Of a stretch of DNA of 64,000 nt, positions 1 to 64,000 are shown piece by piece. This DNA comes from Megalobrama amblycephala (taxonomy: Eukaryota; Chordata; Actinopteri; Cypriniformes; Xenocyprididae). Location: contig NC_063049.1 in the NCBI RefSeq assembly GCF_018812025.1, positions 8,773,537-8,837,536 of the forward strand, read 5' to 3'. Positions within the stretch are counted from its first letter, which is position 1; each line of letters opens with the position of its first letter. The notes beneath the pieces are model-generated. The model made no database searches, was not told the DNA's origin, and was given only the letters and a program-made list of their open reading frames with translations. The position numbers and the translations under genes are program-made.

Positions 1-130
1 TAGAATTAGAGGATTTTACGGGTCCACAGCGATTTGTGTGTGTGTGCCTGCATTAATGTTTTTGGTGTTTTAACTGTGTGTGGCAAGAATGTGATCCAAT
101 ATTCAAGATTAAAAGGACCAAATGTAAAAA

Positions 131-333
131 TTAAAGGGATAGTTCACCCAAAAAATTAAATTCTGTCATCATTCACTCACCCTCAAGTCATTTCCAAACC
201 TGCATGACTTTCTTTTTCTTATGGGGGAAATAAACATTTAAACATTCTTCAAAATATCTTCTTTTGTGTTCCACAGAAGAAAGAAAGTCATACAGGTTTA
301 CAACGACATGAGGGCGAGGAAATGATGATGAAA
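131..333. mobile_element. Truncated palindromic MITE, 'GGGATAGTTCACCC' family
   Basis: Begins with AAAGGGATAGTTCACCC and is followed by the familiar body of this cyprinid family (a 'cattcactcaccctcaag'-like stretch). A rough inverted copy of the body follows ('gtcatacaggtttacaacg', 'gacatgaggg'). The right terminal repeat is missing, so this is an old partial copy. Longer copies of the family lie at about 5.1, 17.8, 40.8, 49.4, 50.2, 52.0 and 59.6 kb. No coding capacity. Confidence 0.7.
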
Positions 334-721
334 AAGATGATGAAGTACACTTTAGCATACTTTTAAGTATGAGTACTTATTATGGAAATAACATACGGTT
401 ACACTTTATTTTAAGGTGCTGTTATAGTGTAATTACACAAATGAGTACTGAGTAATATTAATTACATGTACTTACTATAGAGTTACGGTTAGAGTTAGTT
501 GTAATTATGCATAATTTACTGTTATTACAATAGTTAGTACATGTAACGTATGTCACTTTAAAATAAACTGTTACCAAGTGTACTTGTTTTCTGGCAAATA
601 AATAAAATGCAAATGTATAATATTTAAAATGTATATTAAATCCAATTAGAGTGATTTAAGTAGGACTTTAAAGGTCCGGTTTCACAGACAAGGCTTAGAT
701 TAAGTCAGGATTAGAATTTAT
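334..721. other. Intergenic, no gene seen
   Basis: A+T-rich sequence with short imperfect inverted segments around 'gtacttactatagagttacgg'. It looks like degraded foldback transposon DNA. No ORF or RNA gene is supported. Confidence 0.5.
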
Positions 722-1888
722 TTAAAAGGCACCTATAATGCCCCTTTTTACAAGATGTAATGTAAGTCTCTGGTGTCTCCAGAATGTGTCTGTGAAGTTT
801 CAGCTCAAAATACCCCACAGATCATTTATTATAGCTTGTCAAATTTGCCTCATTTGGGTGTGAACAAAAACATGCCATTTTTGTGTGTGTCCCTTTAAAT
901 GCAAATGAGCTGCTGCTCCAGAAGAGGGCGGAGCTTTAACAGCTCAACAACAACAAAGCTGGAGAATCTCACGCAGCCAAAATGAGGATTGTCAGTAACG
1001 GTGTTCAGCCTTACATTGTTCAAACCGGAGTCCCGGAGTTCAAACCGTGTGCTGTCCTTTGCAAATAAACATAGCATTTTTAATGTATTTACTAAAAATT
1101 TACACAGTTTTCAAGACAATCACCTTTTACACTGTTCTTTACAAACATGTGGTTATACAGTATATAAACAAGGTTTAAAATAGACGACAGACATATGGTC
1201 TCTAAGACAACAATAGCTTTAGCCGCATTTGTTGTGGAACTGGCAAACAGGCACATCGACTGAAATGGAGATTTGCTCAAAAATCATAAAAAATAAACAG
1301 TGTGGCACTTACTTCTTCTGAAGGTGAAGCTGGAACATGAACAGTTGTACAGATCCATCCTTGAGTACCAACTTTTTAGCAAAGCCTTCCTTGTATTGCC
1401 TTTCGTTCACAAAGCAGTCTGGAGTGAAATGATCTGCGCATACATTAACAAATTTAGGTATATTTTTGGGTGCATTACCTTCAAAAAAATGAAATTAATC
1501 CACTGTATCCTCAGTGGCTCAGATGTTGGGAGAAAATGAGGACTCTTATGTTCAGTCTTACATCCAACAACAGAACACCGAGTCGTTGTCGGTAAAGCTG
1601 CTCGATCGCGGAGAAAATGGTGGACAGCGTCGAACTCACTGAGGGTGGAAATTATGGTAACGCAGGACTGTCAGTCAGCGGTCGTGGGCGGGGCCTGAGC
1701 AGTGTGACGTCACAGTGCTCAGAGAATCAAACGGCACATCTGTTGAGACTGCTTTGGTTTAATGGGGATTAAAAAAAGGAGTAGGTGGATTTTCATCATT
1801 ATAGGGTGGTTGTGTTCACACACTGCCAACACACATTTGTGTCCAAACACCATGTAAAAGTGGATTTTGCATAATAGGTGCCATTTAA
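722..1888. mobile_element. piggyBac-like non-autonomous element, TTAA-flanked
   Basis: TTAA followed by AAGGCACCTATAATGCCCC at the left, and GCATAATAGGTGCC then ATTTAA at the right: terminal inverted repeats flanked by TTAA, the target-site signature of piggyBac-type transposons. The interior has no transposase. Its left part ('ccctttaaatgcaaatgagc', 'agaagagggcggagc') recurs at about 43.8 kb. Small ORFs inside are chance. Confidence 0.65.
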
Positions 1889-1895
1889 AATAACT

Positions 1896-2255
1896 TTAAA
1901 GATGCCCTAGAATCAAAAATTGAATTTACTTTGGCATAGTTGAATAACAAGTACATGTACAAGTACATTCAGTACATGGAAAAGACATACATTGAGTTTC
2001 AAACTCCATTGTTTCCTCCTTCTTATATAAATCTCATTTGTTTAAAAGACCTCCGAAGAACAGGCAAATCTCATTTATTTAAAGGGGCCGCAGCCTGAAT
2101 CCGCGCATAGTTAATGATGCCCAAAAATAGGCAATTAAAAAAATTTATTAAAAAAAATCTATGGGGTATTTTGAGCTGAAACTTCACAGACACATTCAGG
2201 GGACACCTTAGACTTATATTACATCTTTTGAAAAGACGTTCTACAGCACCTTTAA
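1896..2255 (-). mobile_element. Short TTAA-flanked MITE, 'GGTGCCCTAGAA' family
   Basis: TTAA-AGATGCCCTAGAATC at the left and a degenerate CAGCACC-TTTAA at the right. The body ('ggggccgcagcctgaatc', 'atggggtattttgagctg') is the reverse complement of the 15.1-16.1 kb element and also matches the copy near 58.6-58.97 kb. It lies almost directly against the preceding TTAA element. A 67-codon ORF inside it is not a gene. Confidence 0.7.
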
Positions 2256-2823
2256 ATGTAATATCACATAACACACTAAATCAAGTACTTTACATGTGCT
2301 TTAGTATGTTAGTCAACACATCAAACTAAGTGTACTTCTTTAAAGCATAACAAAAAACTTTTTATTTCACATTATAACAATGTGCACTTTTTAAAAGTCT
2401 ACTTACGTGTGTTAAGAAAACAGAAACAGTCATGAAATTGTAGTACTCTTCTTTTTTTTTTTTATTAATATTATCACAAGTGCACATTCAAGCGCACTTC
2501 TTTTTCACAAGGGTATCCCTTTAAGAAATCGCTCAGTCTGTCAAAACACATATTAATGGATTACTGCATGCTCTAAATATTGTCTAGTTTTTGGGGACAA
2601 TATAGCAGCAGTGTTAGAGTGTGGGTTCGTTTTTAATAAGTAATTCAAATGTTAGGTGTTTTTTGAAAAGCCTAGACGTCTATGCCCTCAACTAAGTGAT
2701 TGAGTGTTTGACTTTCTCTCTTGTTCCTGGTTGGAGGTTTGGGCTCTGGGATCTGAGCAGACCTGCTGCTGTACACTGAACAGATAAGCAGCACAGGACA
2801 AGATAAGAGAGCACTGCCAACCC
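2256..2823. other. Intergenic, no gene seen
   Basis: A+T-rich sequence with scattered 'agtactt' motifs from old foldback elements. Near its right end, at about 2780-2810, two AGATAAG (GATA-factor type) sites lie about 20 bp apart. This is only a motif observation. Confidence 0.4.
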
Positions 2824-2851
2824 AGTCACACACACACACACTCTCACACAC
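2824..2851. repeat. (CA)n microsatellite
   Basis: An interrupted CA dinucleotide run ('cacacacacacactctcacacaca'). Confidence 0.8.
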
Positions 2852-2960
2852 ATACGACAGACAGACAGGACAAAACCCTCTGCTTCTTCAAGAACTGGTC
2901 TATAATCCTACAAACAGGCTCATCATCTGGTTGAAATCAACTCCACTATCCAAGGCCACT

Positions 2961-2995
2961 AATATTCATGTTTTTCATAGAAAAACATGAATATT
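2961..2995. repeat. Perfect 15-bp inverted repeat with 5-nt loop
   Basis: AATATTCATGTTTTT, loop CATAG, then AAAAACATGAATATT: an exact hairpin that gains one more T-A pair outside. It is an isolated palindrome. I see no transposon ends around it and no T-rich tail or precursor context that would make it an RNA gene. Confidence 0.8.
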
Positions 2996-3679
2996 ATAGG
3001 GTGTATGTCCTCCTCAATGTCTGTGCTGGAGATACACTATAAGAAAAAAAAACTATTTTTCTGCCAGGACATTATCTGATAAGATTTATGGACATTTTCT
3101 TCAACCATAAAAGATAAAACAATGCAATGCATAAAATACCAGTGAAAATTCCTTCATATTAACACATTTTGACAGACTTTAGAGTGGCACTAACAACATG
3201 TGATCATTAAAAGACATTTAAACTGTTATGCAGTCAGGTTCATGTCATTGTCAAGCTGCTCTTTTCTATACAGTATGGAGGTGAACTTTCACCTATTCAA
3301 ACTGTTGCAATCATGTGACAAAACGAGATCCACACCGATCACAGTCCTGCGGATCAGCTTCAGTCATATGCATGTGTCCGATAAGAAAAGTACTGCTTTT
3401 ACGGCACTGTTGATCCTCTGATTGTGTGCATTTGTTGTATGGAAAGAAGGTTGCAGATTTGGAACAACATGAGTAAATGTTGACAGAATATTAATTTGTG
3501 GGTGAACTCTCAGAATTCCCTGCACCAGAACTCCTGAATTACTCCACATGCAGAGTGCATATTACTGCAAACCACAGGATAACTGAAGCTATAAATTATA
3601 ATGTACACAAACAAGGTCTTAAAAAAAGAATAACAGAATAAATAACCAGGGACACTCTTTTTTGCATACCAATGACAAG

Positions 3680-4260
3680 CATTGGCTTTTGTTTCTTTTT
3701 TCCTTTTCTTTTTTAACCTGCACTTCTTCTTTCTCGGGAATCCAGAAAGAAAGCCAGAGAAAGTTGAGCGTGCCCCAGCCACATGTGTTTTGTGCTGGAT
3801 GAGAATTAGGGGGGAAATCAATTCAGATGCTAATGAGAGCCTCTCTAATTTATTAGCTGCTGAGGAATGCGTGTTACATTAATTTCAACTGTAAACAATT
3901 ATTTCACCTGAAGATTTATGAGTATGTGGGGCGGCGGCGATGCACACACAAAGCAGCTTTTCATAACGCCTTCAAAGCGTGTTACTTTTAGATAAGATTA
4001 GCTTCCCGTTTTCAATAAGCCTCAAAGGTTTTTGAGCGTAATATTGGAGTCCATCTATTACTGTCAGACACGACGAGTCCGTTCAAACCGATGTGTATTT
4101 CCTCGTGTCTACTATTGCAGGCGAACCTCTGAGGTACAATAAGACTTTCATGAATGAAAAATTGATTCTTAATTTCATGTGCAATGGTAAACTTGTGGAA
4201 CGATAGAGATGCACTCTCTCTTCATGCATGCTCAGGCCACCCGTGTTCTGTGGAGGCGGT
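3680..4260. promoter_or_regulatory. Candidate conserved non-coding element
   Basis: A non-repetitive stretch unlike the surrounding transposon DNA. It is rich in homeodomain-type TAAT/ATTA cores ('gctaatgagagcctc', 'ctctaatttattagctgc', 'gtaaacaattatttcacc') and has an AGATAAG site at about 3990. ORFs here are short and on both strands, so coding is unlikely. If the synteny with the HOXD-side gene desert holds, a developmental enhancer is a plausible reading. Conservation was not tested. Confidence 0.3.
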
Positions 4261-5065
4261 GTGATCACGCTGCCCTCTAGTGATTACCGCAGGAACTGCA
4301 CTTCCACAAAACACGCGCCATTTTGATCGCTATCAGCTTTCAGGATTATAATTAGCCTACGGCTTAATTTGTTTCATATTATCGCATTCAATTATCTTAT
4401 TTAAAACTCGCGTGACATGCAGTCTCTTTATCCATAGACCCACAGAGAGTGAATATGATTACTGAAGACGAAGGGCAAGTTGTCACAAGAGTGAATTTTA
4501 CATTTCTCCTCATATATTTACGGTATTTTTTAAATTCAATACCTGTATAGGCACATAGCTTAAATTCTTTGTTATAAAAGCGTTTTGGGGAAATAAAAAA
4601 GCTTCATCAAACACATGTTGACCTTCTGTGACAACATGCCCCAACATACCTTCTTTTAAATGAATGATAATTACATTATAATTAATAACTCCATTTCATC
4701 AACTTGTTTCAGAGTAACTGGAATCAGTTATAAACAAACACATTACTCAAATTAATATTACAACACACATTAACTAAATTCTGATTAAATTCATTTTTCT
4801 TAACTTTCTGAATGTTATTAATTCATGTAATTACTATTAATATTGAACAACAAACTGGTTTCTTAGCATTTTCTTTACACAAAGCCCAAATTCAGTGCAT
4901 TTTCCTGCCCTCTTTTAAATTAACAGGATATATCAGATATAGGATATATATTTTAAATTATTGTCCAAGAGCATGAAAATTTGCTTTTCTGTGGATAATT
5001 TTCATGATTTCCACAGAAGATAATTTCTGATACCGATTATAGGCCGACATATCGATGCATCTCTA

Positions 5066-5077
5066 ATATATATAGGC

Positions 5078-5113
<36 letters not shown>
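5066..5113. repeat. (TA)n followed by (GA)n microsatellite
   Basis: A compound dinucleotide tract directly to the left of a MITE. Confidence 0.85.
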
Positions 5114-5117
5114 CTAT

Positions 5118-5790
5118 TTAAAGGGTTAGTTCACCCAAAAATGAAAATAATGTCATTTATTACTCACCTTCATGTCATTCCACACCCGTAAGACCTTCGT
5201 TCATCTTCAGAACACAAATTAAGATATTTTTGATGAAATCCGATGGCTCAGTGAGGCCTGCATATAGCCAGCAATGACACTTCCTCTCTCAAGATCCATT
5301 AATGTACTAAAAATATATTCAGGAAGCTTCGGAGCGTAATGAATCAGTGCGTCGAATCAGCGTTTCGGATCGCGTGTCAAACCGCCAAACTGCTGAAATC
5401 ACGTGACTTTGCCGCTCCGAACAGCTGATTCGATACGCTGATTCATAACGCTCCGAAGCTTCCTGAAGCAGTGTTTTGAAATCGGCCATCACTATATAAG
5501 TCGTTCATTTGTTTTTTTGGCGCACCAAAAATATTCTCGTGGCTTTATAATATTAATATTAAACCACTGTACTCACATGAACTGATTTAAATATGTTTTT
5601 AGTACATTAATGGATCTTGAGAGATGAAATATCATTGCTGGCTATGGAGGCCTCACTGAGCCATCGGATTTCATAAAAAATATCTTAATTTGTGTTCCGA
5701 AGATGAACGAAGGTCTTACAGGTGTGGAACGACATGAGGCTGAGTAATAAATGACAGAATTTTAATTTTTGGGTGAATTAACCCTAAATT
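5118..5790. mobile_element. Palindromic MITE, 'GGTTAGTTCACCC' family
   Basis: The left end TTTAAAGGGTTAGTTCACCC is matched in inverse by 'TTTTGGGTGAATTAACCC' at the right. The body folds back over most of its length: 'aggcctgcatatagccagc' against 'gctggctatggaggcctc', and 'cgaatcagcg' segments around the centre. There is no coding sequence. The copy at 17.8-18.6 kb is closely similar. Confidence 0.8.
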
Positions 5791-6659
5791 TAAACACAAT
5801 TATAAAACAAAAAACAGTTAAATACTCAATAATTCAAACAGTGTTTTGAACTAGATCTCAAAGATTTGCAGCATATAGCAGCTGGAGAGATGATCTTTCT
5901 GAATGCGATGCGGGTGACTAATGAAGTTTGTTTAGGTGAAACATGGTGACTCAGTGAGTGTCAGAGGGATGGTGTTAAACGGCTTGTGTAATGTGTGGAT
6001 TTTAGGAATCGGAGAGGAGGCAGGTGTTTCTGCTTTATAAAGAAGCTGCTTTGCTGAAGAGGCTGTTTGCTCCGCGTGACACGGTGGGTCCACAGAGCCA
6101 TTTCCTAAACCAACCCGTCTCCTTCCCTTTACTGCCCTCATCAGTCCTGCACAGGCACGAGGCTGCAGCCTCCCCTGCCGAAGCTAAAAGATGAATGTCT
6201 GTTATTGTTTGTGTGATGACGGAGTGTTTCAATCAGGTCCTGTGCAGAGCTAGAGCGCTGAGTCAGTTCCTCTTCCATCGATCCATCACATGGCCTGCAG
6301 CCGGCAGGTGTACTTGCTTTCTCCCTGGGGACGCAGGAAACACCTGCCCTGCCCAGCTCTCCTCTCCTCGCCGCAACACGTCTCCAGAACGCTGCGCTCC
6401 TGGTTCAACAGCCACAATCTGTCAGGACAGCACTTTCCTGCTCGTTTGTTGTGCTTGTACAGGTATTAAGGGAGTGAGGTGGGATCAGGTAATTTCAGGC
6501 TGAGCCTGGGGAGCCTCAGTCTGACTCTGCCAGCTTTTATAGGAGTCTTTCCTATTAGCAGTACCTCTGAACTCTGTAACATTCACAAAATGAATATGTT
6601 TGTGTTGCAATTGTGCTGCAAGATATAATGGTACACATTTAATCAAATTCTTCTAATTT
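5791..6659. other. Non-repetitive intergenic stretch
   Basis: From about 5930 the sequence is moderately G+C-rich and not obviously transposon-derived. It includes TGAGTCAG (AP-1/Maf-like) at about 6259. ORFs up to 102 codons occur on both strands without splice or codon support. No gene is called. Confidence 0.35.
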
Positions 6660-6994
6660 TACACTGCAAAAAATGCTGTTCTTACTTAGAATGTTTGTCT
6701 TGTTTGTAGTCTAAATATCTTAAAGTTCTTAAATCAAGAAGCATTTTCTTGACAAGTACAAATTATTTTCTTGTTTTCAGGAAAAATAAGTCAAAATTAA
6801 GTAAGGTTTTCAAGCAAAATAATCTGCCAATGGGGTAAGCAAAATACTACTTACTTAATTTTGACTTATTTTTCCTGAAAACAAGAAAATAATTTTTACT
6901 TGTCAAGAAAATGCTTCTTGATTTAAGAACGTTAAGATATTTTGACTAGAAACAAGACAAAAACTCTAAGTAAGAACAGCATTTTTGCAGTGTA
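6660..6994. mobile_element. Full foldback MITE with TA target duplication
   Basis: Near-perfect palindrome: ACACTGCAAAAAATGCTGTT at the left pairs with AACAGCATTTTTGCAGTGT at the right. The complementarity continues almost to the centre ('ttttcaggaaaaataagtca' against 'tgacttatttttcctgaaaa'). Flanking TA on both sides suggests Tc1/mariner-type mobilisation. No ORF. Confidence 0.9.
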
Positions 6995-7409
6995 TCAAAC
7001 AGGGTAGAATGTTTAAAGGTGAGTGAACTCAAAAAATCTATTAATACTTAATATACTGTATGATGTAATATTTTAGTGATACTGTTTTCCCACTGAAATT
7101 ATGTAATTTCCTGGAGGATAATGTCATAGTGTGCTGCAGGGATTACATATTTTTCTATGCCAAAACTTGTTTTTTTTACTTGTTTTGAAAAAGGCGGGAC
7201 AACAGAGGTTGTCGGGGACATTAAATGCATCCTACAAATGCCGTATTTGAAGGTCAACTGCATCACTGTGGCGCCACAAAGGCTGTCCAAAATCAAAGGC
7301 TCCTACAAATGCAGCCTTCTTTTCGCAAGCAATGAAGAATACAACAGATGGACCCTTCGCGGCCTCCTGTACCCCAGAATTCATTATGCAGAGATGACAA
7401 CAGGATTTT

Positions 7410-8370
7410 TTGAGAGAAATTGGTTGCCACCTATGCAATAAGTCCATTTGTGAAATTTCCTCACTACTAAATATTCCACGGTCAACTGTTAGTGGTATCA
7501 TAACGAAGTGGAAGCAATTGGAAACAACAGCAACTCAGCCACAAAGTGGTAGGCCATGTAAAATCACAGAGTGGGGTCGGTGCATGCTGAGGAGCACAGT
7601 GCGCAGAAGTCGCCAACTTTCTGCAGAGTCAATAGCTACAGACCTTCAAACTTCATGTGGCCTTCAGATTAGCTCAAGACTGGACTCTAGAGCAGTGGAG
7701 ACGTGTTCTCTGGAGTGACGAATCACTCCTCTCTGTCTGGCAATCTGATGGACGAGTCTGGGTTTGGCGGTTGCCAGGAGAACGGTACTTGCCTGACTGC
7801 ATTGTGCCAAGTGTAAAGTTTGGTGGAGGGGGATTGTAGTGTGGGGTTGTTTTTCAGGGGTTGGGCTCGGCCCCTTAGTTCCAGTGAAAGGAACTCTTAA
7901 TGCTTCAGCATACCAAGACATTTTGGACAATTTCATGCTCCCAACTTTGTGGGAACAGTTTGGGGATGGCCCCTTCCTGTTCCAACATCACTGCGCACCC
8001 GTGCACAAAGTGAGGTCCATAACGACATGGATGAGCGAGTTTGGTGTGGAGGAACTTGACTGGCTGCACAGAGTCCTGACCTCAACCCAATAGAATACCT
8101 TTGGGATGAATTAGAGCGGAGACTGTGAGCCAGGCCTTCTCGCCAACATCACTGCCTGACCTCACAAATGCGCTTCTAAAAGAATGGTCAAAAATTCCCA
8201 TAAACACACTCCTAAACCTTGTGGAAAGCCTTCCCAGAAGAGTTGAAGCTGTTATAGCTGCAAAGGGTGGGCCAACTCCATATTAAGCCCTACGGATTAA
8301 GAATGGGATGTCATTAAAGTTCATGTGCACGTAAAGGCAGGCGTCCCAAAACTTTTGGCAATATAGTGTA
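7410..8370 (+). pseudogene. Decayed Tc1-like transposase and element right end
   Basis: Translation gives Tc1-type DNA-binding sequence (residues like 'ICEISSLLNIPRSTVSGII' and 'GRPCKITEWG'). After a break comes the DDE-domain region: '[17 protein letters not shown]', '[18 protein letters not shown]', '[19 protein letters not shown]' and 'FGVEELDW'. Frames change at about 7680, 7830 and 8080. Sequence between the DNA-binding and catalytic parts is missing ('GLQISS' runs almost directly into 'LEQW'). The right end carries the motif 'acttttggcaatatagtgta' at 8351-8370. I could not place a matching left terminus. The ORF at 7157-7441 is unassigned. Confidence 0.85.
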
Positions 8371-8955
8371 AGTATTGGGTTCTACTTACTTGAAAAATCG
8401 AATTAATCTAATGGTACAAATATAAAAACCAAATATAAAGCGGTTCAAATGTTGACATATCTTACCAAGATGTGATTTTATATCGTTTATATACTGTTTA
8501 TTATGCACATAAATGGACCAAGGTGAACATATTTAGACAGGTTGTGAACCCTGGTTTGTTTTCATGCAGTTGAATATAAAACCGTTACTGCCGCTCATCA
8601 ACGGCAGCTGTCGCCGTTGCTAGGCGACAAGAACTGTCCTCCATAGGCTAGACCGTCCCATTTGACAATGCTCAGTCCAACCTTCGAAGGATGCAGCCTC
8701 TGAATTGGGACACAGCTCATGTATCTGTAGTTAGTCATTTGCATAAAACACCCCCACGTAATCTTCATAAGGGTTTTCCGTACAACCTCACTTCTCTCTC
8801 CTGCTCCTCTCACTGATTCCTTCGTGCGTGAATATTTGAATAAAGTAAAGTGTGTCATCTTCAAAACCAAATTTCATTCTGTGATGTCAGGGAATGCGAC
8901 TCATTGTTTTCATGTAATATATTTAGTGTTTTTCATCTCTTTCCATCCTTGTTAG

Positions 8956-8989
<34 letters not shown>

Positions 8990-9006
8990 AAACTAAATAA
9001 TAACTA
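8371..9006. other. Intergenic with poly-T tract
   Basis: No gene seen. A pure T run lies near 8957-8980. Confidence 0.5.
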
Positions 9007-9497
9007 CACTCTAAAAAAATGCTGGGTTAAAAACAACACAAGTTGGGTTGAAAATGGACAAAACCCAGTGATTGGGTTGTTGTAACCCAGCGGTTGGGTT
9101 AAATGTTTGCCCAACGTGTTGGGTAGTTTTATTTAACTCAACTATTGTTGAAAAATTACTGTATTGCTTGTTTAAAATGAAAACAAAATATGATGGAAAT
9201 GAGCATTTATTAATAAGTTTTATGAATAATAATTAAACAATACACATTTATTAAATTGCCTTTTGATTATTATTATTGTTGCCTCTAGTAATTATGTATC
9301 TGATTTTTAATTTCCAACATATTTTGGGTTCATTTTAAGCCAGACATATAGTAATTTTTAAACAAAAGTTGAGTTAAATAAAATACCCAGCAGTTGGTCA
9401 AACATTTAACCCAACCGCTTGGTTAAAACAACCCAATCACTGGGTTTGCCCATTTTCAACCCAACTTGGGTTGTTTTTAACCCAGTATTTTTAGAGT
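9007..9497. mobile_element. Foldback MITE, 'CCCAGTGATTGGGTTG' family
   Basis: The left arm ('ctctaaaaaaatgctgggtt', 'cccagtgattgggttgttg') is inverted in the right arm ('caacccaatcactggg', 'aacccagtatttttagag'). The unique centre of roughly 200 bp is A+T-rich. Non-coding. Confidence 0.85.
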
Positions 9498-10764
9498 AGC
9501 TGTTGAATATTTGGCAGGGTTTTTTTATGAGAAGTTTTCCGGTGCATAAAAGCACAAATAATAACCCACTATTGTTGTTATTTGAGAATGAGACTCAGTA
9601 TTGGCATAAAAACATGTTTATTTAAAATCTGATTAGAGAGGTGAGGAAGACACACTTGGGATATTTCTTAACAGGCCTAAATTAGTATTTCCACTTTAGA
9701 AGCCATAGTGCACCAGGGAACATGGCAAAAATAGTAATGAAATTACAATCCACCCCAAATTTGCTTAATTTTGATAAAAGAAAACAAACTAATATGATTT
9801 CTTTTTGTTAAGATTGAGTGTTTAATATTTTATCCATGAGCACATACTATGGGGACATAGTTTTGCATGTAGGAATGACCCATAACACCCCGGAGATTAA
9901 CACACACAACCCTGCTCGCTTATCACAGTCAGAGATGATTTTACTTGACAATGACTTCCTAAATGAATAGCCAAGCAAGGTAATCACATCTGAGAGCAGG
10001 GACGAGGAGCGTGATGGAAGGGTGCGTGTGCGGACCGGGGGCGAGGAGACGCGACTGAGGCTCCCTGCAGTCAACAGAGCTTTATTACAGTGCAGTATTG
10101 ATGTCCCCTTCACAAACATCAATAGTGCCGCTCCATCTCCACACGCCGCTATCTTCAACAACAAACTGTGTGCGGCCTGCCTTTAAAAAGGACGGCCCTC
10201 TAGCTATGACTAAATTATCATTTTTAGACATTTCTGTTTGTGCAACATTTTCTTCTCCAGTTATTAATCACGTCTTCGTCAGTCTGCGAGAGGCCTGTAG
10301 CATTTATGAGTCCCAGAGCTCTGATGGGAAGAGCTTCTGCTGTTGTGCGTCTCTGTGTTCACGGCCCGTGGCGCGAGCTCATTATCTGCCACCGTCACTG
10401 AGAAGGCTTCAAGGCGTCAATACACTCCAAAACCACAACAGAGTGTATAAAATCAGCATGGTTTGCATTATGAATTATGTCATTCCTCTTGACAGTGAAT
10501 CTATAAGGCTATTGTTTTTGTGTTTTTATAGACAAGCATGATGCCTCATTTTGGCAAAAGTCCTTTTTTCAAAACAATCATTTCATTTGGTGGCCATATT
10601 TGCAGCACCTCCAGGCAACTATCATGGGGCAGCCATGACCAAATCCTTTCTACATGATTGGGAAAATCCTGAAATGTCATACTTCCCAAACTCACATTCA
10701 AATAACATATTTCGAACCAGCAACAAAATCTGATTTGAACTATCCCATAAATGTTATTTCTTAT
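9498..10764. other. Largely non-repetitive intergenic stretch
   Basis: Between about 9990 and 10420 the sequence is G+C-richer and unlike neighbouring repeats ('ttattaatcacgtcttcgtc', 'gaggcctgtagcatttatga'). Overlapping ORFs on both strands (105 and 147 codons) do not resemble known proteins. A regulatory element is possible but untested. Confidence 0.35.
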
Positions 10765-12200
10765 GCCCAAAGTTTGACAAGGGCCAAATTGTGATGGCTA
10801 GACGACTGGGTCAGAGCATCTCCAAAACTGCAGCTCTTGTGGGGTGTTCCCGGTCTGCAGTGGTCAGTATCTATCAAAAGTGCTCCAAGGAAGGAACAGT
10901 GGTGAACCGGAGACAGGGTCATGGGCGGCCGAGGTTCATTGATGCACGTGGGAAGCGAAGGCTGGTCCGTGTGGTCCGATCCAACAGACGAGCTCCTGTA
11001 GCTCAAATTGCTCAAGAAGTTAAAGCTGGTTCTGATAGAAAGGTGTCAGAATACACAGTATAGATTTGTGCTGATATTCGGTAATGCGATATATGACGAT
11101 AATGAATATGCATGATATTGTCATCGTGGGCACTTCAAAATACCGTAAATAATAATTTATTACCAATTATTCACATTTTTATAATGCATTTAAGAATACT
11201 TTCCCCATCAACCATATAAATTGCACAACACCGCTGTATTCTGCGTCAAAGGGACACACACTCAGATGTAAACAAGCCCAATGTGTACGAGAAGCACATG
11301 GCGGAACGAGTGGAGACGCGCTGAATGAAAGTGGACGTTCACTCTCTGACAGCAGAGGGTGATGATGGAACAGCAGAAATGCAGCGGTTACCCCAGAAAC
11401 CCCGCTAACAAAGTTTTTAAAATGCTACAAACAGCCATTCATTTTTTTGTAATCTCAATGTTGTTCATCTCAGCACCAAATACTTAATCTTAGTTAATGC
11501 ATTAAATAATGAGACCTTATTGTAAAGTGTTACCTGATGTTCTTTATAGCCAAATTCTTTTGCATTTTAATCTGTTTGAAAATTTTACTTTATATATTTT
11601 TTGTACATTGTATTATTGTATTTAAACATTCAGAGTTATTTTTGTTTTCAATATCGTGATAATACCGTATACCGTGATAAAAGCTTATGCAATTAATTGC
11701 AACATGAAAATATGATACTGTCACATGCCTAACACAGTGCATCACAGTTTGTTGCGTATGGAGCTGCATAGCCTCAGACCAGTCAGGGTGCCCATGCTGA
11801 CCCCTGTCCACCGCCGAAAGAGCCAACAGTGGACATGTGAGCATCAGAACTGGACCACGGAGCAATGGAAGAAGGTGTCCTGGTCTGATGAATCACATCT
11901 TCTTTTACATCACGTGGATGGCCGGGTGCGTGTGCGTCACTTACCTGGGGAACACATGGCATCAGGATGCACTATGGGAAGAAGGCAAGCCGGCGGAGGC
12001 AGTGTGATGCTTTGGACAATGTTCTGCTGGGAAACCTTGGATCCTGCCATCCATGTGGATGTTACTTTGACACGTAACACCTACCATTGTTGCAGACCAT
12101 GTACAGCCTTTCATGGAAACGGTATTCCCTGGTGGCTGTGGCCTCTTTCAGCAGGAAAGCAAAGCAAAAATGGTTCAGGAATGATTTGAGGAACACAACG
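10765..12200 (+). pseudogene. Tc1-like transposase copy split by a hAT-like insertion
   Basis: The N-terminal part ('[20 protein letters not shown]', '[20 protein letters not shown]') runs to '[10 protein letters not shown]' near 11060. The reading frame resumes at about 11733 with '[20 protein letters not shown]', then 'NWTTEQWKKVSWSDESHLLL' and 'GGGSVMLWTMFCWETLDPAI'. Joining across the insert keeps the frame, so the element was intact here when it was hit. Both outer ends are lost and later frameshifts occur around 12100-12180. It is the same family as the copy at 21.96-23.03 kb. Confidence 0.9.
11061..11731. mobile_element. hAT-like non-autonomous element nested in Tc1 copy
   Basis: Starts TAGATTTGTGCTGATAT and ends ATACTGTCACATGCCTA, which are imperfect terminal inverted repeats. 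It is flanked by ACACAGTA at 11053-11060 and ACACAGTG at 11732-11739, an 8-bp target duplication with one mismatch, as expected for hAT. The right portion has the 'taccgtataccgtgataaaa' motif of this family. No transposase ORF. Confidence 0.8.
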
Positions 12201-13619
12201 ATCCATGGCAATCCAAGAATGCATTGTGAAGGGCTATGTGAATTTTTTATCCAAGATGGCAGACAGAATGTAGACTAAATATAGTTTTAAGTCATGAAAA
12301 TAGTTCATGCTAATTAAAAAAGTGTGTGATATATTTTTGTGCTTTTAAATGAAGTATCACATGTTAGCTTAACAAAGTGCTAACATCAAACTTTATTGGA
12401 ATTAACTGTGAGCCGAGTCTCTTGAGTCTCTTTTGTGTAGTCAGGAAAGCTATTTACGTGCCGTGAGGAGTTACTGCCTGTACAGCACATCAGTCACTTA
12501 TGAGGTGTCATTTCGGTTATGGTGCCTCTTTTGAAGGCAGATACCATAGACAAGGCAGCTCACTGGGTTTTGGAACTGAACTCATGTGTGAGCAAGAAGT
12601 CCAGTGTTTAGTTCCTTCATACTAAACACTCTCCACACTGCGATTAACACCAGCAGCTGAAGGATTCGTGTGGAGCTCATCGCTGTGGGATCTTGGCCTT
12701 GGAGAAACAGCATGCAGAGCTGTTTATGAGATTCTGGGACCAAGATTGTGCTGCAGTTTGAATTTCCATAAACTCTCCAAGCTATTCAGATGTGTGATTT
12801 AATACCCACTGTTTAGCCAGATGGCACTGGACATATTTCAACGCATAATTCACATTTTATTTGTATCAATAGAGTATAGGCTAATATGAATTTGGTTGCA
12901 GCCAAGCAGTAGTTTTCGACAGATTACATGACAGGCTTCTCTTGCTGTGCAACAGTTTCATCTCATTGAATAGGAAAAATAAACAAACAAATATTGAATA
13001 ACACGATTTGCAAAAGCCGGTTTGAGATAATATAGGAAAGACTGGAGCTAGTCACTCAGGAAAGTCGGCACAAGATCTATATTTAGGAGGGAACGCATGT
13101 AATATATGTTGGTTTCAAACGCAAAACTCTCATATATTAGGATGATTCAAATTCCAATATCATAATGTTTTTGTAATAGCATTTGTTTAACATGTGAACA
13201 CAATAAAACCACAATGACATGCATTACAGTCTGTTCTCAAGATCATTTCTGACGTATCCAGACATTGGGAATGTCAGACTGGAGCATGCTGTAATTTTAG
13301 GCCTTTACAGTTTCTGTTTAGAAATTGATATTTTTGCATATTATGTTGTCCATTGTGATGAATTGTTTTGTTTAATAATTTCTTCATTTAGCCTGAACTG
13401 AAGCCATTAAAATTATATTTAATAATTTAAATATGTTGTGGGAGATGGCATTTATTTATTTACTTACTTTACTTATTTATTTGTTTAAAAAGGTATTCTT
13501 GTCAAAAAAATTTGTCAATAAGTTATTATTGTGACAACTTATGTAACTACCTTTTTTTGTGCAATAAAGTTTAAGTTTAAGTTTTCTTGTTGTTGACTAT
13601 TAAGAATATAGGCCTATAA
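12201..13619. other. Non-repetitive intergenic stretch, no gene seen
   Basis: Mostly unique-looking sequence. The 12.4-12.8 kb part has balanced composition ('ggtgcctcttttgaaggcag'). No ORF above about 60 codons is credible and no RNA gene is recognised. Confidence 0.4.
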
Positions 13620-13675
13620 ATATATATATAGCCTACACACACATTTAAATACATATATTTTATATATATATATAG

Positions 13676-16600
13676 CCTAGTGAAAAAAGTATGCTACGTA
13701 TACTTGCAGCAAGACTAATTATTAGTATATTTCAAGTGTGTTAATGATTAGTTAACTTAAAGTGTGCTATTTTGAAACAACTAATTTTGTAAGTATATTT
13801 TAGTTGTAATTAAGTTGTATTAAAACACAATTTTAAGTATATTTAGTGTACTTTTGTGTGCTAAATTGGAACAACTTCAAGTATACTTAGCACACTTTAA
13901 GTATATGCCTGTGTAGGGACTAATTACATGCTTGATTAGTGATATTAAAGTGTACTTAATTTGTGTTATAAGTATACTTTATTTGTATTATAAATATACT
14001 TTTATTTGTGTTATAAGTACACACTTTGTTATTACTTATACTTTTTTTAATAATACTAAAAATAATACTTTGTTATTACTTATACTTTGTTTAATATAGT
14101 CAACATGTAAAGTGGATCATCTTTCATCAAAGTTGTCCTAAAACCTTCTTCTTTTGACAACTTTGCTGAACTTTTTTGATCCACTTCAAAAGTTGACTAA
14201 TGTACTTTGAATCACATAATCTCACACAATACTATATTATAATTGTGCTACTATTTAAATGCCGTTTAACACATTTTCCCAAAGTTGAATGCATTTGTTT
14301 TCAAGGCCATTAAAATAAATAAAATGTGCAACATCACTAAGAGACATATTTCATTGACAAATCCAATGGTTTTTATTTAAACTTAACATAGATTCAGCAA
14401 AACTTACCATGTTTTTCATTTATGAAAATTATTATTGGACCAATGGTAACCCTCTATACACAAATACAAATTACACATTATATTCCATGTTCTGATGATC
14501 TTCTCATTATTGTGTCTGATGGCCGCTTACACAGAGTCAGTGACCGCAGAGACTCGTGAAGAACAGCATCTGTTAACAGAATATACAAAAGATATAAGAC
14601 AGCATGTTCAACTTTTTATTCACGTTTACAATAGTCTGTCTGAATCCTATATTGAACCAATACTATTTTTGAACAGTACATGAGAATTAGCAGCAGGGAA
14701 CTGTATCAGAATGGCATGTCGATGTTGTTTTCGGTTCATATTCAAGCATACAACACTTTATGAATTAATATCATTATCATATAGAATACCGGCCGATTTG
14801 ACCAATCATATGAATGTTTTGGTTCTGCATACAAATGTGCCATAAACCACTACACACAAACTCAAAAAGAAGATATCAAGCCAAAATCTCGCTCTCTGTT
14901 TGTTAAAGTAAAAAAAAAAAAAAAAAAAAAAGTTTGTTAACTCGTAGACATCAACTCACCTCCAAATAGCAGCACTTTTCTCTGGTTCTTTCAGGATCGC
15001 GTAGGCTATTAAATTCCTAGCCGGTTGTCGTCTGCATCACGGTCAGGCTGCGATGTCACTTGATTGAACTGGTCAGAATTCCCAAGATCGAGCGATGTAT
15101 TGCGCTTTCAGTGTTTTATTAAAGGTGCCCTAGAACCAGTTTTCACAAGATGTAATATAAGTCTAAGGTGTCCCCTGAATGTGTCTGTGAAGTTTCAGCT
15201 CAAAATACCCCATAGATGTTTTTTAATTAATTTTTTTAACTGCCTCTTTTGGGGCATCATTAACTATGCACCGATTCAGGCTGCGGCCCCTTTAAACTGC
15301 GTGCTCCCTGCCCAGCTCTCGACTATAATACAGTGCATTTACAAAGTTTACACAGCTAATATAACCCTCAAATGGATCTTTACAAGATGTCCGTCATGCA
15401 TGCTGCATGCATGCGTCAGATCATGTGAGTAAGGTATTTATTTGGATGTTTACATTAGATTCTGAATGAGTTTGATAGTGCTCCGTGGTTAAAGCTAACA
15501 TTACACACTGTTGGAGAGATTTATAAAGAATGAAGATGTGTTTATGAATTATACAGACTGCAAGTGTTTAAAAATGAAAATAGCGACGGCTCTCTTGTCT
15601 CCGTGAATACAGTAATAAACGATGGTAACTTTAACCACATTTAACAGTACATTAGCAACATGCTAACAAAACAATTAGAAAGACAATTTACAAATATCAC
15701 TAAAAATATCATGTTATCATGGATCATGTCAGTTATTATCGCTCCATCTGCCATTGTTCGATGTTGTTCTTGCTTGCTTACCTAGTCTGATGATTGTGCA
15801 CAGATCCAGACGTTAATACTGGCTGCCCTTGTCTAATGCCTTGAACATGAGCTGGCATATGCAAATATTGGGGGCGTACATATTAATGATCCTGACTGTT
15901 ACGTAACAGTCGGTGTTATGTTGAGATTCGCCTGTTCTTCAGAGGTCTTTTAAACAAATGAGATTTATATAAGAAGGAGGAAACAATGGTGTTTGAGACT
16001 CACTGTATGCCTTTTCCATGTACTGAACTCTTGTTATTCAACTATGCCAAGGTAAATTCATTTTTTGATTCTAGGGCACCTTTAAATAAATTATACATTG
16101 CGACAATGTAATTCACCTGAGTGACTGAGCAAGGGGGATTCAGACGAGTACCGTGACGTCAGCAGCTCTGATTGGCTGAAACTAGTGAGCAACATAATCT
16201 GATTGGTCACAAACCAAGTTGAAGAGACATTTGAATTCTGAACCAAGTCTCAAGTTCAGCACTCAACATATTTTTTTCGCATGTAACGTTACTCGTGCTG
16301 CTCGTGTGTTGTTTAATATAGATTTGTGTGTACGATTGTAAAATGATTCTGTCAGTGTAAACTTAATAAAAATATTTACTCAAATTTGGAAGTTATAGGC
16401 TACACTGCATATATTAAATGGGCTTTTAATGCATTAGTCATACTGAAATAAATAAGCACAAGTAATAAAATGAATTCCAAGGATGAATAAGTAAACTTAA
16501 AAAAATATACTCAAATTTAACTTGAAATACACCACAACTTCAGGATATTAAATAATATATTTTTTAAATATACTTTCAAGGAATTGTTAAAATGATCATT

Positions 16601-16902
16601 TTCAGCACACAGTTAAAATATACCTCAAATATATTTTTATAAAGTGCAAATAAATACACTTTTAAAAAATAAACTGAACTTGCACTTCAAGTATATTTTT
16701 CTAAAATATATTTTTTTTAGAAAATATAGTAAAGTACAATTATTTTAAGTGCGTTAAAAGTTGTATTGTGAAAATATGATACTAATATACTTTTTATATA
16801 TTTAAAGATAGTACATTTTTGTTAGTAGCCTATACTTGCAATGTAATATAGAAAAAGGGAATATATTTAAAATGCAATAAAGTATGCTTTTTTTCACTAG
16901 GG
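13676..16902. mobile_element. Large foldback element with 'CCTAGTGAAAAAAGTATGC' ends
   Basis: The left end CCTAGTGAAAAAAGTATGC is inverted at the right as GCATACTTTTTTTCACTAGGG. Both arms are dense in 'aagtatactt'-like steps. A TTAA-flanked MITE is nested at 15119-16085. A 62-codon ORF at 14495-14683 is unassigned. The related short element at 25.5-26.0 kb has a similar TIR logic (GGTGAAAAAAAGTAC). Confidence 0.6.
15119..16085 (+). mobile_element. TTAA-flanked piggyBac-like MITE, 'GGTGCCCTAGAA' family
   Basis: TTAA (15119-15122) then AGGTGCCCTAGAA at the left, and TTCTAGGGCACC then TTTAA (TTAA at 16082-16085) at the right. These are clean inverted termini and a clean TTAA duplication. The body contains 'atgtgtctgtgaagtttcag' and 'ttcaggctgcggccccttta', shared with the 1.9-2.26 kb and 58.6-58.97 kb copies. 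The 122-codon ORF across its left part is repeat sequence, not a gene. Confidence 0.85.
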
Positions 16903-17119
16903 TATATATATCTGAAGAGTGACATGCAGCCTCGTTATTTATTTCAGAAAGCATACTGTAGGTATGCCTGTTGAAGGTATGCCAATATAAACTTGTGCCA
17001 GGCATGGAAAAAATAAGTCCAAGCCTCCAAGATCATTCTGAATAACAGTCCTGATTCTATTTTTGTTGGGTGTGATTTACGTTCAGCTTCCTCTATGTGC
17101 TGTCTGAGGAAACAGATGC

Positions 17120-17540
17120 GCGGGATTGTGCTTTTCCTCAATTCCTGGGAGAGAGATTCTGGCCCAGACCGATTCAGGCTCCGGACTCTCTGCTCTCGTG
17201 AGAGAGGGTGGTAAACGCTACTTATATTGGCTCTTTGGTTCCCTTCTCTGCAATTCTCCGTTTCCTTCTGCTTTCCACTTGCGTATGTCCGTGTGGGCCT
17301 GTCGGGCTTCCCCCCGATCAGCGCGGAACCTCCGCAGTCATTTCCCGGGGCAAGGTCAACTCTCAATGCTCGGCTCCAACGCGCGCCCGATGACGTCAGC
17401 AGTGAACGCTACCTAGGGCACTACACACATATGGAATGAATAGGAGACGATTTCGAACACACGCGGGGTGTCCGGTTCACCCGCCGGACACAGCGGCCCT
17501 TTGATTAGGGGTCTGCCGGGTCAAGCGGCATTGTGATCAC
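17120..17540. promoter_or_regulatory. CpG-rich, non-repetitive island
   Basis: Clearly richer in G+C and CpG than its surroundings ('gatcagcgcggaacctccgc', 'caacgcgcgcccgatgacgt', 'acacgcggggtgtccgg'). TGACGTCA, a full CRE/ATF site, lies at about 17391-17398. Overlapping ORFs in several frames on both strands (up to 140 codons on the - strand, 96 on the +) have no recognisable domain. It could be the promoter or first exon of an unrecognised transcript, an orphan CpG island, or a G+C-rich transposon. Confidence 0.3.
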
Positions 17541-17777
17541 TCCTCCAAATGCTTATCATTCACTGTGCTAATGAGCTGTGAGGAGACGACTCGAGATTGT
17601 GTGGTCTCATAACCAGTCGTGCTATAACCTGAAACATTGTGGAAAGATGGCTGATTAGGGGTCAATATGACTATGAAAAGTAGCCTACAATTTAAATGCT
17701 TAAGTTCTTAAAGAAAATAATTTATAAGAAACATTAGGCTGTTATCAGATTATTATCAATTATTCATTCTTTTGTAT

Positions 17778-18570
17778 TTAAAGGGTTAGTTCACTTAAAA
17801 ATGAAAAAAATGTCATTTATTACTCACCCTCATGCCGTTCCACACCCTTCGTTAATCTTCACAACACAAATTAAGATATTTTTTAATGAAATCCGATGGC
17901 TCAGTGAGGCCTGCATAGCCAGCATGACAGTTCCTCTCTCAAGATCCATTAATGTAGCTACTAAAAACATATTTAAATCGGTTCATGTGAGTACAGTGGT
18001 TCAATATTAATATTATAAAGCGACGAGAATATTTTTGGTGTGCCAAAAAAACAAAATAACAACTTATTTAGTGATGGCCGATTTCAAAACACTGCTTCAG
18101 GAAGCTTCGGAGCGTTATGATTCTTCTGTGTCGAATCATGATTCGGATCGCGCGTCAAACTGCCAACGGCTGAAATCACGTGACTTTGGCTCTCTGAACC
18201 GCTGATTCGACACACGGATTCATAACGCTCTGAATCTTCCTGAAGCAGTGTTTTGAAATCGACCATCACTATATAAGTCGTTATTTTGTTTTTGTTTTTT
18301 GGCGCACCAAAAATATTCTCGTCGCTTTATAATATTAATATTGAACCACTGTACTCACATGAACTGATTTAAATATGTTTTAGTACCTTTATGGATCTAG
18401 AGAGAGGAAATGTCATTGCTCCCTATGCAGGCCTCACGGAGCCATCGGATTTCAACTAAAATATCTTAATTTGTGTTCTGAAGATGAATGAAGGTCTTAC
18501 AGGTGTGGAACGACATGAGGGTGAGTAATAAATGACAAAATTTTCATTTTTGGGTGAACTAACCCTTTAA
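17778..18570. mobile_element. Palindromic MITE, 'GGTTAGTTCACCC' family
   Basis: TTTAAAGGGTTAGTTCACTT at the left and GGGTGAACTAACCCTTTAA at the right. The arms carry 'gatggctcagtgaggcctgc' and its inverse 'gcaggcctcacggagccatc'. Closely similar to the 5.1-5.8 kb copy. Non-coding. Confidence 0.85.
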
Positions 18571-20607
18571 GGCTACACTTTTTAAATAATGTCTTTATGT
18601 TTGTTTTCTTATGTGTCAATGGACCACGTTGAAGTTCTGTTTTATCAGACTGTCTGACACCAATATAGCTAATCTTGAGATTTTTAATGTTCTTAGGATA
18701 TTGAGTTTAGAGTAAAGTTGGAAGTGGGAACTGTTATCTTAAATAACAGGGAAAGTGAATGGGAAAAGGGAAGTGAATGAATACATGTCGTCAATAAAGA
18801 TGATTCACTGACAGCTGATGCATTATTGTTGTGTCATAAATAAATGCTCAATGATTCTTCATGATGCATGGAGCATTTGGTGGATAACAGCGCCATCTAC
18901 GGGCTGTTTTAAAAATGCAACACACTGCGGATGCATGCGCAAAAATGAAAGGATGTGAGGTATATCAATATGATATCAGATTTTCATTCAGTTATTCTTC
19001 GTGTTGCAATAACTTTTAACATGATTTGTAATGAATTATTTTAGAATGTTGGAAAACCTTATACAAGCACCAGAGGTGTTGCAATTTACCTCCTTTATAG
19101 GCCTATTGATTTATGCAATATAAAGTCATGGCATTTGATGCCTCTGAGATAAATGATAAGAGATAAACTATTAAGTTTAGGGAAGAAATTTGCTTACTGA
19201 ATTTATTGGACCAATAGCTACAATTTATTTAATCTGCATGTAGTTACATATCCATACAGAGCCTTTTTAGTATAGATTTTCAAAATATTAAAGGATTTTT
19301 TTTAACCATATTATTCAATTTCTTGGTACAAACATAAAGTTCATATGGTTTACATCTTCAGACAGCACTTATAATGAGCTCTTCAGAACTTCTTTCTGCA
19401 GCAGTGAAGGGACAGAATCATTGTGAACCTCTTTCAGGAACATAAACACCTTATTTTTGGATCATGGTTGCACATTACGCTCAATCAAGACCAAAGGCGC
19501 AGTTTTTTCAGTAAAATTGCTGACTATCAGATGAGCTTGGCCTACAGGTCATAATGAGAGTTTATCTGTTTGGTAGAGAGAGATCTTTTGAGCTGGCGAC
19601 TCTTTCTCTGCCTTTTTGCTCTATAAGCCTCTCTTCATTTATGCACTATAACATACACTCTTCATGCAAGTGATCAATGCTGGACAGCACACAATTTGGG
19701 TAATTGTTGATTCAGAGATGTCTGTAAGAGGGTTTTGGGGCTAACACAACACAATCCAATATGGTGGTGGCTAGATGTAGGATTTTTAATCTACAAAAAT
19801 GAATGTCAACCTTTTTTTTAACATATACGGTTTCAGTTGCTTCATTGAAAAACAAGGAAAGTTGTTTAATTCTCCTGTCACTCTTGTTATTTTTTATTTT
19901 ATACTGGAGAATGACTGAAGAATGCATTTACTGAGAATCAGCAATTTTTACACAAAGCACTTCACTTTTTCTCTAAAACAGGTTGTGATAATGTGCCAAA
20001 ATAAAAAAATGAAGATGTTCACTGCATGGGTGTTCAGGTCTGCGGCAGGAAGTGTTCAGTCCATCATCAGACGCATCCTCCTCCCTGGAAAAAGAGTCAG
20101 AAGATTTATTTAGAAGACTTGCTGACCGCAGCTGCTGCCACACAGAGCCGGCGTTACATAATTCATTTATTTTTAAGAGGATATAAAACTTTGGTTAATT
20201 ATTGCCTTAAGTGCTGTCCTAAAACCCAGAGAAGATCACGCACTGTCTGTCTGAGCCGTGAGTGACGTCATGAGACGACAGGTCAGGCCTGCAATCATTC
20301 ATCTGAACCCTGTCAGTGTTTTTATGCCTTTTCATTTATCGATTTTTTCTAGGTGTATTCAGATTGCAAAAATACACCTCCAGGATGTGGTTTTATTGTG
20401 ATTATTTCAGCATAAATGTTATGAAAAGCGAATCATCTATACTGAATGGCTGCAACTGTGAAATGATTGTTAAAGCCCCTCTCTCAGTTTACAGGGTCCT
20501 CGTTCAGGCACTTATTTCACCAGTTACAAAACACATTCAGTCAGCAGATCAGCGCCTTTGAGACCTGAAGCATGTGATGAGGCTATGAAGCATTCAGCCT
20601 TATGATG
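18571..20607. other. Intergenic, no gene seen
   Basis: Mostly unique A+T-rich DNA. ORFs of 60-81 codons are scattered on both strands without homology that I recognise. Confidence 0.45.
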
Positions 20608-20629
20608 GTGTGTGTGTGTGTGTGTGTGT
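20608..20629. repeat. (GT)n microsatellite
   Basis: About ten GT units. Confidence 0.9.
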
Positions 20630-20836
20630 ACGCGTGGGATTTGATACATCCATTGTCAGGCGACTGTCAGCTCTAAACTCTAACAGAAAGGTGTATGATC
20701 AACAGCTGAGTGGAAGAACTGACAAAGTGTGCCAGCAAGAAGTCACACTGAAGACATCAATCATACTACATCTGCACAGCTCAGATACTGAACAACACAC
20801 ACCTTCCCTATATGAGCAGCCCACAGACAGAGTCGC

Positions 20837-20838
<2 letters not shown>

Positions 20839-20869
<31 letters not shown>
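20839..20869. repeat. (GT)n microsatellite
   Basis: About fifteen pure GT units. It creates a Val-Cys run in overlapping ORFs, which are therefore not genes. Confidence 0.9.
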
Positions 20870-20871
<2 letters not shown>

Positions 20872-21146
20872 GAGATCTCAAAAGACCCAATGGATCAACG
20901 TCACGACACACTCAGGAGTAAAGGGAGAGGCAAAAGAACATAACAGCTAAAGAATAACAGTAATAAAGTGCCAGAGGGTCACATTATGTCTGGTTTGTCC
21001 TTTCTGGAGATGAAAAAGTTCTTGATGAGGTTCTTCAGATCATGGAATATTGCAGTATTTATTATAAATGAATTATCCGTATCTTTTAAAATTCATGTGC
21101 CTCATAATCGTGAATCAGAATATTTTCCCCTCCCTCTTGCAGCGAC

Positions 21147-21237
21147 ATCTCTTCTCTTCTCTTCTCTTCTCTTCTCTTCTCTTCTCTTCTCTTCTCTTCT
21201 CTTCTCTTCTCTTCTCTTCTCTTCTCTTCTCTTCTCT
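21147..21237. repeat. (CTTCT)n pentanucleotide microsatellite
   Basis: Roughly 17 uninterrupted CTTCT units, all polypyrimidine on this strand. It produces 'SSLLF' and 'REEKR' ORFs on opposite strands. The perfect units suggest a young, polymorphic locus. Confidence 0.95.
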
Positions 21238-21599
21238 GATGATGAGGGTGGGGCAACCTGTCACTCACATGAGATCCACCAATAGCAAACCACAACCATC
21301 CAATCAATTCCCTATGAAAAAAATCAAGCCCCGCCCTACATTTGTTATTGTTCCAGAAGTCATTTCACTCAGATGTATGTCACAACAGGGAAGAAAATAG
21401 TAGCGCAAATTCCGTTATTAAAGTTATTCAACTCTGTGCTAGCTACATGAAACTGTATTGTTTGTCTTTCATTTATTTTCAGATTATTCTCACATCAGGA
21501 CATTAAAAATAGTAAATTATATGAATTATTAAACAAAAATATTTCAAAATGACTGCTTAACTATATTTTTAATTCTGAAGCCACTGCCATTTTGAGTAT

Positions 21600-21920
21600 T
21601 TCCACATGACGTTGCAGTGGTCAGGTCGTATGAGTCCGAGTCGTAATTACGAGTGTCTGAACATGCCTACTTCCATACTATATATGTAAAAAAAAATATG
21701 TGAGGTGAGTAGTGTCCGAATTCATAGTATTCATAAAACAGGTAAAAATGACTACTACTTCCGGTGAGATTCTGAAGTGTGCATTCGATGGACACTTTAA
21801 TATCCCCTGAGGCCACAGGAGAGGATTTGTGAATGGCATTGAAGTTACCCTTCTGATATTATTATATTTAGAAAATCTAATAAGATTTTTAAAATCTTTT
21901 AGTGTGCCTCTGACTTTAGT
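21600..21920. mobile_element. Degenerate MITE fragment, 'tacttccatact' family
   Basis: 'gcctacttccatactatata' and 'ttcatagtattcataaaaca' resemble parts of the elements at 38.6-39.5 and 53.2-53.6 kb. Ends are not clear. Confidence 0.35.
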
Positions 21921-21961
21921 GGGTATTAGGCAGCAAGTGAACATTTTGTCCTAAAAGTTGA

Positions 21962-23032
21962 TGTGTTAGAAGCAGGAAAAATGGGCGAGCGTAAGGATTT
22001 GAGCGAGTTTGACATGGGCCAAATTGTGATGGCTAGACGACTGTGTCAGAACATCTCCAAAACTGCAGCTCTTGTGGGGTGTTCCCGGTCTGCAGTGGTC
22101 AGTATCTATCAAAAGTGCTCCAAGGAAGGAACAGTGGTGAACTGGCGACAGGGTCATTGGCGGCCGAGGCTCACTGATGCACGTGGGGAGCGAAGGCTGG
22201 CCCGTGTGGTCCGATCCAACAGACGAGCTGCTGTAGCTCAAACTGCTCAAGAAGTTAATGCTGGTTCTGATAGAAAGGTGTCAGAATACACAGTGCATCA
22301 GTTTGTTGCGTATGGAGCTGCATAGCTGCAGACCAGTCAGGGTGCCCATGCTGACCCCTGTCCACCACCAAAAGAGCCAACAGTGGACACGTGAGCATCA
22401 GAACTGGACCACGGAGCAATGGAAGAAGGTGTCCTGGTCTGATGAATCATGTTTTCTTTTACATCACGTGGATGGCCGGGTGCGTCACTTACCTGGGGAA
22501 CACATGGCACCAGGATGCACTATGGGAAGAAGGCGAGCCGGCAGAGGCAGTGTGATGCTTTGGCCAATGTTCTGCAGGGAAACCTTGAGTCCTGCCATCC
22601 ATGTGGATGTTACTTTGACACGTATCACCTACCTCAGCATTGTTGCAGACCATGTACACCCTTTCATGGAAACGGTGTTCCCTGGTGTCTGTGGCCTCTT
22701 TCAGCAGGATAATGCTCCTGCCACAAAGCAGAAATGGTTCAGGAATGGTTTGAGGAACACAACAACGAGTTTGAGGTGTTGACTTGGCCTCCAAATTCCC
22801 CAGATCTCAATCCAATCGAGCATCTGTGAGATGTGCTGAACAAAGTCTGATCCATGGAGGATCCACCTCGCAACTTACAGGACTTAAAGGATCTAACATC
22901 TTGGTGCAGATACCACAAAACACCTTCAGGGGTCTAGAGGAGTCCATGCCTCGACGGGTCAGGGCTGATTTGGCAGCAAAAGAGGGACCAACACAATATA
23001 AGGTGGTCATAATGTTATGCCTGATCTGTGTA
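21962..23032 (+). pseudogene. Tc1-like transposase, broken copy
   Basis: Opens with '[20 protein letters not shown]', followed by the HTH region to '[10 protein letters not shown]'. A 2-bp loss near 22298 shifts frame (compare the 10.8-12.2 kb copy, which reads 'VHHSLLRM' there). The DDE region follows: 'NWTTEQWKKVSWSDESCFLL' and 'GLFQQDNAP'. A short deletion follows, then '[12 protein letters not shown]' ends at a TGA where Trp is expected. The tail at 22850-23000 encodes 'RNLQDLKD' and 'ESMPRRVRADLAAKEGPTQY' in other frames. The right end includes 'cataatgttatgcctgatct'. Not functional. Confidence 0.9.
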
Positions 23033-24933
23033 TGAATATATATAACAGTATGATAGTAGGCCTATGTGATTTGAAACATATAGTGGACGTCTTGACAGAC
23101 CGTTGCCTTCTGATAAACCGTGTGTCCAAGTACAAAGCTTTGTGCGAGAAGTCTAGTGGTTTGGCTTTATGTGTTCACAACGGGATACAGGTGTTATTCC
23201 TGGAGAACCGGAGACCTGACTGACTGTGTCAAACACACTGCATTTCTCTCGGCTTGAGTGACACTGACACTTTAATGGACTGTTTACAATCAGAATAAAT
23301 CAGATTATCACCCACAGACATTAGATAAAACGATCCAAGAGACTCATTAAAGGTCGCAGCGTTCAGCAGAACATAATGTCACCCTGTCCAAGAGCTTTTA
23401 GCTGTTTAATTAAGAAACAAATGAGCTGGAACTAACATGCGTTTACCAGACCAGAGAGATAAAGAGAGAAAACCTTTTTTCGTCTCCTCTTTTAACTAAA
23501 ACAAAATAGGCCTATGCTGCTCTAATAAATCTGAAGCAGACATCTGCCAATAAATAAAAGTGCTCTAATATTGGAAGTGAGAGTGGCTGTTTTATTATGC
23601 TAGTATTTCATCTGTCACATTGTGGTAATGATGATACACATTATAACCATCTCATAAAACTGCTGTAAATCATCATCATACACCCCTGCATTCACGCTTC
23701 TGCCAGATAGCTTTTGGCCAAGCTATTACAAGTAGGATGCTGCTAACATGTTAATTTTATTAACGACTTTTGTCATATTCGTTCGTCATAGGCTGCGTTC
23801 ACAACAAACATTGCCGATGTGATTTGAAGCGCATGGATGGCCAGCAGGTGGCGCACTGTACTCTATTTTAATGTCTTTCTCTCAATTAACCTCGTGTGTA
23901 AACCAGTCTGACTGCATCTTTCCTGTGTTCTGTGAGCACAGATCCCTTACGGCTTTATGAATTAATCTCCACACAAAAGCCTCAGACTGATTCTTTGATT
24001 GGGGGATGATGTCATGGAAATATTTGAGTGATTGTGGATAATTGCATATGAATGTAGGCTCTCACTTTCTAATTTCTAAGAGTAATTACAACATCAAATT
24101 ACATACTATTTCCTCATGAACACAATGGAATAGTGTGAATATGTACAGAGGTATTGCTTTCAAGAGAAAGTCTCAATATCAAACATCTAAGTGGCTTTTA
24201 TCTTAAAGAAAGCTATCAGGCACAACCTTTCACAAGATGAGGTTTTTTTATATATATTTTTAAAATGATATAAAATAGATGAAAAATGGAAACAGGGAGT
24301 ATTGTGACACTTTGTGTTTGTGAAACATTAAGTGGATAGTTGTGTAATTAATATTATGAATAGAACTCTTAGTGAAGTTGAAGAAAACATATAAAATCAC
24401 CTCAAGACCAGTTGGATGGTGAAATGAAATGAGTGAGAGCTCGGTATATAAGGAATTCTTTGTTTTCAATGTATTTACAGTAATTTTTTAAACCCATAGC
24501 TATGAGTCACAGCGTTGGTACACAAACACTTCCACACAATGACACTGGACCTGTTTACAGTCACAACTGCAATTTTGCAGGCGTTTATGTTGCATCACCT
24601 CAATTATAGTGCAGTTATGTTGTCATCAACAAGACAGTGTCCAAACAGAAGTTGAGATAAATTGTACAGTATACACTGCCTGAGATTTTTTTTTTAGAAA
24701 ATAATTTTATGTTAATAATACTATTAGAACTTTTTTGATTTGTACACGATGCCTTTTTACAAACAGGAAATTGACACGAGTACAACTGATCACATTCCAA
24801 GTATTCCAAAAATGTTCACTATCCAGCCTTTCTAGAACAAGATGATCGCATTTAACCTAACTGACTTAGATTAATGGCTTTGATTGGCCGAAAAAAATTT
24901 GTTTTAATTTCGCAATGAACCTGAAGGCCCCCA
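23033..24933. other. Non-repetitive intergenic stretch
   Basis: No gene seen. Two parts look unlike transposon DNA and carry homeodomain/POU-type cores: about 23330-23480 ('gctgtttaattaagaaac') and about 23990-24130 ('ggataattgcatatgaatgt'). Regulatory function is speculative. Confidence 0.35.
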
Positions 24934-24934
24934 A

Positions 24935-24978
24935 ATCAATCAATCAATCAATCAATCAATACACCCATCCATCCATCC

Positions 24979-25063
<85 letters not shown>

Positions 25064-25412
25064 GTCCATTCATCAACCAGCCAACCAATCAATACACCAA
25101 TCAATCCATCCATCCATTCATCAACCAATCAATCAATCAATCAATACACCCATCCATCCACCAACCAATCAATCCATCCATTCACCAACCAACCAATCAA
25201 TTCATCCATCCATCCATCCATCCATCCATCCATCCATCCATCTACCAACCAACCAATCAATCAATCAATACACCCACCCATCCATCCATCCATCAACCAA
25301 CCAATCAATCCATCCATCCATCCATTCATCAACCAATCAATCCATCCATCCATTCATCAACAACCAACCAACCAACCAATCAACACACCAATCCATCCAT
25401 CCATCTACCAAC

Positions 25413-25457
<45 letters not shown>

Positions 25458-25487
25458 CACCCCTCCATCCACCAACCTATCCATCCA
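24935..25487. repeat. (ATCA)n/(ATCC)n/(ACCA)n tetranucleotide array, left part
   Basis: More than 500 bp of 'atcaatcaatca', 'atccatccatcc' and 'accaaccaatca' blocks. It leaves a 210-codon ORF of Asn-Gln-Ser-Ile and His-Pro-Ser-Ile repeats that is purely a product of the satellite. Confidence 0.97.
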
Positions 25488-25967
25488 GGTGAAGAAAAAA
25501 AATACATTGCTATAATATACTTCAAGTGCTCTATTTTCGTGCACTAATTTTGTACTTAATATACTAAAAATTCTTCTTTAATACTACTTATCATCTTAAG
25601 AACATCTAAGTGTAGTCAACTGTGCTATTTTGAGACAGTATGAAATATGAACTAAAATGTGCTTTTAATATACTATCTCTGTATTTAAAAAAATATATTT
25701 AGTTACCACTTGTAGTACACTGTGGGTTCAAATGTACTATAAGTGATATCTAAATACATTTTTTAAATACAGAGATAGTATATTAAAAGCACATTTCAGT
25801 TTGTCTCATTTGTCTCAAAATAGCACAGTTGAGAACACTTAGATGTTCTTAAGATGATCTTAAGTAGTATTAAAGAAGAATTTTTAGTATATTAAGTACA
25901 AAATTAGTGCACGAAAATAGAGCACTTGAAGTATATTATAGCAATGTACTTTTTTTTTCACCTGGGC
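25488..25967. mobile_element. Foldback MITE inserted in the tetranucleotide array
   Basis: GGTGAAGAAAAAAAATACATT at the left is inverted at the right as AATGTACTTTTTTTTTCACC. The arms pair over about 200 bp ('gctctattttcgtgcactaa' against 'ttagtgcacgaaaatagagc'; 'cttaagaacatctaagtg' against 'cacttagatgttcttaag'). Tetranucleotide repeat lies directly on both sides, so the element interrupted it. Confidence 0.9.
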
Positions 25968-25979
25968 ATCCATCCATCC

Positions 25980-26054
<75 letters not shown>

Positions 26055-26073
26055 CACCCATCCATCAATCAAT
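25968..26073. repeat. (ATCA)n tetranucleotide array, right part
   Basis: Continues the satellite on the far side of the foldback element. Confidence 0.95.
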
Positions 26074-27180
26074 TTCAAGTCTGTTGGACCACCATCAGTC
26101 GGCGGTCACCATGATTTTGCCAAGTAAGACATGTTTAACATATTTTGTTGATCCTGGAACAACATTCCTGTCCGAAAATTTAGTCCTAACCATATCCCTA
26201 CCCCTAAACCTACCCATAACTTATCCCTAAAATCAGAGGGAAATGATAGGTGAATAACACTGATGTAGATGCACCTATTATAGTAAGCCTAAACTTGACA
26301 TAAACAGTAAACGTCCCTCAAATCTGACAGCTTGATTGGAATGTTGTTCCAAAGATGTTGATCCAGGAACATGTTGTACTTGGGGAAATCACGTTCACCG
26401 TCAGGGTGACACAGAGCACAACATGATCCAACATTTATCACTTTCCTGCAAATAAAACAAGTCTGTCTTCTAAAGAACAGGTTTTGTGCATCGCCATCTG
26501 GTTTGTCACCTTCATCTGTTATCGCAAATTGCAGGCGGGTCTTACAACTCACCTGTATAAAACTTACAACTGCCTGTTAATGTCTGAAATATCTGTCAAA
26601 CAATATATCTGCCTTAAATGACATTTGGCCTCAAATGTGGGTTAACTGACTAATTGTTTCAAGATATATATTTAGGGATTCAGAGTAGTGTAGTTCAAAC
26701 CAATAAATCAAGTCAAATTCTTCATAATTGCAAACTTACCTTGGCTAAAACTATTCTGATCCTAAGGCCAAGTGCACACTACTGCTTCTTGGTACTAGTG
26801 TCTGTATCATATTATCAATGTCCACTTAGATAATATGTTCATTATATTATTTAAAGTCAACAGTGTATGGAAGTATTTTATTTTTTTAAATTGCATAACA
26901 TATTTATTGGGATTAGCACATAAATTGAAACAACAAAAATGGTAATACTTTACAAAAAAAGCCTCATTTGTTAAGATTAGTAGCATTAACCTTTGTTAAA
27001 CGTACATTATGTAACGTTTTTTGTTCAAAATGTACAAAACTGAGCGTGTACATCATGAATCCATCTTCCAAACCAAGTTTTTGTCTTATCCTGAATCACT
27101 ACGGTACGCCTATAATACGTGTTTATATTGGGACTGTTTCAGACCCACCGCTGCGGAGTAGCATAGTACCTGCGTGACTC
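26074..27180. other. Intergenic, degraded repeats upstream of hnrnpa3
   Basis: Contains 'ccctacccctaaacctaccc', a motif seen in dispersed fish repeats, and 'gatgttgatccaggaac' near an inverted 'gttgatcctggaac', so part is an old foldback element (about 26140-26370). No gene seen. Confidence 0.45.
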
Positions 27181-27358
27181 GCCGTATACATAAACAGAGA
27201 GAAGTAGGTCCGGCTACAATATTCTTCCGCTAGACGTACGCAGTTTTGTTTATTAACCGTTACGGAAGTGTCCGGCAGCGCCTCTAATGTCCGAAGCGTG
27301 ATATTACAGCGCTTTTCTCCGCGTGGCGTGCAGACCGAAAGGGCGCAAAAGCTGCAGC
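27181..27358 (+). promoter_or_regulatory. hnrnpa3: Probable hnrnpa3 core promoter and 5' UTR
   Basis: CpG-containing sequence immediately upstream of the start codon, with an ETS-type site in 'ttacggaagtgtccgg' (about 27260-27275) and no TATA box, typical of housekeeping RNA-binding protein genes. A five-codon upstream ORF (ATG at 27287, stop ending 27301) would be in the leader if transcription starts upstream of it. The transcription start cannot be placed. Confidence 0.4.
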
Positions 27359-38588
<11,230 letters not shown>

Positions 38589-38627
38589 TTGATTAGTTTT
38601 CCTGTGGTAAGTTCAACACCGACACAT

Positions 38628-39530
38628 GCTGCGTCCGAAATCACATACTGTATGGTAGGTGCTACATTTGGTTTGGCACTTACTTTGCAACCCTACACAC
38701 ACTTTGGCAATAGATTCGCCATTGTCTAGTAATTTTTTTTTGTTTACTTGCCAGACTGATATACTATTTTATACACACACACACAAAGTTGTCAAAAGTA
38801 CTGACTTTGGAACCAGTCGGTACTAAAATTTTTAAAAAATGTGATGCTTTGAGTGATGTTGAGCGGATTCATAAACCCCTCTGATTGGCCTTTGTGTTCA
38901 CGCGCTCAACAGATATGTCTGTGATTGGCTACAATGATCAATGCACGAGAGAGTTTGAAAGCACGCAGAAGTGTTTGAATTTGAAAGCATGCTTTCAAAT
39001 GCGCCTGTGTGTATCAGTGTAAGCGCTCGGTGAATGTTTTTGAATCGTCGATCATTGTAGCCAATCACAGACATATCTGTTGAGCGCTTGAACACAATGG
39101 CCAATCAAAGGTGCAAAATTGCTCAAAGCATCACATTTTTAAAATGACTTTGTACCGAAGTCAGTACTTTTGACAACTCAAAATTCATGTAAAATGGCAC
39201 ACCTATTTATTATTATTTTTTTTTTTTATATATCTGAACGTACACTCTTAACATCAGTCAATCAAGCATTATATTACATTATGATAATCAAGCACTATTT
39301 ATTGATGGAACTTAAACTTGTCAACCATGTATGAATGCATATTTGTCATTTTAACGTAGGACTGGTGTTGGTGCTTAAGATATTGTTGCTAATTCAGTGT
39401 TTCTGTAAATAATAGATAATAGTAATTAGATCCAGGTACTGTTTTTCAAATACCTACTATGTATATGGACACACTACTCTGTTGGCGCCTACTGTATAGT
39501 ATGGAAGTAGGCATGTTCGGACGCAGCGAC
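38628..39530. mobile_element. MITE in the hnrnpa3 3' UTR intron
   Basis: 'gctgcgtccgaaatcacata' at the left is matched by 'tgttcggacgcagc' at the right, and 'tactgtatggtaggtg' by 'gcctactgtatagtat'. The same family occurs at about 53.2-53.56 kb. The palindrome at 38787-39178 is nested inside. Confidence 0.7.
38787..39178. mobile_element. Nested palindrome carrying the 40-bp CCAAT unit
   Basis: Perfect 21-bp terminal inverted repeats (AGTTGTCAAAAGTACTGAC at the left tip). Each arm contains one 40-bp segment bounded by GCCAATCA direct repeats: right arm GCCAATCA at 39060-39067 and 39100-39107, with 'gacatatctgttgagcgctt' between. This is the unexpanded relative of the tandem array at 54056-56100. 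Confidence 0.85.
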
Positions 39531-39595
39531 AGACTCCACAGAGGTGTAACAAGGGATGATGACTTGTGATGTTTTACCGTGTGTGTGTTCAACAG

Positions 39596-40185
39596 GCTTC
39601 AGATCCAGAGTTAGATGGTGATGAGGAGAGATGAGAGGATTGGGAAGGAAAGGAAAGATTACTGAGAAAGAGTGGCAGGGGCCAAGATCTGCCAGTTATA
39701 GCTCTTACCGCAGCAGACACTCGCAGTCTTTAACGTTAGCCGCGCGAGAGCAGTGTGTGTTAGTTAGCGTATGTACATTCCTTACTGCTGCATTTCACTC
39801 GTTCAAATTTTCTTTGTGCTTTTCACTCCCCCTCAACCCCCTGTGATTTTTGTGAGCGTTTTTGAGAGTGAAAAAATATTATGTTTTCAAAACACTGTAG
39901 TCAGAGTAGTTCAAAAAAAATATGTTGTGAGTATGCAATGTATGTTGTGGCCTTAAGTATATTATTTGGAGGACTTTTTATTTTTGATTTTGAAGACAGT
40001 GTCACATGTATTTTTATAAATTGTGAGTATACAGTACATGTGTTGTTTGATAAACAGAGTAGACTTTATCAGATCTGAGGGCATGTAACATGTTAAACCT
40101 GTAAAGACAGAAGTCTAGATTGTGACAATTGAAAAAAAAAAAAAAAGAAACCAGTTGAAATAAAGTTGTGTACTCGTAACTTGCC
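39596..40185 (+). other. hnrnpa3: hnrnpa3 terminal 3' UTR exon
   Basis: The 3' UTR resumes after the acceptor 'ttcaacag' at 39595, an intron position shared with other A/B hnRNP genes. It is T-rich toward the end and has an AATAAA signal at 40159-40164. The 3' end is predicted about 20 nt later. Confidence 0.7.
40159..40164 (+). terminator. hnrnpa3 polyadenylation signal
   Basis: Canonical AATAAA, followed by a GT-rich 'gttgtgtactcg' stretch. Confidence 0.7.
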
Positions 40186-40847
40186 TAATGAAGTTTAGTG
40201 CGTCATTGAGTCTGAAAGCGAGTGCAGCGGTCCTGAGCGCGTGTTGTTGTGCATGAGAGTAGAAAGGCCTCCAGGCCTAGACAGACGAACTGACGACAGG
40301 ACAGCCTCGACTGGACCAGGCAGCCAGTGTGTCTCCAGAAAGCTAGCGTCTGTTTTGGAAAGGAGCAAGGCTAGCCAATGGAGAGCCAATGCTAGCGTGA
40401 GACCCAGCAGTGAGTATGAGGGTTTGAGGCAGACAGAAGACGAGGAAGAAAGAGTCATAGGAGCAGGTAAGAGTAACTCTTCTGCTTAATTTACAGATGG
40501 GAAAAGCAGCGCCCGATCTACAGTAAGTGGCTGAAAGTCTTTTCAGCGATGGTTCTGGATGGGTAAGATTAATATGTGCAAGATATATATGTGGATTTGT
40601 TAAAGATATCCTCCCGTAGTCACACCGAGAGATTCAGAAACTACATTTGACTCAATTGTAGCTCATGGTGTGTGGCTGAATCTCACAAAACCTGATATGT
40701 CCGGGTCTTGTTTCACCTTACAATCAAAAGAAAAAAAAATATTATTTGGTATTATATATATCAAGTTATATTTTGACTAAAGAACCGTTTACTTCACTTC
40801 TGAATGAATCAGCCGTTTGAATGAATCGAATGAATGAATGAACGACT
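40186..40847. other. Downstream flank of hnrnpa3
   Basis: 40200-40490 is non-repetitive, moderately G+C-rich and open for 82 codons on + (40241-40489), ending in 'gagcaggtaagagt', a good donor match. It may be a non-coding first exon, but no acceptor or partner exon was identified. Confidence 0.3.
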
Positions 40848-41600
40848 TAAAGGATTAGTTCACTTTGAAATGAAAATTACCCCATGCTTTACTCATCCTC
40901 AATATGACTTTCTTCTTTCTGATGAACTCAATCGCAGAAATATTAATAAATATCCTGACGCATACGAGCTTTATAATGGCAGTGAACAGGATCAACGAGT
41001 ATGAGCTGAAGAAAGTGCTTCCATCCACATCCATCCATCATAAATATGTGCTCCACACGGCTCCGGGGGGTTAATAAAGGCCTTCTGAAGTGAAGAGATG
41101 CGTTTGTGTAAAAAAAAAAAAAAAAAAAATATCCACATTTAACAAGTATGGAGTAAAATATCTAGCTTCCGCACGAGCCACCTTCCTTATTCAAGTTATG
41201 AAGAAAGTGTAAAACTCTTGCAGTTCAAAAAGCTTACGCTGTGTCCTGCGCCTTCCCTATTCAACTTACGGAAAAAGTGTAACTGACGCGACGGCAGTTT
41301 ACATTTTCTTCGTAACATCAATACTGAAGCGGTCTGGCGGAAGCTGCATATTTTACTTCATAACTTGTTTAAATATGGATATTTTTTCCACAAACGCATC
41401 AGAAGGCCTTTTTTAACCCCCCGGAGCCGTGTGGAGCACATATTTATAATGGATGGATGTGGATGGAAGCACTTCCTTCAGCTCATACGCGTTGCCATTA
41501 TAAAGCTCGGATGCGTCAGGATATTTATTAATATTTCTGTGATTATGTTCACCAGAAAGAAGAAAGTCATATACACCTAGGATGTCTTGAGGGTGAGTAA
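40848..41600. mobile_element. Foldback MITE, 'GATTAGTTCACTTTG' variant
   Basis: TTAAAGGATTAGTTCACTTTG at the left. The arms pair over several hundred bp ('gtgctccacacggctccggg' with 'ccggagccgtgtggagcac'; 'ttataatggcagtga' with 'gccattataaag'). The same start motif recurs at 41601-41620 in direct orientation, so another end or a duplication lies there. Confidence 0.75.
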
Positions 41601-42043
41601 AGGATTAGTTCACTTTGAAATGAAAATTAGCATTTTTCAAACAAGACATTTACCGCCACCTACTGGCAGTTATAGTTTCTTATTTAGAGTCTAATTTTAT
41701 TTAAAATGTTTCATATTTCCATATTGATAAAGTTATGGTTCAAATCATTTACTCAACCTCATGGTCCAAAAGTTCATGTGTAATAAATTCTGTGTTGAAT
41801 CAAATAAAATATTTATTTTTGAAGCTACTTTTTGTAATGTCTATTTGATGCTTTACACAATAATGATTTATCTTATATCTTTTGGAAATAATTTCTCAAC
41901 CAAAATTGATGTGCGATTAATTATATTGCCACATGTAATTAATTAGATGATCCAATTTAATCGTTTGACAGCCCTAATTTATTTACATGTCATGTTGTGA
42001 TGCCATTAATTATGTACACTATTACTAGTATAATATTCTGTTA

Positions 42044-42385
42044 AGGTGCGGTCACATTTACCATTGTTCAGCGAGTGTTTGTGGGTGAAATCCAGTCATG
42101 TCAGTAGGAATCCACATCATTGGGAGTTTCAGCTGATGGCGAAACATTTCCCCACGCAGATTTCGCAACGGATTGAAGTTGTTCACATGGATTCATTGCG
42201 GCGCCCAATAGAAATCTGCTTTGTTTGAAAGTGACTTCTGTGTGAGCTGTGCTTTATACATTGCTGCTTAGACAATGGACTCTTTTGTCCACAAAATTTT
42301 GCAAATGTGGCAAAATTTCTTGTGCACGACTGCATTTTGTCTGCAGAATTTCACCATACAAGGGTGTAAATGTGACCGCAGTACT
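42044..42385. mobile_element. MITE with 'GTGCGGTCACATTTAC' ends
   Basis: GTGCGGTCACATTTAC at the left, GTAAATGTGACCGC at the right, plus inner pairing ('gttcagcgagtg' region). Non-coding. Confidence 0.8.
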
Positions 42386-42726
42386 GAAAATGTTATTAAA
42401 TTGATAAAAAAAAAAAAAAAAAACTAAAATATTAAGAAAATTCAAAAATGCTCTGTCTGACTGGCAGATTGAGTTTAGAGTGGAATGTGACCCAGACTAG
42501 TTTTAGTGAGATTCATTCACTAGTGTGCAAGTGAGGACATTTTTGCTGAATATTCATTCACCTGCTTTGTGATTTCAATCACTTGACAGGAACTTCCATG
42601 AACTGAAAATTTTTGAAGTATTTTGGCAATTAATATTATTACACACTGGCACTGGATGTCTATAACATGACCGTATACTCTATTATTGTGGGAGGATGTT
42701 TTGTAATTCAGGGTAAATCCATATAA

Positions 42727-43065
42727 AGTTGTGCTCAAAATTATTTCTGCCCTTGGTAAATATGAACAAAGAAGGCTGTAAAAATAAAACTGTTAATCCT
42801 TTTGATCTTTTATTTAAAAATTATGAAAATCTATTCTGAAATAAATGTTTTTCTCTAATACACATGGTCACAATTAATCATACCCTTTTATTCAAAACAT
42901 TTTGCAATGTCCTTTTCCAGCTATAACAGCTAAGATAACAGCTCTGAGTCGTCTTCTATAATGCCTGATGAGTTTGGAGAACACCTGAGGAGAGATCAGA
43001 GACCATCTCTGCTTCATACTGAATCTCTCCCTTCTATAAGATTTCTAGCAGAAGTGGTCAGGTTT

Positions 43066-43100
<35 letters not shown>

Positions 43101-44852
43101 TTGGTTTTTGATAGAATCCATGATACCATGTATCTGAACAAGATGTGCAGGACCTCCAGCAGAAAAATAGGCCCACAGCATTAAAGATCCAGCAGTATAT
43201 TTAACCGTGGGCATGGGGTAATTTTTATCCATGTGTGCACCAAACCCATCTGGTGGGTTTGCTGCCAAAAAGCTTTTTTTTTTTTTTTTTTTTTGCTTGC
43301 TTCATCTGACCACAAAAGCTTGTCCCGTCCCAAGTTCCAGTCGTGTCTGACAACTAAATATGCTGGAGATTGTTTATGGATAAGTGAGGAGGATTTTTCT
43401 TCAAACCCTCCCAAACAACTTGTGGGGATGTAGGTGCTGTTTGATCATTTTTTTAGGCTTTCTGACCTGAAGACTCAACTAATCTCTGCAATTCTCCAGC
43501 TGTGATCCTTGGAGAGTCTTAGTCCACTCAAACTCTCCTCCTTACTGTGCATTAGGACAGTATAGACACGTCCTCTTCCAGGCAGATTTGTAACATCTTT
43601 AGTTGATTGGAACTTCTTAATTATTGCCCTGATGATGGAAAATTGGAATTTTCAATGCGTTAGATATTTTCTCACTGCCACTTTCTATTCTGTGAAGCTC
43701 AACAATCTTTTGCTGCACATCAGAAATATCTTCTTTGATTTTTCTCATTGTGATAGATGTTTAAAGGGGACCTATAATGCCCCTTTAACAAGATGTAAGT
43801 CTCTGGTGTCTCCAGAATGTGCCTGTGAATTATCAGCTCAAAATACTCCACAGATCATTTATTATAGCTTGTCAAATTTGACCCTATTTGGGTGTGTGTC
43901 CCTTTAAATGCAAATGAGCTGCTGCTCCCAGCCCCCTTTCCAGAAGAGGGCGGAGCTTTAACAGCTCAACAACAACAAAGCTGGAGAATCTCACGCAGCC
44001 AAAATGAGGATTGTCAGTAACGGTGTTCAGCCTTACATTGTTCAAACCGGAGTCGACACTGATGGAGAGACTCAGGAAGAAGTTACAACTTTTAGAATGA
44101 AACTGGACGTTTCTGAATGGTTAGTGGATAAATTTATGTAGTTGTGCAAATCAGTGTTGAACTGACCCTCGTTTGTGAAGCAGTCCGGCATAAAATGACG
44201 GCATGACAACACTCTACTACAACAACTCTTCTTCTTCTCTAAAGCAGCCCAACATGGCCTCACCCCTTTGTGTGTTCTCGGGGGTGGGGTTTATGTAAAT
44301 TTTAGGGTTAGTGATGTCACCAACCCAGGAAGAAGCTTGTTGTAGTTCCTACCAGCCGTTTGTTGTAGTCCTTATACAGTGAATTCTGTAAAAGAAAATA
44401 TCTCCCTTTGCATTGAACTTTGAGTGTCGTAACTTTGCATGTTGTTTATGACAGCAACATTACACACTAACTAAAGTTTAAAAAGTTAAATCATAATCAG
44501 CCACACCTTCAAGGGAATTTGGCCTTTGTGTTTCCTCATATTTATACTCCTTTGAAATCATGGATAGACAATTTCATGTTCATGTTCACCCTGGTGTGCT
44601 ACAAAATGTAAAAATGAATGGGAATATACTTGAGATATTTTACTCATAAGAATTTCTGGAGGTACCAATAATTGTGGCCATTGTGTAAAATATTTATTTC
44701 ATAAATATTTTTTGAAAAAAAACACACACACTTTTTTCAATTAAATTCATTCATTTTGAATGAAAGATCAAATGGACAAACAATGCAGATTTATTTTCAC
44801 AGCCTTCTTTGATCATATTTTCCAAGGGCATGAATAATTTTAAACACAACTA
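42727..44852 (-). pseudogene. Tc1-like transposon with decayed transposase, interrupted
   Basis: Terminal repeats: AGTTGTGCTCAAAATTATTT and 'ctgcccttgg' at the left, inverted at the right as 'ccaagggcatgaataattt' and 'aacacaact'. - strand fragments read 'RHDWNLGRDKLLWSDEASKK' and, in another frame, 'AANPPDGFGAHMDKNYPMPT', 'YTAGSLMLWAYFSAGGPAHL': the Tc1 DDE-domain region. Poly-T insertions at 43068-43099 and 43275-43294 break the frame, and a TTAA element is inserted at about 43762. Confidence 0.8.
43762..44490. mobile_element. TTAA element nested in Tc1-like copy
   Basis: TTAA-AGGGGACCTATAATGCCCC, then the same body as the 722-1888 element ('ctccagaatgtgcctgtgaa', 'ccctttaaatgcaaatgagc', 'agaagagggcggagc'). 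The right end is inferred from where Tc1-like sequence resumes and is soft. Confidence 0.6.
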
Positions 44853-45860
44853 TATATTCACACAAGATTTTCCTAAGTTTTATAGTCTTAAAACATCACT
44901 GATAATGTCGTAATGAATGTGTATATTGCATTGCCAAACGTTGACTGTTTAATAAAAACATTTGAAACGGCCTGAGAATGTTTAATTTTCTGTGTTGTTT
45001 TTGTGTGAGCACAGTGCCTTTTCACAGTGCTTATCTTACTCCAAAACCTGTCATGGGGACTTTGTTCCCCTCACCCCGAATCAAGGTCATGACCATGGGT
45101 AAATGTGTAAGATACAGTTGTGCTACATAAGTCACATGCTCTCACTCTGATGGCTTAAAACTAAAGAAATGTAACATTTAATAAACAACCAGATTTTAAA
45201 AATGTATAATTTAATGTACTATATAACCCATGGGATCTAGCCTGAGTCTGTTGACATAAGAACGCATGGCAGTTTAATGCTCTCATAAGAGTTAAAATGT
45301 CATTAGAACAAAGGAAGCATTCAGTGAATCATTTATCACCTGCTTTTCTTTTCTTTTTTTAAATCATGCATTAAGATGTATATAAAGAAAAGATCCTACA
45401 TTGTGACGTGTAAATGCGGGTCTTTGAACAGGTTGGCCCTGTTTGTGTAGCGTGACTTGCTGACAATGGAGAACCACTGTAGTGTGCAAAGGAGAGGGTT
45501 TGGTGTGTACAAAGGTGGTGTGTGTGGGTGAAAGTGCCTGGCAGTGCAAACAACTGCTCTTTACTGGTGCACTTTGTCCAGCAGGGCTTTGAGGAAGGCA
45601 TGTCTATCGTGGGACGCTGCCAAACAATCCAGCTCTGTTGCATAACACTAGGAGATTGGGGTTGTTCGGCTGAGGGAAATTCAGTTGAAACTCAAGCCTT
45701 TTCTACCTCAAAGGCTTATGGTTTTGTTAAACCAAGAATTGTGGTAGATGTTGTGAGTATGTATGTAGTGTTGGTGAGTATGTACTACGGTGTTGGTGAT
45801 GAGGCAACATGGAAAAACTGTTTCCAAGAAAGCTAACAATTTGAGCTCTAAATCCTTAAA
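44853..45860. other. Intergenic, no gene seen
   Basis: Unique-looking A+T-rich sequence. Overlapping ORFs at 45364-45836 on both strands (61-104 codons) show no recognisable protein. Confidence 0.4.
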
Positions 45861-46730
45861 TACACTGTAAACCCAAATAAGTTGGGCTAACTCAAAAAAT
45901 GTGAGGTAATCAGTTACTTCAAATTTTGAGTTATGATGTTCCAAATTTTAAGTAAGCAGAACTATTAAGTTTTGAGTTTGTAGTACTCATGCGTGTAAAT
46001 TGCTCCTAATTTGAAGTACTGAGTTAGCCAACTTATTTTGATAGCAATTCATATTTGGTTAATCAACTTTTTTATTTTGAGTTCTTGCAAATCAATGAGT
46101 TATTTACTTCACTGTAAACCCTAATAAGTTGTCAGAACTAAAAAAAAAGTTGAATGAGAATTTTAGTTAAGAAACTCAAAGTTTAGGATTTTTATTTTGT
46201 ACTCACATTTTTGTTCTAAATTTAAATTTTTGAGTATTTATACATTTAACTTAAAATTATCAGGTTATCTCAATGTAAATATTTTGCTAGCTATAACAAA
46301 CTAATTCAGAAAATGCTAATTTATTAAAAATAGCATAGTATATCACTGAATGAGTGCTGCAACTTAAAACATGTAATTTATTGTAAAACTTTAATCATTA
46401 CTAAATCTCACACCAAAAAAACAAAAACATAACACTTGATTTTATCATTTGTTCTCCCTTTCGAGTGCCATGGGCAAAGCTGGCTGGGAAATAAAAAATG
46501 TCTTTGGTCCAAGTTTCAGTTAAACTTGAGCTAGTCTAAATTTAAAAGAAATGAGTTCAAACAACTCAAAACAATGAAACAGTTCAGTTTACTTGAAATA
46601 AATCAGTGCTGTGAACTCAAAAGAAAAGGAGTGCTAAATACTCATAACAGTTCATTTAACTGAACAAATTTGCTCAAGTTTATCCTTCTCAAACCAATTA
46701 AGTATTTTGAGCTTTGGGGTTTATAGTGTA
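45861..46730. mobile_element. Foldback element with TA-flanked 'CACTGTAAACCC' ends
   Basis: TACACTGTAAACCCAAATAA at the left, inverse 'ggggtttatagtgta' at the right. An internal 'cactgtaaaccctaataag' at about 46111 indicates a second, nested or tandem copy. Non-coding. Confidence 0.7.
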
Positions 46731-47540
46731 ATGAACAACCTTCTGATGGATTATGATGCCATGGCGAATGATAAACAGCGGCCTCAAAAAGTATTTGGAC
46801 TCTTAAGCTACACTTAAACTGGATTAATGTCTGCATCTGATAAAACCAAGTGGTATTCACAAACATTTCCCACCTTTACATCATCATATCTTCATGATCC
46901 AAGTAATCCAGTGTCACAATACTTTTGTCTTCATTTTGAATAGCATTACTTTTGTAGCAGACATGTTGTGCCATCATTCTCTAAAAATATATAGGCCACC
47001 TCTTTTGATAATTTATATGTAGTGAAAGTTTTACTTGAGCGATTTTGACTCTGCAACCTTATTCCTAATGCGCACTTCCTCTTTCCTTCCATTTGCTGAC
47101 CTTACTCCGTCATCAAACCAACTGTGTCATCACAAACCAACTTCCTTTCAAAACTGCGTCAGACTTCACTGGTTTAAATATTTATTTAATATAAAGCCAT
47201 AAAGTCAAGAGATAAAATAGCAATAGAATAGTAAATTAAGATATAAAAACTGACATAAGTGCAGACTTAAAATGATCACAACCATTTTTAGCATACTAAA
47301 AGGTGATCTATTTATATACAGTACATTTGTTCCTATCTCAATAGCAAATAAAGTATAAATGTATTTACAAACCATATAGGTCAAAGAATCTCAGAGAAAA
47401 TATAAAGGAGTACAAAATCCAACAGAGATTATGAATATTAGGAAAGTAGAATACGCAAAACGTATATAATAGTTCTGCCATTTCAACAGTTGATGTATAA
47501 GCAAAATACGCTCCTATTTAATTGTTTCTTTTGCGTAAAA
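46731..47540. other. Intergenic; possible nfe2l2 3' UTR
   Basis: On the - strand this could be distal 3' UTR of nfe2l2. An AATAAA lies at 47181-47186 (- strand), about 690 nt beyond the stop codon. Nothing else is recognised. Confidence 0.35.
47181..47186 (-). terminator. Candidate distal poly(A) signal of nfe2l2
   Basis: AATAAA on the - strand in A+T-rich sequence. It competes with AATAAA at 47777-47782, which lies inside the MITE only about 95 nt from the stop codon. Which is used cannot be told from sequence. Confidence 0.35.
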
Positions 47541-47544
47541 CTTA

Positions 47545-47811
47545 CACCGTGTCCTAACCAGTTGCGTAATAAGTGACGATGTTCTTGACCCTACATGCAA
47601 CATAACTGAACCAAATCAGAACATAGTTGATGTTTAATGTGCGGCAAACAATTTGGACCAATGAGATTTCATTGTGGGCGGAGCTACCCTCCACAATGCT
47701 GCACAAATAGAAGTCATTTGACAGACAAACTGTCCTGTGGATGGTTAGGACACTGACGAGGCAGAGCCTTTGTCGCTTTATTGCGTCGTGCCTGGTTAGG
47801 ACACTGTGTTA
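47545..47811. mobile_element. Hairpin MITE in the nfe2l2 3' UTR region
   Basis: CCGTGTCCTAACCAG at the left, inverse CTGGTTAGGACACTGTG at the right, with an inner 'gatggttaggacactgacg' copy at about 47738. It begins roughly 60 nt beyond the nfe2l2 stop codon and contains an AATAAA in the sense of that gene (47777-47782). Confidence 0.75.
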
Positions 47812-47873
47812 GCAAGAGAAAAGCAGTACCAAAAAACAGAAGCAAGTGTGGAAGGAGAGAAGAAGGAACAGAG

Positions 47874-49097
47874 CTAGTTATTCTTAACGAGAGTCTTTTT
47901 AAGGCGAGGAACGAGGAAAACGGTGCCGTCCGCAGTGTGCTGAAGGGAGTATTCGTTGGGTGAGAAGGGCTTGCCCTGCTCGTCTCGAAGCATACCGAAG
48001 ACTTCTTGGTACAGGGTACTCAACTGCTGTTTCATCTCTCTCAGACTGGTGCTACGTTCGCTCTTCTCCTTCTTCAGTCGCTCCTTCTCCTCCTTCAGCG
48101 AGTCCAGCTCGTACTCCAGGCCCACGATGTTCTCCAGCTTCCGCTTGCGGCAGTTCTGCGCAGCGACCTTGTTCTTGCCCCGACGGCGGATGTCTCTGAC
48201 GAGGGCGAGCTGGGCCTCGTTGAGCTGGTGTTTGGACATCATCTCGTTGAAGTCATCCACAGGCAGATTGATGATCATGTCCACGGTAAACGGGATCTGC
48301 AAGGCTTTTGCTCTCTGTTCATCACGGGAGAGCCGGGCCTCGGAGCGTTTCTTCTGCTTGTCTTTGGTGAAGGGAGGTTTGGAGTAGCCACTGGCTTCCA
48401 CCGGCTCTGTCTTTGGGTTCTTTCCTTTCATCTCCTGCTGCTCTGCGGAGGATTTATCTGAGAGAGATGTCTGAGCTCCGTCATTAAGGTAAACCAGCGG
48501 GAATATCTCGGTATAATCGGACTCCGTGCCTCCCGGACTACCGTCCATCTCTTCCGAGTCAGAGTCGCTAAAACCGAATGATCCATCTCCGTTCAAGGAC
48601 TTCCCCGGAGAGCTCATGTGAGGACTGGAGTCTAGCGACAAGCCAGAATCAGAATCTGGGAATTCCACAATGGGTTCTGGTTTTCCTGAGCTGAAGTTTC
48701 CAGGTGAGAAGCTTTGCAGATCCATGGGGTTTACAGGAGAATCGCTGGCAGTCTCGGCCAGTTGGCTGACCATATTTCCTCCGTCGGATGTGAGAGGGCC
48801 ACTGTTCACTTTTGCCTCCATCTCAGGATAAAACAGCTCATTAAATTCTTCAGGTCTGAACTCGGCTCCCACATCTGGGACGTTCAGACTCATCTGGCTG
48901 AGGTTGGGCGACACCATATTGTTGAAGGATCCGTCATAGGTGTTGATGTATTCAGGAGGACACACCTCTGTCTGGACGGACGAGAGATGGTCCATCCCAG
49001 GCAGATATTGACTGTAGCTTGGGTTCTGTGCTTCTCCGGAAGGTTTCATAAATCCATCCATATTCAATGTCTCCTGCATCTGCATGTTGAGGCACTG
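47874..49097 (-). CDS. nfe2l2a: nfe2l2 last coding exon (Neh6, Neh1, Neh3)
   Basis: Encodes [20 protein letters not shown] to the stop TAG (47874-47876). Contains [18 protein letters not shown] (Neh6 phosphodegron, human DSDSGIS), '[17 protein letters not shown]' and '[19 protein letters not shown]' (CNC), the bZIP, and the C-terminal '[20 protein letters not shown]' (Neh3). The acceptor is a TAGCAG tandem, so the first Gln may be spliced out. Antisense ORFs across it are shadows. Confidence 0.97.
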   Translation of the reverse strand, partial: QCLNMQMQETLNMDGFMKPSGEAQNPSYSQYLPGMDHLSSVQTEVCPPEYINTYDGSFNNMVSPNLSQMSLNVPDVGAEFRPEEFNELFYPEMEAKVNSGPLTSDGGNMVSQLAETASDSPVNPMDLQSFSPGNFSSGKPEPIVEFPDSDSGLSLDSSPHMSSPGKSLNGDGSFGFSDSDSEEMDGSPGGTESDYTEIFPLVYLNDGAQTSLSDKSSAEQQEMKGKNPKTEPVEASGYSKPPFTKDKQKKRSEARLSRDEQRAKALQIPFTVDMIINLPVDDFNEMMSKHQLNEAQLALVRDIRRRGKNKVAAQNCRKRKLENIVGLEYELDSLKEEKERLKKEKSERSTSLREMKQQLSTLYQEVFGMLRDEQGKPFSPNEYSLQHTADGTVFLVPRLKKTLVKNN

Positions 49098-52000
49098 CTA
49101 AAAATACAAAAGAGCAGCGTATGAACACCATAATCCAACGTGAAGGCTCATAGGAGACAAACGGGGGTTACAGTATGAGTTGGGATCAGAGAATTGTTAC
49201 ACTCTTTCACATTGTCTAGTAAGTTGGCAAAGTTCCAGTTGCTTGAACTTTGAGTGTTTCTACGCTTGACCTGCTCAGTAACGTTGTAGCCGGATGCTTC
49301 ACTCTGTAGAATTCAACGTGTTGGGGAATGTTGATGTGAGTCATATAAAAGGACGTAAAAGGGATAGTTCACCCAAAAATGAAAATTATCCCATGATTTA
49401 CTCATCCTCAAGCCATCCTAGGTGTATATGCCTTTCTTCTTTCAGACGAACACAATCGGAGTTAAAAAATATCCTGCCTCTTCCAAGCTTTATAATGGGA
49501 GTGAATGGTACCCTAGATTTTGAAGCCTAAAAAAGTGCATCCATCCATCATAAAAGAAATATATACAGCTCCAGGGGGAAGCGTTTGTTTTTGCAAGCAA
49601 AATATCCATATTTAAAACATTATAGACGAATAACTGGCTTCTGGTAATGTCTGTACAGGCGTTCACGAGAATCGAGTTCCGGCGTATGACACAGGATGTA
49701 GGAGTAGCGTAAGCTTAGGTGAGAGTAGATGCCTCTAGGGCTTCAAAATCTCGGTTACTGTTCACTCCCTCTATAAAGCTCGGGAGAGCCAGGATATTTT
49801 TTAATATAACTCTGATTGTGTTTGTCTGAAAGAAGAGTCATATACACCTAGGATGGCTTAAGGGTGAGTAAACCATGGGATAATTGTCTTTTTGGGTGAA
49901 CTATCCCTTTAAATTGAAACTTTTTTTCCCCCCCAGTTATGAGCTATCCGGTGTATTTTGGTGTACAACTGGATAAGTTCAAACATAAATGAAGTATACA
50001 TCCCAAGCTGTGTGTCAAACCACAGCGTGAGCTCAGAGAGGGTCATTTGGTTGCTGCTCAGCAACAGGGTTGTTTGTGCCTTTCTAAACCACAGGTGATA
50101 TAAACCAGAGTACACAAAGAAGTACCTCACAGCCTCTCTCTCAAAATGAGGATGAAGGGATAATTCACCAAAAAATAAAAATCATTTACTCACCCTCATA
50201 TCATTCCAATAAGACTTTCGTTCATCCCCGAAAACCAAATGAAGATATATATTTTTTTTTTTACCTGAGATTTCTGTCTCTTCACTGAAAGTTGATGTAA
50301 CCAAAATTTTTCAAAAAGTCTATAAAGACATTGTAAAAGTGTGAGCATGGTTGAGCATATTTGATGTGCTCTGTGTATGTGCATTGATCAAGGTTTAGCC
50401 TAAAATTAAATCTGTTCATCATTAGTGTCAAACTTTTGGTGGAAGGAACTTTAAATCGAGGAGGGAAAGAAATCTCTCAGGTTTCATTAAAAATATATTT
50501 GTGTTTCGAAGATGAACCAAAGTTTTGAGTTTTACGACATGAGGATGAGTAAATGATGACAGAATTTTCATTATGTGGTGAATTATCCCTTTCATGTTGC
50601 ACAATAAGGTTTTTATATAAGTTGTTCTAAGGTGTTTATAGAGCTGGTGGCATCTTATCTGACCAGGGTCCAAAAATAACACTATAAGCACCAAATGCAA
50701 ATATAAGCGAACATTTAGTGACTTGCTATGCAAAGACGTACCAACTATTTACTAATACTATTTACTTTATATTTTCCAAGTTAATTTTGTCATGTATGGT
50801 GAGGTCTGGTTTAAGGTTCATACCTGCAACTCTGGGAGTGAGAGCAACTCCATCCAGGCTTGATCCAGAGAGCCTGGCTGCAAAGGATTCTGGGCGAAGG
50901 CTGGGATGTCTGCGGGCATCATAAGATCTGTGGTAGGTGGAACGGAAACATCCAGGCAAGGTGGAGCTGACTGTACAGACCACAGAGAAGAGAGACAATT
51001 AGACTGAAGTGCAGAGACATGTATAGGTGTTGTGTTGCCATGAGGTGTTATATGGGCGATATATATATCCTATAATTACCTCAGCTGGCTCATCTAGTGG
51101 AAAAGTCTCAGCCAGGAGCTGCATGCATTCATCGAATGACAGGGCATCACCTTCTTGTGCTGCGAAAGCCCCATTCTGCAGGTACACAGTCAAATATATC
51201 CCAATAAAACCACTGTATCTACAGTACACACACCGCAGGAGATGTACAAGTAAATGCAGATTCTTTGACTGGATTAGTTCTCTAAACTTTGAGTTACAAT
51301 TATTAACAAGGAACATCTATTATCTCTGGTTACTGGTAAAGTGGAAGTGTTCATTGTGTAGATGTGGATGCATTAATTCAAGGCTTAATCATTGGTAATA
51401 CTGTTCGATCGATGTTACGATGTGATGTGGATTCTGAATCACTTTTGTTGAAAACATTGAATACAAAACTGAAATGTAATGTCATCAACATACAACAATG
51501 TACCCAGAGTTAATGCTGAAACAATATTTCAACTACACTTCAGTGGAACATCATCAAATTCCTGACCATTTCAAAATTTGGGGGGAAAAATCGTTTAAAA
51601 TAAAAATGACATTTGTCCAGCAGTTGAGTCACTTTTTTGTTTTATTATTTAATGGTTTAACACAATCAATGACAAAAAGATACAGAAGATCATTCTTTAA
51701 AAAAAAAAGAGTAAAAGTGGCACAAAAATGACAAAAACACTATAAACTTTAAAAATATAAATAGTTTCAGAAGTCTGATGTCATTATAACTACAGGTGTT
51801 CCAACGGTTCGGGTTTTAAAAATCTGGCTTACATCAGACTACTGCCTCTTCCTTTGGCTTCTCTGAAATCTGAAAAAGAAAGCATGACGTTACTTAAGAA
51901 CAAGTCAATTCAGCTGTCAAACATACTGTCAACATTCACTTTTTTATATCGCTATTTAAATCCATTAAAGCGATAGTTCACCCAAAAATGAAAATTTGAT

Positions 52001-55000
52001 GTTTATCTGCTTACCCCCAGGGCATCCAAGATGGTGACTTTGTTTCTTCAGTAGAACACAAAGAGTACAAAAAAACATGCACAGACAAATCCAAATTAAA
52101 CCTTGCGGTTCATGACGACACATTGATGTCCTAAGACACAAAACGATTGGTTTGTGCAAGAAACCGAACAGTATTTATATAATTTTTTACCTCTAAAACA
52201 CCTCTATGTTCAACTGCCCACCACATCCGGCTAGTGAGGTCAGAAAACACGTTCTGATGATGGAAGTGATCTCTCACGCTTTGCTTCAATGAGTGCGAGA
52301 GATCACTTCCGTTGTTAGAGCGCGTTCAGACCTCACACACCAGTTGCTCAAGGCAGTTGGACATAGAGGTGTTTTAGAGGCAAAAAATTATATAAATACT
52401 GTTCGGTTTCTTGCACAAACCGATCGTTTCGTGTCTTAGGACATCAATGTGCAGTCACGAGCCGCAGGGTTTAATTTGGATTTGTCTATGCATGTTTTTT
52501 TGACTCTTATAGATGGAGTTCCCATTGACATGCATTATACGACTGACAGACGGGCAACGGTTGGAGTTAAAAATCATAATTTGTGTTCTACTGAAGAAAC
52601 AAAGTCACCTACATCTTGGATGCCCTGGGGGTAAGCAGATAAACATCAAATTTTCATTTTTGGGTGAACTATCGCTTTAATGCTTCAATATTAATGCAGT
52701 TTCTACAATTAACATTTACAAATGGAAGCGCTATGACAGGGGTGTCCGATCATTCCAGCCCAGATCTCCAGCCCTAATTAAACACACCTGAAGCAGCTAA
52801 TCAAGGTCATTAGGATCAATGAAAACTTCCAGGCAGGTGTGTTGCAGCTAAACTCTGCGTGAAGAGGGATAAACACATCTGAGCTTAAGGATGGGACGGA
52901 AACATTAGTAAAAGAAATCCATGAAACTGCATAGTATTCAAGTTTTTAAAGTTCTTGTAGAATAAAACAGCTTAGACTTTTCCATACATTCTTCACATTT
53001 AATAGTGATTCAGGAAAATGAATGATTACCTGATGAAGCAGGAGAGGGTCCGAGGTCAGGTGATTGTGTTGCCGACTACAACTCAGTGTATAATCAAAGT
53101 CAGCATTATCAGGAGGGCACTTCTCCTTCACTCCTACTAAAGGCAAGAACGCAAGGTGCTGTGCAAGCATAGAGTAACTGCTGTAAGACATGAGTCTGCG
53201 TCTGAAATCACACTGAGTAGGTACTTCACGACCATTAAAAAGGCACATTCTATATAGAATGTGTGTAGTATCAATGAAATTCTGACGTGCTTCATCCACC
53301 AGGTTGTCAGTGTCATGTGACCAACGGCGTCAGTTGCATCGCTTCACTGCAATTCATAAATCCTCTCCCGTGGCCTCATGGGATAGTAAAGTGTCCAGCA
53401 AATGCACACCTCAGAATTTCGCTGGAATTAGTAGGTCATCCGGGGACTTTTCGCCTACTGTTTTTCGAATACTATGTATTTGGACATACTACTCTGTTGG
53501 CATACTGTTTACCGCATATTATATAGTAGGGAAGTATTTGATTTCAGATGCAAATTAATGACACGTGCCTAATAACAGTCAGTAACGATACAAACCAAAC
53601 ACAAAAAAAACAAGCACGAAAAACAAAATAGAGAAATAATAAAGTAGATGCACCATTGTTTGAAATTGTGCCAGAGAAGTGGTGTAAATATGTCAGGTAG
53701 TTCAATAAACAAGACGGATGCACCAGTGTTTTCTGTCTAATGAGGAAGCATCAGTTAGACTACTGAGAAGTGCACATGCAGAACCAAATTGGGTGTTTCT
53801 TAGGAGCCGTTTACATGACGGCATTTTCAACTGTGTTTTGGGGGCCTGAAATGCAAACTTTTGAAAAAATGGTTTCAAAATGCAAGTTTTTGAAAGCGAT
53901 ACTGTTATTGTCTCCATGTAAACAACAAAAACATGAATTTGTGAACACAGTGACGTCATGTGCATGAGTATTACGTGTTCAGTCTATAGGCGCGTAGTGT
54001 TTCTTTATAAAGTGACATCTCTACTGGCCTGGCAGCAAAATGCAGTGTTTTTTTGTCAATCAGAGACATATATGTTGAGGGCGTGAACACGATGGCCAAT
54101 CAGAGACATATATGTTGAGCGTGTGAACACAATGGCCAATCAGAGACATATATGTTGAGCGTGTGAACACAATGGCCAATCAGAGACATATATGTTGAGC
54201 GTGTGAACACAATGGCCAATCAGAGACATATATGTTGGGGGCGTGAACACAGGGGCCAATCAGAGACATATATGTTGAGGGCGTGAACACAGGGGCCAAT
54301 CAGAGACATATATGTTGAGGGCGTGAACACAGGGGCCAATCAGAGACATATATGTTGAGCGTGTGAACACATTGGCCAATCAGAGACATATATGTTGAGC
54401 ATGTGAACACATTGGCCAATCAGAGACATATATGTTGAGGGCGTGAACCCATTGGCCAATCAGAGACATACATGTTGAGGGCGTGAACCCGGTGGCCAAT
54501 CAGAGACATATATGTTGAGGGCGTGAACCCAGTGGCCAATCAGAGACATATATGTTGAACGAACGTGTGAACACAATGGCCAATCAGAGACATATATGTT
54601 GAGCGCGTGAACACAATGGCCAATCAGAGACATATATGTTGAGGGCGTGAACACAATGGCCAATCAGAGACATATATGTTGAACGAACGTGTGAACACAA
54701 TGGCCAAACAGAGACATATATGTTGAACGCGTGAACCCAGTGGCCAATCAGAGACATATATGTTGAACGAACGTGTGAACACAATGGCCAATCAGAGACA
54801 TATATGTTGAGCGCGTGAACACAATGGCCAATCAGAGACATATATGTTGAGGGCGTGAACACAATGGCCAATCAGAGACATATATGTTGAACGAACGTGT
54901 GAACACAATGGCCAAACAGAGACATATATGTTGAACGCGTGAACACAATGGCCAATCAGAGACATATATGTTGAGGGCGTGAACACAATGGCCAATCAGA

Positions 55001-57169
55001 GACATATATGTTGAACGAACGTGTGAACACAATGGCCAATCAGAGACATATATGTTGAACGAACGTGTGAACACAATGGCCAATCAGAGACATATATGTT
55101 GAGCGCGTGAACACAATGGCCAATCAGAGACATATATGTTGAGGGCGTGAACACAATGGCCAATCAGAGACATATATGTTGAACGAACGTGTGAACACAA
55201 TGGCCAATCAGAGACATATATGTTGAGGGTGTGAACCCATTGGCCAATCAGAGACATATATGTTGAGGGTGTGAACACAGTGGCCAATCAGAGAAATATA
55301 TGTTGAGCGTGTGAACACAATGGCCAATCAGAGACATATATGTTGAGGGTGTGAACCCATTGGCCAATCAGAGACATATATGTTGAGGGCGTGAACACAG
55401 TGGCCAGAGAAATATATGTTGAGCGTGTGAACACAATGGCCAATCAGAGACATATATGTTGAGCGCGTGAACACAATGGCCAATCAGAGACATATATGTT
55501 GAGGGTGTGAACCCATTGGCCAATCAGAGACATATATGTTGAACGTGTGAACACAATGGCCAATCAGAGACATAAATGTTGAGCGCTTGAACACAATGGC
55601 CAATCAGAGACATATATGTTGAGGGCATGAACCCAGTGGCCAATCAGAGACATATATGTTGAGCGCGTGAACACAATGGCCAATCAGAGACATATATGTT
55701 GAGCGTGTGAACACAATGGCCAATCAGAGACATATATGTTGAGGGCGTGAACCCAGTGGCCAATCAGAGACATATATGTTGAGCGCGTGAACACAATGGC
55801 CAATCAGAGACATATATGTTGAGCATGTGAACACAATGTCAATCAGAGACATATATGTTGACATATATGTTGAGCGCGTGAACACAATGGCCAATCAGAG
55901 ACATATATGTTGAGCGCGTGAACACAATGGCCAATCAGAGAAATATATGTTGAGCGTGTGAACACAATGGCCAATCAGAGACATATATGTTGAGGGCGTG
56001 AACCCAGTGGCCAATCAGAGACACATATGTTGAACGTGTGAACACAATGGCCAATCAGAGACATATAAGTTGAGCGTGTGAACACAATGACCAATCAGAG
56101 GTGTTTAAGAATCTGCTCAACAGCACTCAAAATGCTAGAGGGAAATGCTGGTATTGTCACATTTTAAAATTTCAGTATTGACTTGGTACCGAAGTCGGTA
56201 GGTTTGACAACCCTAGTCCACGCCAAAGAACGATAACATTCTGTTTATTATAACTGTCGTCTGCCACTTTAAATGCTTGAGTTCTTTAATGTCAGGTGGA
56301 TTCTTATTGGCTGTCAATGTTTTTATCATTCATCAGCTGGAAAAAAAAAAACATTCTGAAAGTAATTCCATCAATATTGTTCCTCTGTGCCGTCATTGTT
56401 ATAGTTGTGGTGTGGACTTTTCAGACTTTTTTCATTATTCTCATAGAATCAGAATGATTTTTAAAATGTTATAGTTATCATCACTGGTGTGAACGAGCCT
56501 TTAGCCGGAAAAATAGGCAGTTTGCTCCATAAATTAATGCCAAGGTTATGAAAGGAAAACTCTTCCACTTCGTACAAGATTGAAATCACGTAGCACATCT
56601 GCGAAACACAAGTTTGCCTAACATCCTCAGAGAAAAGTAGGTCTTTAGAGTCCTATCCATGTCATGTTGCGATTGTTTGTGAGTGTATTTGCTTTCCATT
56701 TCGTAGAACTGACTTTACGCAGAAGCCTTACCTCCAGAGTTCCATTAATTATACCATAGTGGCAGTTACCAAGCAACTAGGCAGCTGCACCCTGTAATAT
56801 GAGGGGAGGGTGAGGCCTGTTGAGCACCTATGTGTGTGTGTGTGTGTGTGTGTGTGTCTATGATAGATCACACGAGATGGATTTGTGCATGCGTACCTGT
56901 GCGATTTCTCCATTTGTTGTGTTGGTCTGCGTCAGCGCGCCGCTGGCCGGAAGGCTTCGAGGCACAAACTCTCCGGTCTCCTCGTCCAGCTGGAGTTGTG
57001 CGAGTAAAGCTTTCTCCTGCTCCCGCAAATGCTGCTGCCGCTTCTCCTCCTCCTGCTCACGCTGGCGACGCAACTCCACCTCCTTCTGTCTGTAGCTGAA
57101 ATCAAACACTTCCCTCCCCGCACCCAGGTCCACGTCCTGCCTCCACAGGATATCTATCAGCTCCATATC
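47874..57169 (-). CDS. nfe2l2a: Nfe2l2/Nrf2 transcription factor, coding exons 2-5 (5'-partial)
   Basis: CNC-bZIP activator of antioxidant and detoxification genes. It is held in the cytoplasm and degraded via Keap1, and on stress pairs with small Maf at antioxidant response elements. Exons, 5' to 3' on -: 57169-56897, 51175-51080, 50970-50824, 49097-47874, 579 visible residues. Neh2 has DLG (visible residues 14-16) and ETGE (64-67). Neh4 is [17 protein letters not shown]. Neh5 is [18 protein letters not shown]. Neh6 has the beta-TrCP site [12 protein letters not shown]. Neh1 has basic region [20 protein letters not shown] and a leucine zipper. Neh3 ends VFLVPRLKK. Exon 1 (about 10-20 codons in relatives) is not found and probably lies beyond 64,000. 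All visible junctions are phase 0. Closest by recall to zebrafish nfe2l2a; the 'a' suffix is an inference. Transcribed toward hnrnpa3. Confidence 0.95.
49356..49912. mobile_element. Palindromic MITE in nfe2l2 intron 4
   Basis: 'aaaagggatagttcacccaa' at the left, 'tgggtgaactatcccttt' at the right. The arms pair ('agccatcctaggtgtatatg' with 'catatacacctaggatggct'). Confidence 0.85.
50155..50592. mobile_element. Second MITE of the same family in nfe2l2 intron 4
   Basis: 'aagggataattcaccaaaaa' at the left, 'tggtgaattatcccttt' at the right, with inner pairing ('gactttcgttcatcc' with 'gatgaaccaaagttt'). Older than its neighbour by mismatches. Confidence 0.75.
50824..50970 (-). CDS. nfe2l2a: nfe2l2 coding exon 4 (Neh5)
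   Basis: 147 nt, phase 0. Encodes [20 protein letters not shown] through [14 protein letters not shown]. Acceptor 'ctgtacag', donor GTATGA. Holds most of Neh5. Confidence 0.95.
51080..51175 (-). CDS. nfe2l2a: nfe2l2 coding exon 3 (Neh4)
   Basis: 96 nt, phase 0. Encodes [18 protein letters not shown], then [14 protein letters not shown]. Acceptor 'tacctgcag', donor GTAATT. The core matches Neh4 of Nrf2 (YFDDCMQLLAQTFPF in human). Confidence 0.93.
51965..52680. mobile_element. Palindromic MITE with long, nearly perfect arms, nfe2l2 intron 2
   Basis: TTAAAGCGATAGTTCACCC at the left and its exact inverse at the right (52661-52680). Complementarity continues for about 66 bp with almost no mismatch ('cttacccccagggcatccaa' region), and again in the inner arms ('agaaaccgaacagtatttat' with 'ataaatactgttcggtttct'). 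A recent insertion by its low divergence. Confidence 0.9.
52681..53204. other. nfe2l2 intron 2, no feature seen
   Basis: Contains 'cagatctccagccctaatta' and 'aacacacctgaagcagctaa', a dispersed cyprinid repeat motif. The 117-codon - strand ORF at 52946-53299 has no recognised domain. Confidence 0.4.
53205..53555. mobile_element. MITE, 'tgcgtctgaaatcac' family
   Basis: 'gcgtctgaaatcacactgag' at the left, 'tttgatttcagatgc' at the right, and 'actactctgttggcatactg' as in the 3' UTR-intron element of hnrnpa3. Confidence 0.7.
53797..54055. mobile_element. Truncated MITE abutting the tandem array
   Basis: 'ggagccgtttacatgacggc' then 'attttcaactgtg', with 'ccatgtaaacaac' inverted inside, resembles a common fish element whose right end is absent. 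The last recognisable piece, 'aaaatgcagtgtttttttg', runs straight into the array. Confidence 0.5.
54056..56100. repeat. 40-bp minisatellite, about 50 copies, each with a CCAAT box
   Basis: Unit: CAATCAGAGACATATATGTT plus GAGCGTGTGAACACAATGGC. Period 40 bp, with 44-bp variants carrying an extra 'gaac' ('gaacgaacgtgtg'). Each unit has GGCCAATCAG, a good NF-Y-type CCAAT box, and the self-complementary ACATATATGT. Higher-order blocks are visible, e.g. ordered runs of 40/40/44-bp units around 54550-55200. Lies in nfe2l2 intron 2. ORFs on the - strand with 'YMSLIGH' repeats are products of the array. Confidence 0.97.
56101..56215. mobile_element. Right end of the palindromic element that seeded the array
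   Basis: 'gtgtttaagaatctgctcaa' to 'accgaagtcggtaggtttga' and 'caaccctag' corresponds to the right-hand end of the 38787-39178 palindrome ('gtgcaaaattgctcaaagca', 'accgaagtcagtacttttga'). The matching left end is not present before the array. Confidence 0.75.
56216..56829. other. nfe2l2 intron 2, no feature seen
   Basis: Unique A+T-rich sequence without recognised repeats or ORFs. Confidence 0.4.
56830..56858. repeat. (TG)n, i.e. (CA)n on the nfe2l2 sense strand
   Basis: About fourteen units, beginning 38 nt downstream of the nfe2l2 exon 2 splice donor in the sense of the gene. Intronic CA repeats near donors can bind hnRNP L (established for other genes). Confidence 0.92.
56897..57169 (-). 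CDS. nfe2l2a: nfe2l2 coding exon 2 (Neh2, Keap1-binding)
   Basis: 273 nt, phase 0 at both ends. Encodes [20 protein letters not shown], the Lys/Gln/Arg-rich helix between the motifs, then [10 protein letters not shown] through [11 protein letters not shown] is the low-affinity and ETGE the high-affinity Keap1 site. The inter-motif helix has only three lysines by my reading (K28, K42 and K52 of the exon product). Acceptor 'cctctctag', donor GTACGC. Confidence 0.97.
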
Positions 57170-58292
57170 CTAGAGAGGAATAAGAGAGACGGCATGAGAG
57201 GAGCTGTGGGGATGCAGCAGCACAAGCTCCTGACCACACCCGGCCTGTCGAGGAGGGATTAGGAGCCCAGCCCTCCTCAGATAAGCACACGCACAATGTC
57301 AGTGTAACGACAAGACAATATAAATAATACATGCTTCTTCTCCTTTTTCATCCCATTTCTGGGAACTACCAAATCACACACCCACACAAACGCATGCACT
57401 GCGAGTGTTACTATAAATGTTAGTAGCAGATTTAAAGGTCAGCTCAAAACTCAAAAGCAAGGCCGCTGGAAAAAATGATTCATATTTCTGACTTTCTACT
57501 TCAACTAAAAAGCACTTGTGGACTGTATGTGGGAAGTTGACATGTCCTGTGTGACAGGATGTATCTAAAACTATTTTAAACAGTATTTTTTCTAATGACT
57601 TAATCATTATTATGCATGCTCAGATTATTTGACAGACTATATGGGATATTTTTTCTTTGAAAAATGTATTTGTCACACTGAAAGACCATTTAAAATGCAA
57701 AAATATGTTTAAAAAGAAACAAAAATGGTGACCAGTTAAAGCACATTTTTCTTTTATTATAAAAAGACATTTGTGGTCATGTTTTACAGTACATCAAATA
57801 CCATATTATATTAAACTATTTCTGGTGACCACATTTCTTTTTAGCTGCACACCACAATCTGGAATTTTATATTTTGTGGTGAAACATGGCATGTTTTTAA
57901 CCACTTTCTAGAGAAGTGTGTGCTACAGAGATATGGAGGAGTGTACACTGGCTCTGACCAATCAGCAGCTGAGACTGAAACGCCACCCGCCATGTTGTTT
58001 TAACTACAGAGATCAGGGTGTTTGTCAGATACAAGGACAGAGAACAAAGAAAAATCGAGTTTGCGTCCTTGTCACAGGCGTGTTGACGTGACATTGGTAG
58101 ACCAACAGAAATAATAAGAAGCATATTTAGATGTGTACATTGAAATAGGCCTGCTTCCTTCTTTTTTAAGGTTTCTATTATGTGCAGTTGTGGCCCAGGG
58201 TTATTATAGTTAACTAGAACTAGAACTGTAGGGGAAAAGAAAAAAAAAAACTTTTGTTACTTGGAATACACTAACTAATAAAAATGACAAAA
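57170..58292. other. nfe2l2 intron 1, no exon found
   Basis: A+T-rich. I searched the - strand for a short ATG exon with a phase-0 donor and found none convincing. A low-complexity 'gaaaagaaaaaaaaaa' tract occurs near 58236. Confidence 0.4.
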
Positions 58293-58309
58293 ACACAACA
58301 AAATAACTT

Positions 58310-58508
58310 CTTTTCTTTTTTTTAAGTTTTATTTATTGGCTTTTTGTGCCTTTATTAAGAAAGGACAGTAGACAGACAGGCATACAGGAAAGGGTGGAGA
58401 GAGGGGGGCGGGATCAGCAAAAGGCCTCGAGATGGGAATCAAACTCAGGTCGCCGTGAACGCATTCGCGCCATATGTCGGCACACTAACCACTAGGCTAT
58501 CGGCGCCG
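58310..58508 (-). mobile_element. tRNA-derived SINE with perfect 17-bp target duplication
   Basis: On the - strand it starts GTCGGCGCCGATAGCCTAGT, then GGTTAGTGTGCCGACA (A-box-like). A B-box-like 'gagtttgattcccatctc' follows, and a tail ends 'aataaaggcacaaaaagcca'. It is flanked by ACACAACAAAATAACTT at 58293-58309 and 58509-58525, identical copies. Pol III-type head plus target-site duplication establishes a retrotransposed SINE. It is recent, given the perfect duplication. Confidence 0.92.
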
Positions 58509-58599
58509 ACACAACAAAATAACTTGACAGTAAAATTATAGCACAAAATATAGAATAAAAACAAATTCTAAATACTTATAAAAACCATCATGTATCTGT

Positions 58600-58968
58600 G
58601 TTTTATCAGATTTTTTATTTTTGGAAAACTTCCAAAGCATACATGACGAACATCTTGTAAAGATCCATTTGAGGGTTATATCAGCTGCGTGAACTTTGTA
58701 AATGCACTGTATTATAGTCGCGATATTATATGTATATTATAATACATTATATGTGTTAGTCGCGAGCTCGATGGGCAGGGAGCGTGAGATTTAAAGGGGC
58801 CGCAGCCTGAATCGGTGCATAGTTAATGATGCCCCAAAATAGGCAGTTAAAAAAAATGAATTAAAAAAAATCTATGGGGTATTTTGAGCTGAAACTTCAC
58901 AGACACATTCAGGGGACACCTTAGACTTATATTACATCTTGTGAAAAAACGTTCGATGGCACCTTTAA
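58600..58968 (-). mobile_element. TTAA-type MITE fragment, 'GGTGCCCTAGAA' family
   Basis: The right end 'gatggcacctttaa' (TTAA 58965-58968), preceded by 'ggggccgcagcctgaatcgg' and 'atggggtattttgagctgaa', is the reverse complement of the left half of the 15.1-16.1 kb element. The left terminus is missing, so the copy is truncated. Confidence 0.75.
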
Positions 58969-59577
58969 ATTGACATTTTAGTATATTGTCAATTAATGTT
59001 TTGATAGTGTTTGACAAGTTATGGTAATGAAATAAAATGTGCAGATCAATACATATTCAGTGTCTTCATCGATCACTAATCTTCCCTCTTGTCTAGTGCT
59101 GGCTAGAATAAATAATAAACATGATTTATCGAAAAATTCTTTTTACTTTTAATACTTAAAAATCAAGTACTTTTGTACACAAGCACCAGATTTAAGTACT
59201 GATTATGTGTGACAAGTGCATTAATTTAACGTTCAGCTTGTCTAAATGTGAAACTGTTTCAGTATTATTGTTCATTTTAATAGTTAAAAGGGTTTTTTCT
59301 AAGCTAATGACTAACAGTACTGAAGTAGTCCAGCGATGAGTCCACCATTTCTGATGCAATACTGACATTTCCAGATGGATAAAAAAAGAGGATGTATTAC
59401 AAATATACTGATGCGTTATACTGCAACAGTTACCTAGAAGTAAATCCATTTAAGACTTTTCATCATCAAAACACAAATGGGAATATTTTGTAATATTCTC
59501 TCATCCTTTTTGTCCATTCATTGAAACAAAACTTTACAAAAGTTAATCATGGAAGTAATATCAACTGAGCTGTTTAA
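58969..59577. other. Intronic or upstream DNA, no feature seen
   Basis: A+T-rich; no credible ORF. The 85-codon - strand ORF at 59192-59449 has no recognised domain. Confidence 0.4.
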
Positions 59578-60008
59578 GTCTTCTGAAGAGACACGATCGC
59601 TTTATATGATTTAACTTAGGCTTTTATTCATACATAAACGTTGATTAGCGCACATACATAGAGCACATCAAATATGGTGAACGGAAGCTGAAACGAGCAC
59701 ACTTTTCTTGTGCATATTAGAGCTTGGTTTACCATATTTGATGTGCTCTATGTATGTGTGCTAATCAATGTTTCTATGCGAATAAGCGATCGTCTCTTCA
59801 GAAGACTTAATAACACTCGATTCAAATGGAGTTCTTTTACAGTCTCTTTATGGACTTTTTAAGGCATTACTGGAATGGACAGAAATATCTCAGAGTTCAT
59901 TTAAAATATCTTCATTTGTGTTTCGAAGATGAACGCAAGTCTTACAGTTCCTAGCGACGGTAGGCTGAGTGTATGATTTTTCACTTTTGGGTGAACTATC
60001 CCTTTAAA
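59578..60008. mobile_element. Palindromic MITE, 'GGGTGAACTATCCC' family
   Basis: 'gtcttctgaagagacacgat' pairs with 'atcgtctcttcagaagac', and 'tagagcacatcaaatatggt' with 'accatatttgatgtgctcta'. The right end 'gggtgaactatccctttaaa' is the family terminus. The left terminus is not clear. Confidence 0.75.
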
Positions 60009-61182
60009 TGGTTCATCAGCCACTCTACACTATATGAGCTCGACTGCAAAATGCTCCACGACTCCCTGTTCAAATGTTATACATCACAAACGCTGATCAT
60101 TAAAATTCTTCCCAGGCTGAGTGACAAAAATATTTATGAAACCTTGGCCTCAGCCTTTTCTTGACTGATAGTTGCAGGACCTCAAATCTTTATTACATCA
60201 ACAGTGTCTGAGATATGGATTACTTAGTCTTTGACCTCCTCTAGCATTTGTTTACAGAGGAGAGGCTTTGCATAAACGTCTGCAGCGCTGCATCTATCTG
60301 TTCACGAGGTCAGAAAAACCATGTCGAGCATGTGACTCGAGATCTGGAGAAAATCAGCTTCCTATATATTTTCAGATCACAAGGCCCAGGGGACTAAACA
60401 GAGGAGAAGTGTGTACTGACAACAGAGGAACTGCACAGTTTTAAGGAAACAATTCTGTTTTGCAATCGTCTGAATCAGACATCAGCGCTGACGTTTCGAT
60501 GTAACTAAATACGCCAACAAATTGTACTGGAATGAAAGCACTTTTAATGTATTATTAATATTATTTTATTCCTTAGCATTTGTTTTTAATGATTAATCAC
60601 TAATCATTTTAAGCATTTAGCCAGTACATGAATTCCTGACTAATTTCAGTTATATTTAAAAGTGTGTTATAACACAAGGTCTAGAGAATAACCTAGTGGA
60701 TCAGATGGCGTCAGGCGTCAGTGACATGCCCGTCTCCCTCTGAGTCACACACATCCTTTCAGGCTCCAGATAACAGGCGGGGGCGGAGCCACAGAGATGA
60801 TGAAACATCCAAACAACTGATAAATGGGCCGCTCTCACGAGAAGACGGACTGGACACACACACGCTCTCCTCCTCGATGAAGAATGAACCAAGAATGTGT
60901 TTCTGATTGTTTGGTTTGGATGTTTTGCCTGAGAGGAAATGTTTCTGTAAAGAGCCTCTTACTTTCTAACCATATCCGGCTGTTTACAAGTGCATTACAA
61001 AAGCATAGATAAAGATAGTTAAAAATAAAACAGGAAGAGTTCATCCACAAATGAAAATATTAGTAGGCCTATTATTACCATCATCATCATTATTATTGTT
61101 ATAAACTATTATTATTATCTGTTCTTTATTATTGTTTCTTCTAAAAATCAAGCTGACAATCAGCTTATTATCATTAACTAAA
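60009..61182. other. Intronic or upstream DNA, no exon found
   Basis: Includes non-repetitive, balanced sequence at 60240-60480 and 60690-60960. No exon, RNA gene or promoter is recognised. Confidence 0.4.
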
Positions 61183-61190
61183 ACTAAAAC

Positions 61191-62147
61191 TAGGGCTGGG
61201 TATTGACACAAATTTCGCAATTCAATTTCGATTCACAAGCTTGCGATTCGATATCAATTATTTTGGTTCACATGGCAAATTTTCTTGAGGAAATAAAATC
61301 TCTCAACTAGTGCAGTAAACTATAGCCTACATGGGGTCTGTTGTTACTATAATAGGCATATTGAAGGTTAAAATCAACAGATTATATTAAACACTTAATT
61401 ACACTCAAGGAAGTTTTTATAATAATAAAGTTATAATACTAACTTTACAATTACATAATCATATTTCTACTCCAATTAGATTTTTGAAATATAAACATTC
61501 AAATGGTGGCTGTCATATTCAAACACACATTAAATATTAAAGTGAATATGTAATATGGTGCATATATTTAGCAAAATTCTCCTTTCGAGTTAATTTTTCT
61601 AGCTGACTAACGAGATTATGGTCAGAGTGAACATGGTTTTTCTGAAATAAATTTGACATTACGTGACATCGTGACAAGCTGTTGTATTGACGTCTTTCCG
61701 CGGTTGAAACACTGAGTGATTACATGAGACACGATACATATTTCGGTAAGTTGTACTGTAGCTTTTAGCATACCTTCAGATGTTCATTCCTGTTTATGTA
61801 ACTGGTATTAAAGAGGAGATGATCAGTTCACGTGTGCTTCACGCGCTGACGCTTCTCTTGAACTGAGGCGATTCAGCGATCTCTCACGCCACAATAAACA
61901 GCAAAAATGGATAAACAATAAACAAAATTTGAAATCTGAGCGTTTGTTTCATATCAAAAGTAACAAAGCACAAAGATTATTGTGATTTTTTTGGATAGGA
62001 GGTGCGCTACATGTTCTGTTCATTCATCAACTGAAAACAGACTAGACTAATCGATTCTTGAGATTTAAGAATCGATATCGGTTCGTAAAAATGAGAATCG
62101 ATTAAAATCAAGAAATCTTTTTTTTTTTTTTTTTTTACCCAGCCCTA
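61191..62147. mobile_element. hAT-like non-autonomous element with perfect 8-bp target duplication
   Basis: Left TAGGGCTGGGTA, right ACCCAGCCCTA. Identical ACTAAAAC at 61183-61190 and 62148-62155. Sub-terminal 'gcgattcgatatcaatt' pairs with 'aagaatcgatatcgg'. A T run of about 20 nt sits next to the right end. No transposase ORF. Confidence 0.92.
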
Positions 62148-62487
62148 ACTAAAACCATAAAAAACATTATTTGACATAAAATAAACATTAACTGAAATAA
62201 AATAAAATATTTAAATATTTTTAGATAGTTGCCAAGGCAACATTTCTTATTTTCACTTAAGTTTAAGTACTAAAATAGGCCTTCCTAATACTAAATAAAC
62301 TAAAAACTACAACTTAATAAAAACTGAGACCTATTAAAAAAATACTAAAACTAACTAGAATTAAAAAGAAAAGAGAAACTATGAAATTAAATTTTATTAA
62401 AAATATTAACAAAATAAATTATAGTATATCAATGATATTAAAGCAACGCTGAGCCTGAGATTCAGTGTTTCACAGGGGAAAAAAAGG

Positions 62488-62622
62488 GTAACACTTCAGG
62501 GTCCAATTCTCACCCAATACCTAAATTTAACAACTGCCTTACTAACTATTAATAAGCAGTAATTAGGAGTTTATTGAGGGAAAAGTCATAGTTAGTAGTG
62601 AGAATTTGACCCTAAACTGAAT
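62488..62622. mobile_element. Small foldback element
   Basis: 'cagggtccaattctcaccc' pairs with 'tgagaatttgaccctaaac', with 'actaactattaataagcag' in the loop. A short palindromic repeat. Confidence 0.55.
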
Positions 62623-64000
62623 TGGGCCAAAAAAAAAGAGAAAATAATATGGGGCCTGGATGACATGAGCGTGAGTAAGTGAAGGGAAAAATAAACACCA
62701 GTTGTTGATGAACTACTCTTTTACAGAGCAAAAGGCTCTAGATTGTTTCCTAGAAACTGTATTTGGTAAATATGATCATTTTAGTGATCCCAGTGAGTGT
62801 TTCTGACCTGATGTAAAAAAGTCTGTGCTCTGCCTGCTGATGATGAAGCTTGACCACATCACTAATTATGTGGGGTTTGAATTAAACATCTAGTTTTGTA
62901 CGTGTATGTTTGTACGTGTGAGTATCGCAGCCGTCACAGCCTATGGATGGGATTGCATTTAGGAGTGAAAAAGAATATCCAAGACACACCTAACTACATA
63001 ATTAATGGTCAAAGTGTTGTAATCATTACCCAGATTAATGGAAACGGGAAACTAGAGCTGTTATTAAAACTGCAAAATTTCCCGATAAAGAAGAGATTAT
63101 TTTTCAGGCCTGTCTCACTTCCTGTTCCTCTACAGACTGCGGGAATGTGGAATATACCACTGCAGGAACAAGAGAACTCCTTGTTCTCTATTTTTTTCAG
63201 GCACACTTCAGGCAGGTGCTGCACGTAGTCTGCGTCCAAACCGGTTTACCAAACCCTCGCTGTCAGTGTTTCAGTACAGGTGAACTCTTGTTAAAGTCAC
63301 CCTGATGCACAACTACTCTGTTGCTGGACGACGTGACTTTATTTTACAGCAGGGTCTTCATCGAGGAGGGGGACGATCAGGGATGTTGCTTCGGGCCCTT
63401 GGACGTGAGGGCGTGGACGTCCTAGGCCCCGATTTAAATGCCAATAAACACTCAAAGAAATGACTTAGGCCTATACTGATTACAAAACGCTTGAATGAGT
63501 GATATTTTATTAAAAACAAAACAAAAAAGAAGAAAATATTTTACAAGCATATGTATCTCATAAAATAATTTAAATATAGTCCCCTTTAAAATATTTAAAC
63601 GTGTTCTTTGGACGTCAGCACACACATTTATATATAAAGTTTTGGGAACGTTAATTAATTTATTAATAACACTTACATTACTTATGGTACAGCACAATAA
63701 TTAATATGGTGTCATGTGACTTTAAAGCATTGATTACATATGTTTGATAAAATCTCATCTTACATAAGCATGAAAGGCTGCGAGTTTTTAATGCGTCACA
63801 TATCCGTATCTTCTTTAAAACGGGGATCTGGGCCTGTTCCAGCTCAGTGGTCCTGACCTTCTCGACTATATCAATCTAATAATTAACATGGGATCATATA
63901 ATGTCATACTTCTGTCATGATCAGCTGAATTAATGTTCGTTATAGTAATAGCAGTGTACAATAAAAACATATTTTCTGTAAATTTACATGACATATGTTT
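62623..64000. other. Window end, no gene seen
   Basis: Mostly unique A+T-rich sequence. ORFs at 62896-63239 (110 codons +, 76 codons -) are not supported. If nfe2l2 intron 1 extends this far, its first exon and promoter lie to the right. Confidence 0.4.

What the first reader, a model, noticed from the sequence alone, without database searches (positions are those of the whole stretch)
54056..56100. About fifty tandem CCAAT boxes in an nfe2l2 intron
Seen: a 40-bp unit (some 44 bp) repeats for about 2 kb, and nearly every unit contains GGCCAATCAG next to the palindrome ACATATATGT. Established: NF-Y binds CCAAT with this flanking context. Inference: if accessible, this is a dense regularly spaced NF-Y platform inside a stress-response regulator gene and could act as an enhancer or as a sink for the factor. 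Copy number is likely variable between individuals or species.
Basis: partly seen in the sequence, partly recalled or inferred. Interest (0 to 1): 0.75.

Follow-up and report, generated by a model that had tools for sequence, protein, structure and literature searches.

The report
Transposon-born CCAAT repeat array, nfe2l2 intron
A 2-kb block of about fifty 40-letter repeats inside a fish stress-response gene appears to have grown from one short segment at the end of a common small transposon, and because that segment is bounded by two CCAAT boxes nearly every repeat carries a good site for the protein NF-Y, although whether the cell uses these sites is untested.

Summary
Window 54057-56102 is a 50-copy tandem array (40 bp, some 44); 46 of 51 unit starts carry CCAAT. 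It lies in intron 2 of an nfe2l2 gene on the minus strand.

The array ends in the terminal repeat of a ~400-bp palindromic, hAT-like MITE; another copy is at 38787-39178. In 18 copies read, each of 34 arms found has one 40-bp unit, usually with CCAAT at both edges. By alignment at least nine other loci have more than one unit. I read four: 40, 36, 21 and 7 copies. One, L057, is an intact MITE with a perfect 8-bp target duplication, one unit in its left arm and 21 in its right. Arrays therefore grow inside the MITE arm, repeatedly.

NF-Y binding is plausible: motif and spacing fit, and human LTR12 and the ABO minisatellite are precedents. But the CCAAT density follows from the seed unit, and one sister array keeps CCAAT in only 19 of 35 extracted units. 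Default: a MITE-born minisatellite, function unproven.

The parts
54057..56102 (+). Tandem array: 50 units, mostly 40 bp (7 of 44 bp), and a final partial; CCAAT at 46 of 51 unit starts
54537..55204 (+). Higher-order block, units 13-28: the 44-40-40 trimer J-K-L occurs three times, with variants between, a sign of local amplification
56103..56216 (+). Right terminal inverted repeat of the hAT-like MITE (ends ...GACAACCCTAG); a homologous stretch follows all five arrays read
53828..54052 (+). Part of a different, high-copy MITE-like repeat, cut off at the start of the array; the array element's own left arm and loop are missing
38787..39178 (.). Second copy of the array's parent MITE: palindromic, two arms with one 40-bp unit each, ~110 bp between the unit-bearing arms
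56897..57169 (-). nfe2l2 exon 2 (DLG and ETGE motifs)
51080..51175 (-). nfe2l2 exon 3; intron 2 is therefore 51176-56896 (5,721 bp)
47874..49085 (-). nfe2l2 last exon: ORF with the NRF2 CNC-bZIP region

Best explanation
The array is a minisatellite that grew in place from one 40-bp subterminal unit in an arm of a ~400-bp palindromic, hAT-like MITE. In the MITE the unit is bounded on both sides by nearly the same ~10-bp word, CCAATCANAG, and that direct repeat is the natural register for slippage or unequal exchange, so every added unit brings one more CCAAT box. The MITE in nfe2l2 intron 2 lost its left arm and loop; part of another MITE-like repeat now abuts the array; the right terminal repeat is kept. 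SHOWN: the array, its terminal repeat, the one-unit structure of the family copies read, 8-bp target-site duplications, four other expanded loci, and an intact MITE with a 21-unit arm. INFERRED: slippage or unequal crossing-over as the mechanism; hAT assignment, from duplication length and terminal repeat alone. INFERRED on function: the sites could bind NF-Y if accessible, but the default is a neutral by-product with no selected role in nfe2l2.
For: The right flank of the array matches both arms of the palindromic element at 38787-39178, and the units match inside both arms. That element is one of a large family: 40 of 2,631 first-look candidates were scored and all 40 matched, one being the window copy itself. 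18 copies read (15 fetched, one in the window, two in a 200-kb sample): 34 arms found, one unit per arm, a few partial; 28 of 34 arms have two exact CCAAT, spaced 40 bp in 20 of those 28. 8-bp flank duplication: of 17 copies tested, 7 were dropped because an end was not found; 7 of the other 10 match at 6 or more of 8 bases, 3 perfectly; mispaired controls mean 2.6, maximum 6. By alignment nine other loci carry more than one unit plus most of the terminal repeat, among 40 scored of 2,591 candidates; the four read have 40.1, 35.8, 21.3 and 7.3 copies. The right flanks of the other four arrays match that of the nfe2l2 array at 75-87% over 105-141 aligned bp. L057: ATGCAGAA at 82 and 1327, element 90-1326, one unit in the left arm, array in the right; family copies align to its left arm and loop. 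42 of 43 extracted nfe2l2 units have all their best matches in their own array, so this expansion is local.
Against: The nfe2l2 array has no left terminal repeat or loop in 1,057 bp to its left and no convincing target-site duplication (best 6 of 8 bases), so the insertion is not seen here directly; three of the four sister arrays likewise show no left arm in the 196-271 bp held, so only one of five arrays sits in an intact MITE. The window's own MITE copy shows no duplication (3 of 8). No transposase was sought. Slippage and unequal exchange cannot be told apart. Family copies were picked with a one-unit query. CCAAT is kept in 46 of 51 units here against 19 of 35 in one sister array, and in the MITE family the two CCAAT boxes rank 4th and 6th of 167 five-column windows for conservation; both could hint at a role for the boxes, though the copies were chosen by similarity and the arms anchored on the unit.
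Confidence: 0.82

Rival explanations
1. The array is a working NF-Y platform: stacked NF-Y opens chromatin and acts as an intronic enhancer or alternative promoter of nfe2l2, as LTR12 repeats and the ABO minisatellite do in human cells.
For: RRCCAATSR at 46 + strand places. 40-bp spacing clears the 24-bp minimum and lies next to the 41-bp peak of NF-Y-bound tandem boxes (PMC4982600 passages). LTR12 has 5-17 tandem ~41-nt CCAAT repeats bound by NF-Y with enhancer activity (PMC11853044 passages). The human ABO gene has a minisatellite of CBF/NF-Y motifs 4 kb upstream with allele-dependent copy number, four repeats giving more reporter transcription (PMC2988417 passages). CCAAT kept in 46 of 51 units.
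Against: No occupancy or accessibility data. Variation in the array gives no sign of selection on CCAAT: 1 of 19 variant types falls in its five of 40 columns, about 2.4 expected by column share. Arrays arise elsewhere in the genome, and one has no exact CCAAT in 16 of 35 extracted units.
Confidence: 0.15
2. The array works as a sink: DNA, or the intronic RNA read through it, titrates NF-Y, as reported for intronic LTR12 U3 transcripts.
For: The array lies in an intron and would be transcribed with the gene. LTR12 transcripts covering CCAAT repeats are reported to sequester NF-Y (PMC11853044 passages).
Against: About fifty sites are few beside the genome's own: 40 RRCCAATSR per 200 kb extrapolates to some 220,000 in 1.11 Gb. 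The RNA of the gene strand folds no better than shuffles (z -0.41; one 293-nt stretch tested).
Confidence: 0.04
3. Copies of the unit in the MITE arm serve the transposon: they are extra transposase binding sites, as suggested for the fold-back elements Galileo and Tetris, and the CCAAT word is part of a transposase site.
For: CCAAT boxes are among the most conserved parts of the MITE arm. Extra binding sites in terminal repeats are proposed for Galileo and Tetris (PMC4079207 section 19).
Against: Copies read in the family survey had one unit per arm, so spread does not need many; but these were picked with a one-unit query. No transposase was sought.
Confidence: 0.2
4. Assembly artefact or wrong copy number.
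For: No reads were available.
Against: Units differ from each other in an ordered pattern, the array lies inside a 46.6-Mb contig, and four sister arrays have the same build.
Confidence: 0.05

Closest known systems
Xstir and miDNA4 of Xenopus: tandem arrays that grew from inside MITEs
   Same: A MITE holds one or several copies of a monomer, and arrays expand from it; short direct repeats at the monomer edges are the proposed trigger for miDNA4 (PMC12628747 passages; PMC9659126 passages).
   Different: miDNA4 is Tc1/mariner; here 8-bp duplications point to hAT. Here the edge repeat contains a CCAAT box. No sequence comparison with them was made.
Tetris (TIR-220) of Drosophila virilis
   Same: Fold-back element with tandem repeats in its terminal inverted repeats that gave rise to longer satellite-like arrays (PMC4079207 abstract and section 19).
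   Different: 220-bp units and amplification in heterochromatin; here 40-bp units and an array inside a gene.
ABO-gene CBF/NF-Y minisatellite (human)
   Same: A minisatellite whose repeats carry CBF/NF-Y motifs beside a gene, with variable copy number (PMC2988417 passages).
   Different: Few repeats (1 or 4 in the passages seen), upstream of the gene; NF-Y binding and reporter activity reported there, untested here. Its relation to a transposon was not checked.
LTR12 / ERV9 U3 repeats (human)
   Same: Mobile-element-borne tandem repeats of ~41 bp with CCAAT boxes; may lie in introns; 5-17 copies (PMC11853044 passages).
   Different: LTR retroelement, not a DNA transposon; NF-Y binding shown there and not here; the repeats also carry GATA and MZF1 sites, which I did not look for here.
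Angel MITE of zebrafish
   Same: Fish MITE whose single strands can pair with themselves (PMC12628747 passage).

Membership tests
hAT-superfamily MITE (the parent element) | 8-bp target-site duplication | tested here: met
   7 of 10 copies with both ends found have at least 6 of 8 bases, mispaired maximum 6; 7 of 17 dropped; window copy itself 3 of 8; perfect in L057
hAT-superfamily MITE (the parent element) | Terminal inverted repeats, short, high copy number | tested here: met
   Ends mostly YAGNGTTGTCAAAAGTAC, arms ~155 bp, 382-497 bp long in the 10 copies with both ends; 2,631 first-look candidates; copies in 2 of 20 sampled 10-kb pieces
hAT-superfamily MITE (the parent element) | Mobilised by a hAT transposase | not tested
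   No autonomous partner was sought
hAT-superfamily MITE (the nfe2l2 array itself) | Both terminal repeats and target-site duplication at this locus | tested here: not met
   Only the right terminal repeat is present; no family match in 1,057 bp to the left; no duplication found. It is a derived, truncated copy
MITE-derived tandem array (Xstir/miDNA4/Tetris kind) | Monomer present as single copy in the MITE and as arrays in derived copies | tested here: met
   One unit per arm in 34 arms of 18 copies; arrays of 7-50; intact MITE with one expanded arm, L057
LTR12/ERV9 repeat | LTR structure (U3-R-U5) | tested here: not met
   The right flank is a terminal inverted repeat of a palindromic element
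Functional NF-Y platform | CCAAT in consensus flanks, spacing compatible with joint binding | tested here: met
   46 RRCCAATSR on +, spacing mostly 40 or 44 bp against a 24-bp minimum; no NF-Y matrix was scored
Functional NF-Y platform | NF-Y occupancy and effect on transcription | not testable with these tools
   No ChIP, ATAC or expression data

The most novel reading that the evidence does not exclude
A hAT-like MITE family with probably thousands of copies spreads ready-made pairs of CCAAT boxes at the ~40-bp spacing that two NF-Y trimers can share, and recurrent growth of the unit between them turns single copies into NF-Y arrays of up to fifty sites. One such array sits in nfe2l2 and tunes this stress regulator, with array length as a variable dial: a DNA-transposon parallel of human LTR12 and of the ABO minisatellite.
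Probability: 0.12. Interest if true: 0.75.

Novelty: new member of a known kind. Interest (0 to 1): 0.4.

Why it matters
It shows a simple route from a common small transposon to a dense array of one regulatory site: when the edge of a repeat unit is itself a binding site, each added copy adds a site without any selection. If the arrays bind NF-Y, this fish genome holds a natural set of arrays of different length (7 to 50 copies read here) and many single-unit controls, which would make the effect of binding-site number on chromatin directly testable. If they do not, it is a caution against reading motif density in satellites as function.

Tried and rejected
Selection on CCAAT inside the array: 19 variant types over 40 columns, 1 in the five CCAAT columns, about 2.4 expected by column share; no evidence (46 of 51 segments used, the five of odd length dropped). 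Conservation of CCAAT in the MITE family: a first test (p 0.0005) was biased because the local alignments end in CCAAT; repeated with flanks (p 0.0001), still with chosen copies. RNA structure on the gene strand: z -0.41 on one 293-nt stretch. Rfam (gathering threshold) and tRNA hits in the window: none. Other motifs in the array (all consensus words recalled): no TGACNNNGC, AP-1, CRE, CACGTG, TNGCGTG or full NFI palindrome; RCGTG cores 42, GCGTG 33. Viral contigs hold no copy of the exact 25-mer, though records near the window's own genome may be left out there. No left terminal repeat or target-site duplication could be found for the nfe2l2 copy. A 40-bp unit drawn from the 200-kb sample carries RRCCAATSR in 41 of 4,980 cases, so the motif in the unit is not trivial, but the unit is MITE sequence and was not drawn at random. 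Literature: a search for minisatellite + CCAAT + NF-Y + tandem repeat listed two papers; one leads to the ABO minisatellite, the other discusses CCAAT and NF-Y in the dopamine-transporter promoter. A search for MITE + hAT + NF-Y + CCAAT + fish listed none. Searches were read as listings. In these searches I saw no report of this array or of a MITE-born NF-Y array; subscription journals are mostly not held. A genome-wide count of all expanded arrays could not be made, and which nfe2l2 paralogue this is was not settled.

Full report
1. What is there. The array is real and as described: 54057-56100 by TRF, period 40, 50.2 copies. My cut gives 51 unit starts, 46 with CCAAT; the five others are TCAAT twice (units 1 and 45), CCAAA twice (17 and 22) and one deletion (34). 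GGCCAATCAG is found 45 times in the array and twice elsewhere in the window. Seven units are 44 bp long and identical. Between units 13 and 28 the trimer of unit types J-K-L occurs three times with variants between, which points to local amplification. Variation sits mainly in columns 23-37 of the unit: 85 of 690 cells, against 10 of 1,150 in the other 25 columns.

2. Where it is. The ORF at 47874-49085 on the minus strand matches NRF2 bZIP structures (7x5e, E 2.4e-44) and Pfam bZIP_Maf. A minus-strand exon at 57169-56897 carries the DLG and ETGE motifs with AG/GT borders, and a further exon lies at 51175-51080. The array is thus in intron 2 (5,721 bp), taking up about 36% of it, 0.8 kb from exon 2. 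Which nfe2l2 paralogue this is was not settled (searches did not complete). That the animal is a cyprinid is recalled from the look of the gene and repeats and comes from no call.

3. Origin. Masking the array and comparing its flanks with the rest of the window showed that the right flank and the units match a second place, 38787-39178, in both orientations (in one arm the flank match is 33 bp only). That place is a palindromic element with arm pieces of 62, 45 and 27 bp at 80-95% complementarity. In the 1.11-Gb genome it has many relatives: 2,631 first-look candidates, 40 scored, all 40 matching, the window copy among them. In a 200-kb sample, 2 of 20 pieces of 10 kb hold a copy, which would extrapolate to about ten thousand copies, a very rough figure from two events. 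I read 15 fetched copies (of the 40 scored), the window copy and the two sampled ones: 34 arms were found (two copies showed one arm only), each with a single 40-bp unit, a few of them partial; 28 of 34 arms have two exact CCAAT boxes, 20 of these 28 spaced exactly 40 bp. These copies were picked with a one-unit query, which favours one-unit copies.

4. What kind of element. Copies mostly end in YAGNGTTGTCAAAAGTAC. Of 17 copies tested, 10 had both ends found; 7 of these 10 have an 8-bp flanking duplication with at least 6 of 8 bases, three of them perfect, against a mean of 2.6 and a maximum of 6 for mispaired flanks; the window copy has 3 of 8. An 8-bp duplication with such ends is the mark of hAT transposons (family knowledge, recalled). 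No transposase was sought, so hAT-like is the right word.

5. Recurrent growth. A query of three units plus the terminal repeat (55972-56216) scored 40 of 2,591 candidates. Beside this array, nine loci align from query position 36 or earlier into the terminal repeat (to 222 or beyond), that is with two or more units: C22:18182994, C17:45121683, C16:14335266, C6:37782860, C17:45441929, C17:45763397, C17:46154202, C15:34043887 and C8:9618184. I read four of the nine: 40.1, 35.8, 21.3 and 7.3 copies; the other five rest on the alignment alone. The right flanks of the four match that of the nfe2l2 array at 75-87% over 105-141 aligned bp. L057 is the key specimen: duplication ATGCAGAA at 82 and 1327, element 90-1326, a left arm with one unit, the loop ending in GATCATTGTAG, then 21 units, then the right terminal repeat; family copies align to its left arm and loop. 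So an array can grow within one arm of an intact MITE. In the other four arrays, the nfe2l2 one included, no left arm or loop was found in the 196-1,057 bp held to the left. At nfe2l2 there is instead part of another high-copy MITE-like repeat (53828-54052), cut where the array begins. Extracted nfe2l2 units match best within their own array in 42 of 43 cases, against 25 of 36, 20 of 35 and 13 of 21 in the three C17 arrays read and 4 of 6 in C22; that extraction drops units of unusual length. This array therefore expanded on its own, while the C17 arrays seem to share a history.

6. Why nearly every unit has CCAAT. The single unit in the MITE is bounded on both sides by CCAATCANAG. Such a direct repeat is the expected register for slippage or unequal exchange, and each round copies one box. 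This is inference from structure; similar edge repeats were proposed for miDNA4 of Xenopus (PMC12628747, passages), and unequal crossing-over for Tetris (PMC4079207, section 19).

7. Could it bind NF-Y. Motif: RRCCAATSR 46 times on + and 4 on -. Geometry: a published analysis gives contacts from -7 to +17, a minimum of 24 bp between boxes, peaks near 31, 41 and 52 bp in promoters, and 24 and 41 bp in NF-Y-bound distal regions with tandem boxes, which are mostly LTR elements (PMC4982600, passages). 40 bp is close to this. Two human precedents: LTR12, with 5-17 repeats of ~41 nt with NF-Y-bound CCAAT, enhancer activity, and U3 transcripts reported to sequester NF-Y (PMC11853044, passages); and the ABO minisatellite, whose allele-dependent number of CBF/NF-Y motifs goes with reporter transcription, though the same paper notes no data for blood-forming tissue and did not find the four-repeat form with the A1 allele of the family it studied (PMC2988417, passages). 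For a role here: CCAAT is kept in 46 of 51 units, and in the MITE family the boxes are among the best-conserved five-column windows (4th and 6th of 167; permutation 0.0001, but the copies were chosen by similarity, the arms anchored on the unit and the loop columns are poorly alignable). Against: in one extraction CCAAT opens 38 of 43 units here, and 31 of 36, 19 of 35, 19 of 21 and 5 of 6 in the others, so it can be lost; the array itself shows no depletion of changes in CCAAT beyond chance. I hold the neutral by-product as most likely and functional binding with effect on nfe2l2 as a minority reading.

8. Papers. Passages only: PMC11853044, PMC4982600, PMC7793273 (it names NFYA matrix MA0060.1, which I did not have and did not score), PMC12628747, PMC9659126, PMC2988417, PMC2883569. 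Abstract and one section: PMC4079207. Abstract only: PMC2872659 (coral MITEs forming tandem arrays). No paper was read whole.

9. Verdict. A true and tidy observation with an ordinary but instructive cause: a MITE-born minisatellite. It is a new member of a known kind, with the twist that the amplified edge is a CCAAT box.

Noticed in passing
G000 C17:45121683, 45441929, 45763397, 46154202 (L055-L057 read for three of them): Four of the nine other multi-unit loci lie within about 1.03 Mb of one contig, roughly 0.3-0.4 Mb apart, and the three read are closer to each other than to the nfe2l2 array; local duplication or exchange between arrays may be at work.
   Followed up: partly
L056 (C17:45763350-45765150): A 48-bp stretch of the left flank recurs at 94% just beyond the right terminal repeat of the array: more than a simple 8-bp duplication, unexplained.
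   Followed up: no
53828-54052: Part of another very high-copy MITE-like repeat (3,468 first-look candidates) with a CRE palindrome TGACGTCA at 53951.
   Followed up: partly
54057-56102: 42 RCGTG cores (33 GCGTG) occur in the array on one strand, the cores of HIF and AhR sites by recalled consensus, but none in the full TNGCGTG form.
   Followed up: no
L055: The 40-copy sister array has 56 CCAAT words in 2,001 bp because many units read CCCAATGGCCAAT, giving a second box 7 bp away (17 spacings of 7 bp).
   Followed up: no
L017:1735-3950 (just before the window): A minisatellite-like stretch open in more than one frame for up to 396 codons, with a repeated peptide.
   Followed up: no
11725-12189 and 21963-22782: ORFs that look like broken Tc1-type transposase pieces (by eye, recalled).
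   Followed up: no
24934-25456: A 130-copy AATC tetranucleotide array that leaves a 210-codon ORF open.
   Followed up: no
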